DNA from: Trichobilharzia regenti
Taxonomy: Eukaryota; Platyhelminthes; Trematoda; Strigeidida; Schistosomatidae
Direction: 5' to 3'
Assembly: GCA_944472135.2 (NCBI GenBank)
Contig: OX235270.1
Location: 143,731,632-143,795,631, forward strand
DNA: 64,000 nucleotides
This document shows, in pieces, positions 1-64,000 of this stretch. Each line of letters opens with the position of its first letter. Within the stretch, counting starts at the first letter, position 1. The position numbers and the translations under genes are program-made. The notes below the pieces were generated by a model, which did no database searches, had not been told where the DNA came from, and saw only the letters and a program-made list of their open reading frames with translations.

Positions 1-118
1 TGCAGGGATCTGACTGGCTACAGGCCTTCATCATGAGCTGACATAGGTTAGAGAAGCATTAGAAAACTTGGAAGTGATGAACATCTGTTTCGTCCCAGTT
101 ATGGTCTCTTTAGCGGTA
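1..118 (-). mobile_element. SINE family D, left unit of a head-to-head pair
   Basis: A reverse-strand copy of the repeat called family D here. The family's landmarks are a tRNA-like head (A-box-like TGGCTGAATGGTCTACGAGC and B-box-like GGTTCGAACC), then a hammerhead block about 25 nt downstream, then a tail ending near GACATNRGTTAGAGAACC when read in reverse. This unit keeps the tail and the hammerhead block. The core is damaged: CUGANGA reads CUAAAGA and the GUC cleavage triplet is lost. The head is missing and the element begins at or before the window edge. It is the mirror partner of the unit at 119-258. Confidence 0.7.
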
Positions 119-258
119 CGTCTATGAGCTCGTCTTACAACTGAAAGGTCATGAGTTCAAACCCCGATAGGGTGCGTACTGATGAGGAGTCCCAAACTAG
201 GACGATACAGCTGTCCAATACCAGTGGTTCTTTAACCAATGTCAGCTCATGATGGAAT
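119..258 (+). mobile_element. SINE family D, right unit of a head-to-head pair
   Basis: Forward family D unit with part of the A box (CTATGAGCTCGTCTTACAAC), a B-box-like GAGTTCAAACC, the hammerhead block at 176-221 and the family tail (GTCAGCTCATGATGG). Its tail mirrors that of the 1-118 unit, so the first ~260 bases form one large imperfect palindrome. Confidence 0.75.
176..221 (+). ncRNA. Degenerate hammerhead ribozyme motif in SINE D
   Basis: Helix II is GUCC/GGAC around CAAACUA. Helix III is the loopless CAG/CUG, followed by UC and helix I (GUACUG against CAAUAC, one mismatch). Two core positions are wrong for catalysis: C3 is A (AUGAGGA in place of CUGANGA) and GAAA reads GAUA. The motif is recognisable by comparison with 47927-47972 but is predicted inactive. 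Confidence 0.65.
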
Positions 259-1370
259 TAGTTGCCCGTTGGTTCAGTCTTCAGTTAGAACAGATAGTAG
301 TTTGTAGCAAATAATCACACCGATGAATTCTCTCACCAATCATCATGATTCCATTTAATTCAGATGATAACTCTAACGTTTTTAAAGAACACTATCGTGT
401 TGATTTATCTTAGTATGTATAAAAATGCAAATGAAATATCTAAAACATTGGTTATTCAATCAACCATTCTTTTACTTATTTATTTAAAACGCGTTACATT
501 AATTTGTTGATTTGACCTAGATTCTGGCTCACTTTAAACTATACATTTCATAAATACTGAATATATAAACATGTGTCTGCGTTTATGCTCTTATCTTTCT
601 GCGTAATGAATGGGATTTGCATGTTTCAGTGACAGAAGTATTCAAACACCCTTGTACTACAATAAGCTATACACTCGAGGGGTAAGTCAGCCATTATCCA
701 TGATAATGGGAAACAAACTGTATCCACCTAAAAACAAGAATAGTTATAAATTAAGCGTTTTCATAGGTAATGTTTTTCATCTATGAACAAAGATCCATAG
801 GTGAAACGCGGATGTACTTTTTTTTTCACTACAACAACAATTTATAAACTGGATATTTTGGAACAGATAATTCATGGTTGTTTAATGATACACAGTGATA
901 CCATAGTAATAATAATAATAATAAGGGAATTATGGGCAATTACGTCACAACAAAAAATTATGCAATCAATGAAAGCAGTGGATTTTGACGACGGAATAGG
1001 TATTCAACTGGCCATGGAATGTCCACCTATCGAAATGTCTCTTCTACTCCATTGATAAACCAGAATAAAAAAAATTATTTCACGTAAAGTGAAACTTAAC
1101 AATGAAGCAGACTGGCTTTTTTTCAGGAAAAAAAAGATCCACTACTGAAATAATACCTTCTGGTTTTACAAATGTTTAACGAAAAATTGAAATGGTATGG
1201 TACAAAACTCCCTGTACTATTTATTCCTTTTGTTTTATAACAAACTAGCGACTGAACATTAGAATGAATTATATTGCTTCGGTAATTTTTGCAGGTACCT
1301 TGCACTGTGTGGGGGGGGGGCGGGGGAATCTGATGTCAGATGTATCGAGTACTTTGTAAGATGCTAAGTA
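259..1370. other. AT-rich spacer, no gene seen
   Basis: Low-complexity AT-rich DNA with short AAT runs near 908-922. The open frames here are short, start at arbitrary ATGs and show no family resemblance. A G10-C-G5 run lies at 1311-1326 and can form a G-quadruplex on the + strand. Confidence 0.6.
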
Positions 1371-1530
1371 TCTGTCCAGAGTTTGATCACTGACTGATGT
1401 CATTTAGAGAACTATTCAAATTCGGAGTGTACTCCTGGGGGTGTTTCGTCCCAGTTCGAGACTCTTCAGTGATATCCACTAACGACCTCACAGGGGATTG
1501 TACCAAAGACCCTCTGGCCACGAGACCAAG
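1371..1530 (-). mobile_element. SINE family D, diverged copy
   Basis: The reverse complement shows the D tail (TTAGAGAACT), GGAGTGTACTCC and a hammerhead block with an intact CUGAAGA and GAAA. Helix II is GUCU/GGAC with one G-U pair. The region after GAAA is degenerate (a C-rich run), so no cleavage triplet remains. Boundaries are uncertain because the head is strongly diverged. Confidence 0.55.
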
Positions 1531-1774
1531 CTTGTTCACAATCCAACCAAATTAGTCTGGAATCCAATGATCCAAGAACTCTAAGTCATTTCGATTACGA
1601 TTTTAAGCGTGACTACCACCCGGTGTAGTCAATCAGTACGTTTCCTCACATACGACCTGGTGGACCCCAATGGTCACGAACTGACGCTTGAGCTACAGGC
1701 AAATTCGTCCTGTAACCAGTCAATAACTCTCGAAAAACTCCTGAAAATAATGAAAGATTACTAAAATGTAGGCA

Positions 1775-2060
1775 CCGCGGGTTCGACCCTAGAGTGGAAC
1801 CCGAAAGGGAAGTGGCAAGTAGGACGTCAGTGCAAGGATGACATGGAGAAGATCGTGTGAAGAGGAGTTGAAAGAGTATGGACTAACACGGATGCAGGCG
1901 AAAAGTGCAGCAGAAGATAGAAGCAAGTGGAGACGAGCAGTTGAAGCCGTATGTTTCTTGGTTGGCCATGAAGCACAGCCACTATTCGATGCTGTCGTGA
2001 AGTTTTCGTCTTTGCAGTTAAGTTTCGGTGTCTATAAGGACTATGATTTCACATAGGCCT
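1775..2060 (+). mobile_element. LINE family G (RTE-like), 3' fragment
   Basis: The open frame at 1838-2056 starts with MTWRRSCEEELKEYGLT and continues RSKWRRAVEAV. This is the C-terminal tail seen in the G copies at 34240-34400 and 53800-53960. It follows the typical non-LTR ending in which a GRP..TWRR stretch precedes a KEYGLTW..-type helix. Only the last ~250 bp of the element are present, and the coding tail runs into unrelated sequence after about residue 40. A 5'-truncated retrocopy. Confidence 0.75.
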
Positions 2061-2474
2061 TAGTAATGCATCTGAGATTTAGTCAATGAATAAAGGTGAA
2101 TTATAACCAAGCTATTTTTATTATTATTCATAAGTTTTCAAATGTAAGCTGAATTGACATAGTTGTCTTACAGATACAAACTGCCTTAAACTGAGTCTGT
2201 TTATAACCCCTGCATAGCTCGTAATCTTCCTAATTATCGACCTATACATTATATTATATTATAGCCCTAAACATTGAAGATTTTCCATTGAGTTTATTTG
2301 ATTGCAGAGTTTAACCTGTTCCAATCATTAAATTTTCGAAAAACTTCGCTCATTGTGAATGTATCGACCTTTCAAAACTCCAGGAAGTCAGGTATTCTTG
2401 ATGGCATTCACAGGAAATCAGTATCATTCCTGGCTAAGACCTTTGAAAGGTGTATACAACTTTGAAGCTAAGGT
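2061..2474. other. AT-rich spacer
   Basis: No coding or RNA signal was recognised. It contains a short TTATTATTA tract and a (TATAT)-like stretch near 2250. Confidence 0.5.
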
Positions 2475-3090
2475 AAATAAACAGTTGGAATGAAAACGCT
2501 AGGTGGTATAGTAGGGTAAGTAATATTGAGGTGAGCCATCGGTTGGGTACTGGGTAACAAGGGAAGGTTAGTCAATGAAGTTGTGAAGTCACATCAGTTG
2601 AGATGGTCACGACATGTGTTACGCATACCTAGTCGTCGTCTTCCTCGACTGGGGAAACGTTAGCCGCCGACATAGGATCAGGCTGGGAAAGAGTTAGCCA
2701 GTAGTGGTCAAACATGGCTTCATCAGTCAATAAAATAGACAACAGTTTAAACCAGCCAAGTAGGAAAGTGTAGGCTGCCAGTCTTCTTGGGGTCCTCGGT
2801 ATCGTAAGAACCAGTGACCACTGAAGACTATTGGCAGTGAGTGATATGGCTCAAAATCGTTCCCAACTGCTAGCCCAAATGCATTCGCTCTTTGTGATTT
2901 GTTATATTCAATAAAACTCTAGCATTCTTCCATATTAGTATTGTTTTCCCCTCACACACATTTTCGTTTATTATCTATCTCTTCTTTGAATATCTCTTTA
3001 CTGTCTTCTCTTGCTTTGTGTGGTACTTGGAGAGAGTGTGGCAACTTGAATTGCTGGACATCTGTGCAAAGTAGTTCCACAGTCAACCCA
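2475..3090 (+). mobile_element. LINE family F (RTE-like), decayed 3' end
   Basis: Nucleotide-level match to the better-preserved F copies at 4540-5228 and 37180-37832. Shared landmarks are GTGAAGTCACATCAGTTGAGATGG, the remains of LRWLGHVLRM, the GACATGGCTCAAAATCGTTC-like segment near 2843, and the 3' end ACTTGAATTGCTGGACATCTGTGC near 3044. Several stops and frameshifts interrupt the frame. The 64-aa open frame at 2941-3135 is a by-product of the F 3' UTR, not a gene. Confidence 0.7.
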
Positions 3091-4535
3091 GTCAATCAGT
3101 TAGTCACATTAATGTTCTACGACGTGAACAACTGATGGAAAATAATATAGTGAAGAGAAGCTAAAGCAATTCTGCTCAACTTACTGTCATTATAACGACG
3201 ACAATAACAAAAACACGAGTATGAACGCTGATTTTCACAGAATTTTTCATCATTTTTTACCTTGTTTAACAGCAAAACGTTTTTTGGGAAGCTGTTTATT
3301 GAAGAAAAACAAAAACGCTATTTCTCACCTGACTTACTCCTCATTGTACATTTATTGAATAATGAACATATTGTGAAAGCGGTAAAACAAACAATTCCAC
3401 CCAAGTTTAAATATTTTTAAAAAAATTTTCGAATTTATGTTATCATTAGAAAAAAGTAATAATTTATATTCTGAGTAGTTTTATCCACCTGGAAGTTTCC
3501 ACTAACGACTAAAAGACCCTAGTAGGGAAGAATTCAGACATACTTGTGAATGCAACAAAATGAATTCTTGAACCGTTACTCTATTCTCTGTATGTGTGTG
3601 TGTGTGTAAGCATGTGACTCGTCGGAAGACAGCAGAATACTTAATTAATGTTGCTTATATTTTCGTTACCAGTGTGAGTGTGAGACTGTGATAGACGCTT
3701 CATTTTGACGGAGTCATTGAAGTCAAACCCTCTGTATACGTGTGTGTCTGTACATGTGTGTATTTGAGTGTGAGTACATTCCCATGTGTGTGGCACACAA
3801 CTGTCTAATGATTTACACTTTCAAGTTAGAACTGTCTATTTTTCCATATTTGGTGTTAAAAACGAAAGTGAATTCAGTATGTGACTGATTAATGAGTATT
3901 CTTCTTTTGCTGTAGACCAAATTGGCTCCATGCAAGATTTTCAACTAGTCGAGGTAGTGTAATGAACGTCATCATCATCAACAATAACAAGAACGACAGC
4001 ACGTCGTGTAATTCATACACCAATATAAATACTACTAACGAAAGAAAAAGAATTTCTCCTCTTATTATTAAAAATGCAATCAGTAGATATATTTTAATTA
4101 TTGTTTAAATAGTTTAATTAATATTCAAAGTAGTATTGCCATAGTGTTTTGTTTGAAACAGAGAAACTCATGTATATGCGTGTATGTGTGTGTATAGACG
4201 TGAACACTCTCTTCTCACTCACACATACGCACGCACACACACACGCACACATGGACATCATTCACTTCACGTGTACTTACAGGCTAATAGAAACACTGAC
4301 TATTGTAATGATTGAGTGATCCAGTCAAGAAGAAATGTTGAATGTCTCAATTAAATGTCAGTTAAAGATGGTTAATTAAGAATCTCTGATGATACATGCA
4401 TATGTATATATACCATAGGTAGACACATATGTGTTTCATACAGACTGCTCTTTTTTTTACTTTCTATTTTGCTTCTCTTCACCTGCCTAGACATTTTCAA
4501 TTTATTAAGAGAAAGGCGCCAGATTGTTGGCACAT
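3091..4535. other. Repeat-poor AT-rich stretch with TG/CA microsatellites
   Basis: (TG)n tracts lie at about 3593-3608 and interruptedly to 3800, with (CA/CG)n at 4215-4255. No open frame with family resemblance was found. This could be intron or intergenic DNA. Confidence 0.5.
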
Positions 4536-4539
4536 TCCA

Positions 4540-5228
4540 CTAATGTTTACAAAACTATACAACTATCCTTTATGGTTGTGAGACCTGGCCACTGAGAGTG
4601 GAAGACATGAAAAGACTAGCTACCTTTGATCATAGGTGCCTGCGTTCTATTTCCCGTGTAAAGTGGCATAATAAGGTGAGCAACATGGAGGTTAGGCGTA
4701 GAGTTCTAGGTAAACAGGGGAAATCAATCGACGAAGTCGTGAAGCTACATCGACTGAGATGGTTAGGACATGTGTTACGTATGCCAAGTCATCGCCTCCC
4801 TCGACGAGCTATGTTAGCGGATATAGGGTCAGGCTGGAAAAAAGCTAGCGGCGGTCAAACAAAAACTTGGCATCAGTCAATGAAATCCACAACAGTTGGT
4901 CTAAGCCACGTAGGAAGGTGTAGACTTCCAGGCTGGGGTCCTCGGGACGGCAAAAATCTATGGTTGGAAACAATTGGTGACATGGCTCAAAATCGTTCTC
5001 AGTGGCGCAGATGCATCCACTCCCTGTGACTTATGATCTTCAATGAAACTGTTTTGTATTTATTTATTACTCCTTTGTCTCACACCTCTGCTCACTGTTT
5101 CTATTATGCTTTTCTTGTACTTTCTTCTCTTGCTTCGCGTGCTACACGGAATGTGGCGACTTGAACTTCCGCACATTTGTGCAAAGTTCTATGTCGAAAA
5201 CAGACAGACAGACAGATACAACAATTAG
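4540..5228 (+). mobile_element. LINE family F (RTE-like), 3' part with C-terminal reverse-transcriptase tail
   Basis: The 143-aa open frame (4598-5029) is the C-terminal region that follows the reverse-transcriptase domain in RTE-type non-LTR elements. It shows MEDMKRLATFDHRCLRSI, then LHRLRWLGHVLRM near residues 50-62, then an MAQNRSQWRR segment close to the end. Bases 4555-4600 encode LYGCETW-like sequence in frame but with one stop (TGA for the expected Cys/Glu region), so the copy is 5'-truncated and dead. The element ends in a CAGACAGACAGACAGATACA simple-repeat tail near 5203. The family is probably of the schistosome SR2 type; that name is inferred. Confidence 0.8.
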
Positions 5229-5529
5229 AGAATACCTGTGTATTAAAGTGAAGATGTAGGGGACACACGCACTAGCGTACGCACACACACACACATACAC
5301 ACACACAAACACTGTGTGTGATTCATAATTCTTAATTTTTCTATTGTGTAAAGCTTTTGTTGTAAAACTTGTTTTAGTCAAAATAAAATAACAACAACAG
5401 GTTAGTTAGTTTATACACAAAGTTCATCATTCGCATAGATTGAATAAATGACGAAAAAAGTACACCCATGGTAAAGGCGAACGTTCTGAAGGCTAGGAGA
5501 CATTTATGTAACATTGATCACATTATAGG
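5229..5529. other. CA microsatellite and AT-rich spacer
   Basis: (CA)n at 5281-5310, otherwise AT-rich. No gene was seen. Confidence 0.5.
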
Positions 5530-5810
5530 GGTCTTTTAATTCAGTTTGGACTCAAGTGCTCAGCCTTGGGTTGACATGTCGGCTCCTTGTGCAGAAGTCC
5601 GGGCGATTTCTGTTTTTTTTTTAATTTGAATTAATTCAGTGGATGGTGACCAGCAGTGGTATGCAGGATGACGCGCATTTCACCCTTCTTCTTCGGACTA
5701 GTCGTCAGCTGGGTGTACGTGTATTCCCCGGTCAATGATGGTGTTGCCGGTGTAGCCACCGTTTCAAAGACCAAAGCATTATCCACCAGACTACTTAGAT
5801 CAGGAGAGCT
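5530..5810 (-). mobile_element. Smα SINE, left unit of a head-to-head pair
   Basis: Reading in reverse there is an A box (near 5785-5805, AGTAGTCTGGTGGATAATGC), a degraded B box, the hammerhead block (about 5665-5715) and the Smα tail (GAGCCGACATGTCAACCCA) running to about 5530. The hammerhead belongs to a variant subfamily whose core reads CUGACGACUAGUCC, with two extra bases between the core and helix II. Smα is the well-known schistosome SINE with an active hammerhead ribozyme; this copy is predicted inactive. Confidence 0.8.
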
Positions 5811-5867
5811 ACCTCTTTCGCAGCGAGCATTAGTAATTATTTAATTTGAACTTACCCACTGATTTCT

Positions 5868-6035
5868 CGTAGCCCAAGTGGTCTAGTGGATAACGCTTTG
5901 ACATTTGAAATTATGGATACCGGTTTCGAGCAGGGAATGCAGTTAGATCCAGCTAACGATTAGTCCTAAGCAGGAGGGTTAAGTGTGCGTTATTCTGGAC
6001 TCCACTGCTAGTCACCACCCACCTATTTAGAGAGG
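5868..6035 (+). mobile_element. Smα SINE, right unit of a head-to-head pair
   Basis: An A box (AAGTGGTCTAGTGGATAACG) starts near 5877, a B-box-like GGTTTCGAGC at 5930, and a decayed hammerhead block at 5955-6010 where the core reads CUAACGAUUAGUCC. It ends in CCACTGCTAGTCACCACCCACC. It is placed about 60 bp from an inverted partner copy. Confidence 0.8.
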
Positions 6036-6890
6036 TTAGTTTCACAATTATATTAACACACTGAATGATTCAGATTTCAAAAGTATTATCCCATCTTATC
6101 AATTAGTGGAATAATAATAATCGGCGAATATGACCTGCCTCTTACTCCCTAATTTACATGTATGTATGTGTGTGTGTGTGTCACCAAACATACACAGGCA
6201 GAAGTAATGGCGGTTTAACACCTAAGGGGTGGGAGGACATATACCCGAATGGTTAGAAAAACAAAAAAATTGTGAATCCACGATTAAACGCAGTTGGCGG
6301 ATTACCATTCTTATCAATAACTAAACACTTAATTGACATCGAAACAGCTGTCAAGATTATTTACAAAAACAGTCTACAAGGCTTACTAAAATATGCTGAG
6401 TTGATCACTATCCATAAAATTGAGCCGCACTCCTTGTGTCTACAAAAACAATTTATTATTATTATCACTCTTAACACCTACTTTGGTAGTCCCTAAGTGA
6501 TGATTACATCACCAAAGGTAAGGTCTTCTAATAGCACTAACAGTTTGAAAATGGCTCATCTGGCGTTTAATGCATGTTGATTTCAATGCAAGCAAAGTGA
6601 TCTGTTAAGACAGAGACATTTTGTAGCTCAAGAGGATGATACTGGTGTTTTTGTGGGTGTGTTCTGTCAGCTGAACAATTAAGTTGCATTGGTTTCATTG
6701 TTTTCCTAGATAGCATCTTCAGCGCAAACTTCATTTGCTTACTAATCTCTGCCTAGCTCATATATTCTAAATCCAACTTAATTATATTACTAGGTGATTA
6801 ACACTCAGTTGGTCAGAATCTCTCCTCTGTTTACCTTATTAATCCTTTCGTAAACGAAATTGTTTCAGTAAGTAAAAGAACAGCTAAGCT
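6036..6890. other. AT-rich spacer
   Basis: A TG microsatellite lies at 6162-6180. The 74-aa open frame at 6272-6496 has no recognisable domain and is probably chance. Confidence 0.45.
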
Positions 6891-6891
6891 G

Positions 6892-7087
6892 TGCGTCGGT
6901 GGCACAGTGGTTAGGACTCCCGCCGACCATGCACATGGTCCAGGGTTCGAACCCTCGCCGATGCACACCTGATATCTATGATCGACCTGCGAATTCTGGG
7001 CTACCGATATCCACGCTGAAAATTCCATACATGTATCAAAAATACGGTGTGGAATCAAGCTGTAATCAAAAATAAATAAATAAAAAA
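6892..7087 (+). mobile_element. SINE family B (tRNA-like head, ~190 bp)
   Basis: Pol III-type A box within TCGGTGGCACAGTGGTTAGG and B box GGGTTCGAACCCTCG about 35 bp later. The body has landmarks TGATATCTATGATCGACCTG, GGGCTACCGATATCCACG and TGTGGAATCAAGCTGTAATC, and the tail is a TAAA-type simple repeat. Four other copies lie at 21092, 26127, 36492 and 54399, all on the + strand. It does not fold into a tRNA cloverleaf beyond the promoter region. Confidence 0.85.
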
Positions 7088-7690
7088 TTAAATATACAAT
7101 TTACGTGTGTTGATTGATTATTCGCAGAGATTGTGCAACACTGCCGACTGCTTCATTTCATGAATCAGGCGGTGAATTTGTCAGGAATAAAAACCAAAAC
7201 GTTATATCCTTATCGGTGTTTATTTTCGTTCATTTGCATTCCAAGTAGAGCATACGGCTTCAAGCTTTAAGTTTTGAAATTTTCTTAGCTACGGTATTGA
7301 AGTTTAGGAGTAAATCAGGATTTGGGATTCGAACTCTGAAGCAAGCATGCGTTGCTGACGAGTATTCCATCACTAAGTTATTGACGTAAAACGCAGATTG
7401 TCCTCTATGCGTGCAACTGGTATCGAGATGTCTAACTAACGGTAGCCTATTAGATGCTTTACTGGCATCAGTGTATATGTAAAACTACTGTAGTGGCATT
7501 CTCAATTTCGAATGCAAAGTTATTAAGACTTTGAGGGGTCCATCTTGAAAAGTTTAGGTTATACATATAAATAAAATACGTCGAATATTCGACAAAGAGG
7601 CATTCTATATACTCTGTTCAGCTTTTGATGATAGTGGCCAGTAGAAGCCTAATTCTTATCATTGAAATTATAAACGTTTATTGATTTTCC
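7088..7690. other. AT-rich spacer with a possible diverged tRNA-like SINE head
   Basis: Bases 7316-7380 read as a very diverged reverse-strand B box (GGATTTGGGATTCGAACTCTGAAG) with a downstream A-box-like TATTCCATCACTAAGTTA. It may be a relic of SINE C or D. Nothing else was recognised. Confidence 0.35.
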
Positions 7691-7985
7691 CTTGTTCCTT
7701 TATGTTCTCAGTGGAACATAAAGCTCCACGCTTTGAGCTTGGAATCCTTCCTTTTGCTGGGTATACAACCGGCGAGTTAACAAAGAGAAGTTTCCCAGTG
7801 TATTCACAGGGAATCAAAATTGCACCAACTATGTACTTGGCGAACATTTTGTCACTGAATTACCAAGGCATTATTATAAATAATTCAAACTGGACTTTTT
7901 CCGTTGATTCTTTGAACCGAAGTGCTTAGCCTCAGCTTAACATGTTGACTCCTTATGCAGATGTTTCGATGATGTCTGATGGTAC
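7690..7985 (-). mobile_element. Fragments of SINE C (left) and Smα tail (right)
   Basis: 7690-7790 resembles a decayed reverse-strand SINE C 3' end (TTCTCAGTGGAACATAAAGC). 7886-7985 is the reverse-strand Smα tail, with landmarks TGGACTTTTTCCGTTGATTC, TTAACATGTTGACTCC and TTATGCAGATGTTTCGATGA. The 82-aa open frame spanning both pieces is not a gene. Confidence 0.55.
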
Positions 7986-8139
7986 ATTATGGATAAGATT
8001 TTATTTTGATAAATCACACAGTGTTGTACAGTAGTATTAACTGATGACATTTCGAGCACAAACTATTATTGCTCATAATCATATCAAATTGTGTAGTTAT
8101 ACTCTAAAACAGTATCTTAGTTCTATACTTATATCGATG

Positions 8140-8325
8140 TCTGGTGTTCCCACTGATACCGTTTGGAACTATGGGTACCAGGTTGGAGCCTCATGGGGAA
8201 CACTAGCACTGACTGGAGAGTGCAGCTACATCCAGCTGACGACTAGTCCCGGATAGGAGGGCGAAACACCCATCATCCTGGATTCCACTGCTAGTCACCA
8301 CCCACCAATTTACATCAGGGCATTA
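8140..8325 (+). mobile_element. Smα SINE, variant hammerhead subfamily
   Basis: The B-box region reads GGGTACCAGGTTGGAGCCTC. It is followed by the Smα spacer, the hammerhead block at 8226-8286 and the end motif CCACTGCTAGTCACCACCCACC. The head upstream of about 8150 is degraded. Confidence 0.75.
8226..8286 (+). ncRNA. Hammerhead ribozyme motif, Smα variant with stem II insertion
   Basis: The core CUGACGA and GAAA are intact, helix I is ACAUCCAG/CUGGAU, and the cleavage triplet is AUC. Helix II begins CUAGUCC instead of GUCC and the other strand reads AGGAGGGC, so the pair next to the core is C-C rather than G-C. The helix III region is also altered. Predicted to be inactive or very slow. The same CUAGUCC form occurs at about 5700 (reverse strand) and 52706. 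Confidence 0.7.
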
Positions 8326-8555
8326 TTAGTGTTTATATTGTTTGCTTATATTGTCTTAATGAAGCAAGGCAACTAATTCTTTAACAGGAGTGATTAATAA
8401 ATTGTTTTAGGTTATGTTAATTTCAGGTGTTCAGCGTTTGTACAAAAGTATCATTGTTTGTATAAACACATTTTCACAATTTCACACGATCCTATCATGT
8501 ACACAATTCGTGTGAGGTCTTATCAACGAAGATGAATACTATAATGAAAATACTA

Positions 8556-10095
<1,540 letters not shown>

Positions 10096-10099
10096 ATGA

Positions 10100-10281
10100 T
10101 TTTGATGTGGTTGTATTCTCTGAGCTGGTTAGTTAATTTGCTAAGCTTTCATCACCCTACTAGCCAACATCTTAAAGCTCACTACAAATTGAAGTATGCG
10201 CTGAAGGAAGATGTCGCCTAGTAGGGCGATGAAAGCTTCGCAAATTAACTATCCAACTCAGAGAACACAACCACATCAAAA
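10100..10281. repeat. Large hairpin: two head-to-head copies of a retroelement tail
   Basis: Arms 10100-10173 and 10208-10281 are near-perfect reverse complements (~74 bp each, few mismatches) around a ~34-bp spacer. Each arm, read outward, has AAGATG, GCCTAGTAGGGYGATG, AAAGCTT and AAATTAACTA, and ends in ACAACCACATCAAAA. The block with a small stem followed by GAAAG resembles the ribozyme-like ends of Penelope-type elements, but this assignment is inferred. An internal-promoter head is not visible. Confidence 0.75.
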
Positions 10282-12781
10282 GATTATATTTGTGTTTTCA
10301 GTGATTTAGACAAATTTAGTGAGACCAACTTTTTAAATACACGTCTATTTTTATACAAATCCCAACGAAGTGTCATCTACCCCTACTCATTTAAACACAA
10401 ATAATCTCTCAGCTGTTCAAAACACATCCACACAAACATGAACAGGGATACACGTTATAGCAAAGCAGTCCGAGTGAAAATAGAAAAGAAAAAAAAAGGA
10501 TGTGTGTGATAAACACTTCTCTACTTGAAAAGCATTATTAATTACTAAAGTGTTTGTTTTCTTTGCAATTCATTATTTCAAAAATAAATTTCACACCTCA
10601 CTGTCAAGTGAGACAACTGCTTCAAGAGTCCACTATCTCTCATCGAAATGATGACATTTTTAAATGCAAAGAAAAATTGACAGGAATTTTAACACTAAGG
10701 CGTTAAGCATGATTTTGTTTTTCAGGCATTTACTCCATGTGCAAACATGCACACACATACACGCTAATGCGCGTCAGTGGATTGTAAAAGTCAAGAAAGC
10801 TTCGATTAGGTCATCGCCTAGTAATTTATTCACATTCTAGAAGTCAATCATCTCTCTGTGTGTATGCTCATGGCAGTGTTTACTGAGCAGCTAGCTTAGA
10901 AGAAATAGCCTGTGGATTATTCATATTCCATCAAATAAATGTAGGCGAAGAAGACACACTTGCTCATCACTGTCTCTGGAACCAAAAGAAAAAAGAAGTA
11001 GGAAGGATGTAATCCCTAATGAATACGCATATTATCGTGATATAGTGCTATTCAGTGAAAGTAACAGAGAGATGAAAAAGTAGTTTTGATGTTTATTAAT
11101 AAATGTAGACTAATATTTCCTGAGAAAAAAAGCAACTGTCTATCTACCCCCGATTGACTCATCCTTCGCTGTTTATGCCAGGGTAATTTTGATAGTTAGC
11201 ATTTTGCCTTTATCTCATGATCACCTACCTTGCTGGAATCATCAACCGTAGAGATGACTGAGTCATTTCAACTTTGGTGGCCCAACAAAACTAACCGGTA
11301 CATAATAATCTGAATATGTTTAATTTTTTTCCCTTAATTATTGATGACATTTATTCACTATGTATATATATATATTGAGCAGACTGTAAGCTGAGCATTA
11401 AACGTTGAAAAGAGCAAATCAACCTTGAAGGAAATAAGCTGGTAAAAAAAAGAAGGAAAGAAAGAGTGTTTTCAAGAAGGAATTATTTTCGCATACGCTA
11501 GGGGCTTAGCTTTCTCCTGTCTAGCTTTTGAGTCTGTCCCAACTAGGGTATGTCACATCACATCCCTTGTGTAGAATGAAATTCTTTCCGTTCAACCCTA
11601 CACATCACAACAACACTGACTGAAATCGTTGGATTTGCGCTTAATTTACTTATTTATTATTTTTCTGATTTTATTTCTCCTCTTTGAAAAAGCATGTCAA
11701 AACATGATAACTGGAAAGTGAAATGTTTTGGTTCAAGGTTCTTGTCATCCTCTCTCTCTCCCCCTCTCACTCTCTCAGTGACTAAGTGTATTGTTCAACT
11801 TTACTTAAAGATAAATCAGAATAATCGCTCTAACTTCTGGGTTCCATGATTTATGCCTTATGAGTATGTCTGTTACGCGAAACCTCCACCGTAAGATAAT
11901 TGTAGCAAGACTGTAAAACAAACAAATAAAAGATTTATGCGATGGCTATTTAAACAGACTTTTTCTTCTGTGCCAAATGAGTACTAGATTGTATCAAATA
12001 TGAAGGAAAGACTATTTATTCTTTAAGAAAAACATGATATTACAGAGTTCGGAGTGAAAAATAATGATAATTATTATTATAATGACAATGATACCTTCAT
12101 TTTATCAAAGAAAATCAGAATAAGTAACATTTACTACTCCGGTGTATAGCTAACATCCAGCTATGTAACACATAAATCATTAATTATTGTGTACACGTAT
12201 ATCTGTTCTGGATGACTCAACAGAACAATTTTCATTCACCGATGCCTATTCATCCTCTTCAAAGCATCGCACACACCATAACTAACTAACTAACTAAATT
12301 ATCAAGTGATCTTTTGAACTTGTTTTATTAAGCATGAAAAAGAACGTGTTCTCGGAGTGCTAGATAACAGTGTGTGCGTGCATATCTGTGGAGGAGGTTT
12401 TGTATAACATTTTCCCGCCTAGATATCTAATTGTGAATGTCCAATTTTATTGTAAGTAGATTACAAATGATTTTGCCAACTACACTTGGCCGGGAAAAAT
12501 TCGCTAACTGAACTAATCTCTACTTACAAATAAATCTATGATATCCTCCTTCTTTTGAATGAATGTACACTGGTGTAAAATAAAGAGTGTGACTAATTTT
12601 TTTTTTGCATTTAGTAATAAAAGTGACTTGTTTGGCCTAAACCATAGACAAAGACACAGAGATACAAAGATGTGTTGTAGTCTTAGCTTTTCACTTTTAA
12701 CCTAACAAACGAATTCATCATTTAAAGGTATTTTGAAAAAGTATTTATGTATATGTATGTGGAATAGCACACAGTTTATCC

Positions 12782-12845
12782 TGTTGCATTGTATTGCGTT
12801 GTGTCATGTCGTGTCGCATCTCATTGTATCCTATCCTATCCTATC
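12782..12845. repeat. Degenerate pentanucleotide array
   Basis: Reads in register as 5-base units: GCATT GTATT GCGTT GTGTC and so on, ending with three to four identical CTATC units. The 5' units have diverged while the 3' end is homogeneous. Confidence 0.75.
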
Positions 12846-13646
12846 AGACAGATAGTAATTACAACAAGTGAATAATGATTCGACAACACTTTGAGGGCTA
12901 TCATTATGTTCAACAGAGGTAAATTGGATAATTAGTTAATAGTTGAATAGTGTTTTTGATTTTTTTTCCTTCCCAAATGAAGGTATGAGTCATTGTGTAT
13001 TTTCATCAGTGTGCATTATATGTGTATGAGTGTGTTGGCTTGGTCAGCCAGCCGCCGGGGGGACGGGGGTGACGGGGTATATTAAATATGTGTACATGTG
13101 TAGAACAATGTTTTTTGTTTTGTCTGATATACATCTGATTTAATTTGACTGCATTGCATTTTGATATATGTAATTTTCCATTGCGCATTGGACATTGAAA
13201 CTTGTTGAAATGAAATATTTTGCTTATTTTTTTGTGTATCCAGTATTTTTGGCTGATGATTTGACAGGTTTAACTAGACTTATTTAGGAGAAATAAAAAT
13301 CCGCATGTATGTATATGTTTATTACCAAAGCACTACTAATACCTCTTTCACATATACACATACATATACATAGATGTATACGTGTGGGGAGAATGAAATT
13401 TACTCGCCCTGCACACACACACACACACGTGGACGCACTGACGACAACAATCCAATGATGAATACCATTGGGTTTATTCGATGTGTAGTAGTATTCGCTC
13501 TCTTGTTCTACTTTTGAAAAAAAAACTAATTAGCGGTTATATATGTATTCATATAAGACGAAGCAATTTTCAATTTCCGTTGAAAGCATCGAAAAACACA
13601 CTGTGGAACAGATAGATGGTGGTGGTGGTGTGTGTGTGTGTGGTGT

Positions 13647-13665
13647 GGGGAGGGGGAGGGAGGGG
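13647..13665 (+). other. G-quadruplex motif
   Basis: Four G tracts of 4, 5, 3 and 4 bases separated by single A bases, directly after a (TG)n tract. This is a very strong intramolecular G4 consensus in AT-rich DNA. Confidence 0.8.
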
Positions 13666-14921
13666 ATTTAGGCGTTTAGGGGATAAAGTTGATTTAATTG
13701 TTCAATGACTCAGCTGTTTTGTTTCCTGTTATGCATAGGAGGACCATTAGTTCAAATTTTAAAAGCAAGTTAAGGATATTTTAAATTTGCAGAAAAACAT
13801 AAGCTTCTACGCGCCATAACCTAAGAATAATTTCTGAGGTAACCACCATACCAAAATTAAGTCTTTGAAAAAAGTCGTTTGAAATGTTTGATTTCATGAT
13901 GCAGATTACATCATTACCTGTGTCTTAGCTCATCAGAAAGTGTGACTTTTGTTTACTCAGTTCATTTATTCATTCATTCATTTATGATATCCTCTAATTG
14001 ATGTTGATGACTAATGAAAATTAAACCTGAGAACAAGAAACGTTAATTTTATTCTCATATCTTTAATTGCTCACCACCTTTGAGTAATTTTTCCATATAC
14101 ACTAGTTGTTTTATTGTTTTTAAGTACACTGAAAGTGTTCTACTCAAGCCTACTGTCTCGTTAGTAGTAAAAATGAATAATCCTAGCAGATTTCAAGAAC
14201 AAAAGTGCAGCCCTGTTTGTTGTAGACTGAATCAAATGTTTCAAATTTCTTACGTAAATTAGGAATTTCTTTTTAAAAATCTCAACTCGATTAAGAGAGT
14301 ATCAGTAGAACAGTTCCTCCTTTAAGAAGTTCCGTTAAGTGGAGGGCTAATAAAGTTTACGGTGCTTTTGTTTCAGTAAACGTGTAAAGATAGTACGGAG
14401 TTGGTCAATTACAGCTGGAATTTCTTTAGGCAGTTGATTATGTACTACGGGCCTACTGGAATGTTTTAATCTTCATATCATACTTTCTGTTTGCCTCTGT
14501 TAAAGGTTTTTTATCTACGCAACTAGAATATCTGTTGTGACGTTTCCTATACTCTGTAAACGCGAAACACCTCGTGATAGGTTATATCTTCATCCCTATT
14601 TTGTTTTAATCACCATTCAAATTATGATACTTAGAAATGTTTCATGATTAATAGATAGCAAAACATGGCTAACATAAATTAATAAAAACCACTTTCACAA
14701 AGGAAGATATGAGAAAAAAATGACGAAATTATATTAAAGCCATGAAAAAGGTAGTTTTCAACTCCCTTCTCTTTCTGTTCTCTTATCCTTTGAAACAAAT
14801 CAATCATAGAATTCATGACCTTCGACAACCAGTTACATTCACATGTATACCTGCACTTTTGGGTGTTAGTTCCAAGAGGGTCAAGTGTGCGATTACTCTA
14901 AGTAATAGTTTGATTTTTTTT

Positions 14922-15130
14922 CCCTTCACGTTCCCCAGTGGAACATAGGGCTTCAAGTTTCTGTAGCAGTGTTTATTTTTACAGGATTGGGGTTGTTAGC
15001 CTCATGCTCAACCTTTCCTCTTTAGCAGCATTATTTCTAGCTCAGCGAGGTAAAGGAGTGCGTCCGTGGCCGGGGATCGAACCCCGGACCATGTGCATGG
15101 TCGGCGAGCTTCCTAACCGTTATGCCACCG
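14922..15130 (-). mobile_element. SINE family C (tRNA-like head, ~210 bp)
   Basis: In reverse the head has the A box near 15110-15130 (TCGGTGGCATAACGGTTAGG) and B box GGTTCGATCCC near 15075. The body passes CTCGCTGAGCTAG, GGTTGAGCATGAGGCTAAC and CTGCTACAGAAACTTGAAGC. It ends in CCCTATGTTCCACTGGGGAA. The head is nearly identical to that of SINE B but the body differs, and the 3' terminus matches LINE G. The 103-aa open frame across it is not a gene. Confidence 0.85.
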
Positions 15131-15932
15131 AATTAACAAAACATGCATATTCAGTGAAAGGTCAAGGTAAGACATCAAGTCTTTTGGGTGGGGGAGTGTT
15201 AGATTTTCGGGTAAGATTAGAGAGCATATTCAGCAATATTAATAGATAGGAGAACAATATGAGTCATCATTTTACTGGTTTAGCTATTTTTATCACTCCG
15301 TAATTCTGGTTTATTTCGAAAGACTATAAGTGGGGTGGATTCAAGGCGGCTGCTGCAATCCAGTTTCGTCCATGTTATAACTGAAATGAACTGAATGGAC
15401 CCGTCGCTACTTTGACATGTCTACGCCTGCTAATTACTATAACAGTAATGAACTCGACTGGTATGCTAATACGTCTGTTTGTCTGTTGTACCTTCCGACT
15501 CACTGAGCCACGCAAATATCAAAAGAAAAAGTCTGGCCTGTGACTGTAAGATATTGTATTGAACATCAATACATTTGACTCACAACCGTGGAAATGAACT
15601 GATCGTATTTTCTGGAAATGTCTATTCTGATTAGTTGGTGATGCGACAAAGATCAAGGATGAGACAAAAGACGAATTCATCACACACTAAATCATAATAC
15701 GCGTGAGAAGTCATACGCTAACTTAGTAACTCCATCACGAGATTCGTGAGAAAGGATAACATACTATTTTATGCTGGGTCCTATCAGTCCAGGAAAGATT
15801 AGGTATTGAATCGGCTCCATAACATCTGCGTTAGATACAATAATTTCTCTATAAAGGTAGCTGATGCGTGTTGTACAAATCCCTTCTAAAAATCATTGTA
15901 ACTTCCTGTCAGAATTGCTATCCATCAATATG

Positions 15933-15979
<47 letters not shown>

Positions 15980-17335
15980 TTAAACTTTCACCTCTCTGTA
16001 CGCTTGACCAGTGCTTTTGTTAGCATGAGTAATGTTCATGATATGTATTCAGTATTGAGAAAAGAGAAAACATCCTACTGAAAAACATTTATAATTTTTT
16101 TTAAATTGCTTCATGGACCGTAAATATCTTCCGTTACTTCAGCTTATTTTCATTCTACTCCAATCTGACACATAAAATTCAACGGTAACAGTACAGAACG
16201 CATACTATAGAATCGAATTTTACACTGGAGTTGATAACTGATTGGCATGTGTATCGATGCAAACACCTGTTACTGTTTTCTTTGTTCTGTTTTTTTTCTT
16301 CTTATGATTACACTTGTGAATCAAAGCCGACATACGGGTAGTTCATGGGGCATATTGTACATACAATTGTACTAAAAGAAAAGTCTGACTAAGTAAAACT
16401 TGAAAAAAAATTACCCTCTACATTATTTCAATATGTAGATGGAATAATCACAAAATTCGCTTTCTTCAAGAAGTTCTCTTCTGAAGTCTGCAGAATACGT
16501 ATTAATCTAAAGAATTTTGAATAAAGCAAGAAGAACAGTTTGTGCAGAATAATATGGTACCATTATCTATTTCCTTGGCTTCTCATCAGCTGCTTACAGC
16601 AAAAGTTTTAACATACTTGAAAACTTTACATGATATCAGTTGACAGAAGGTTCTCGACTTTAGTAAACAGTGTTCAGAAAATTACACCTGTATAGCTTTT
16701 GTACAGGGAGTTCAAGTTTAAACAAAGTAAATGTTTACATACACTGGTAAAGCAGTTACATAATAAAAACAAGAGATGCGTAAGACGATGAGTAACTCAC
16801 AAATAGAACAACAATGCACTGAGTTCAACTCAAGTCACAGAAACAAGAGACAAGCGAAATTAAACTACAACGAAGGAGGCGGTAATGTTAAAGCTGAAGA
16901 TTATGTAATCGAAAGAAAGAGAGAAAATAAAAACATCCAGGCTTTTCTTTCTACACTTCAATATGGGATTCTTTAATTCATAATAAATCAATAGGTCATT
17001 CATCCACGGAAAAGTTGCTCTCTAAATACATTAATTAAGTTCATGCTGCATTCATCTGATTATTAGTACTCGATTGTGTTCGAAACGTCATCCAGTAAGT
17101 AATACAATTTCATGATATACTGTAACAAATCAAGTAACTTGAAGGCATTCAGTGACTAACAATCCAACACACAGGTTAACTAGGCATATCTTACAGATGA
17201 AAAATAATTCTGGCTGTACAGCTGAGGAGAGAAATTCTCGATTCACAAAATGAATCTTTCTATGAATCCATAAAATTCGTTGAAATAGAAGGAATAGGAA
17301 TGACAGACTACTGAAGCATTAAAATTATTAGTATT
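15131..17335. other. AT-rich stretch with a (TA)n tract
   Basis: (TA)n at about 15937-15974. 15300-15830 is less AT-rich and may hold old repeat sequence that was not identified. Nothing coding was recognised. Confidence 0.45.
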
Positions 17336-17339
17336 TATT

Positions 17340-17710
17340 TTATAAGGTCGCAATTTGGACATTTAAAAACTCAGTGGTGATGAGTTCACTTGGGGCAGGA
17401 AGCCTTGCACCTAGACATGGGTTTCGCGCTAGTTGGCATTCCCCAGTCAGCAAGGCGTATTTGCAACCTTTAAGGAACTTTTGTCCCTTCTGAGATTCAA
17501 AACCCGTGTCACCCAAGGCTTCTTGCCAACTACCTCCAACCATCTAATATCATCAAATCAATGTACAACGTGTTGGCGAGCTACCTAGAATGATGGCCAC
17601 ATTGCAAACCTAACTGATAGGATTCAGTCTGCATCAAAGAAAGGACCAGACACATAACAGCAGTTGCTAGTGTCCGATCAAAGTTCACTTTAGTTTCAAC
17701 GATAAACAGC
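17340..17710 (-). mobile_element. SINE family E, composite copy
   Basis: The reverse strand has a B-box-like segment (ACGGGTTTTGAATCTCAGAAG near 17490-17510), a hammerhead-like block at 17402-17456, and the flank motif TTTGATCGGACACTAGCAAC near 17677-17696. The same landmarks occur at 43720-44300. The 67-aa reverse open frame is not a gene. Confidence 0.6.
17402..17456 (-). ncRNA. Hammerhead-like fold in SINE E
   Basis: Helix I GCCUUG/CAAGGC is perfect. Then come CUGA, a GA before helix II, a helix II of AUGC/GCGC type, and GAAA. Compared with CUGANGA there are about four extra bases between CUGA and GA, so it is not a canonical core. The helix III region CCUAGG is disrupted by a CAUGU insertion. 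Confidence 0.4.
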
Positions 17711-17924
17711 ATAATCTATTGTTTTAAACAACCATATATTTATGTTTTTCGCATATATAATAACAGTGCTCTAGGAGGAAACTAAAAATTATTTTCGCTT
17801 CAGATCGTTCACTTGGTATATTGAGAATTATGAATCATTATATTGGGATTTAAGTTAATTCCAATCTAGATTCCGTCGTAAACCAACATGAGTTATAGAA
17901 ATCACTGAAAACCAAGAAACTACT

Positions 17925-18060
17925 GGACAGGAATTTCGTCCCAGTTTGGAACTATTCAGCAGTGAACATTCACTACCCCACCTGGATTCGAACTGGGAAG
18001 CTTCGAGTTATCAGAAGAAACTAGTTGGCCGTTCAGCTAGAGTTTTTCGTTCTTGAGGTG
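17925..18060 (-). mobile_element. SINE family D, truncated copy
   Basis: Read in reverse it has an A-box-like GCTGAACGGCCAACTAG, B-box-like AGTTCGAATCC at about 17985, and a hammerhead block whose core reads CUGAAUA (G8 to U) with GAAA intact. The tail is cut short and it abuts the palindrome at 18070. Confidence 0.65.
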
Positions 18061-18069
18061 AATGTAGAC

Positions 18070-18932
18070 ATTCCAAAAGACCGATTACTGATCCAAAAAT
18101 ATTCTTTTCGATAACCATCTCTTCATCAGGTTCCACAATTATATATACATAGCAGTCAATGAATTAGTGTTATTGATAACATTAATTTTGTATAGATAAC
18201 ATCGAATCCATAATAGTAATAATAATATCAATGGATTACATGCAGCTCGATAGCATCAACATAACAATACACACTGAATACTGGAAGAATTAGAAAAGAT
18301 AACAACTCGAATTCATGAATTCATAGTCCCCACTGAAGGCCGGCCAGGGCAGTAGTAGTGGCTAACTGGACTTGATTCTTCTGCACAGAACACCAGCTGT
18401 TTAAAGCGAATCTTGATAGACTCTGGTGTTTAGAGTATGCGGTGCCTGGATGATTTTGGCAATTTATTTGGTAACTGGTAGATGATAGAGAAGGATTGTT
18501 CAGTACTGGCTTTTTTGTCCAGTTACCAAATAAATTGCCAAAATCATCCAGGCACCGCATACTCTAAACACCAGAGTCTATCAAGATTCGCTTTAAACAG
18601 CTGGTGTTCTGTGCAGAAGAATCAAGTCCAGTTAGCCACTACTACTGCCCTGGCCGGCCTTCAGTGGGGACTATGAATTCATGAATTCGAGTTGTTATCT
18701 TTTCTAATTCTTCCAGTATTCAGTGTGTATTGTTATGTTGATGCTATCGAGCTGCATGTAATCCATTTATATTATTATTACTACTATGGATTCGATGTTA
18801 TCTATACAAAATTAATGTTATCAATAACACTAATTCATTGACTGCTATGTATATATAATTGTGGAACCTGATGAAGAGATGGTTATCGAAAAGAATATTC
18901 TTTGATCAGTAACCAGTCTTTTGAAAAAACAT
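18070..18932. mobile_element. 860-bp palindrome of two Penelope-like element 3' ends
   Basis: Left arm 18070-18478 (reverse) and right arm 18519-18932 (forward) are mirror copies around a 40-bp spacer. The inner ~180 bp of each arm look identical; a few differences lie further out. Right-arm frame from 18520 reads QLPNKLPKSSRHRIL, a stop, then TPESIKIRFKQ. This matches the C-terminal end of the GIY-YIG endonuclease domain of Penelope-like elements, as does 58320-58925. The stop (TAA for an expected Lys codon) is present in both arms. Known schistosome Penelope-like elements are of the Cercyon type; that this is one is inferred. The 64- and 79-aa open frames are off-frame. Confidence 0.7.
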
Positions 18933-18939
18933 TTTAATG

Positions 18940-20055
18940 GGCATTTTTCATCAGCTCACATATAGACTGAAATTACTCCAAATCCCTACAGAAAGCTCTC
19001 TGCCAAAATATCGACCACCAGCTCAGACATGACTGCTGGATAACTATCCGAAAGCTGTACTAAGAAGTTGTGGTCAGGGTGGTCCGCCGTGTCAACAAGG
19101 TGAGGTAGATGGCCAATGAAGGCACTGGTTGAGAGTAGCGAGCGTTATATCACTAAGTGACAGGGTTAGTATTCACAGATCACTGAATCTTCAACGAGTT
19201 TGCTAGTGAGTCCGAACCACGGTACACGTCGTAGGCGCACACTGCTCCAGAGTTCCAAAATGGAACTAAACAACTGGCTTTCAGTGATCTTTGGTTGATG
19301 TTAGTTCCTGACGGGACTGAGACTAAAATTACCACGCATAATCTAAGAAACAAAATCTCTTTTTTGCAGGAACTAATTTATGATGAAAAGGTAATGGTGC
19401 GTTTTCCAACCTAGAAGGGGCATTTCATGTGGTTCTGAATTCATTGTGTTTCGTAATTCCCGGTTATCAGGGATGTAACTCTCCGCATATTCTTTATTTC
19501 TGCACATTTCTACTGGCGTAGTGGAGGAGTGGAGAAGATTTTATTTAAAAAAGCCCTCATCAATAAGAATGTAGTAGAAATCATCTGAATACGCCTCAAC
19601 AAAGGTATACTTCAACTTGAATTTACCGGGTTTTCTCCATTCAACTAACAATATTTCTCTTTCAAACTAAATATTTCTATATGATTATGTCAGAAAAAGC
19701 ACTAGTACGTCTATGTGTGTTGCCTTTATTTTACTCTAGGTTTACGTTCATTAGCTAGACAGTTATGTATACATACACCGCGTACACAAACAATTCTCTT
19801 TGTAGTACATTTGCGTGTATTATACTTGCTGAAGACATTTTTCAAGACATGTGACTTACCCAACATAAACATACAGATTGGATAAAATAGGTTTGCCGAC
19901 TTCTAAAGAGGATAAAAATCTACATGGATTTTGTTTTTTTTTTGTTAGTTAACTTTCTATTTCATATATGATTGTTCATGTTATTTAGAAAGCCCGAAAT
20001 TTTTGAAGGGAATTATTGGATGTTTCTGTCGACAGTTTAACTCTTTTTATTATTA
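18940..20055. other. Unassigned stretch
   Basis: 18950-19330 has higher GC and no in-frame protein; it may be an unrecognised old repeat. The rest is AT-rich. No gene was supported. Confidence 0.4.
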
Positions 20056-20059
20056 TATA

Positions 20060-20990
20060 ATTATTATTTTAGTTGGGCTTTGAGTGGAAAATAGGGTTTC
20101 AGCAGCACATCTCCAATTTTTTGTATTCTCTGCTGTCCTCTTCAGCTGGGTCCACGATTGGCCACTCGTCGCTTCTCATTGGGATTCTTTCTACTCGAGC
20201 GATGGCCTGCACTACGCGATGTCATTCGATGACCTCCTCAGAGTGTATCCAACCCATCTCAACTTTCTCCTACATATTTGTTGAGCAATCAGCTCTTGGT
20301 TGGTTAGTTGCCAGTTAGAGTTTCTCGTTGCTTATTATTTCTGGCCGGCCTTTTGAACTTCACTAGTGAGCTAGCTGAAGCATCTGCTGATAAAAGTCTG
20401 CAGTAGCCTGTTAGAGATGCTTTTCGTGACACTCTAGCCAAGTTTTTGACCCGTATAGAAGAACTGACTCACCTGACACTCGTATTGAAAATTCGAATCT
20501 TGTTGCTTATGCGGGAGAGTGCAGGAGATTTCCAGACTGGTTTCAGGTTGATGAAGGCGTGCGTATCTTGCCTTTCTGACTCTGACTAGCTTTGACATCT
20601 TTATCTGCTGTGACTGCCTGTGGTTGAAACAGTGCTTCCTAGCCGGATAAGTGAAGGATGTAACCTCTGTTGAAATCTCCCGTTAATGGTGATTAGTACT
20701 GGTTGTTGTGGCTGTTGCTGGTTATCTCCATCACCTCTGTCTTCTGTATGTTCACATGGAGTCCTGTCCTTAATCCCAGTGAAAAATAGGGCCTCCGGAG
20801 AATATCTGCACTTCACTCTGCTTTCTGTGGTCATTTTTATCTGGCTACATGATCTCTAATATCCTTCATTTCACCTCACACGATGTCTTCCATGTCATCC
20901 TTAAACATATATCCGACTGATCTTTTCTCATTCGGATTCTGCTCGACCGATGGCCTGAGGCATGACGTCACTCAATAGTATTTATTCCCA
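20060..20990 (-). mobile_element. LINE family G (RTE-like), 3' part
   Basis: The reverse frame 20834-20601 reads DRTPCEHTEDRGDGDNQQQP then VLITINGR and LGSTVSTTG. This is the stretch after the reverse-transcriptase catalytic motif in G copies (compare 33620-33800). Lower down comes the NCLRRILKIRW/GHTLRRP-type tail with stops. The 3' end is GAAACCCTATTTTCCACTCAAAGCCC followed by an AAT-rich tail (20040-20070 in reverse). A further 3' piece of the same family seems joined at 20880-20990. Confidence 0.75.
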
Positions 20991-21091
20991 GCGTGTGTCC
21001 ACTTCATCGCTATTAAAAATAGTGCTATCTATATAAAGACATTTTATCGGTAACAAAACTCACTTACATTACCAGCAAAAGTCTCTATTTC

Positions 21092-21286
21092 GCGTCGGTG
21101 GCAGAGTCATTAGGACTCTCGCCGAGAATGCACATGGTCCGAGGTTCGATCCCCTGCCGACGCACACTTGATATCTATGGTCGGCCTGGAAAATTTGAGC
21201 TACCGATATCACATGCTGAAAGTTCCATACCTGTACCAAAAATGGTGTGGAGTCAAGGTGTAATCAAAAATAAAATAAAAAAAAAT
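21092..21286 (+). mobile_element. SINE family B
   Basis: A box GCGTCGGTGGCAGAGTCATT (diverged), B box GAGGTTCGATCCCC. The body landmarks are TGATATCTATGGTCGGCCTG and TACCGATATCACATGCTG, and the tail is TAAAATAAAA. The 80-aa open frame over it is not a gene. Confidence 0.85.
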
Positions 21287-21289
21287 TTC

Positions 21290-21678
21290 TCTCAGATTCC
21301 TACAATTAAAAATGTACTAATTCTGAAGATAATTAAATAGTCCTACCTAGTGAAAAATTGTCACCATTACTATCAGACTGACTACTTCATGAAGGGAAAC
21401 ATAAACAATTCAAGCTTGAATATGATCTAATATGCCTATCTTACCACACTTGACAACACAACTCTATATCAGACATTATGCTCCCAATACACAAGGATAG
21501 ATAAGCATAAATTCAAGGTGGTGAGTGCATTTCGTGCTAATTTAACAGTGGGGGGGGTATGGGACTTGAGGAATACAGAAAGAACAAGACGTATAAAACA
21601 AAATAAACTGGAAAACATTTTGATTTTATACCGTTACGACAAAGAATAATCCATTAAGAATTGATTGCTAAGTTCCTC

Positions 21679-21716
<38 letters not shown>

Positions 21717-22014
21717 GATTCATAAGACAGAATAACAACTAGGTGGTATTTTGGACATTATTCATTACTGTCCGCAAGATATATGTGGAGTGAGTTTCCG
21801 CTTGAAAATCTGTTTTTACTCCCTCCCCCCTACCTCCCACACACACACTCTCTTTCTCTTTTCCTGTTTGTGTCCCTCATTTTGTAAGCTTGTGACCTGA
21901 AATTTGTTGTATTTATATATTACGAGACAGACCAATAATCTATTGTACTTTGACAAAACAAGTGCTGTTATCATAAACATACATAAGTAACTCGATCTTA
22001 CGGCACCTGTATAA

Positions 22015-22048
<34 letters not shown>

Positions 22049-22745
22049 ATTCATTGTTATTTGTTTTATTGCATTTTGATTTTAAATTAATTTGTTTAAA
22101 TGAACTGGCGCCATAATGATTTAAGGCCTACAGATGTTTTGTTGTTTTTTTAAAAAAAAAGAAATAAATGGAGGGAAATACAAAATGCATTTACCTCAGC
22201 AAATATTTTAGGTCAATTGAATTCTACTTATATGCTTGAAAAATTCTTTAAAATAGAATAAATTAGAACAGTCAAGAAAACAAAAAATTGTTTTTTTTCA
22301 CAAAACTTCGTTTTATAGGAAAATTTAAGTAGTATGTCCGCAGTTCAATAAAACTAACCAGCGGATTTAATTTATCTGTGTAATTACTATACTCAGAATG
22401 CATTATATCTGTTCTACTTATCTAATGCTAGAAAACATACTTTTGCATATAAAAATATTGTTGATGATATTTCAGTGTTTTTGAATATTGGTGACATGCT
22501 TAAGTAACTGAGATGACTTATTTTTTTCCCGCAAAATGTGGCCCTACATTAATTATTATGCATAATAGAAAACACGTAAAAAGACATTGGAATTAATACA
22601 TACTAAAATATACATAAGTTTAAATAAGCCTACAGAGGTTAGTATTAAAATGTTGGATAAGACTTACAGTTTTAATAATTATCCAACCTAAATTTCGGGG
22701 AGGGGTTCAGTGGGAGATTGGCCACTGAATGCTTTTTCACCAGAT
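21290..22745. other. AT-rich spacer with two (TA)n tracts
   Basis: (TA)n at 21681-21714 and 22018-22046, a G7 run near 21551, and A/T homopolymers. No gene was recognised. Confidence 0.5.
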
Positions 22746-22749
22746 CACC

Positions 22750-22787
<38 letters not shown>
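22750..22787. repeat. (TA)n microsatellite beside SINE C
   Basis: About 18 TA units lying immediately before the 3' end of the SINE C copy. Confidence 0.9.
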
Positions 22788-22791
<4 letters not shown>

Positions 22792-22792
22792 T

Positions 22793-23026
22793 ATTCATTC
22801 ACGTTCCCAGTGGAACATAGGGCATTTAAGCGACAGGCTTGAAGTTTCTCTAGCAGTGTTCATTTTTACAGGGTGAGATTACTAGCCTGATGCCCAACCT
22901 TTCCTCTTTACCAGCTTTTTTTCTATTACTGGCTTAGCGAGGTAAAAGAGTGAGTGGGCCTGGGGTCGAACCCTGGGCCATGTGCGTGGTCGGCGAGCGT
23001 CCTAACCACTTTGCCATCGACGCATG
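22793..23026 (-). mobile_element. SINE family C
   Basis: In reverse: A box TCGATGGCAAAGTGGTTAGG, B box GGGTTCGACCCC, then CTCGCTAAGCCAG, GGTTGGGCATCAGGCTAG, GCTAGAGAAACTTCAAGCC, and the 3' end ATGCCCTATGTTCCACTGGG. The 3' end matches LINE G. Confidence 0.85.
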
Positions 23027-23559
23027 ATCACCATATACCTGTCGGCCAATTGGAAAATTCATTTTGATACCACCTTGTGTGTATACACTGATATGGTTAT
23101 ATAGAGTAAATTGTATTCAGTTTAGTTAAAAACGGTGAGTCACTTCCACAGAGTAGGTTATCACTGTTGTTTAAGTCGTTCACCTAAATGAAATTTAATC
23201 TAGTTTCAGAAAAACATTTTTAAAGGCCTGTATTATTATTATTTGTGCTGTTTATAAGCGTGAACCTATGAAGGCTGGATTATTTTTCTGAATAGTCTTA
23301 TTTAGACATAAATGAATCACTTTGTATGTAAACCACGCGCAGATAAGGAATAAAAAGTCTTGTTTTAAGTGATCATCACCTAAATCGGTTGTTTCAACTG
23401 CTTTCGGCAACAAAATTTGACTGGTGATTCTACTAAACTCGTTTCTCCCACGAATTTATATTTACCGCTTCGATTTATTGCAATCTGATAGCCCAAGGCA
23501 TGAAACTATTAGGTGTATTTTCATTGAAAGCAATACTGTCGCACTATACTCCATCACAA

Positions 23560-24560
23560 TACTGTTTCAAGTCTCAATAATTTTGTTCTGACCCTATTCC
23601 AAGGGTACTTTTACTAAGCAAGCTGATTTCAGCGAACACACTGGGTCCTGGGTCACAAGGTGCTGTCTTCTTATTTTTCGGGTAAAAGACTACATACTGC
23701 TGTGAATAGAAAGCACTTCTTGACCTCTGCTTACGGAAACTAGTGTATCTCAAGGTGCTGCTGTACTTTTTCCATTCCATTTTTCTTGTATTTTGCATGG
23801 CTTTCCATATTCTCCCAAAGCTAACTTCATCAAATATGCCGATAATCTAACCAATTCTATTCCAGTAATTTCTGCACTGGATTGTTCCTATAAAGACAGA
23901 TTCTTATCTGAAGTTAACATGTGGTCTAACCTAAACGGTTTTAAACTGAATCCAACTAAATATATCATATTGTTGATTTTAGTTTCACATACGAGCAAGA
24001 CTTGCGTTGACTAATTCAGCCCCATGATTCCTGTAATACTGACAGCACTGTGATAGGGAGTAAATCGAATATCTCTCATTTGGGTATCAGTTTCGGCTTG
24101 AATCTCTGTCGTTCGTCTAATGTACTGTTGATTTCTGGGGGAATATTTCAGCTGACTTATGACATAAAGCTGAGACTTTCTGGCATAACTCAACCTCTTC
24201 TATTACAATTTATTAATTCATGTATTCTCCTTATTCTTCATTATTGTTCATCCCATTTATTCTTCCCTAGACTTCTTGAAAGAGACTATGTCATTTTACG
24301 TAGAACTCTGGAGACTGTCAGTAGGGTTAGTGGTGTGTGCCTTTGACTCAACTTACTGATATCCTTGTTATGGATAGGCATTTCAGTTCTTGTTAGCAGT
24401 TAGTTGAAGTCATCTTGTCTGATAATGAACATCCTCTTTATTCGCAGCTTTTGCCTTATATCTTCAGGTAAAACCATAAGAAACTTCATAAAAATTTACA
24501 CTCGCACAACTAAATATCAAGATTCTACCACACCACCATATTTAGCACGGGTTTTGTGTG
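23560..24560 (+). mobile_element. SR1/CR1-type LINE, reverse-transcriptase relic and 3' end
   Basis: From 23743 the frame reads VSQGAAVLFPFHFSCILHGF (motif B) and then NFIKYADNLT (motif C). The catalytic YADD is YADN here, so the copy cannot be active. Further on come LNGFKLNPTK, then in another frame SHLGISFGLNLCRSSNVL, LLLQFINSCILLIL and RTLETVSRVSGV, the thumb/C-terminal region of CR1/jockey-like reverse transcriptases. The final ~200 bp (PLYSQLLPYI and a YQDSTTPPYLARVL segment) complete the 3' end. Frame breaks include a stop just before motif B. It probably belongs to schistosome SR1; the family is inferred. Confidence 0.8.
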
Positions 24561-25670
24561 AATAGAGAGTGAGATGTCACAAAAGAACTTATAAACTGTA
24601 CAAACTAGTAACCTAACTGTAAAGTATAAGCAAAGATTATTGCTAGTATATATATTATCTATGATACCATCCACTTACACTTCATTATGTTGCCGCCAAC
24701 ATCCAGTTTATAGCGGTTTCATTATTATTATTATTACCATTTTAAATTTTATCTATGTACATATTCATAAAAGGAGCATTCCATTCTGTAAAACTATTAT
24801 TATTCTTTGGAATAAAGTATTACTATTACTATATTTTAAACATATATATACATTTGTACTTTGTGTCCACCAATTGCTGACATTTTTTGAAACAAACAGA
24901 ATTAAAACATTAATTCTTCCGTTTAGTTCATCCAGTGTCCGTTTAGCTTGTAGCACTTGACGCCAGTGCCTAACCAAAGTTCAATGGCTTTGATTTCCCT
25001 CAGAACCTAAAATTATGCATAAGGGATAGATTGTATTCAACTTGATGAAAGTGTTAGCGGTGAACACTATGCTGTTTCACCTACTTTCTTTTACCGTCTA
25101 TTTGTAATGCCTATTTGAAATATTTCAGTTCAATTCACTTTATATTAAATTTCGCGCTAAAGATGTTGTTTAGAAGGAGACCAAGAGTTTAGCAATCAAA
25201 TAAGTAGGCTTAAAGAACACGTCCGAATCGAAAGTAACTAATGTATTTGGGATCAGTGCGTATATTGTAATACTGCAATTATTATGCATACTTAAAAACT
25301 TTTTCCTTTGAATGCTACTTATGCATTACAAGTGAAATGATCCCACTGATCATGTAATAGGATTTAAGCTCCGAATGCTACAAGTTTTATAGTTGACTAC
25401 TTAACCATACATTTGCTTTTGACGTATTATAGAAGCATTTACTCAACACGGTTTTCAATGAAATACTTTTATTGTAGTCACATTATCTTGACATTACTGC
25501 AAAAAATCAGTTCTGTTTCACACCGTAATTAGCAGATTTCATTGTTTCAGTAGACTGTGCATGTATGAAACTATGACTGTATTTCATCACACTGTCTTGT
25601 TTCTATTCGTATGTCACTCTTTTAGAACCATTTCTATTTCCTATTCTGCATAAATATTATATAAATATGT
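24561..25670. other. AT-rich spacer
   Basis: A (TTA)n run near 24723-24738. The 106-aa (24640-24960, forward) and 70-aa (reverse) open frames are of hydrophobic, AT-driven composition. No gene was supported. Confidence 0.45.
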
Positions 25671-25671
25671 T

Positions 25672-25883
25672 ATTCCTTTACGTTCCCAGTGGAACATAGG
25701 GTTTCAAGCTAGAGGATTGAAGTTTCTGTAGCAGTGGTGATTATTTTTACAGGATGGGGTTGCTAGCCTCATGCCCAACCTTCCCTCTTTACCAGTCTTA
25801 CTACCGACTTAGCGAGGTAAAGGGATCGAACGCTGTACCACCTGCGTGGTCGGAGAGCATTCTAACGCCGTGCCACCGACACA
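25672..25883 (-). mobile_element. SINE family C
   Basis: In reverse: A box GTCGGTGGCACGGCGTTAGA near 25883, a B-box region cut to GGTACAGCGTTCGATCCC, body CTCGCTAAGTCGG and GGTTGGGCATGAGGCTAGC, ending CCCTATGTTCCACTGGGAAC. Confidence 0.85.
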
Positions 25884-26126
25884 TGTTCCAAATACACTCA
25901 ACTCAAAATATTCACCTTGTGGTCATTTGTAAAGATGTGTGATGTAAACCTTTTAAAACCAGTGTTACAAGAAATAAATTTAGAAATAATTATAGAATGA
26001 AGAACTATGGGAAAGAAATCGATGATACTTTCAACTGACTTGCCGACAACTTCTTGTTATAGTTTCAAGCACATAAACTTTTTCATAATTTCACTAGTTC
26101 ATTTTAGATTGCTCTCATGGTTTAGT

Positions 26127-26325
26127 CGTCGGTGGCACAGTGGTTAGGACTCCCGCCGACCATGCACATGGTCCGGAGTTCGAGCCCTCGCCGATGCACA
26201 CCTGATATCTATGGTCGGCCTGCGAATTCTGGGCTACCGATATCCACGCTGAAAATTCCATACATGTACCAAAAATACGGTGTGGAATCAAGCTGTAATC
26301 AAAAATAAATAAAAATAAATAAAAT
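26127..26325 (+). mobile_element. SINE family B
   Basis: Nearly identical to the 6892 copy: A box TCGGTGGCACAGTGGTTAGG, B box GGAGTTCGAGCCCTC, body CACCTGATATCTATGGTCGG, tail (AAATA)n. High similarity to 6892 and 54399 suggests fairly recent activity. Confidence 0.9.
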
Positions 26326-26417
26326 AGTTAAAGTTTTCATAGAATACTTATTTCAGTCACTATGCCTTTGTTTTATTTAACACTAAATAATTTTCGGAAG
26401 TTATTTCTGCTATATGA

Positions 26418-26618
26418 ATTCCCGTGGGTTTCGAGCGGCAGAATACTCCGTCCAGCGTGATCTTAGAAGTCTCACTAACAGTGTTGGCTTTTTTTTCTGA
26501 GATGTTGGTTATTAGCCTCATGCTCAGCCCTCTATCTTAAGCCGTCTTACTATCTGCTAAACGAGGTTTAGGCCACGTCTGTGGCTGGCGAGTGTTCTAC
26601 CACTGAATCACAGACAAC
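26418..26618 (-). mobile_element. SINE family C, diverged copy
   Basis: In reverse: head GTCTGTGATTCAGTGGTAGA, B box lost, body GGGCTGAGCATGAGGCTAAT, and a decayed 3' end. The core body motif is clear but both ends are eroded, so it is an older copy. Confidence 0.6.
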
Positions 26619-26639
26619 ATTTCATTTGAAACACTTTTA

Positions 26640-28590
26640 GTTATAAAGTATAAAATTTACGCCAACTGAGGTTTAGTAATACGCTATGCTGAGCGAAATC
26701 AGCTCGGCGTTTCATTGTCAACTATCAGGAGCAGAGTAAATAATCGGATTGAGAATTGTGCATCTATATGCTTTGCATACTTTATCCTTCAGTTTTCACC
26801 GGGAAAGTCTCCACAGCTGTACAAGGGGTAAAAGGTAGAGAATTCGAACACTGGCTGTGATCGCTTGTTATCTGTGGCAATAACGCAAGATGTGGAAGAA
26901 GGAAAAATGCTTTCCCTTTATTTCATGGTTCAGTTACCAAGGTTAACTGGTTATACAGAAGCAAAAGTGGCGTATTCAGCCATGAAATGCTCCCACGTAG
27001 CTGTAATACTGCACCGGCATTAAACAATCAGCATAGACACACACACAAAAGAGAGACTATGTTGCTTAGCGTAGGGATCTATTGCAAGAACAGAACTTGA
27101 ACAGAATACAAGATCCAACTGATCTATATGTTTAGACCGGAATCTCTGTTCACTCATGTAGATAAGGACTGGTGTGAACACTGCTTGCTTTGTGTGTTTA
27201 TTTTCTTTTTCTCTAACAGTATTCCCATTTTTAATAATGACTTTGACAAAGATTCACATACTAACTGTCGAAAGTAAATCGTCTTTGTTCCCCTTCCAAT
27301 TGCAACTGCTACTACTTCATTACTCTCTTTCCTTTGGGCTTATTCCTTTCTGCACAACTAATTAATAGGTATTGTCAGGTATCTGATGATCTATTAGTTA
27401 ATAAAAATAAATTAGAAAAAACCCAGATGCTAATAAAGTTATTTATCCCTACCCCTACTCCCCAACCAATTTGAAAACTCTTTTATATAGCATAAAAGCG
27501 AAGCTATTTAGCAATTAAAACTTTCTCTATGCGAGAACAAAGACAGTATTCAGCACTTCATATCACAGTGAATAATTAAATCGTAATACATCAGTGCTAA
27601 AGACCACCATAAGACAGTCATATTTTCACTGGTAAAGTAAACATCAAAGTAGTCAAGAACAAAGGCATTAACTCGTGACACAATAATTGTTGGACATTTT
27701 ACTGCTGTAGAGTAAACAAAGAAGCCTTCATTTTTTAAATGGTCTTTTGAAATCATCACTATTTACTAGTCATCTTGGTTATATACAGCACATTGAGTGA
27801 TGTTGTAAGCGGGATTAATACTTCCGATTCCACACGTTGAAACGAATCATCTACAGTTGACAATAATTAACCTAATCAAGAAGAACTAAGATTTTGGAAC
27901 TGTGTAACGACCGAATTTATTCCGCTATGGTCTGAATGCGAGAAATAGATTTCTGCGTTCTAATGTATAGCCGAAAAAACTTCTCTGAGAAACACGCTAT
28001 CATGAAACATTCCAAACAGAAGGAGAAGACGATAATTCTCCAATATTTTAGCGGTTCTATTGAACAGCAATAGAAATAAAATGCAAACTCAAATTTACCT
28101 CAACAGTGCCGTCAGGTAGACAGCTAGCTATACAGACAGTGTAGGTTCTTAAATACACAACAAGTACTGTACGCAAAATAAGTTAACCAAAGTCCATCTG
28201 AACAAAGCACCTGAGAATCGGGAATGCAAATGTTCCCAACAGGATGGGGTGAAAAGCTCTGTTCGCAAGATTCACACACCAAGGCTCACCACAGAGTCAG
28301 TTCTGGGGTAAGAATGACCTTCACTCACTCAAATAACCTTATATGGATAATCAAGACATTGTCAATATACACACAACCACAAAGAGGCGTATTACAATTA
28401 AATATTAAATAAGGACGGAGGCCGATAATAAAGGTCGAAAATGAACATGTGCTATGCAAATATAAAATTAATGATATACAATCCAGGTAGGGGAAAGGCG
28501 AATAATAATCACAAATTTAGTTAAAACATCTAAATAGGTAAAAATGTAATAAATAGATCGTCCAGGAGGGATTTTCCAACCAGTTTGTCC
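26640..28590. other. AT-rich spacer
   Basis: No repeat family or domain was recognised. Several 60-70-aa open frames are present, none with family resemblance. Confidence 0.4.
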
Positions 28591-28591
28591 A

Positions 28592-28876
28592 TTACACACA
28601 AATCTCGTTTATATCAAGTGTTGTACTGTCCCAGTCGACAGAGAGCTTAACATCCTGAGCTAATAAGCATTGCAAGCATGCCACTTTGAGTGGAAATGAT
28701 CTTCCCTCCTTTTTGAATCTTGAATAAAGAAGTTTGTCATCGGTGCAGGGAACAATGGGTGCTGAATGGTCACTGGAAAGAAATATTTTTAGGTATCCAT
28801 TATTGAGAACCCTTCCATCGACAAAGTAATCTTTCATTAGAGAGTTTTGAAGCACGATCAAAAGACTTTGAGTAGA
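28592..28876 (-). CDS. Possible coding exon, unrecognised
   Basis: An open frame of about 95 codons on the reverse strand, bounded upstream by a stop at 28877-28879. Its composition is balanced and globular (segments VDGRVLNNGYLKIFLSSDHS and VACLQCLLAQDV), unlike the low-complexity frames nearby, and it lies outside recognised repeats. The first in-frame ATG encodes Met 9 (MKDYFVDG). There is no clear start context. It ends NEICV-stop, and a GTGTGT just before the stop could be a weak 5' splice site. I do not recognise the family. It could be an exon, a processed pseudogene fragment or chance. Confidence 0.3.
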   Translation of the reverse strand, partial: STQSLLIVLQNSLMKDYFVDGRVLNNGYLKIFLSSDHSAPIVPCTDDKLLYSRFKKEGRSFPLKVACLQCLLAQDVKLSVDWDSTTLDINEICV

Positions 28877-29156
28877 TCAGCATTCCTATACATACTAGTT
28901 AACTAGTCGAAAAAGTAGCAAACTTGTACTTTGTAATATTGTAGTTTCCAGGGCTTATTTCATTGTGATGTAGTTTCTGTTGGGAAACTTGAAAATATCA
29001 AATCTTGTTGTGAAATCACTGCAGAAATTATTCTCTAAACATCTTTTTCACTGCATCACTGAGTCTGGTGTCTTTTCAAATTGAATAATTTTAACTTCTA
29101 ATTCTTTACGTCTGATACTGAGCTACCTCTTTGTGTAAATCAACAAATGGAATATA

Positions 29157-29366
29157 GAAGTTAATTGGTGGATGGTGGCTAGCAGTGGAATCCAGGATAA
29201 AGCGCATTTCGTCCTATTTGGGACTCGCCAGCTGGATGTACTTGCTTTCCCCAGTGAGTGGTGATGTTCCCACCGAGGCTCGAACCCAATGCCCATAGTT
29301 TCCAGGGTCAAAGCGTTATCCACTAGACCACTTGGGCCACGAGAGCCAACTCTTGTTCAACGGGTC
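29157..29366 (-). mobile_element. Smα SINE, left arm of a head-to-head pair
   Basis: In reverse: upstream flank GACCCGTTGAACAAGAGTTG, A box AAGTGGTCTAGTGGATAACG, B box GGGTTCGAGCCTCGG, spacer, hammerhead block (29189-29240), and the end CCACTGCTAGCCACCATCC. The 66-aa reverse open frame over it is not a gene. It mirrors the unit at 29414 around a 47-bp spacer, including about 30 bp upstream of the A box. Confidence 0.9.
29189..29240 (-). ncRNA. Hammerhead ribozyme motif, Smα copy
   Basis: Helix I ACAUCCAG/CUGGAU, helix II GUCC/GGAC with CAAAUA loop, and GAAA are all intact. The core reads CUGGCGA, so the invariant A6 is G. Extra bases (UUU) sit before the AUC cleavage triplet. Predicted inactive. 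Confidence 0.8.
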
Positions 29367-29413
29367 ATATTATTTATGTAGTTGAATTTTTTGGACTTTC
29401 CCGTCGATTCATT

Positions 29414-29725
29414 GGACCCGTTGCACAAGAGTTGGCTGTCGTGGCCCAAGTGGTTTAGTGGATAACGCTTTGGCCCTGGAAACTATGGGCACTGGGTTCG
29501 AGCCTCGGTGGGAACATCATTACTCACTGGGAAATGTAGGTAAATCCATCTGGCGAGTCCCAAATAGGAGGAAATGCGCATCCTGGATTCCATGGCTGGT
29601 CATTATCCACCATTTAACTTCCAATTACATCCCCAGGCATTGTCGAAGCATCTGCACAAGTAGCCGGCATGTCAACCTGAGACCGAGCAGTTCGGGTCAA
29701 TCAATCGACGGAAAAATCTAAAATT
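29414..29725 (+). mobile_element. Smα SINE with long 3' tail, right arm of a head-to-head pair
   Basis: A box AAGTGGTTTAGTGGATAACG, B box GGGTTCGAGCCTCGG, hammerhead block (29541-29590), then the tail CATTGTCGAAGCATCTGCAC, GTCAACCTGAGACCGAGCAG and ATCAATCGACGGAAAAATC. This is the fullest Smα unit in the window. The 87-aa open frame is not a gene. Confidence 0.9.
29541..29590 (+). ncRNA. Hammerhead ribozyme motif, Smα copy
   Basis: The helix II loop CAAAUA, GAAA, and the AUC triplet before CUGGAU are kept. The core reads CUGGCGA (A6 to G), and the base before GAAA is G in place of C, which breaks the closing pair of helix II. Predicted inactive. It shares A6-to-G with its mirror copy at 29189, consistent with the two arms deriving from one template. 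Confidence 0.8.
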
Positions 29726-30710
29726 TAATTTTTAAAAAATGGAATAGTTCAAAGAACTCTTAAAAATCACGCGAAATTTTTTCATATTTAGGCATAAATG
29801 AAGCTTACATATTATGCGTAAAATAGATTAAATACAGTTTTAGTCCACGATGTGATTTGCTTCCGCATGTAAGAAACTCACATACACACACACACACACA
29901 CACAAACACACGTTAACATGTATCCACTCACACATTAATACCACATGAATCAAAATAAAGTCGGGGTTTTATTATGCAAATTTTTCAGACAATATAATTT
30001 ATACGATTATGATGAAGATGATCATTGACCTTTATAGAAAACGTTATTCAAAATGAAAATGAGATTTCATTAGTGCGGGTGCGGGTGGGGGTGGGGATGG
30101 TGTTGGTGTTGGTGATGGATTTCAGCTTCACTTTATCCTGCCTGTTTTCGTGTGTGCGTGTGTGTCTGTGTATTTGTGTACGGGGTGTGTGGTTGGTTGT
30201 AAGTGTTGTCTTTCCTGTAGTAAGTAAGTAATCTTCAAAGCGAAATGTAACATGATTATGATTATAATTAAGGATCATCATTATGTATCAAGAAAGAAAT
30301 TAGTCTGGACATGCTACTGATTAGCGTGAATAGTAGAGGCAGGCATTCTACGATGGAGTGTATATGTGATGTATGCAATGTAGGCTAAGCCATGAAGAAA
30401 AGGAACAAGAAGAAAGGAAAAAGAGAATTATACATTCATTTCTTCTTTGTTTTCATAATTCGTTGTTTCATTTTATTGCTGAAGCATTGATTTGGAGAAG
30501 AGAATTTAGCGAAAAATTGAAAATAATTCATTCATCGGTTTTTAGGAATAATAATAATAATTTTAAACTATTCAAAATAAGTTTAAATCAGTTATTCTGA
30601 AATCATTCGATGGTTGAGGAAGTGGAAATTTATCCAATTTCTGAATAAAGACATCAACGATTGTGCTAAAAGCTTAATCTTTCTGTGATTCAGATATAAA
30701 AACTATTAGT
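29726..30710. other. AT-rich spacer with CA tract and G-quadruplex motif
   Basis: (CA)n at 29884-29903, a G-quadruplex motif at 30077-30096 and TG runs to 30190. No gene was seen. Confidence 0.5.
30077..30096 (+). other. G-quadruplex motif
   Basis: Four G tracts of 3, 3, 5 and 4 with loops of 3, 1 and 1 bases. Confidence 0.7.
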
Positions 30711-30714
30711 TGAA

Positions 30715-30845
30715 GGATTCCATCATGAGATGACATCGGTTAGAGAACCATTGGAAGACCTGGGAGTACTGGACAGTTGTTTCGTCCTAGTTTGGTACCC
30801 TTCAGTAGTACGCACCCACCTCCAAGGTTTGAACCCAGGACATAT
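30715..30845 (-). mobile_element. SINE family D, left unit of a head-to-head pair
   Basis: In reverse: B box GGGTTCAAACCTTGG, GTGGGTGCGTACTACTGAAG, hammerhead block, tail CCTGGGTCTTCCAATGGTTC-like and ACCGATGTCATCTCATGATG. The core reads CUGAAGG (A9 to G) with GAAA intact. The helix I pair GUACUA/CAGUAC has one mismatch. Confidence 0.8.
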
Positions 30846-31015
30846 TGATTACATATTTTACAAGCTCGCCTTGTAACCACAAGGTCCTGTGTTCGCGCCT
30901 TGGTGGGTGCGTACTGATGAAGACTCCTATACTAGGACAAAACAGTTGTCTAGTAATTCCAGGTCTTCTAATAGTGCTAATAGTCCTCCAACCAATCAAA
31001 CTAAGCCCCTACAAA
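30846..31015 (+). mobile_element. SINE family D, right unit of a head-to-head pair
   Basis: ACAAGCTCGCCTTGTAACCA, then B-box-like GTGTTCGCGCCTTGG, GGTGGGTGCGTACTGATGAA, a hammerhead block with A at C3 and CAAAA for CGAAA, and the tail through CCTCCAACCAATCAAACTAA. The 62-67-aa open frames over it are not genes. Confidence 0.8.
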
Positions 31016-31109
31016 AACCAAAACTTGAAGAAAAAATTATTAGTTTGAGATTCACTAAGAATCAGTATTTATTGTGACCGCCTTCATCTGTATTTCAATG
31101 TTTGTATTT

Positions 31110-31975
31110 ATTTCAATCTCCTAAGGAATCAACTCTACTGTCATGCATACTCGAAGACTTGCAGGCAAAATGTCACCAACTGGCTGAAGAGGCTGGCAGC
31201 GAAGACAGGACTCCACATGAACATAGAGAAGTCAACCAAGTAACAACAACAACAACAACCAGCACCAATCATTATCAAAAGGAGAGATTTAACAGAGGTT
31301 AACTCCTTCACTTATCCGGCTAGGAAGCATTGTTTCAACCACAGCCAGCGAAATCGATGAAGGTGTCAAAGGCAGTCAGAGTCCGAAAGGCAAGATACAC
31401 CTTCATTAACCTGAAACCAGTTTGGAAATCTTCTGCCCTCATTCAGCATAAGGAACAAGATTCGAATTTTCAACATCAATGTCTGGTCTATCCTCCTATA
31501 CTCATCAGAAACTTGTACTGTTTGTAACTAAAAGGATTTCCAACAGGTTGTAGACTTTCATCAACAACTGCCTTCTCTGGTTCCATACTGAAGATCAAAT
31601 GGCCAGAAGGAATTAGTAATAAGAAACTATGGGGAAAAAACCTATCGAGCAAGAGATGATCGATGCTACACATGATCTTAGCTCAGAGAGCCGAGAAGAG
31701 ATGATCGCTCAACAATTATGTAGGCAAAAATGGAGATTGATTGATCATACATTGACGAGATCGTCAAATGGCATCAGGCACAATGCAGGCCATTGCTCGA
31801 ATGGAATCCAAATGGGAAGCAACGATTGAGTCGTCAATTCTAGGGTGACATGGAGGAGACGACAGATTATGGTTAATCGTGTACACAGTTGAAGAGGACA
31901 GCAGAAAACAGGACAAAGTGTAGATGTGTTTTTTGAAGACTTATTTTTCACTGACAACCCAAGGGAATAATAATA
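31110..31975 (+). mobile_element. LINE family G (RTE-like), post-catalytic region to 3' end
   Basis: Begins at CTCGAAGACTTGCAGGCAAA. The frames read LEDLQAKCHQLAEEAGSEDR, then a SFTYPARKHCF stretch (degenerate SFTYLGS), RKARYTFINLKPVWKSSALI, RISNRL, and a KWRLIDHTLTRSSNGI segment (from KWRWIGHTLRRPSNDI). At least four frame switches occur. It ends at GACAACCCAAGGG plus (AAT)4. A (CAA)n expansion interrupts at 31243-31258. 5'-truncated. Confidence 0.8.
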
Positions 31976-31984
31976 ATATCAGTA

Positions 31985-32100
31985 GTTTGGGATTTTTCAG
32001 CAGTACGAACGCATGACTCCAGACAGGATCAGTTCCAGGCCTTATACATTGCGAAGGGACAACAGCTGACCATGTAGCCACTAAGACAGAATCCAGTAAG
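31985..32100 (-). mobile_element. SINE family D, fragment
   Basis: AGTTTGGGATTTTTCAGCAG followed by TACGAACGCATGACTCC matches the reverse-strand D hammerhead block and spacer. The GAAA side is missing and the tail is absent. Confidence 0.55.
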
Positions 32101-32900
32101 CCTCATAATTTAGGTGTGTGAATTTCTTGACGCTGAAAATAAAATATGCAACATCAAACTAGTAGAAATTTATTGCATAGACGTATGACCAAGTGTAAAA
32201 CCGTTTTTCTCTTTCAATCTATCGACCTTTTTATGTATTATACATTTTTTTAATTTATCTCTATATCATAAACTTAATTGTTTCCTGAACGCTAGTCGGC
32301 TTTGTCTTTACTCTTACTCACTTCTCTAAGAATGAAAAGAGGCTGGTTGTTGTACAATATAACACATATGAATAGTAATACTTTTTAAGTTGGGCGGCTA
32401 CATAAGAGTATTTAAACAACAAAATTCAACAAAATTTAATTTCCGTGCTACTAATGTATACATATCTATACATAAATATATTAGTTCATGAAAATCTCTT
32501 CACTCCCAAGTGATCAATAAATTGAAAAAATAGAATTACATCCTACCACAGTGCATAAATATTAGAACTCCGATAGCATATGAGTGTGAATGAAATAGTG
32601 GTAGCCTGAATGGGAAGCAGTAACAAGCCTTCACTGTCATTCTTGTTGAGTATTGACTAACAGTGTAAATGAATGACTGAAATTGAAGAGGTCTATCCAT
32701 CAAGAGGTATCAGTGTTACCGATTTTAGTTTAACAGTATGAAAACGAGAATAATTATAGCTTTGCAGCTGAATATAAAGGTTCTCAGTAATCGGTCGGGT
32801 GGGTGGGGTGGGAAGGAACTGTACACATTTACATTATTGATACTAAAGTGCATAAAACAGTTTTATTTATAGGCAAAACTCAGATTCACATATGCTGTCT
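32101..32900. other. AT-rich spacer with a G-quadruplex motif
   Basis: No gene was recognised. The G-quadruplex motif is at 32797-32812. Confidence 0.5.
32797..32812 (+). other. G-quadruplex motif
   Basis: Four G tracts of 3, 3, 4 and 3 separated by single T bases, the tightest and most stable class of G4 sequence. Confidence 0.85.
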
Positions 32901-32911
32901 ACAGAATACTT

Positions 32912-33140
32912 AAGTCGATGGCTCATAGCTAGAATACTCGCCAATCATGCACATGGTTGCAATACAGTTCCCAGCCGCCAACGCACTCATGAACCTTGTT
33001 TAGCCGGTATCAAATCCAGTACAGATAGAAAGTTGGGCATGGGGCTAGTGAGTCTACATCGTGGAGACGACTAAGACATCATCGCTACTGAAAATTCAAA
33101 GATTAGGGTTTGGAACCCTATGTTCCATACAGAACGCACA
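32912..33140 (+). mobile_element. SINE family C, diverged, forward
   Basis: Head AAGTCGATGGCTCATAGCTA (A box), AATCATGCACATGGTTGCAA (decayed B box region), body GGGCATGGGGCTAGTGAGTC, 3' end GTTTGGAACCCTATGTTCCA. The 3' junction into LINE G sequence at 33150 is close. Confidence 0.65.
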
Positions 33141-33149
33141 GGAATGAAA

Positions 33150-34432
33150 AGAGAAGAAAATATATCGGAACTTACCCTAAATCTTCCCTGTAAATACCAG
33201 ATCATTAAACAGGAATGGCAATCAAACCCCTACCTCAACTTTACAAACTTTGAGAAGGCCTTCGACAGCGTTAACCGCGAAGTAATTTGGAAACAACTCG
33301 AGCACTACGGCTTACCCCAAATATTCATCAACCCTATTCAACAGCTGTACGACAGCGGCACAATGGAAAACTCAGCGATGCGTTTAGAGTTAACACAGGA
33401 GTCAGACAAGGGTGCTTATTATCACCATTGATATTCCTAATTGTGGTGGACTGACTGGATTATGCATCAGACAGTAGGAAACGAGAAGGCAGGGATATCC
33501 TGGACCGACGTGAAGAACCCAGAAGACCTGGATTTCGCGCGTGGATGATTTATGTTTGATGTTACACACACGAAATCGAAGACTTACAAGCGAAAACCGA
33601 CCGACAAACTGGTCGAAGAAGCAGCCGGCAAAGACAGGACTCCAGGTGAACATAGACAAGACGGGGGTTATGAAAATAACCAACCAATAACAACAGTAAC
33701 AGCAACATCCAGCGCCAATCATCATCAACGGGAGGGATTTGAAAGAGGTTACTTCATTCACTTATCTAGGGAGAATTTTTTCAACTACAGGCAGTCGGAA
33801 CGGACGGCGATGTCAAATCGAGAATCAGAAAGGCGAGAAACACATCACTCATCAACTTGACACCAATCTGGAAATCTTCGTCACTCAGCACCAACAACAA
33901 AATTCGGTCGGATGTTCAATATAAACATCAAGTCAGTCAGTTCTTCTATACGGATCGGAAACTTGGCAGGCAGGTCACAAAGAATATTTCCAACAGCCTG
34001 TTGCATACTTTTATCAACGAACATCTGTCTTCGCTGGATCTAAACTGAAGATCAGATGGCCGGGCCGGAAAGAATCACCAACAAGAAAATATGGCTGGGA
34101 ATAAACAAAACAAGAACCAATTGCCTAACAAATATGCAGGAGAAAGTGGAGATGGATTGGACACTCGCTGAGGAGGCCGCCGTTGGGTGACATTGTGCGC
34201 GCGTCAGGCCATTGCTCGAGTGTAATCAGGTCGAAAAGGAAGCACTCGGCGAGTGGGACGTCAGTGCAAGGCTGACATAGAGGAGATCGTGTGAAGAGGA
34301 GTTGAAACAGTATGGACTAACTAACATGGATGCAGGTGAGAAGTACAGCAGAAGGAAGACAGAAGCAAGTGGAGATGTGCAGTTGGAGCCCTATGTTCCA
34401 CTAGGAACCCAAGGGAACAATAATAATAATAA
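33150..34432 (+). mobile_element. LINE family G (RTE-like), reverse transcriptase to 3' end
   Basis: The frame 33120-33431 encodes the palm: FTNFEKAFDSVNREVIWKQL (motif A, with the catalytic Asp of FEKAFD-type sequence) then HYGLPQIFINPIQQLYD and a VRQGCLLSP-type motif B crossing a frame break near 33400. Motif C should read DFADD at 33531 but a 4-base insertion breaks it. The later frames carry EEAAGKDRTPGEHRQDGG, EVTSFTYLGRIFSTTGSRNG, and the DVSARLT-like tail. It ends LEPYVPLGTQGNNNNNK, i.e. an (AAT)n tail at 34418. A multiply broken pseudo-element, 5'-truncated. Confidence 0.85.
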
Positions 34433-34504
34433 ACAAGTACTAAGCAAAATTCTAACTAATCACTGTTTTACCCGGAGACCACAACATTAATGAAGTATTC
34501 GGGT

Positions 34505-34570
34505 GTTAGTTGGTAAGGATTTGATCACCGATTGAAATCATTTAGAAAACCACTGAAAAACTAAACCCTA
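34505..34570 (-). mobile_element. SINE family D tail fragment
   Basis: GTTAGTTGGTAAGGATTTGA and TCATTTAGAAAACCACTGAA match the reverse-strand D tail. It forms the outer arm of a disrupted head-to-head arrangement with 34640-34880. Confidence 0.5.
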
Positions 34571-34639
34571 CCAACTAAAAACTGAAATTTAATCCCATGA
34601 TCACCGGTATCTGAATTAAAGATGAAACTGTCTGGAGTT

Positions 34640-34885
34640 CCAGAGAAAATTCATAACCAGTTTTTGTCCACCAGGTCGGGTGTGAGAACAAATACTTGCC
34701 AGAGATGATACTGACAGAAGATGGAATTTTCGGGCCACTGGATTCCATCACATAGGCTAAATAGCCGTTGGGTTTGAAGATCCTGGGTACGTACTGATGA
34801 AGAGTTCCAAACTAGGCGGAAACCGCACTCCCTAGTATTCATTGTTTCTCCAACTAATATTGACGCGTGATCAGACTTGAAGAAA
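34640..34885 (+). mobile_element. SINE family D with 5' extension
   Basis: The 5' extension (GGTCGGGTGTGAGAACAAAT) resembles that at 63745-63780. Then come the head near 34755-34785 (GATCCTGGGTACGTACTGAT, with the B box lost), a hammerhead block whose core has A at C3 and GGAAA for CGAAA, and the tail TGTTTCTCCAACTAATATTG. The 90-aa reverse open frame is not a gene. Confidence 0.65.
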
Positions 34886-34929
34886 GTGAAGTTGTTATAG
34901 ACGTTTGCTGTATAAGGAGACACTGTCTA

Positions 34930-36485
34930 GACAGAGATGTATTCATCCTCGTGTGCTAGCTAACCCTAATATATGCCTACTCTGTTGTGTAGTTTTTTTC
35001 ATCTTTATTATTATTATTATTACTGGGTGGCTAAAATTCGTACTAACATGGTAACACAGCACATTCTAAGTATTCATCACTTTCATGCATAGATAATCAT
35101 CAAATTTACTTCGTAAAAGTAATATACTTGCACTTCATAGGCCGACCGCCTGCTCTATTTCAATCTTCAGTTCTCTTGCTTATCCAAACGACAACAATAG
35201 TATAAGTATAGAGGAAGCAATTAAACTCTGGCTTTGAAGAAAAGGTAATAAAATCAATAAGAGAAAAAAAGGTGATTTATGATGTTTATTTTTTTTGTTT
35301 TATTACCTGTGTTTATGGTGGGATTGTTTTTTTCTTTTCTCTCTCTCTCGCTCAGTGATGTTGGAAACTTTTTTCAAGTATAACACAAAACTACTTGTAT
35401 GCGACGCATTGTCTTTCACATATTCACACACACACACACACACAAACACACACAGATTTGTGTGTACATTAGTACTTAAAATTGTTTGCACTTCCCTATT
35501 GTGTTGCTTTTTGTTTACTGTTGATTCTGTGGGCAACCCATAAACAAATAAGTGAAACAATCTCGTGCATTGAATGATGAATGAATACTCTTCGCAATGC
35601 GTTGTGAGTGGAGTGAATAAAGCAAAAGAAAGCAAACAGATGAACACGATATTGCGAGAGATAAGCATAATGGATGAAGAAACTGGAAAGTGTTGAAATA
35701 TAAATGGAAACTAGCAACAGCACAACACACACACACTATTATAATTACTTTTTTCCCCTATTTTAATAACAGTTGTTTCACCAGGAGAGATATCGGAAGG
35801 CAAATTAGATGGAAACTATATATATGTTTATAATGAAAATGGAATGTTGTGCCTTTAATACTTTTGCGCTGTATTTATTCTATACGCACACACACACACA
35901 CAAAATAGAGTTTTATGTGTGAACCTATTTCCTTTGTTTTGGTACAACTGAATTAACTGTTAGTCTTTTAGTTGAAAGTCTTTAAGTAGGGATTATGTCG
36001 AAATTCGTTTGTTTGTTTTTTTCGGTTTTGTTAACCCCGATAAATACACACATGCACACACACACACTCAGTGTGTCACTCTTGTCCCATTAACAGCAAC
36101 GACAGCAACAACAACAACTGTTATCAAGTCAAATGAACTCTGTAATTTTATGTTTTATTTACATATACCGCCTTTATAATAAATAAAGCTAGGTGAATGA
36201 ATGTATATTTGATTAAATAAAACTAATAGGGATGTGGAACCTAACAACGGCCTCTTGCCTCCCACCCACCCCCACCCCAATGTTTCTGTATCTTTTGTTA
36301 CATATTACATCGGTGTTCAGGTGTTTAATCATAATTTTGTTTTTGAGAAAATTTTGAGTAAAAAGTTCAAGTGCGTTTGACTACTTTCAGAGATGACTGT
36401 TGCTGCTAACTTTCACTTTAAAAACTGAGTCATTATAAGCATTGGTTACCTTGTTGTTAGAGTCAGTTAAACGCTATGAGAGGCA
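34930..36485. other. AT-rich stretch with CT and CA microsatellites and a G4 motif
   Basis: (CT) at 35339-35350, (CA)n at 35425-35452, 35885-35902 and 36047-36067. The C-rich tract at 36261-36278 is a minus-strand G4 motif. Open frames of 80-120 aa on the reverse strand pass through CA repeats and lack domains. No gene was supported. Confidence 0.45.
36261..36278 (-). other. G-quadruplex motif (minus strand)
   Basis: C tracts of 3, 3, 5 and 4 separated by single A bases, so the complementary strand carries a tight G4 consensus. Confidence 0.8.
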
Positions 36486-36491
36486 GATGGT

Positions 36492-36687
36492 GCGTCGGTG
36501 GCACAGTGGTTAGTACTCTCGCCGACTATGCACATGGTCCGGAGTTCGATTCTCTGCTGGTGAACATCTGATATCTATGATCGGCCTGCGAAATTTGGGC
36601 TACTGATATTACATGCTGAAAATTCCATACCTATACTAAAACATACGGTGTGGAATCAAGATGCAATAAAAAATAAAAAATAAAAAT
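36492..36687 (+). mobile_element. SINE family B
   Basis: A box TCGGTGGCACAGTGGTTAGT, B box GGAGTTCGATTCTCT, body CATCTGATATCTATGATCGG, and tail (AAAAAT)n at 36665-36685. Confidence 0.88.
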
Positions 36688-36889
36688 GAAAGCCATATAA
36701 GGACTGATTCGTTACTGTCGTCAGGAAATGATCACTAAGCGTAAAACTCAAAAGCTATTGGTTTTTCCACTGTTCCATTCGACTTTCATTAATTATTCCG
36801 ACTTAAAGCATCAGTTTTCGTGAGTTAGTTTGTTGAGGTTTGATTTTCTTTCGCATGTTTCAGCATGGTATATTGTTATCATTTATGGA

Positions 36890-37140
36890 ACCGATGAACT
36901 GTCCACGGAGTATTGGACAGTTGTTTCATTCTGGTTGGGGAGTCATCGGAAGTACGCAACCACTGTCAGAGTTTTAACGCAAGACCTTCCAGTTGCAAAT
37001 CAAACTCATAAACCATTCAGCCACTGGGACTTTATTCAGTGACCAGCCCACGAATTCTAACTTCTACCAACTCGTGATATGCATATGCCAATTTACGCCG
37101 TCTGTGGCATAGATGTGATATGCAGCTGGCTGTCGACAAA
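36890..37140 (-). mobile_element. SINE family D with 5' extension
   Basis: Read in reverse the 5' extension (CACAGACGGCGTAAATTGGC, CACGAGTTGGTAGAAGTTAG) precedes an A box CAGTGGCTGAATGGTTTATG. It is followed by a decayed B box and a hammerhead block with core CCGAUGA (U4 to C) and GAAA intact. The tail past TCCAATACTC is truncated. Confidence 0.7.
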
Positions 37141-37179
37141 AGGGTGGGTGTACTGCTCATCAGTCCACTCCCTCCTCCT

Positions 37180-37832
37180 TTATGGCTGGCTGCGAGACCT
37201 GGCAATGGAGAATGGAAGACATGAAAAGATTAGCTGTCTTTGATCATAGGTGCCTGCGCTCTATCTCCCGTGGGAAGTGGTATAATAAGGTGAGCAATAT
37301 TGAGGTTAGGCGTCGGTCGAGTGTTAGGTAAGGAGGGGAAATCAGTCGACGAGGTTGTGAAATTACATCGACTGAGATGTTTAGGACATGTTTTACGCAT
37401 GCCTAATCATCGCCTTTCTCGACGAGCAGGGCAATGTTAGCTGACATAGGTTCAGGCTAGAAAAGAGCCAGTAAAGGTCAAACCAAAACATGTCGCCAGT
37501 CAATGAAATCCACAACAGTTAGTTTAGGTCAGCCACGTAGGAAGGTGTAGACTTCCTCACTGGTTGGGGTCGTCGGGACGGTAAAAACCAATGGTTGGAA
37601 ACAATTGATGATATGGCTCAAAATCGTTCTCAATGATGCAAATGTATCCACTCCTTGTGACTTATGATTTCCAATGAAACTACATTGTTCTTCGTTACTT
37701 CTATTTCTTTGTCTCATACGTCTATTTACTGTCTCTATTATGCATTTCTTCTCTTGCTTTGTGTAGTACATGGAGTGTAGCGACTTGAACTGACGCACAT
37801 CGGTGCAAAGTTATTTGTCGAAAACAGACAGA
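37180..37832 (+). mobile_element. LINE family F (RTE-like), 3' end
   Basis: Homologous to 4540-5228: CTGGCAATGGAGAATGGAAG, GACATGAAAAGATTAGCTGT, then the GHVLRMPNHRLS region, the ATGGCTCAAAATCGTTCTCA segment, and the 3' end ACTTGAACTGACGCACATCG with a CAGACAGACAGA tail. Several frameshifts are present; the 89-aa reverse open frame is not a gene. Confidence 0.75.
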
Positions 37833-39975
37833 CAGAACTCGTGATATATGTAGAGCAACTGGAGACACTAGTCAATATTATCTTTGGCGAGTATTCGTTC
37901 TAACTGTCAACCTGGTGTGTTGTAACTGATGAACACAGTAAAGTTTCTATATAAAAATGTGTGACAGAATGAACTTGTTATAGGTAGATAATAGCCCACT
38001 ACTCGGCAACACCTGTCAGTCACAAAAGCCTCTTCAATAACAACGAGATAATGAAATACATATTTGCCCCTGAGGTGATGGATGAGTAGCAAAACACATA
38101 AATCGAAAGTGTATAAAATTATTTTTTAAAAAAAAGACAACATGCTAAATGCCATACCATCTGGTGTAGGAGATTTTATTGTATTCTCAAGTTTCTTTTC
38201 ATGTAGATTAAATAGTGAGATCAAAATCCCATTTGTCAACACATTCATCGTGATCTCATCTGTTTGTTAATGGCATCCTTCCTACAGCCCATTCACATTC
38301 CAATTTTATTTATTTATTCAATGGAGAACTTTCGTTTTAACTGATTATCTGTGTGCCTAAAGAGACTTTTATCATTATTATTATTATTATTACTATTTTC
38401 TTTTGGTTGTTATTCTTTTCACATTATGGATTTGTTAATTATAGCTGACAGATAGTTTAATATAAGCCAACGTTTTTAGTGTGTACAAATGAAACTCTCT
38501 GTGCCTACACTACTGGTCTTTCTTCTTCTCCCAAATCAGCCTTTAATGATGAAATAACAGACGATTTTACAAACTATGATATTTGAAACTAACGGAAGCT
38601 GTCTAGTTGAATTAAAATTTTAGGCATTTTTGCCTTTTTGTCATATTTAATCATCTAAGTTGAATTGATGTGAACAAAAAAAAAGAGGGAATAGCAATAG
38701 AAAGGCCTTACTTTTAGAATGTGATTCGTGCCAAATTCCTCTAATTTAGAAATGGAAGTTATGGTAACAGAAACTACGTACCACTGATTGACTGCACACC
38801 ACTAACATTGACCAGAGGGACTTGTCATCCATGTCATCAAGGCGATCTGAACACCGGATGCCCATTTCGCTCGTTTACAACCGAGCTCATCAGCGGTGTA
38901 CACTCGGTCTGACTCAATGAGGTCACACAGCAGAATCGGTTCAAACCAGCCAGTCGCATCTCTCGAACTGTGTGCATTGTAAATCTGTAGCTAGTTTGCA
39001 AGTTATAAGTCTGATTTGGCCATACCTGTTGCGTTCGCCTTAAATATTCCCTCTTACACAGATGAATCATAGCGGGCAATTCACAGTTATCAAATCAGTT
39101 CTCAATTTTTCAAACTAATTCTCAGTGTAAACAGTTTAAGGTGATTATTTCACCACAGTTGCCTTTGAAAACCAAGACTGCTGATATCAAAACGTGTGAT
39201 CTTCTTGATAACATAAATAGCAATTAGCTCTCTGAGCTACGTCAAGACCAAGTGTGCAGCTGATGAGTTCGGTCCTGACCAAGTGAAAAAACTGTGAGGT
39301 GTTCAGATCTGACTAGCAAGTTCTGCTGGCTGATGCCAGTGGTAGTAGTAATTAACATATTAAATGGTGTGAGTATTTCTTAAGTGTTTAAACATCACCC
39401 TTTAGATGTTTGCTGACTATTTAAATATTTTAAGATAGTATATCTCTTTGTTTTTTGTTGGCATAGCCATATACACTGTGTACTTGCTAATTTAAAGCAA
39501 TGGTATGTGTTCCTTCTCTTGTGATTAGAAACATGCCTTCATCGTAAATCAGTCGTGATTAACTCTGTATTTGGTGTTTCCTTCGTGTCTAAGCTAACCA
39601 AGTATGATTAAGTCTGTTTTCTTTTAAATTACCAGCGTCAATATTCATTAAAATCTTTCTTAATCTGCATAACTTGATCACGAAAATTTGAGGATTTTTC
39701 TACGGACAGTAGGAACAGATACCACTGTAGAATGAGGTGAAATGCTTGTAAGGGAATACTCAAACCTTGAGGAGAAGAAAATCTATTAGATAAGTATTGG
39801 TTTGTAGGGACCCTACTGCCGGACCCTACTGTTCACGACTTCCCACTAGAACCCCAGGTAACTAACTACCTATGTGAATAGGGCCAGTCGCTCGTGAGCA
39901 TCTCAATGAGATTCAAGTATTGCTATAAAACGCTTGAAAATATTTCGGGTATCAGTAATAATACCAACTGAAAAC
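37833..39975. other. Unassigned stretch
   Basis: Mostly AT-rich with an (ATT)n tract near 38374-38393. 38780-39110 is less AT-rich and includes an 80-aa reverse open frame (39079-38837) with a balanced composition but no family resemblance. A TATAAATA-like promoter is not apparent. Possibly host sequence. Confidence 0.4.
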
Positions 39976-39977
39976 TA

Positions 39978-40190
39978 ACCTGTAATGCTCGCTAACCACG
40001 CACATGGTCTGGGTCTGATGCCTAGCCACCGGTAGCCTAAATCTCGTCCAACCAGTTGTAAGTCCTGTAAAGTGGAAAGACTGGATGTAAGTCTAGCCAC
40101 CCGAAATCGTGAAAATAACACCACTGCTACTGACATTTTGACAGCTAAGGCCTGAAGTTCAATGTTCTACTCGAATCAAAAAGGGATAGA
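39978..40190 (+). mobile_element. SINE family C, diverged, forward
   Basis: Head fragment GCTCGCTAACCACGCACATG with B-box-like GGTCTGGGTCTGATGCC, body GGATGTAAGTCTAGCCACCC, and the 3' end CCTGAAGTTCAATGTTCTAC. Eroded copy. Confidence 0.6.
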
Positions 40191-41250
40191 AAAGTAAATC
40201 TGTACTTGAACAGTTGATGTATTGGTGAATATGGCAATTAATTTCCTCGGTATTGTATTCTTGCTTATTAAATGTTATTATATTTGTTTTAAAAATTTAG
40301 ATAGTAGTATTAAGCAGCGCACGATTTCCATGGTATTGAAGTTATGTTGACAGTACTTTACCATTATTACCTGGATGACGCTAAAATTAATTATTAAATT
40401 AATTAATTAATTAATTAAATAAAAAAGGTTATTGTGGGAATTAATTAGTTAATTAACACGTTAGAAACAACAGTAGCAGTACCGCTATTCACTTTCAGTT
40501 ACAGTCTCCTTTTTTTATTTACACTCTTGTCCCACCTTCCTGAATTAATAAATGTCTTTTCATGTAGGTCTGTCTTTGACTGTTCAGCCATGCGGGTTTG
40601 CAAATGCCACAGTGTACGAACAGAGATACACGTGGGTATGTGTCTGTTTGTGTTTGATTAACTTGATGACAACGTAAGCCGTAGACTGTGCAAAAAGTGA
40701 GTAAGGTATGGTGCATAGTTCACACAGTTTAGTTTCTAATCTGAATAATCTAACCCAACCGATGACGACTTTTGGATGTGAAACGCTAGAAGCTGAAAAA
40801 AAAATCAAAAATTAATTACTTGTCACAATAACTGTGACAGAATTTTCTTCTATTTAACCTAGTATTATTATTATTATTACTATTAATATTATTAATATTA
40901 GAACAGTTGGTTGTTATTAGAGCAACAAGAGCAATGAAGAGACAAAGACAAATCTCAGCTTTGGTTATTTTCTCATTATTAACTTTCTACTCCTGATTCA
41001 CTAAATGTGATTAAAGTCCGTCTTATTTCTTTCTTTATTTATTACCCTCTCTGTTGTCTTGTTGACTTTGACAACAGTCTGCCTAGTGATAAATTGTTTA
41101 ACCTTAGTTACCAGACAGTGTATTTAAACAATCAAAAGGTTAATCATATATCAGATTAAGTGAAATAGTCTCTTTCATCAGATGAAAAAGAAGAAGCCTT
41201 GAAAACAATTCTTGATTTATTCGTCATTTCTAAAGAAATAGTTATCATTA
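40191..41250. other. AT-rich spacer with TTAA tetranucleotide repeat
   Basis: (ATTA/TTAA)n at about 40390-40420. The 65- and 74-aa reverse open frames have no domain. Nothing else was recognised. Confidence 0.45.
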
Positions 41251-41254
41251 TTAT

Positions 41255-42105
41255 AATTCCGTTGGGTCCTGAGTAGAACACAGAGGTTTCAGCAGAACAT
41301 CTTCTGTTCTTTGCTGTCACTTTCTTTGTTTTAGCCGATTCAACGATCACCCAGCAAGATTTCGCTTCCTGCTAACACTGCATCCTCTATCTCACTAATG
41401 ATTCTACACCTGAGGTAACAACAGAGGACCTAACTAGCACCTGAAGCCATTCAACTGTCTTCTCAGTATGTTTCTAATCCATCTTTACTTTCTTCAGCAC
41501 AAGTGTTAGGCTTTTGGTTTGTTCACTGCCATAGTTTCTATTTGATTATCCTTTCTGGTCATTTGATCTTAGTTAAGGAGGCAGTAAAGGCAGTTCTGAA
41601 TGCTTTTGGTAACTCTTCAAGTCTCTGATCTATATAGATCTGCTAACTTCACATTGGTATTGAAAATCATAATCTTGTTCTTTACTCTGAGGGCAGTAGT
41701 TTCCCATACCACCGATTTCAGAGTAATGAAGATTTGAATAGCTTTGTTATCCTCAGCTGTGCTGCTGGTAGGGGAAACTATGACTTCCTTCGAGTTTCTT
41801 CCGTTGATAGGAAACAGCACTTTTTGTTATAGGCAAGGTATCTTTATCATCTCACTGTCTTCTGTGTGTTCATTTAAAGTCCCTTCTTTAATGAACTTTA
41901 TTTCTGGCATGTTGCTTTTCGCTAGCAGATCTTCTAGCTTGTGTGACATTATATACGAAGCGTTCGCGAAGCCAAAATCGTCTAAAATCTTTTCTTCAGT
42001 TCAACAAATGACCGCCTTGTCGCTCCCCATAGTCTGTTGTACGATTCAATCCATCAAGATCAGAAATATGATCGGTAGTAGAAGACGGCATTGTCCTACC
42101 CTTAA
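41255..42105 (-). mobile_element. LINE family G (RTE-like), old copy
   Basis: In reverse the element ends GAAACCTCTGTGTTCTACTC and carries a decayed C-terminal tail. Identifiable in-frame piece: VVWETTALRVKNKIMIFNTN from about 41735 to 41660, the LKPVWKSSAL..NKIRIFNTNVK stretch of better copies, then LYRSET. It is more diverged than the other G copies. The 124-aa forward open frame is its complement, not a gene. Confidence 0.6.
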
Positions 42106-42235
42106 GAAATCACAATGAAACATCAGCCAAGACTTAGTGAATAGGCTTCAGTTACTGGTCTAACAAGTAGCGATCAGACTTGGAAATTTCTCCTAGCTGG
42201 ACACAATAATATCGAAGGTTTAAGCACATTTTTTT

Positions 42236-42458
42236 TCCTTCACGTTCCCAGTGGAAAGCAGGGCTCCAAGTTAGAAGCTTAAAATTTCTGTATTACTGTT
42301 AATTATTACAGGATGAGGTTGCTAGCCTCATGCTCAACCTTTCCGCTCTACCAGTCACTGCTGGCTTAGCGAGGTAAAGGAGTGCGTCAGCCTGGGATCG
42401 AACCCCAGGCCATGTGCATGGTCAGCTAACATCCTAACCGCTGTGCCACCGATGCACT
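42236..42458 (-). mobile_element. SINE family C
   Basis: In reverse: A box TCGGTGGCACAGCGGTTAGG, B box GGGGTTCGATCCCAGG, body CTCGCTAAGCCAGC and GGTTGAGCATGAGGCTAGC, 3' end CCCTGCTTTCCACTGGGAAC. Confidence 0.88.
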
Positions 42459-42459
42459 T

Positions 42460-43020
42460 TAAGCACATGAGGTCTTTAAAACTGTTCAGTCTAATGCTAC
42501 TATAATATATGTATTTAATACCCAATATAGTGATTTCAGAGAATTTAACAGTTTTTCTATTTTTTATCCACTTTATTCAGGTAAAGAACCTTTCAGACAA
42601 CGCTGCCTGTTTTGGTAAAACTGGAATAACAAATATCCCATAGACAAAGGAATGCCCTAAAAGACACTATTTCAAAAACCGCAAAGCATTTCTGTACCCA
42701 TTATAATTCTTAAGAGCCTAAGGTAAGACTAAATTACCCAAACAATTTCAGTAGTTGATTGCAAAAGAGTAGGATGAGTAAATTTTGTTACTGACTCTTG
42801 TAATGGTCGTCCTTATCTAGAATAAATTCCGGTCTGTTGACTTCTGAACGTCTCCAGTTTATTTGTTTACCAAAAATATGATACATTTGATAATTAGGGG
42901 GAACATTCTTGTTTACTGTGCATGTTTTCTTTTACCTTGTGATTAACAATATAGGTAATAGGAAACTTTATATTTTTGAACTAATCATCAAAGCAAACAC
43001 TTTTTGGAACCTTAATGTTT
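42460..43020. other. AT-rich spacer
   Basis: No feature recognised. Confidence 0.45.
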
Positions 43021-43025
43021 TATTT

Positions 43026-43610
43026 TTGTTATTCCCTTGGGTTCCAAGTGGAAAATAGGGCTTCAACAAACAAATCTCCAATTTGTTATCTTTTCGGGTG
43101 TCCTCTTCAGCTGGGTACACGATTGCCCGTAATCTCTCATCTCCCCCAACGCCACACCCTCTTCCATATCACCCTCGCACCGACAACCCACTCGTCGCTT
43201 CCCATTTGGATTCTACTCGAACGATGGCCTGCATTGCGCGCGATGTGATTCTACAGTTTCCCCAGCGTATGCCTGGTGCATCTACATTTTCTCTTACATA
43301 TTTGTTGAGCTATCGGCTCATGGTTGGCTTGTTGCTACCCAGAGATTCTTGTTACTAATTCTTTCTGGCAGGCTAGCCGTTTGATCTTCAGTACGAAGTC
43401 AGCAAATGTGGCAGCTGTTATTGAAAATCCTTTTCATGAAACATGAGACACATTTCATCCAACCTTCAGAAGTCTACGTTTTTCGCTTGCCCACAGTGAA
43501 GCTAAAGCTTACCAGAGAAACATTTCGATTGAAAGTCAGGCATATTTCACAAAGACATCTTTCCAGGCTTAAAGTAGGTCTATCGAATAGGTTATAAATT
43601 CTAATTCGAG
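43026..43610 (-). mobile_element. LINE family G (RTE-like), 3' end
   Basis: In reverse the 3' terminus is GAAGCCCTATTTTCCACTTGG then CCCAAGGGAATAA. The preceding tail carries GATGAGAGATTACGGGCAAT and CGAGTAGAATCCAAATGGGA. The 43300-43600 part is very decayed. Confidence 0.7.
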
Positions 43611-43719
43611 TACTTTACGTTTCAAGAGTGGTGGATTTTCACCTTCAGAATTTGACTCCCTCTTTATGTTACCGACTTGCTCAGGTAGCTAACCTGAGTT
43701 CAAATAGTATGGTTTGATT

Positions 43720-44045
43720 TGACACTAGTAACTAGCGCGATGTGTCTAGTCCTTTCTTTGGTGCAGACTGAATTCTGTCAGTCAGTCAGTCAGGTTTGTA
43801 ATGTGGCCACCATTCTAGGTAGCTCACCATCACGGTGTGCATTGATTTGATGGTATTAGATATTTGGAGGCAATCGTCAGGAAGCCTTGTACCTAGGTTT
43901 TGTGCTAGTCGGTACTCATTAGTCAGCAAGGCGTATCTGCAAACTTGAAGAAACTCATGTCCTTTCTCAGATTCGAACCCGGGTCACCCAGTGCTGAAGT
44001 GGGTCTGAAACGTTATCAATGAGCTATTCGAGCTCGCGGCTGACT
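43720..44045 (-). mobile_element. SINE family E, left unit of a head-to-head pair
   Basis: In reverse: A-box-like TAGCTCATTGATAACGTTTC at about 44010-44030, B box CCGGGTTCGAATCTGAG near 43973-43990, hammerhead-like block 43884-43932, then a body running to 43720. The 43720-43770 portion has the motif ACACTAGTAACTAG also found, in direct orientation, at 44075, so the two units are not simple mirror images. Confidence 0.65.
43884..43932 (-). ncRNA. Hammerhead-like fold in SINE E
   Basis: Perfect helix I GCCUUG/CAAGGC. Helix II is GUAC/GCAC (one A-C mismatch) with CGACUA loop. AAAA replaces GAAA, helix III is the loopless palindrome CCU/AGG, and the triplet before helix I is GUA, which is permitted in hammerheads. 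The core has CUGA and GA separated by five bases (CUAAU). The topology matches a hammerhead but the core is not canonical. Confidence 0.45.
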
Positions 44046-44300
44046 CCTATAGGACTGTAGTGGATAGTTTGATTGGACACTAGTAACTAGTGTGATGTGT
44101 CTAGTCCACTCTTTGGTGCAACACTGAATGAGGCGGGTTCGAATCTCAGAAAGGACACGAGTTCCTTCAAGGTTGCAGATATGCCTTGCTGACCGGCGAG
44201 TGCCGACTAGTACGAAACCTAGGTGCAAGGCTTCCTGTGGCCGATCGCCTCCAACCATCTGATTTGACTTTGTCAACTGAGTCTGATTGGACATGCTGCG
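44046..44300 (+). mobile_element. SINE family E, right unit of a head-to-head pair
   Basis: GACACTAGTAACTAGTGTGA starts the unit, then B box GCGGGTTCGAATCTCAG at 44134, the hammerhead-like block 44183-44231, and CTTCCTGTGGCCGATCGCCT after it. The 109-aa reverse open frame is not a gene. Confidence 0.65.
44183..44231 (+). ncRNA. Hammerhead-like fold in SINE E
   Basis: Helix I GCCUUG/CAAGGC, helix II GUGC/GUAC with CGACUA loop, intact GAAA, and helix III CCU/AGG with no loop. There is a four-base insertion in the CUGANGA stretch, and the base before the expected cut is G, which is not cleavable in known hammerheads. Predicted inactive. Confidence 0.45.
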
Positions 44301-45930
44301 CTGGTAAGGAATGGCCCGAAAGAAGCAAGTGAGGTTAGCAAGCACTACCGGTTGATTTCAGTAATCTATATCACTACTAATACTAGTACTCAGTGATAAA
44401 ATGCACCTTGACGATAGGCTTGTTAACTTCATCAGTATAGGAATAAGTTTGGCTAAGATTCAGGTTATTTATATAGGTCCTAAAAACTTTATCAGGTATA
44501 TAATGACTACACAAAGTGTCTTCCTATAATCAATCTACTGAAGTCTGTAGAACTCTCATCAACTGATGTTTTCTCGTCTATATCCTATTTCTGAGAAGCG
44601 AATTCTGCACATGTTGATCCACAAACTCTATATCTTTCTTCTCTTTTATGGCTTTAGGAAGATTCACTAAATCACAGTGACAATGACCCATAGTATACGG
44701 TGATACATTGACTTTCCATAGCTTCTCAAATAGCATCAGGTGTCAAGAGAATCTCTTAAGAAGCATCTGAAATGAATTCAAGGTAAAAAAAAAGCCTACA
44801 ATCTTATTGAGAGTGAAATCACAAGGAGGATTTCGATAGCACTATTGTCATTTTTTTCTTTATTATCGTGTGTTTAGTATATACTCATAATAACAGTTAC
44901 CCTTGTGTACACGCACACACACGCACGCATGTCAGTGTGTAGGGAATTCTCAATTAAATGGATTACTGTTAGTAATAGTAAGTAGTATAGAAAATGAATG
45001 TACATCTTACTTGACATGATCACAACAATAGTAATCATATTAGAAATAATTTATTAGATTAGTGTAAGAAGAACATACGTGTATTTCTTTGCCTTCGCCT
45101 TAATAATTATAAATAATTTATTGATGGACCATTATATTAGGCGAAAAGGAACTTGGGGTACTGAAATACAGAAAGATATTGAGAGATAGCGAGAGAGAGA
45201 GAGAGAGAGAGACATAGAGAGATCAGGGAAATGTGAAACATTTTTTGTAAATATCAAGGTAAGAAAATCCAGAAATAAGTTCCCTCTATTCTTCTCCATC
45301 TCATGCCTCTTCAGTGTCTGTTCAGAGTTATTCGGTTATATATATATATATACAGGAATATATATGCACCATATATATATATGACAGTCTGACAGGCTAT
45401 ATATCAAGTCATAATTATGTATGTATTTACTTGCCTCTTTCAATATATGTTTACAAGGCAGTGGAACAAAGCAAACAGACAAAAGTGACATGAATACACA
45501 GATACGTAGAGATATGGATATACGCGCATATTAAAGCAGACTTCCCCGAAGTGAAAGAGACAGTTTGCAGGATATATATAATTATAATACTGTTATTAAA
45601 TCAACAGCAATAACAGTATAATAGACAAAATACTTAACGGATATTACATGAAACGATCGAAGGCACATTTTTCTTTTCTAGGTTGGCAACATAATAAGAT
45701 TGCATTTTGTTTACATTGATTGAGGGAAAGTTGCTTAATAACAATAGATCTTATGAAAAAAAGCCTTGCCTTAAATGATTTCATTGATGGATAAGAGGAA
45801 AGGAGATTGTGAATAATTCTGCATGAATCCGTTTGTCATTGAGCTAAGAAAACACTGAAAGAAAGAAATGAACTACTAAGAAACCAGTTGTTGGGGTTTC
45901 AGACCTAAAACTGTTAAACGCTTCAGTTGG
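44301..45930. other. AT-rich stretch with GA and TA microsatellites
   Basis: (GA)n at 45188-45211, TA tracts at 45339-45352 and 45370-45381, and a TA tract at 45933-45952 that borders the LINE G copy. No gene was recognised. Confidence 0.5.
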
Positions 45931-45952
45931 AGAATATATATATATATATATA

Positions 45953-46842
45953 GCACGAATTCTGGATGCGATCAAGCTACTGAAGTCCAGGAAGGCAGTA
46001 GGAACAGATGGAATTGCGCCATAAGCACTGAAAACGGACCAAGAGACTGCAGCAGATGTTGGAAGGAAGGGAAGTTGCCTACCTATTGGAGAAGACAGGA
46101 GTACGTTGGACCAACCAGAAGACTCTAGAAGATCTAGATTTCGCGCGTGGATGACATATGTCTAAGGTCACACAAACTCGAAGACTTACAGGCGAAAACC
46201 AACAAACTGGCTGAAGAGACTGGCAGCGAAAACAGAATTGTAGGTGGCCATGTAGAAGACGGATATGATGAAGATAAGCAAACAGGAGTGCCCCCGGGAA
46301 GGACCAATGACAATCAGTGGAAGAAATTTGGGAGAGTTCACATCCTCCAGCTAGGAAGCATCGTTTCAAATTCAGGATGAGGCACGGACGAAGATGTCAA
46401 AGTCAGACTCGGAAAGGCAAGACACGTCTTCACCAACCTGAAACCAATTTTGGAATTCCCTGCTGTATTCAGCATAGAGAACAAGATTCGGATTTTTAGC
46501 ACGAATGTGAACTCAGTCAGTTATTCTATATGGGTGGGAAACTTGGCCAGCGTGTCACGAAAAGGATTTCCAACAGGCTACTACAGGCTTTTTTCAACAG
46601 CTATCCCCTTCGCTGACCCCATACTGAAGATCAAATGACTAGCCAGCATGAAAGAATAAGTAACGAGAAACTCTGGCTGGTGACAAACCAACCATGAGCC
46701 GATCGGTCAACAAATATTCAGCAGAAAATGGAGATGGGTCGAGCATACACTGAGGAAACTGTCGAATGACATCGCGCGTAATGCAGGCCATCGTTTGAGT
46801 AGAATCCAAATGCGAAGCGACGAGTGGATCGTCGGTGCGAGG

Positions 46843-46848
<6 letters not shown>
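45953..46848 (+). mobile_element. LINE family G (RTE-like), internally deleted copy between TA tracts
   Basis: Starts ILDAIKLLKSRKAVGTDGIAP (finger region before motif A), then jumps directly to sequence around motif C (EDLDF at 46131). This removes motifs A and B, so it is an internal deletion derivative. After motif C the frames read LEDLQAKTNKLAEETGSENR, then GSIVSN and RKGKTRLHQPETNF. The copy ends within the tail at GTCGGTGCGAGGCTGA. (TA)n tracts border it at both ends (45933-45952 and 46849-46893). It shares the 4-base motif C insertion with 33531. Confidence 0.8.
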
Positions 46849-46884
<36 letters not shown>

Positions 46885-46893
46885 TATATATAT
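46849..46893. repeat. (TA)n microsatellite
   Basis: About 22 TA units with two AA interruptions, between LINE G and the SINE D cluster. Confidence 0.9.
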
Positions 46894-46895
46894 AA

Positions 46896-47105
46896 ATTAT
46901 TAGAGAAGCATTAGGAACCAGGGTTTAGTGGAGAGTAGTTTTATCCTAACCTGCAACTCTCCAGAAATATGCAACCGCAACCCCACTAGGGATAGAAACT
47001 AAGACCTTCATGTTGCCAGGTGACAACCATCCTCGCCAATGACTTTGGCTGATGGTCGAGCTATTTCGTGAATTGGCAGAATTGGGAATTCATGAACTGG
47101 CCAAT
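46896..47105 (-). mobile_element. SINE family D, left unit of a head-to-head pair
   Basis: In reverse: 5' extension AATTCATGAACTGGCC-type sequence near 47085, a decayed head, B-box-like TTTCTATCCC, a hammerhead block at 46935-46965 too diverged to pair, and the tail CCTAATGCTTCTCTAAT. The 75-aa reverse open frame spans the pair. Confidence 0.55.
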
Positions 47106-47107
47106 AC

Positions 47108-47312
47108 GTCGGCCCCCAGTGGGTTAATGGTCTACGAGCTAGCTCACCTTCTAACCGGAAGGTCCTGTACTCTAACCCCTGTGTTGTACACGTACTAATG
47201 AAGTGTCTTGAACTAGGACGAAGCAGCTGTACCATTCTCCAAGGCTTTCCAATTGTTTTCTAACCAATGCTGGCTAACGATGAAATCCTGTAACCAATCA
47301 AATTCCTGAAAA
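47108..47312 (+). mobile_element. SINE family D, right unit of a head-to-head pair
   Basis: A box CAGTGGGTTAATGGTCTACG, ACCTTCTAACCGGAAGGTCC (tRNA-like arm), decayed B box, hammerhead block 47190-47240 with AUGAAGU core and CGAAG for CGAAA, and the tail TTTTCTAACCAATGCTGGC. Confidence 0.75.
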
Positions 47313-47337
47313 ACAACACTTGAAGGTTAGAATTCAG

Positions 47338-47515
47338 TTTCTGAGTGGTCAGTTAGCTTGGTCTCGTGACCTATAGGTCCTGGGTTCCATCCCCGGAGGG
47401 TTCATAGGTACACGCTACTGAAGAGTGACAGAATAGGACAAAACGGCTGTCAAGAATCCTCAAAAATCTTATAATCTGAACACCTTTGACTTCATCATAT
47501 GTCAGCTGAAAAGTG
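47338..47515 (+). mobile_element. SINE family D, direct-repeat neighbour
   Basis: A box GAGTGGTCAGTTAGCTTGGT, B box TCCTGGGTTCCATCCCCGG. The hammerhead block reads CUACUGAAGAGUGACAGAAU with CAAAA. The tail passes GAACACCTTTGACTTCATCA. It sits 26 bp after the preceding unit in the same orientation. Confidence 0.7.
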
Positions 47516-47845
47516 CTCAACTATCTCTCTCTCTCTCTGTCTCTCTCTCTATCTTAAAGTCATTCACCTAAAAGTCTATCTGTAATTATCATTGTTAGCC
47601 GCAAAATCAACTAATTGTGTATACTAATATAGACCATATTGTGATTTGTAAATCCCTAGGGCTTAAATAATTTATTCTGAATAGTTCTACCTATTTTTCT
47701 CCTCGCTTTAAAAGGAAGTTTACTGTCGCTCTGTCCACTTGAACAACCCGTCTCTCTCTGTCTCTCTCTCCAAAAATTCTACTCACCATTTTTGTATTAA
47801 CTGAAATTTTTTTGACATAAAACAAACTACAATCATTTATTCAAG
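47516..47845. other. CT-rich microsatellites and AT-rich spacer
   Basis: (CT)n at 47524-47549 and 47751-47770. No gene. Confidence 0.5.
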
Positions 47846-47847
47846 TG

Positions 47848-47995
47848 ATGGTTTGTAGGGATTTGATTGGTTTCAGGATTTCATCATAAGCTGACATTAG
47901 TTAGAGAACCATTGGAAAACCTGGGAGTACTGGACAACTGTTTCGTCCTAGTTTGGGACTCTTCAGCAGTACGCACCCACCGGGATTCGAACAAT
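47848..47995 (-). mobile_element. SINE family D with intact hammerhead
   Basis: Forward strand shows the reverse-oriented tail (GGTTTGTAGGGATTTGATTG, ATAAGCTGACATTAGTTAGA), the hammerhead block 47927-47972, and the B-box side CCACCGGGATTCGAACA. The unit stops just past its B box at about 47993, so the A box is missing and this genomic copy is 5'-truncated. It is the least diverged D copy in the window. Confidence 0.85.
47927..47972 (-). ncRNA. Hammerhead ribozyme with complete canonical core (SINE D)
   Basis: Read 5' to 3' on the reverse strand: helix I strand GUACUG, core CUGAAGA (fits CUGANGA), helix II GUCC-CAAACUA-GGAC, core GAAA, helix III CAG/UUG without a loop, cleavage triplet GUC, and helix I strand CAGUAC. 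Helix I is six perfect pairs, helix II four, helix III three with one G-U. All the invariant core bases (C3, U4, G5, A6, G8, A9, GAAA, U16.1, C17) are present. The loopless helix III is shared with Smα and usually means activity is best as a dimer or with flanking contacts. The only copy in the window I would predict to cleave. Confidence 0.85.
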
Positions 47996-48196
47996 CATTT
48001 ATTTTCCTTACTTTTATATTGGTAATTAATGGTGTACAAATGAATTCTGGCACGCGTGTAAGCGATGTAAACATCAAACAGTGAACAGAGTGTAAGAGGT
48101 AAATCATTTTAGTGTATATTGAAATACATAATGATAAAAAAGTGAAAAAAAACAAACACAAAATTAGGACAGATAAACTGCTTGTACCATTTTTCA

Positions 48197-48368
48197 CTCC
48201 TTTGCGTTCCAAATGAGACGCTGGGCTTCAAGCTTAACGCCTAAGCTTTCCTGTACTCTCATTCCCCTGCCAGCTAGGCGAGGTTTAACAGTGCCCCAGC
48301 TGGGAATCGAACCTCGGCCCATCTGGGGCCTTCTCGTGAACATTCTCCCACTGAACCACCGACGCACT
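48197..48368 (-). mobile_element. SINE family C, shortened body
   Basis: In reverse: A box TCGGTGGTTCAGTGGGAGAA, B box GAGGTTCGATTCCC, body CTCGCCTAGCTGGC, then a shorter central part than other C copies, and 3' end GAAGCCCAGCGTCTCATTTGG. The GCATGAGGCTAGC segment is missing. The 113-aa forward open frame is not a gene. Confidence 0.7.
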
Positions 48369-48397
48369 AACACGCTTTGTTTTTCTTCGCAAGTGTT

Positions 48398-48545
48398 GGT
48401 TTGCAGGAGAGTCACTGATAATCACCTCGAAGGACTGGATAGCTGTTTCGTTCTTGGGACAGACTCCTCAGCGGCGCGCTCGTATGACCTCACGCTAGTT
48501 GACTATTCAGACACTGGGAAGAAATCCATGGAACCATCAAGTTCC
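48398..48545 (-). mobile_element. SINE family D, left unit of a head-to-head pair
   Basis: In reverse the head is GTCTGAATAGTCAACTAGCG. The hammerhead block (about 48432-48475) has an intact CUGAGGA core, GAAA and an AUC triplet, but helix II is mispaired and helix I (GCGCCG against CAGUCC) fails. The tail is CTCCTGCAAACCAACACT. Confidence 0.7.
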
Positions 48546-48549
48546 AGGT

Positions 48550-48712
48550 GTTGAATGCCTTAGGAGGTTGACCTGTGACTTTAAGGTTCTGGGCATGATC
48601 CTTTGATGGGGTCATGGGTGTGTACTGCTGAAGAGTGTGAGACATAAATGAAACAACTGTCCAGGAATTCTTGATTTTCGACAGTACTTTAACTAAAGTC
48701 AGTTGGTAATTA
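48550..48712 (+). mobile_element. SINE family D, right unit of a head-to-head pair
   Basis: Head CTTAGGAGGTTGACCTGTGA, TTTAAGGTTCTGGGCATGAT (B-box region), GTGTGTACTGCTGAAGAGTG with an intact CUGAAGA core. Helix II is lost (GUGUGAGACAUAAAU) although GAAA and GUC-CAG follow. Tail TAAAGTCAGTTGGTAATTAA. Confidence 0.7.
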
Positions 48713-49130
48713 ATTTTCAAATTCTGTTTATTGTCATGACTATATCCTAGATACCTACATTCTCATTTTTACCTGAAATCTAATACAAAATTATTGTTTT
48801 ACAACAAACTAAATCTAATTATACATATATCTTCACTATAATACACTAAAGCTTTTCTAGAATTAATATCATAGGCATTAGAACTTATAGATAATGTGTG
48901 TGTGCCCCACGGAAGTAATTCTGTGTGCTTCATTTCTCTCTATTTCGTTGCCTGCTCTTATTCCCCAGTTGTTCTGTTCTCCACATTTACACATTTTAGC
49001 TTGAAACTATCTACTGTTTTCGTCTTTCTTCTAAGCATTTTGTCCACCGCTCTTTTTTTTCTCTCTGAAATCTAATGAGTTAATAAGCATTTTTCACTCA
49101 ACGTTCACTGTTGATATTGAGCAGCATCAT
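48713..49130. other. AT-rich spacer
   Basis: No feature recognised. Confidence 0.5.
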
Positions 49131-49132
49131 AT

Positions 49133-49305
49133 GGCCCAAGTGGTCTAGTTGATAACGCTTTGGCGTTTGAAACTATGGGTACTGGGTTCGAGCTTTGGTG
49201 GGAACGTCATCACTCACTGAGAAATGCAGGTACATCCAGATGACGAGTCCCAATTAGGACGAAATGCGCATCCTGGATTCCACTGCTAGCCACCATCCAC
49301 CAATT
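49133..49305 (+). mobile_element. Smα SINE
   Basis: A box AAGTGGTCTAGTTGATAACG, B box GGGTTCGAGCTTTGG, spacer GTCATCACTCACTGAGAAAT, hammerhead block 49231-49280, and the end CCACTGCTAGCCACCATCC. The tail is absent. A solitary copy, not paired. Confidence 0.9.
49231..49280 (+). ncRNA. Hammerhead ribozyme motif, Smα copy with C3 to A
   Basis: Helix I ACAUCCAG/CUGGAU, helix II GUCC-CAAUUA-GGAC, GAAA, helix III UGC/GCA with no loop and AUC cleavage triplet are all intact. The single core defect is A in place of the C3 that pairs with G8 in the active site. Predicted inactive. Confidence 0.85.
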
Positions 49306-50005
49306 GTAAATATTTATCATATGTATTTCCACATTCTGTCCCATAATACGAAACCTTTCAGAAGCATATATACATTTATATATGTATATAGAAATAAGTG
49401 GATTTAAATATACATGTATACATCGTGAAAGGGCATAAGGTGTGTTATTTTTTCACCCTTTTTTTGTAGCCTGTGTTTATGTAAACTCCATTGATTTCGT
49501 AAAATAGCCAGCAGATTCACATTCCTTCAGTAGAATACAGAATTCACTGAAATTTGACTGTCTTTTCAGTACAGGTAGCCAATAAAATCTAAGCATTTGT
49601 TGAGATGAAAATGAAGTAAGCGAAAATTTCAATCAGATTTAATCAATATCATCACTGAAAGACCGATATGTATTAATTTTTCAAAAAAATATATGTATTA
49701 ACTTTAAAACTTTAGTCATTGTAAGCTAGAACATGCTATGTTATTGCTGCTTTTAGAAAATGTGTCACGCGGAAATAAATTAAACTAATTTTCCACCTAG
49801 TTCATCCATTAATGCTTTAGTGACAATTTATACATTAATAGTAGGTAGGATAAGGGTGGGACAGAACTACAGTTCAAAAGGTGCTACAGTTAGGTGGTGA
49901 GAGGGGTTGATCCCTGAATCTTTGTCCAGTGAATCTATACACCTGACAAGGACATTGGATATGAAACAACGTTGATATGTGAGATATAGAAAATATTATT
50001 ATATT
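49306..50005. other. AT-rich spacer
   Basis: TA-rich segments near 49370-49395. No gene was recognised. Confidence 0.45.
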
Positions 50006-50009
50006 ATTG

Positions 50010-50645
50010 GTATTATTCCCCTCAGTTCCAAGCGGAACAGAAGATCTGCAGTCATTCTTATCTGGCTCTACAACTGATCATAGGCCTTCACCTCCTCCTC
50101 CTCCTCACACTGTCTCCTCCATGTCACCCTCAAGCCCACCCGCATCTCACCGTTTCCCAATCGGATTCCACTCGTACGGTGACCTGGTGCGTGATGTCAT
50201 CCGACGGTCTTCTACTAAATATTTGATGAACTATAGGTTCTTGATTCGTTTTTCCCCATAGTTTCATGTTGCCACTTTTTTCTGGCCATTTAATCTTCAG
50301 TATAGAGCGAAGGCATCTGTTGATAAAAGTCTGCGGCTGTCTGTTCAAGATGCTCCTCGTGACGCACTGGCCAACTTTCTGACTCATATAGAAGAACTCA
50401 CTGAATTCACATTTCTGTTGAAAATCCGAATTTTGTTCTTTATGCTGAGTCAGTGCAGAAAATTTCCAAACCGATTTCAGATAAATGAAGTTGTCAGTTT
50501 TTGCCTCTCTGATTCAGGCTAGTTTTTTGCATATTCATCCGTGCTTCATCCTGTAGTTGAAACGATGATTCCTAGGCGGATAAGTGAAGGATGTAACCTC
50601 TTTCAAATTCCTCACAATGACGGTAACTGGTGCTGGTGTGAGTTC
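50010..50645 (-). mobile_element. LINE family G (RTE-like), 3' part
   Basis: The reverse frame 50387-50130 reads RQPQTFINRCLRSILKIKWP then NMKLWGKTNQEPIVHQI, the C-terminal region after the reverse transcriptase. Further 5' (in reverse) come LPSLNQRGKN-type and EEFERG sequences up to about 50645. The 3' end is TTCCGCTTGGAACTGAGGGG then AATAAT near 50005-50040. A (CTC)n expansion lies in the tail at 50092-50105. Confidence 0.8.
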
Positions 50646-52500
50646 ATAACAGGAGTTGTGCATTACTTAAAAAGGTGAACGCTGCAATCTCAGAATTTGA
50701 CACGGTGTATTGAGTTTCAAATACCTCCGAAGAGAGAAAAACAGGATACACCAATATTGAATGTCCGCCTTGTTCAGATCCGTAGCCACTTTGTTTTTTT
50801 TTGTTTTTTCTTGGTCACACATAAGCGTACCACTGGGGAAGCACTGTGTACATGCATAACATTAGAAACTCCATCATATCTGAGATCAACTCTATCTTGC
50901 ATTTCAAGTGGCTTGCATTTTTGTTTAAAGAATTAATTTTGGCCGATCACGACAAATTCCCATAGTGAAATAGAAACAAACAATGTCAAATTATAAAAAA
51001 AATTACTCTTTGTTTAATCACCCCACAATGTTCATTGATTTAAAAAAATACATTTTAAAGTGACATTTCGTTTCTTTTTGGGGGGGGGGGTTCATTGATG
51101 TATATGTATGTATTAAAAATTTCCAATCGACATTTTAATCAGAATTAAGTGATTCTGTGAAGTGGACTTAACTGCTTTGTTTTAACTCACATAATTGAAG
51201 TAGAGGTAGTATTTGGTTATATTAGTGGACATTTTGTGTTAACCCTCTGTTGATTAAAAACAAAATTAGTAGGTGGGATTGGTGAGAGCTTCAAATGAGA
51301 GGTGTAAGCTTCAATAAAATACAATGTTTGCTATCTTGTGTATGAATGACAGTGAAAGTATACGGCAAAAGTAGGATGGATTGAGGGGAGGTTCGTCATT
51401 GTTGTTGCTGCCGCTGTTGTTGTTGGGAGTGATGGAAGAGGAGGAATGAAATTGAACAAAATTTATCATCCGACCCCCTTCCCCCGCCAAACATACACAA
51501 CACTAGGTAATCTTCTCCCTATGGGATAACGAACAGTAATCACTGTTGTGTTTGTGTGCGTACGTGTGTTTGTGTGTGTGTGTGTGTGTGTGTATGTGAG
51601 TGTGGTAACATCAACTTTGTTTTAATCACACTTCCTTTTTTCAAACCAGTAACAGGCATGTAGGCAAGTGGGATAGGCTTTTAAGGAAAAAAAAATACTG
51701 AAGCTCATCACCACACAAAGGAAGTAAATCTCTTTCGCATCTACTGTACACCAGTCAGTCACTTTTTGAAACTTCCTTACATACATGCCAACAAATGTGA
51801 TTTGATCTTTCAGTTAGCCTCTTGTTATAAACAGTATTTATTTTTAGAAGTCTAAAAAGGGTACAAAAGATGAACCTTATTATTAATTTCTGGTCATCAC
51901 TGGTCAGTTTACATAAAACAAGATGAGTGAAGTTTCTTCTTTCTTTTTTCTTGCTCTTCTAAAAGACCTCTTTTTGCTTAAATTCACGATTCATCACTTT
52001 TTCTATCTATTTATTTATTTCGTTTTTAATCTGTCATTAGATTCGGCTAGTTAGTTAGTTAGCTAGTTAGTTGGGCAGTTGGGGGCAAACTTCCTGCCGG
52101 TTAAGACCTGTCAATCTTATTATTAAGGAATATAATTTGACGAGTCAATAAACGCGGGGAATAAATTAACTATCCATCCACCTAAGGGTATTGTTTATTA
52201 TATTTCATTTTGTTCTTTTGGTAGAAGAAAAACGTCATTATCCAGAAATCTGTCAAGCGCTTAACTGAATTTCAAGAAGCCTGTTTTTAATTTAACTGTA
52301 CCTCGTACCACACACTTTTTAAAGCGTAAAGTCAGAAAAAAACGATAAATACCCCCACTCAAAAAAAATGTTAACTAGAAATGGCTTCATTTATTAATAT
52401 AAAGTGCTTGTCTTTCATGTGTTGTTGACATAATCTATGCTTCTATGTGCAAGTGCATTTAACAACCGATTCGACACGACTATTTAATTCAATCTTAGAT
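50646..52500. other. AT-rich stretch with GT tract and G10 run
   Basis: G10 at 51080-51089, (GTT)n near 51400-51425, (GT)n at 51566-51592, and TTAG repeats at 52045-52072. Open frames here have no domain. No gene was supported. Confidence 0.45.
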
Positions 52501-52504
52501 TTTC

Positions 52505-52658
52505 ACATCGATTGATTGGAGCGGAGTGCTCGGTCTCAGGTTGACATGTTGGCTCCTTGTGCAGATACTTCGACAACTCCTGGTCCTGTAACTTGAAGTC
52601 AATTAGTAGATGGTGTCAGGTGGTGGGATTCAGGATGACGCTCATTTCGTCCCAGTTG
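52505..52658 (-). mobile_element. Smα SINE, left unit (tail and part of hammerhead)
   Basis: Reverse-strand tail TGCTCGGTCTCAGGTTGACA, GTTGGCTCCTTGTGCAGATA, then the hammerhead 3' side (ATTCAGGATGACGCTCATTTCGTCC). It stops inside the hammerhead block where the forward unit begins. Confidence 0.75.
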
Positions 52659-52790
52659 GAGTCTGTGGGGGAAACTATCACTCACTGACTGGGGAATGCA
52701 GGTATATCCAGTTGACGACTAGTCCCAAACAGGAGGAAATGCGTGTTATCCTGAATTCCACTGCTAATCACCATCCATCAGTTGAAGGCA
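52659..52790 (+). mobile_element. Smα SINE, right unit, variant hammerhead subfamily
   Basis: Begins in the spacer (GGGGGAAACTATCACTCACT) and has the hammerhead block 52698-52760 with core UUGACGACUAGUCCC. The C3 base is U, the CU insertion is present, and the base before GAAA is G instead of C. Ends CCACTGCTAATCACCATCC. Predicted inactive. The 97-aa open frame is not a gene. Confidence 0.75.
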
Positions 52791-52799
52791 GGACTATGT

Positions 52800-53460
52800 T
52801 TATACCATGTATGTATGTAAGGGATGGGGATTATAATCTTTTGAACATTTTGAGCACGCTACCTCTCTCCAACACGTACACAAACACACAAACACCAGTT
52901 TAGATACTGATATTAACTTCAGTCTTTTTAAAACTATTTCCGTTCCGTGTTTTGCGTGGACGTTTTATGCCTTTAAAGGAAACAAATCTTCACCTTGGTA
53001 CAGTTTGAAGCCAGAGACAAAGAAGTGTTCAGAAATAGACAAATTGGTTTATTTATTTATTTACTTATATATTCATCCTTAAAATGTTGAAAGAGGATAA
53101 AACACTTTTCAGAAATGAAGTGAAATCAGAAATCGAGAGAAAAATTTGGAAGTTACATGAAAAGGAGGTGTTTTTAAATACCTTTTCATTTTAGAAGAAA
53201 ATAACAGTGAAAAAATAGAAACAAGTAACCTGGTTGAAAGTTAAATGGTGATGTTAAGCGCTAACAGCTGATGAAGGATAAGATAATCATCTGATCCTGA
53301 AAGGATTGGGTGGTGCGCTTCATTTTCTACCAGTTGCAGGCTTTTTAAGGGGTTTACAGGAATCACTTTAAGGCTGTTAGCGGATCAACCTATCAAACAC
53401 AGGAGGCAGGCTTGTACTCCTCCTAGAAAGAGAATATAGCCAACACAGCATTCAAGATTT
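52800..53460. other. AT-rich spacer
   Basis: Short CA tract at 52870-52890 and a TTTA run near 53049-53060. No gene. Confidence 0.45.
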
Positions 53461-53479
53461 TTAGAATTTTTAATATGTT

Positions 53480-53605
53480 TGTGCGTTGAAGTTTCTCTAG
53501 CGATTTGGTTAAGTTTTAAGGGTGGAGTTGCTAGCACCATGCCGCAACCCTCCCTCTTCATCCGGGCTTGGGACCGGCTATAAAACTGGCGAGCTAGTGA
53601 TCTAG
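53480..53605 (-). mobile_element. SINE family C, fragment
   Basis: GTTGAAGTTTCTCTAGCGAT and GGGTGGAGTTGCTAGCACCA match the reverse-strand C body. The tRNA-like head is replaced by LINE G sequence from about 53620. The 77-aa reverse open frame is not a gene. Confidence 0.6.
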
Positions 53606-53619
53606 GCGAGACCAACAAC

Positions 53620-53992
53620 TGTCTCTGCTCTATACTGAAAATCAGATGACCGGGTCGGAAAGAATCACCACCAACAAGAAACTATGGGAACAAACAAAAC
53701 AAGAACTAATCGCCAAACAAAAAATATGCAGGAGAAAGTGGAAATGAATTAGACACTAGCTGAGGGGGCCGCTGGGTGACATCGCATGTCAGGCCCTCGA
53801 GTGGAACCCGAAAGGGAAGAGGGGAGTGGGACGTCAGTGTGAGGGTGACATGGAGGAGATCATGTGAAGAGGAGTTGAAAGAGTATGGACTAACATGGAT
53901 GCAGGTGAAAAGTACAGCAGGAGGAAGTGGAGACGTGCACTTGAAGCCCTATGTTCTACTAGGAAACCAAGGGAACAATAATAATATAATAA
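53620..53992 (+). mobile_element. LINE family G (RTE-like), 3' end
   Basis: Begins CTGTCTCTGCTCTATACTGA, then KITGPGRKNHH-type, and the open frame 53776-54033 with SGTRKGRGEWDVSVRVTWRRSCEEELKEYGLTWMQVKS. It ends CTATGTTCTACTAGGAAACC then AAGGG plus (AAT)n at 53976-53993. This copy shows most clearly the terminus shared with SINE C. Confidence 0.85.
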
Positions 53993-53999
53993 TACTGCA

Positions 54000-54390
54000 T
54001 TCAAGATTATGTGGGTTACGGGAATGGTGTTAGAGATAAACTCACTTTAGGAGATAAAGCTGATACTCGGCTTTACAACTATGTTTAACCCAGTCGTATT
54101 TTAACGGCAGAGCACAAGAATATCTGGCAGAGTAATTCTTTATTAGCAACTGAATGTACATATATGGACGGAATCTATCACTTATAATACATTGGGATCA
54201 TAATTTGCACATGTCCTTCGTACCGTGCTACTTTTTTTTTGTCGTCTGTATTGTGCTTCTTTGTCTTCCTTGAATGTTTTTCATGTTGTTTCAAAAGAAT
54301 CGATGATCTGTTTCTCTTCTCCACTAGATCAATCTTTCTTTTATCTAATATTCTTGCAGGTGACATACATATTTACACCTATATATGTGT
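54000..54390. other. AT-rich spacer
   Basis: No feature recognised apart from a short TA-rich run at 54382-54398. Confidence 0.45.
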
Positions 54391-54398
54391 ATATATAT

Positions 54399-54600
54399 GC
54401 GTCGGTGGCACAGTGGTTAGGACTCTTGCCTACCATGCACATGGTCCGGGGTTCGAGCCCACGCTGGCACATACCTGATATCTATGGTCGGCCTGCAAAA
54501 TTTGGGCTACCGATATCCACGCTGAAAATTCCATACTTGTACCAAAAATACAGTGTGGAATCAAGCTGTAATCAAAATATAAAAAATAAAGAAATAAATT
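54399..54600 (+). mobile_element. SINE family B inserted in TA-rich DNA
   Basis: A box TCGGTGGCACAGTGGTTAGG, B box GGGGTTCGAGCCCACG, body ACCTGATATCTATGGTCGGC, and a tail of AAAT repeats. TATATA sequence lies on both sides, so the element probably landed in a TA-rich site. The 164-aa open frame across it is not a gene. Confidence 0.9.
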
Positions 54601-55265
54601 GTATATATAAATATATATATATGTATATATATGAGAGCGTTAGTAAATCATTGCATTGCAGTGGTAACTGTCATAGCCTATGCACAAATTTTGTCTCCTC
54701 TATATTTCGTCATCTCTGACGTGGAAAAAATAAATGTGCCTTATTGAGTCTTGCCTTTTATGTTCTTCAAACTATTTTCCTCTACTTTAAATAACTTAGT
54801 AAGAACTTTTGAGGAGAAATTCAAACACTCAAGACCCTGTTGAGACTCTGGTAGTTAAGATGGGAAGAAACTTAGCGCGTGTGTGTTCATTGTTCTAGTC
54901 AATGTGGTTACAAATAATCAATTTTAGATCTGAAAATTATTACTGTTCGTTAGTTTGAAAAGTATTAGGAGAAAAAAAAGGAATTCTTTTTTGTTTAACT
55001 GTAGCACCCTTGTAACACAGAATATTTGACACAAAATGGGATCTGTCCCACTTTTCAGTAAGTCGAAGAAATGGCAGCATTTTCTTGGGAAAATTCGCCA
55101 ATTCTGTTTATCTCAATTAATTCTGTGACAAACACTAGGGAACAACTGTAACCAAGATAGTTAGTGTCTTTGACTGACTACTATTTTAAAATTTCCTGGT
55201 TGTGTTTCTACTGTATCTGTCATATAGACTTTTCTAAGTTCATTTATTCAAGGAATGACGTCTAT
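54601..55265. other. AT-rich spacer
   Basis: Nothing recognised. Confidence 0.45.
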
Positions 55266-55269
55266 TTTT

Positions 55270-55600
55270 TACGAGTTGATAACGGATTGATATCAGGTTA
55301 GAGAACCACTGAAAATCAGGGAGTACTGGACAGCTGCTGTTTCATCCTAGTTTGGAAATCATCGGCGTCACACAACCACTTCCGTTAGTCTCGAACACAG
55401 TACCTTCTGGTTACAAGGCAAGCTCCTATACTATTCAGCCACTGGGACCCGATTAAATGGCCAATCTATGAATTCTAACTTCTACCAATTCGTGATTTAC
55501 CACGACCACCAACCAGTGTCAACCATCTGTGGGACATCCATCCTCACACTTGACTGGATGAATCTCACTGTGGTGACAACTTTTCACTATAATTCCAGGA
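55270..55600 (-). mobile_element. SINE family D with full 5' extension
   Basis: In reverse: 5' extension GATGTCCCACAGATGGTTGA, GGTGGTCGTGGTAAATCACG and TTGGTAGAAGTTAGAATTCA, A box CAGTGGCTGAATAGTATAGG, B-box-like GTGTTCGAGACTAACG, hammerhead block with CCGAUGA core and GAAA, and tail CTGATTTTCAGTGGTTCTC. It shows that D extends over 100 bp upstream of its A box. Confidence 0.75.
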
Positions 55601-55644
55601 AACTGCATCCTGTAGCAAGTCACTAGCGAGCATCAGATTAATTT

Positions 55645-55700
55645 TTAATAGTTGGTTTGTAAGAATTGATATCAGTTAGAAAAGCATTGAAAACTTCTAT
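55645..55700 (-). mobile_element. SINE family D tail fragment
   Basis: GTTGGTTTGTAAGAATTGAT and ATCAGTTAGAAAAGCATTGA match the reverse-strand D tail only. Confidence 0.5.
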
Positions 55701-55739
55701 TGTTTACTGAAATACGAAATTAGTGTGTTACAGGCACCA

Positions 55740-56130
55740 AGAGGTGATTTAACCAAAGTCTCTTAGTTTGTTTTCAAGGACTGAGATACCACCCTAACAT
55801 TCAGATCGAAGCAGGTGGTTGTTCTAAGGGGCCAGCCTTCCCCAAGCCTTTGACTTGAAGCCTGATCTACAGTGCAGTGCTATGGAGCAGATTTATTAGC
55901 TGAGTCCCATAGTTTCCAATGTCCGAAGCAGGTTCATGTGCTGTTCTATTCGTTCGGATTCTGCAGCCCACGTACGCCATCATTTTGAAATCAGGGTGTT
56001 CAAAATCTCCAAGATAGACCAGTATGCGTATTCACCCTTTCACTTTCGTGGGGAACATGTCTACCATGCCAATGTAGACGCGTGGACTCATGGTAAAATG
56101 TATGGGGCAAATACTTAGCAACCTGTGTCT
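55740..56130. other. Unassigned higher-GC segment
   Basis: Less AT-rich than the surroundings, flanked by a D tail fragment and AT-rich DNA. Open frames on both strands (60-61 aa, overlapping) show no domain. It may be an old repeat of another family or a piece of host sequence. Confidence 0.35.
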
Positions 56131-56211
56131 TGAAATGATTCACTAAATTATATTTTATTACCGAAACCAGATATTTACGGCTCAAAATGTTCTCTTGTGT
56201 AAGCAGACATA

Positions 56212-56215
<4 letters not shown>

Positions 56216-56249
<34 letters not shown>
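56216..56249. repeat. (TA)n microsatellite
   Basis: Seventeen TA units. Confidence 0.9.
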
Positions 56250-56252
<3 letters not shown>

Positions 56253-57430
56253 TTTCACCTACTGAATAGTTTGCCTTAGTGATACATTTCAGTTCATAGA
56301 CAATATTTGTATACTATTCACTGAAACATAGCAATTGATTTAGTAGGGTGTCGTTTCACTTACCACATTAAGTATAAAATCAAACGTTAAAGGTTGATAT
56401 AGTTTATCATCTTACCCCTTCCCCTTAGATAAGGGTTGACTGTTACTATATTAACACTTAAGTAGTCCATTTTTAATAAATGAATATAATGACAGAAAAT
56501 GTGGGTGTGCGTGAAACAAACAGAGGGTGTATGCGGAGGAGCAAAAAAAACTGCCGACGCTATCATACTGATAATGATTAATGATCTATTGCGCATTAGG
56601 TCTGTAGATAATAAGACTGAAAATTACTTTGTTGTCACTGGAACATATATATATATATATCACAGGTTCGTTTTTGTAGACACAGTTCACCTGAACTGTG
56701 TGCTATTAATCAAAGTCACTTATTTCGTATAATAGTTATACTAATAATTCCATTATCATTATATACTTAAGTGTTCTAAATGACAAAAACGTGTCAGTGA
56801 TTTACTGACCCTTTTATTCTGTTTTGGATAATGTCTTATAAGTTTTAACTCTGTGTGTTGCCTGTTTTTAGTGAACGGCAAACATGAAAAATAGTTGTAG
56901 CGCTAGTCAATTTACACTTTATGACTTGTAACCAACTGTGGTGTTTATTTATTTTTTTTTTGCTTGTCAGATTAGTAGAATCCCGCCTTATTGTTGACTT
57001 TTTTTTCACACACAGAAATGTCACGGGATTAGATTCATACTAGCATAGTAATAATATACTGTGGTAGATCCATCAGAAAATTAGTAGAAAATAGCTTTCA
57101 ATGATCAACACTACAGCACACGTCGGCTGAAGTGAATGATATCAAAACAAACTTTGTTTTATTCTGAAGCGTGTCCAATAAGTACAACCCCAGGGCACTA
57201 CACAAAGATACTGGAACAAAAAGCTCACTTCTTTGCATGTAAGATATAGTTTGTTGATGCAAAGTGAAATTATCTTAGCCGTGTAACACATGAAAACTTG
57301 CATATCTGTAGGTTTTAGCCGATATGAGAGGAAACATTTTCTCGTAGAATGAGAACTACCTGATGGCAGAAAAGTAACTGAAATAGGAAGATGTCAATCA
57401 AAATACCATCAATACCACGAAATGACATAT
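56250..57430. other. AT-rich spacer
   Basis: A short TA tract at 56645-56660 and T runs. No gene recognised. Confidence 0.45.
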
Positions 57431-57436
57431 TGAAGT

Positions 57437-57663
57437 AATTTAGTAGATGGTGATTGGCAGTGGAATCCAGGATGACGCGCATTTCGTCCTGTTTGAGACT
57501 CGTCATCTGCATATGCTTGCATTCCCAAGTGAGTGATGGTATTTTCGCTGAGGCTCGAACCCAGTACCCGTAGTTTCAAGCGCCAAAGCGTTATCAACTA
57601 GACTACTTTGGCTACAAGGGCTACTTCTTGTGTAACCGGGTATCAGTAATTATCTAACTCAAT
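57437..57663 (-). mobile_element. Smα SINE, interrupted by a younger insertion at its flank
   Basis: In reverse: flank GTTACACAAGAAGTAGCCCT, A box AAAGTAGTCTAGTTGATAAC, B box GGGTTCGAGCCTCAGC, spacer, hammerhead 57463-57514 and the end CCACTGCCAATCACCATC. At 57648-57663 the flank carries a 16-base direct repeat shared with 57947-57962. Confidence 0.85.
57463..57514 (-). ncRNA. Hammerhead ribozyme motif, Smα copy with C3 to A
   Basis: Core AUGACGA in place of CUGANGA (C3 to A), GAAA intact, helix II GUCU-CAAAC-AGGAC, cleavage triplet AUC before CUGGAU. Helix III has extra bases (GUC). The 5' helix I strand is CAUAUGCAG, which no longer pairs well with CUGGAU. Predicted inactive. Confidence 0.8.
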
Positions 57664-57946
57664 CAAATGAACTGTAGTCAAGATTTGACAGAATAGTTCT
57701 ATAATATTTGGGCGCCGAGTGAGAAGTAGACATTTGTAAAAAATTATATTTGTACAATTTTGTTTATTATACTTGTTAATATTTGTTTTATGAATCATGA
57801 TTGAACAAAATTTTTAAAAACAAAAGATGTTCCTTTTATATATAAACCTGTTATGTTAATTTCGATTAATTTCCCTGAAGAAGTTCGGACCAGATTTCCG
57901 AACGAAACGTTGGAATTACTCATTTCAATATCGCTGAGATTTTACA
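57664..57946 (+). mobile_element. 283-bp insertion with 16-bp target-site duplication
   Basis: Bases 57648-57663 and 57947-57962 are identical (AATTATCTAACTCAAT), and the Smα-associated sequence continues across them, so 57664-57946 is an insertion. It ends in a stem GUUCGG/CCGAAC followed by GAAACGTTGG (57876-57914), the signature of Penelope-like 3' ends with a hammerhead-like fold: CUGAAGA, one extra A, the stem, GAAA. It has no coding sequence, so it is a short truncated or non-autonomous element. The family is inferred. Confidence 0.65.
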
Positions 57947-57963
57947 AATTATCTAACTCAATT

Positions 57964-58088
57964 TGGACTTTCCCATTGACCGACTGGACCGAGGTGCTCA
58001 GCTTTTCCTAGTTGACTTCGAGTTAAGTAATGAGACATCGTCGAAGCATCTGCACAAGGAGCCGACATGTCAATCTGAGACCGCTAGC
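57964..58088 (+). mobile_element. Smα tail fragment
   Basis: TGGACTTTCCCATTGACCGA, then GTCGAAGCATCTGCACAAGG and CGACATGTCAATCTGAGACC, the Smα 3' tail in forward orientation. It probably belonged to a head-to-head Smα pair with 57437, whose forward head has been lost. Confidence 0.7.
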
Positions 58089-58319
58089 GAGGCGGTATGT
58101 CACTCACTAAGAAATAAGATAAGATTAATGAGCATAAAAATTAATAAAATAATGATAATGAATAATAACCTTTCAGTAAAGCGACTTCAAGTCATTTCCT
58201 TGTGAAGGCAAAAAAATGCAGATATTAAGCAACAAATCACTAATTATACATTGCTAAAGTTGTTTACAAAAAGCGGTTTTATTAAAAGTCTGTTGTTTAC
58301 TGTAGCCTGAAATAGAAGA

Positions 58320-58925
58320 ATGGTTGGGTGTGAAGTCAGGAACGTCACCCTATAAAAGCAGATCCCACAAAAGCATAGGAGAAATTATTTTTTATATTGA
58401 CCGTTGCTCTAGGAACTTGATTTTTGTGCTCGCTCGGGAACATCTACTGGTGTGGCTAAATAAAGGTGTAGTAAAAACCATCAACAGTTCGACATTAGAC
58501 CACCTAGTCTAAACCGGACACAAAGCCAGCATTGAAGAATCCTACTGTATCATCTACCAAGTACCAAACAAATTGCCATAAACATCCAAGCACCGCATAC
58601 TCAAAACAGCAGAGGCTATCGCGATTCACCTAGAATAGCAAGTCCAGCCACTACTACTCCCCTGGCCAGCCTTTAGTAGAGGCCATAAATTCATGAATTT
58701 TTATTATTATCTTTCTAATTCTTCCGATACTGTTATGTTGATGCTATCGAACTGTAATCCATTCATATAATTATTGATTCGATGTTGTTTAGACGACATT
58801 AATGTTGTAAGTAACGCTAATTCTTTCACTGTTATGTCTATATAACTGTAGAATCTGATGAAGAGCAGGTTATCGAAAAGAATATTCTTTGTTCAGTAAC
58901 CGTTCTATTGAAAACACTTATACTC
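58320..58925 (+). mobile_element. Penelope-like element 3' end (GIY-YIG endonuclease C-terminus)
   Basis: Open frame 58324-58512 reads REHLLVWLNKG and SSTLDHLV, a stop, then TGHKASIEESYCIIYQVPNK and RILKTAEAIAIHLE. This resembles the C-terminal half of a GIY-YIG domain (EH...HL..TGH...RILKTAEAI pattern) as in Penelope-like elements. The non-coding 3' end matches the palindrome arms (GATGCTATCGAACTGTAATC, GAAGAGCAGGTTATCGAAAA). It has two in-frame stops, so it is dead. A single forward copy, unlike 18070-18932. Confidence 0.7.
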
Positions 58926-59690
58926 TGTTTTAATCGTGAAGACTACCCGAGTCGGCGACAGATGACGTAGTTGACTAATTATTCTCCTTTCAGTGGAAGC
59001 AAACATATAAGATGTAGGCGTATTCAAAGCTTGAATCTCCACTATGTTCCACTTGGGACATGAAAGAATAAAAGAAAAAAATTACATAAGATTTAAGTTT
59101 GTCCTCTTTCGAATCAATTTTCATTGCTATCCTTTGGTATTCAAATTTTTTAGAAGGTAACCAATCAATTGCAAAAGATGAGCTGATGAACACTAACCAC
59201 CTTCGCCTGACTCTGTAGTTATTTAGTCAGAGGTTACAATTGCACACCAGTTTACAATGAACACTAGTCACAAAGAAAAAAGACAACTAAGGAGTAGAGT
59301 TTAAACTCCTGATCAATAAATAATATTTCATCACCTCAAATTTCTTTTTCTTTTTCTTGTTCACGGTTGATTAACTTCATCACTTTGTTCTGTCTTAAAA
59401 TTCGACAGTACAATATCAATTATCAAGCAGTGTTTAACAACATCTCATATTTCACAATAACAAGTGACATTTTTTTTTCTCTCTCTCAAAGACTTAACCA
59501 ATAAACAACACCCATCTGAACACTGATGTTTTTTTAAAAAAAATTTACATCTTGATTGAACTAGTAACAATTTTTTTGTTTTTTAATCACATATTGATTT
59601 GATAAGGGAACAAGAAGAGAATTATTTTTATTTATTTATTTATCACTCATTTTTCGATTCTTTTATCTAGAATAAGCCTGAATTTCAACT
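58926..59690. other. AT-rich sequence upstream of the candidate exon
   Basis: No repeat recognised. It contains T-rich runs and a TTTATTTATTTATT tract at 59628-59643. It would include the promoter and 5' UTR if the exon at 59715 is real, but no TATA or initiator element can be assigned with confidence. Confidence 0.35.
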
Positions 59691-59714
59691 CAACTCAGTG
59701 ACAGACAGGGAGGA

Positions 59715-59998
59715 ATGATGAAACGCAAGCTAACTGATCACTGCTGCCACTACCTCAAGTTGACTCTTTTGTACATATTTTGTGTTTATCTGATAAAATG
59801 TGACCAAGTATCAAATGTTGAAGTGGATCGGAATTCAGACAAATCGTCGTCAAGAACAGTCAATACTACGAAGCTAAGTGAACAGAACAGTAATAAAGAT
59901 GTTCCTGTACATGGTGGTGTTGTCGGTTTACAAGCGGCAGCCGCGGCAGTTTCAGCGGCTGGATTAGTCGGTGGTGGAGTCGGATCATCTGCAAATAA
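59715..59998 (+). CDS. Candidate first coding exon of a secreted or membrane protein (partial)
   Basis: Two adjacent ATGs open a frame of 95 codons. Residues 1-29 look like a signal peptide or signal anchor: a basic start (MMKRK), a hydrophobic core LKLTLLYIFCVYLI (about residues 14-27), then KCDQ. A polar Ser/Asn-rich stretch follows, then an Ala/Gly/Val-rich stretch (residues 68-92). The frame meets GTAAGC at 59999-60004, a consensus 5' splice site, one codon before the stop, so splicing (phase 2) is likelier than a 95-aa protein. No repeat overlaps it and codon use is not AT-driven. The downstream exon is not seen, the family is not recognised, and a chance frame remains possible. Confidence 0.45.
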
Positions 59999-60102
59999 GT
60001 AAGCTAAATTTATTAAAAACAATAATAATGCACCACTATATTTTTGCTCTGACTATAAAGTAATTTATACGTAAAATGATGCTTAAGTACTATTATTATT
60101 AT

Positions 60103-60303
60103 TTCATTCCTCTGCGTTTCCAGAGGAACATAGGATTTTAAACTAAAACTTTGAACGGTTGGGGTTGCTAGCCTCAAGCACAGGCTTCCCTCCTTACCGG
60201 TCTTATAACCAACTTAGCTAGGTATAGGAGTGCTCTGGCTGGGGATCGAAGCCCGATCCACCTGCATGGTTGGCGAGCGTTCTCCCTCGCAATCGCTGAC
60301 TAT
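60103..60303 (-). mobile_element. SINE family C, in the putative intron
   Basis: In reverse: head eroded (CAGCGATTGCGAGGGAGAAC), B box GGGCTTCGATCCCC, body ATACCTAGCTAAGTTGG, GCCTGTGCTTGAGGCTAGC, and 3' end TTAAAATCCTATGTTCCTCTGG. It follows the candidate exon within about 100 bp, which would place it in intron 1. Confidence 0.75.
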
Positions 60304-60635
60304 GCTTCAGTAGAAAACTTGTGGTAATTGAAAAGGTGTCGTAAACTCCAGTTTTGAAAAATAGTCAACTTAATTAATTATGCACTCTCGACTTCTCTAG
60401 ACTCAATGACATCAACTTCTATTGTTAAATATATGTTAAATAAATGTTTGTGTTTCACCTCCAGTGGGTTTCTAGAAACTTATTGGGAACTAATAAAATT
60501 TAAATGTTTCCGATGACAGTAACCTTTGAATACCAGTAGCAAAGCTAAGACACAATTGGTCATTAAAAACTTCTATAGGAAGTCGTCTCGGATACTTGCT
60601 TAACCTGGGAAAGCAAGATAGATAGACATGCAAGC
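60304..60635. other. AT-rich spacer
   Basis: No feature recognised, though 60530-60635 may be the start of the LINE G copy. Confidence 0.4.
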
Positions 60636-61145
60636 AGAGATCTGTAACAGCCATCACAAGAAACATGATTCGAGTTTTCAGCAGTGATGTTAAGTCAGTA
60701 AGTGCTTCCAAATGATTTTCAAAGGACCTGTTACAAATGCGTGATGAAAAGCGTTTCCAGAAGTCTACTGCAGACTTCCACAAATACCATGACTTCACTG
60801 TTTCGATACTGAAGATTGGATGACCTTGCAGAAAGGATAAGTTACAACGAATTCTATCGGTGCAACAAACAAACTAAGAACCTTCGGCCGAACAAATACG
60901 TCGCAGGAAATGAATTGAGATAGATTAGACACACACTGAGAAGCCCATTGAGTGCCATCACGATACACTCCATAGGCCAAGTACACCTCGAATGGTAAAA
61001 GACATCTTCGGCACACAAGGGTTTCATGGAGAAGAATATGTGAGGAGATGTAGTGGGAAGTAGTGGATTTATCTAAAAAAGACTGCAGAGGACTCAGTAA
61101 AGTGTGGATGTGCTCTTGAAGGTCTGTGTTTCACTCGAAACCGAA
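60636..61145 (+). mobile_element. LINE family G (RTE-like), 3' end, diverged
   Basis: ACATGATTCGAGTTTTCAGC (from NKIRIFNTNV), AAATACCATGACTTCACTGT, GGATGACCTTGCAGAAAGGA, GGTTTCATGGAGAAGAATAT (from TWRR) and the end ATGTGCTCTTGAAGGTCTGTG. No (AAT)n tail remains. Many breaks; one of the older G copies. Confidence 0.65.
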
Positions 61146-61263
61146 AAGACGAATATATTAATTAGTATGTAATTGTGTTACCGTGACTTGTTACAGCGTA
61201 ACGGTTTCTTAAGTGATTCTATTTATCTTTCTAGTAACTCTGAAGTGTAAGCGGATAATCTAC

Positions 61264-61455
61264 TAAGTCGGTGGTTCGGTAGAAGAATTCTGTCGATTCG
61301 CGGCTAATACACTTCAAAATCACGCTTAACCGGTAGTAAGCCCTTTAACCACAGAAGGTTAAGCATGAGAATAGCGACCTCACTCAGTAAAAAAACACCT
61401 GTAACCGAAACTTTAAAGCTTGAAGCTTTATGTTCCCTTTAGAAGGCGAAGGAAC
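61264..61455 (+). mobile_element. SINE family C, diverged, forward
   Basis: Head AAGTCGGTGGTTCGGTAGAA (A box), B box lost, body AGGTTAAGCATGAGAATAGC, and 3' end GCTTGAAGCTTTATGTTCCC. Confidence 0.65.
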
Positions 61456-61465
61456 TGTGTGTATC

Positions 61466-61605
61466 ACATAGGGAACCATTGAAAACCAGTAGTGGGGTAA
61501 TCGACAGTTTTTTCATCCTAGTTTGGGACTCATCGGCAGTACTCACCCACTGGTGGTCGAACTCAGAACCTCCAGGTTACAAGTCAAGCTCGTAGACCAT
61601 TCAGT
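61466..61605 (-). mobile_element. SINE family D, left unit of a head-to-head pair
   Basis: In reverse: A box GACTGAATGGTCTACGAGCT, TGACTTGTAACCTGGAGGTT, B-box-like CTGAGTTCGACCACCAG, hammerhead 61497-61552, and tail CTGGTTTTCAATGGTTCCC. Confidence 0.8.
61497..61552 (-). ncRNA. Hammerhead ribozyme motif (SINE D), nearly intact core
   Basis: Core CCGAUGA (only U4 to C differs from CUGANGA), GAAA present. Helix II is GUCC/GGAU with CAAACUA loop, so a G-U pair closes it next to the core. The GUC triplet is present, but helix I (GUACUG against GAUUAC) is disrupted. Predicted inactive. Confidence 0.7.
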
Positions 61606-61700
61606 CCCAAACTAGAATGAAACAGCTGTCCAGTACTCCCCAGTATTCAGTGGTTCACTAGATAATATTAATCCGCAGTCAGACTATAAACAAATGAACT
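61606..61700 (+). mobile_element. SINE family D, right unit of a head-to-head pair (starts in the hammerhead)
   Basis: Starts at GTCCCAAACTAGAATGAAAC, the helix II part of the hammerhead, then AGCTGTCCAGTACTCC and tail TTCACTAGATAATATTAATC. The head and the 5' half of the core are missing because the mirror unit takes their place. Confidence 0.75.
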
Positions 61701-63385
61701 CCCTGCAAACTAGGTCTTGGAGAGATTACATGCACATAATAAAAGCTCTTGCCTATGAGTTACCGAACACTAACGTCCTTACATCTACTAACTGAATAGG
61801 GTTTTATTATTTTCACTCTTCAGTAAAGTATCGATATCAGTTATGTTTATGTTATCATGTTCTGTTTTCTACAGATAAATTCTTTGCTAAGAAAAAATGC
61901 ATAAAACAAATTATTCCATGAGTTTAATTTTGATTTAATTACCATAAGCACTGGAAGACCAATTTTCACGGTTGATCTTGAAGAAGAATGATATGAGTGA
62001 ATAATTTGAATGGAGAGGGTGGCAGACAGTAATATGGTTACTTAAACTTCAACAAACTTCAAGTACCTGCATTTGTTTTTGTTTGAGTTGAGGATTTACT
62101 CCTAAATTCAATTTCATCTCGTTTAATCCATTCACATCATCATCATCACCATAATCACGGTATCTCATTTAACTTATTCAATTATGTGTGTGAGTAGGCA
62201 TTTTCTTCTTATTTGGTATACATAGATGGAGAAGTATTATACAATACTTGTGTTAAGGAATACACTTCCACAACACTTGAGGAATTCACACACATACACA
62301 CACTTATTTGAGTATAAACGATGGATAAATGTTTCGACAAGTGAATCAGATTAGAACAGGTTAATGTGAGAAGTACTTGAAAACTATAGCATTGAACATT
62401 GAGTAGGGAATGTTTATTTGTCCAATGACTAATCTTGTAAGCGGCGGGAAATAAGACTTTTTCTTATTTTTGTGAAAAGAGACGGGTTATAAGAAACAGA
62501 ATGCTGCAATTGAACCTTGTTCTCAGATGAAGAAAAAAGTGAACCGAAAAAAAATGCCAAAAGAAAAAGTAGTATTATTATTATTATTAGTAGTAGTAGT
62601 AGTACTAGTAGTAGCAGTTAAGTGCGTGTGAGAAAATTCAGAGACGAATGAGTCACTAAGATTTGATGATAGATACAAGTGTGAGCAAGCACGTACACAC
62701 GAACACACATGCAGAGGGCATTTTTTTAATGCATCCTTTATGAAAGCAGACAATTATATGAATACTGGTCAGAGTATATTCGACATGTTTTATTGGTTTA
62801 TTTCGCTGGTTTAATTTAATACTTCACTATATAAATATATACTTAGTCACTTTACTCCGTTACTAGCTAGAAAAGGTAACTTTAGAGTGGGTGTACGTCT
62901 ACTCCCTAAAGGAAAGACAACTAACTGAGTCAGCATTCACTACTACTCTAATTCACTTATGATGTTGAGAATTTATACTGCCCAAGGGAAAATTCCCTTT
63001 TTTTCTCTCTCTCTTTTCTTTCATTATGCTGATAATACAAGAAACAGGCAAATAGTCGAATGGATAGGCAAACCGATAAATAAAATGAAAAAAAAGAAAT
63101 AAGAAGAAATTTATTAGATATCTGTCTGAAAAATCTCTATTCATTTATAAATCTATCTATCTATCTATATAGAAATATCGAAAAACTGTTTTTACAATGG
63201 GAAAACAATTCTTATCTCATGTTCATTTAGCTAATTACACGTGGGGTGACTTCGTCTATCTTTGTATTAAGTGAATCTGCTTAGACAATTCTCTCGCATT
63301 TAAATTTTAATGATTATAATTCAATTAGAAGAGATAAACCTTTGGAATACAGTTATAAAATTGAATTTGTAAACAATTCATATAA
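61701..63385. other. AT-rich spacer with ATT/AGT and CTAT repeats
   Basis: (ATT)n to (AGT)n at 62572-62606 and (CTAT)n at 63151-63168. No gene recognised. Confidence 0.45.
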
Positions 63386-63389
63386 AATG

Positions 63390-63665
63390 ATGGTTTGTAG
63401 GGATTTCACAGGTTCGCAGTTCGATCAAAGATTGATGTCATTTAGAGAACTTTTTGAAAATTGGTTCTCTCTACAAACTAATACTTGCAAGTTACAGGAC
63501 TTCTGCATAGACTTCCGTCGCTTAGAGAACAGCTAACTGTTTCGTCAGCCTAGTTTGGGACTCTCCAACAGTACGCACTCACCTTCAAGGTTTGAACCCA
63601 CGACCTTCTGGTTGCAAGGTGCGCTCGTACACCCAGGTAACTACCTACCTGAATAGAGCAAGTCA
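63390..63665 (-). mobile_element. SINE family D, left unit of a head-to-head pair
   Basis: In reverse: head TACCTGGGTGTACGAGCGCA, CCTTGCAACCAGAAGGTCGT, B box GGGTTCAAACCTTGAAGG, hammerhead block near 63535-63575 with UUGGAGA core, and the tail TCAATCTTTGATCGAACTGC. The 64-aa forward open frame is not a gene. Confidence 0.75.
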
Positions 63666-63699
63666 CTAGTGAGCATGTTATTCTCTTTCTTATCAGTGT

Positions 63700-64000
63700 C
63701 TAACTACCAGACAAAATTCTGTTGGGAAGTCATGACCAGTGGTGTTCATCAGGTTGGATGCGAGGAGCACATACTCACCACTGATGACAGTGGCTGGTAG
63801 TGTGGCGCTAAAAATTGCGAGTTTGTAAAAGTTAGAATTCATCCCAGTGGATGAATGGTCAGTGAGCTTCTCTACTAACCCTGAGACCGGGATTTCTATG
63901 CCTGGTGGAATCAAAGGTGTACACTGATGAAGAGTCTTAAACAAACACAAGACAACCGTCTAGTACTCCCAGTTTTTCAGCAGTACTTTAACTTGACCAA
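63700..64000 (+). mobile_element. SINE family D with 5' extension, right unit, runs to window end
   Basis: 5' extension (GTGGTGTTCATCAGGTTGGA, GTAAAAGTTAGAATTCATCC), A box CAGTGGATGAATGGTCAGTG, a hammerhead block at 63920-63970 with AUGAAGA core (C3 to A) and GAAA lost, and the start of the tail. The element may continue past base 64000. Confidence 0.7.

Follow-up and report, generated by a model that had tools for sequence, protein, structure and literature searches.

The focal insertion and its hammerhead

The window, a stretch of 64,000 nt of Trichobilharzia regenti DNA (contig OX235270.1) that was analysed as a whole, carries on its minus strand at 47842–47990 a 5′-truncated insertion of 149 nt of the repeat D. 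It corresponds to positions 244–393 of the D unit and is 97.3 % identical to the 394-nt unit of the genome. Its bounds follow from the target-site duplication, a perfect 13-bp repeat at 47829–47841 on the tail side (AATAAATGATTGT on the minus strand) and at 47991–48003 on the head side; as a null for these 13 bp, a duplication score of at least 10 arose by chance in one of 1,500 random placements. The insertion consists of an AC-rich tail, complete in its long form (47842–47926, minus strand), a type I hammerhead (47927–47972, minus strand) and a remnant of the tRNA-like head (47973–47990, minus strand), which retains part of the B box and the next bases and lacks the A-box region. With a 5′ end falling inside the B box and a full-length tail, the copy looks like a single, 5′-truncated product of the long start site. 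As the A-box half of the head is missing, it is probably silent unless it is transcribed by read-through from outside.

The minus strand of 47927–47972 reads GUACUG-CUGAAGA-GUCC-CAAACUA-GGAC-GAAA-CAGUUG-UC-CAGUAC, with helix I formed by GUACUG/CAGUAC, helix II by GUCC/GGAC with the loop CAAACUA, and stem III by ACAGUUGU. A preliminary description had recognised a hammerhead in these letters (CUGAAGA, GAAA, GUC and complementary helices on the reverse strand), and a covariance-model search of the window (Rfam RF00163, Hammerhead_1) confirmed it with a significant score of 51.5 bits, above the gathering cut-off of 34 (E 1.8e-10). The core CUGANGA, GAAA, a cleavage triplet and three stems open at helix I, by which RF00163 is defined, are all present in the focal copy, and cleavage is expected after GUC. 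Seven matches in the window reach the gathering score, the focal one among them. Three are of the D type (47927, 176, 30766) and four of the type of Smalpha, another hammerhead family (49234, 29544, 29190, 57465), and the alignments of all six non-focal matches contain core or stem changes. The length given earlier for loop II also holds, CAAACUA being 7 nt long versus 6 nt in the Smalpha-type copies.

The proposed 3-bp helix III of CAG/UUG has to be abandoned for a single molecule, because its loop would have zero nt; the minimum-energy fold of the single focal RNA is not a hammerhead and pairs CUG with CAG. The D consensus has the 8-nt palindrome ACAGCUGU as its stem III, and one Smalpha copy has another, AUGCGCAU; among the 22 D copies of the window the exact palindrome is found in only three. 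When two RNAs were folded together, the best dimer was a double hammerhead both for the D consensus (−29.1 vs 2 × −12.5) and for that Smalpha copy (−32.5 vs 2 × −12.7). For the focal copy the double hammerhead reached −18.8 and was beaten by another fold at −26.4. The focal unit had also been proposed as the best active candidate, which is doubtful because the A-box half of its head is missing and two G.U pairs occur in its stem III. Its ribozyme differs by one base from the exact 46-nt D consensus, its stem III is weaker in the dimer, and 1,659 exact consensus ribozymes exist elsewhere.

Searches for the D ribozyme in viral and prokaryote contigs and for the focal copy in plasmids and phages gave no match, and three ORFs scored against Pfam (18 further ORFs of at least 105 aa were left out) matched no family. 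A Twister-P1-like match lies at 53544–53600 on the minus strand (35.5 bits with a window-wide E of 5e-4; cut-off 67.2), of which the part GCCGGUCCCAAGCCCGG fits well. In addition, weak sub-threshold U2 and SCARNA7 matches were seen at 31607–31702, 5248–5426 and 29841–30030, all on the minus strand; SCARNA7-like parts are mentioned for W elements in the available text of PMC8490949.

The D family and related hammerhead repeats

An iterated profile search of the window gave 25 matches, from which three Smalpha copies were removed to leave 22 of D. Identity to the D consensus, which was seeded in part from the focal copy, is 96 % for this copy and 64–83 % for the remaining 21 copies of the window. 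All checked core letters are kept in three of the 21 window copies with an aligned ribozyme region (47992, 48523, 48539), and among these three the focal copy alone also keeps the stem letters. The core change C3A is present in five of the 22 copies, and U4C in four, where it is linked to further diagnostic letters. Since these letters are common to the four, a D subfamily with a changed core did spread, judging by sequence. C3A recurs in both hammerhead families, as two of the four above-cut-off Smalpha matches (49234, 57465) have it as well. Selection on single window copies was considered and dropped; the ribozyme region is 79–80 % identical to the consensus versus 72–76 % elsewhere, a difference too small for this purpose.

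In the assembly of 954 Mb and 548 contigs, the exact 46-nt consensus ribozyme occurs in 816 + 843 = 1,659 places, and a control with reversed letters occurs in none. Chance origin of the D ribozyme is therefore excluded genome-wide for the family. The complete unit of 394 nt comprises a 5′ module, a tRNA-like head, the type I hammerhead and the AC-rich tail, and is present in the genome both dispersed and in tandem. A tandem array lies on C1 near 3.88 Mb, where 13 listed places (L013–L025) are spaced 394 nt apart; all six units compared are identical, so the array appears recent or homogenised. In L018, each of the seven units carries a hammerhead of 54.1 bits (RF00163), preceded by 72–73 nt whose tRNA-model score of 21.6 bits falls short of the cut-off of 29. 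ARAGORN reported no tRNA either for the window or for the D consensus; a B box is visible.

The earlier classification of D as a SINE agrees with the target-site duplications, but it is half of the description. In its tandem 394-nt units and in insertions that cross the unit boundary D resembles the retrozymes of Metazoa. Metazoan non-LTR retrozymes, in the parts of PMC7229834 that describe them, are repeats of 150–450 bp that carry type I hammerheads, occur in tandem and show duplications of more than 4 bp. D agrees with them in unit size, hammerhead type, tandem arrangement and duplication length, and differs by its tRNA-like head and its largely dispersed copies.

D is also separate from Smalpha, as had been proposed. 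Like D, Smalpha (SM-alpha, W36.2) is dispersed in many copies, forms head-to-head pairs and carries its type I hammerhead behind a tRNA-like head. However, helix I, stem III, loop II and the tail all differ, and the spacer between head and ribozyme is shorter in Smalpha. Between copies of the two there are only weak matches, confined to head and ribozyme (E 3e-6 to 3e-8). When three ribozymes of D and four of Smalpha are aligned, 92.9 % of the cells pair, versus at most 38.6 % with a slid partner, and six of the 14 base pairs differ on both sides between the families, helix I and stem III showing such paired changes; as there are only two lineages, few independent events lie behind these paired changes. 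Full-length Smalpha ribozymes possess a distal extension of helix I. A corresponding TGGG/CCCA extension in D was rejected as unsupported, with 69 % of the cells pairing versus 57–78 % in slid controls.

Further hammerhead repeats of Schistosoma mansoni, W25.2 (415–428 bp), W26.2 (399–402 bp) and W27.2 (403 bp), all with type I hammerheads, were published in 2021 (PMC8490949). They are arranged in tandem on the W chromosome with partial or full-length copies on autosomes, and in-vitro cleavage was seen for three of five candidates taken from variants of W25.2 and W36.2, the remaining two being mutants for which no activity was expected (both from the same source, as far as its available text goes). 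Like D, these repeats combine a non-Smalpha type I hammerhead with tandem and dispersed, full-length and partial copies, and at 399–428 bp they are close to the 394 nt of D. Identity of D with one of these families is plausible by size, the comparison having been made by size and description. The suggestion of a second, perhaps undescribed family therefore stands with regard to the distinction from Smalpha, but the kind of element was already known, because W25.2, W26.2 and W27.2 had been published. The 2009 count of hammerhead candidates in S. mansoni was about 38,500 (PMC2770079, in part). Six strings of D-type ribozyme sequence had no match in literature text. D may also be a relative of Sjalpha, reportedly treated by Laha in 2000.

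Which form of D RNA served as template can be approached from the ends of the insertions. Nine same-strand D junctions read across the unit boundary, a pattern that would fit tandem or circular templates. Among 89 alignment starts, nine of which are these read-throughs, none falls within 298–306, the cut being after 301. Ribozyme-cut monomers were accordingly rejected as insertion templates, and tandem or circular RNA fits better than a linear cut monomer because of the nine boundary reads and the lack of starts at the cut. The D unit RNA folds at −141.2 kcal/mol versus −117.5 for mononucleotide shuffles (sd 6.5); local folding leaves most of the region around the start sites unpaired.

These data bear on the possibility that the ribozyme is a mere passenger and that D spread independently of self-cleavage. 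Consistent with this are the U4C subfamily with its linked letters in four window copies, the five copies with C3A, the absence of all 89 starts from the cut site and, in the available text of PMC11167929, the dispensability of cutting for insertion in a Penelope system. Against it stand the 1,659 places at which the 46-nt ribozyme is preserved exactly, the preservation of all stems by the paired changes between D and Smalpha and the presence of a ribozyme in every unit of the examined array stretch, and we regard a passenger role as unlikely.

Head-to-head pairs in the window and in the genome

Five places in the window contain two D copies in head-to-head order, at 1–259 on the window edge, 30705–31027, 46897–47323, 48383–48713 and 61463–61718. 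The pair at 30705–31027 is surrounded as a whole by a 14-bp duplication with one mismatch, and its single members give none. Smalpha-type copies are arranged in the same way at 5625–6029, 29156–29624 and 52567–52784. The resulting counts of pairs within 100 bp, five for D and three for Smalpha with no tail-to-tail pair, are based on copy borders drawn with the pairs already known; random placement yielded means of 0.49 and 0.08 and never reached the observed counts in 20,000 tries each. The Smalpha member at 5625–5827 has its own 11-bp duplication, so not all neighbouring copies arise together.

Two other SINEs of the window were used as controls. One of them, a second SINE with a tRNA head, measures about 196 nt, lacks a hammerhead and occurs at 6892–7086, 21092–21284, 26127–26318, 36491–36685 and 54398–54589, and the related SINE S22 has a 3′ end similar to the LINE-like repeat S43. 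No head-to-head pairs were found among the 5 and 11 window copies of these two SINEs. In 294 kb, made up of the window and 63 loci that were chosen for D or Smalpha, 29 head-to-head pairs were counted among 145 D matches and four among 37 Smalpha matches, versus zero among 39 and 55 matches of the two controls.

For the genome, 70 D loci on C1 were taken in listing order, and 13 belonging to one tandem array as well as three that repeat another locus or its flanks were removed. Of the 54 distinct loci left, 25 are single copies and 23 have an abutting head-to-head junction; all junctions together amount to 23 head-to-head, one tail-to-tail and 11 same-strand, and where copies abut, no gap or overlap exceeds 18 nt. 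The breakpoints of all 23 head-to-head junctions differ. Each pair thus arose on its own rather than by copying of a single inverted master, and a composite inverted element moving as a unit was rejected.

The two outer 3′ ends of a pair are regularly unequal. In 21 of 22 clean pairs one end is long (388–394) and the other short (244–371, in 17 of the 21 at 347–371), one pair is long/long and none is short/short, so that the short member mostly ends 23–47 nt before its partner at about 394. Under independence a discordance of 50 % is predicted, because half of all these ends are long, and the observed one has a p of 5e-6 for the 22 pairs. Furthermore, a duplication flanking the whole block scores above the 99 % level of a null of 600 mismatched flank pairs (top mismatched score 15) in 14 of the 22 pairs, where it is 12–16 bp long, in five of the 25 singles and in one of seven others, with 1 % expected; in eight pairs and 20 singles it is not above that level. 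The 14 whole-pair duplications are 81 % A+T versus 62 % in the sample.

Abutting Smalpha pairs are present in four of eight Smalpha loci examined (L001, L002, L007, L008), and in L005 the two copies are 45 nt apart; among the 74 Smalpha-like matches listed, five minus/plus neighbours lie at most 550 bp apart and no plus/minus neighbours that close were seen. Both members end at 203–205 of the consensus used, with no long/short difference.

Inverted head-to-head pairs are thus frequent among the D insertions, and they behave like single events. Variants are shared at 69 of 2,510 sites between the arms of one pair and at 115 of 6,718 sites between different pairs (19 pairs, 48 cross-comparisons). 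This excess, together with the head-to-head order, would be expected if the end of the first cDNA folded back and primed its own copy, both arms then coming from one template; such self-priming is discussed for inverted repeats of Penelope in the available text of PMC3846280. However, the arms of L031 and L047 share none of 9 and 16 changes and are strongly unequal in divergence (9 vs 0 and 13 vs 3), which suggests two templates for these pairs, and the regular difference of the outer ends and the flanking duplications also speak against a fold-back, which we rate as quite improbable. In another view D would be a conventional Pol III SINE that a LINE copies, with mirror pairs arising as separate insertions beside older copies through target preference. 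This accords with the tRNA-like head and its B box, the LINE-like length of the duplications, the separate duplication of one Smalpha pair member and the 3′ end that S22 has in common with S43, but is the least probable reading in view of the discordance in 21 of 22 pairs, the whole-pair duplications in 14 of 22, the close abutment of the copies (18 nt of gap or overlap at most), the ratio of 23 head-to-head to one tail-to-tail and the lack of pairs in two other SINEs. The best reading of each D pair is a single event with priming on the two strands of the target, in the style of Penelope-like elements.

A probable Penelope-like mode of insertion

The comparison with Penelope-like elements comprises head-to-head inverted copies, a duplication around the whole insert and an optional tail on one copy, all of which were found in D. 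According to the available text of PMC3846280, the terminal repeats of Penelope inserts are inverted, mostly head-to-head, with an 8–10 bp duplication around the whole insert and an optional 31-bp tail on one copy. For purified Penelope protein, PMC11167929 describes in its available part that both strands are cut and extended from internal RNA starts, that two start sites bound an optional tail of 30–40 bp, and that the hammerhead is dispensable for insertion. D has in common with these elements (PMC3846280, PMC11167929, both in part) the hammerhead, the head-to-head repeats, the whole-insert duplication and a tail, about 31 bp long in Penelope, that one copy may carry; internal starts and priming on both strands are probably shared as well. 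A Penelope protein, however, would not fit into the 394 nt of D. Penelope elements have also been proposed as helpers of animal retrozymes and are strong candidates because type I hammerheads, tandem copies and co-existence are in common (PMC7229834, in part).

The fit between D and Penelope is close but indirect. The two ends of a D pair almost always differ, whereas the start site in the purified Penelope system is equal on both strands (PMC11167929, in part). The duplications of D are longer, 12–16 bp versus 8–10 bp in rotifer Penelope (PMC3846280, in part), and the Smalpha pairs do not have two end classes on the consensus used. A Penelope helper was not found in the genome by a GIY-YIG search (PF01541), a model that may miss Penelope endonucleases, in which 150 of 1,803 first-look candidates were scored and the one match was SLX1-like by eye.

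On balance it is probable that D is a non-coding, non-autonomous hammerhead retroelement copied from a tandem or circular template, with pairs that arise from one event primed on two strands by a probable Penelope-like enzyme. Tandem D RNA, or a circle derived from it, would serve as the template. Tandem transcripts would be cut into single units by the ribozyme, which probably works best as a dimer via the palindromic stem III, and the cut RNA might be re-ligated. A reverse transcriptase, most likely Penelope-like, would prime from both nicked target strands with internal RNA starts at two nearby sites, and the two cDNAs would meet at their heads to give a head-to-head pair.

A wider conjecture, which we put forward with little confidence, is that schistosome-like flukes possess, in their hammerhead SINEs, retrozymes that have a tRNA-like promoter and ride on a Penelope-like reverse transcriptase. 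Two RNAs would be held together as a double hammerhead by the palindromic stem III (D consensus ACAGCUGU, one Smalpha copy AUGCGCAU); in this way two templates would be brought to one target and copied from both nicked strands into a pair. If this is true, the ribozyme would be a template-pairing and a processing device in one.

Among the publications listed, no mirror pairs of hammerhead SINEs were recognised by title or abstract, and the available text of PMC8490949 does not describe them for the W repeats. New here is the mirror-pair footprint of D, the kind of element itself being known. The finding touches the question why genomes keep hammerheads in small retroelements and which enzyme moves them. 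The D pairs would represent a physical footprint of the insertion reaction, with two start sites, both strands and one event, and the question therefore becomes testable by counting in any fluke assembly. A Penelope-style footprint would tie together Smalpha-type SINEs, retrozymes and Penelope elements.
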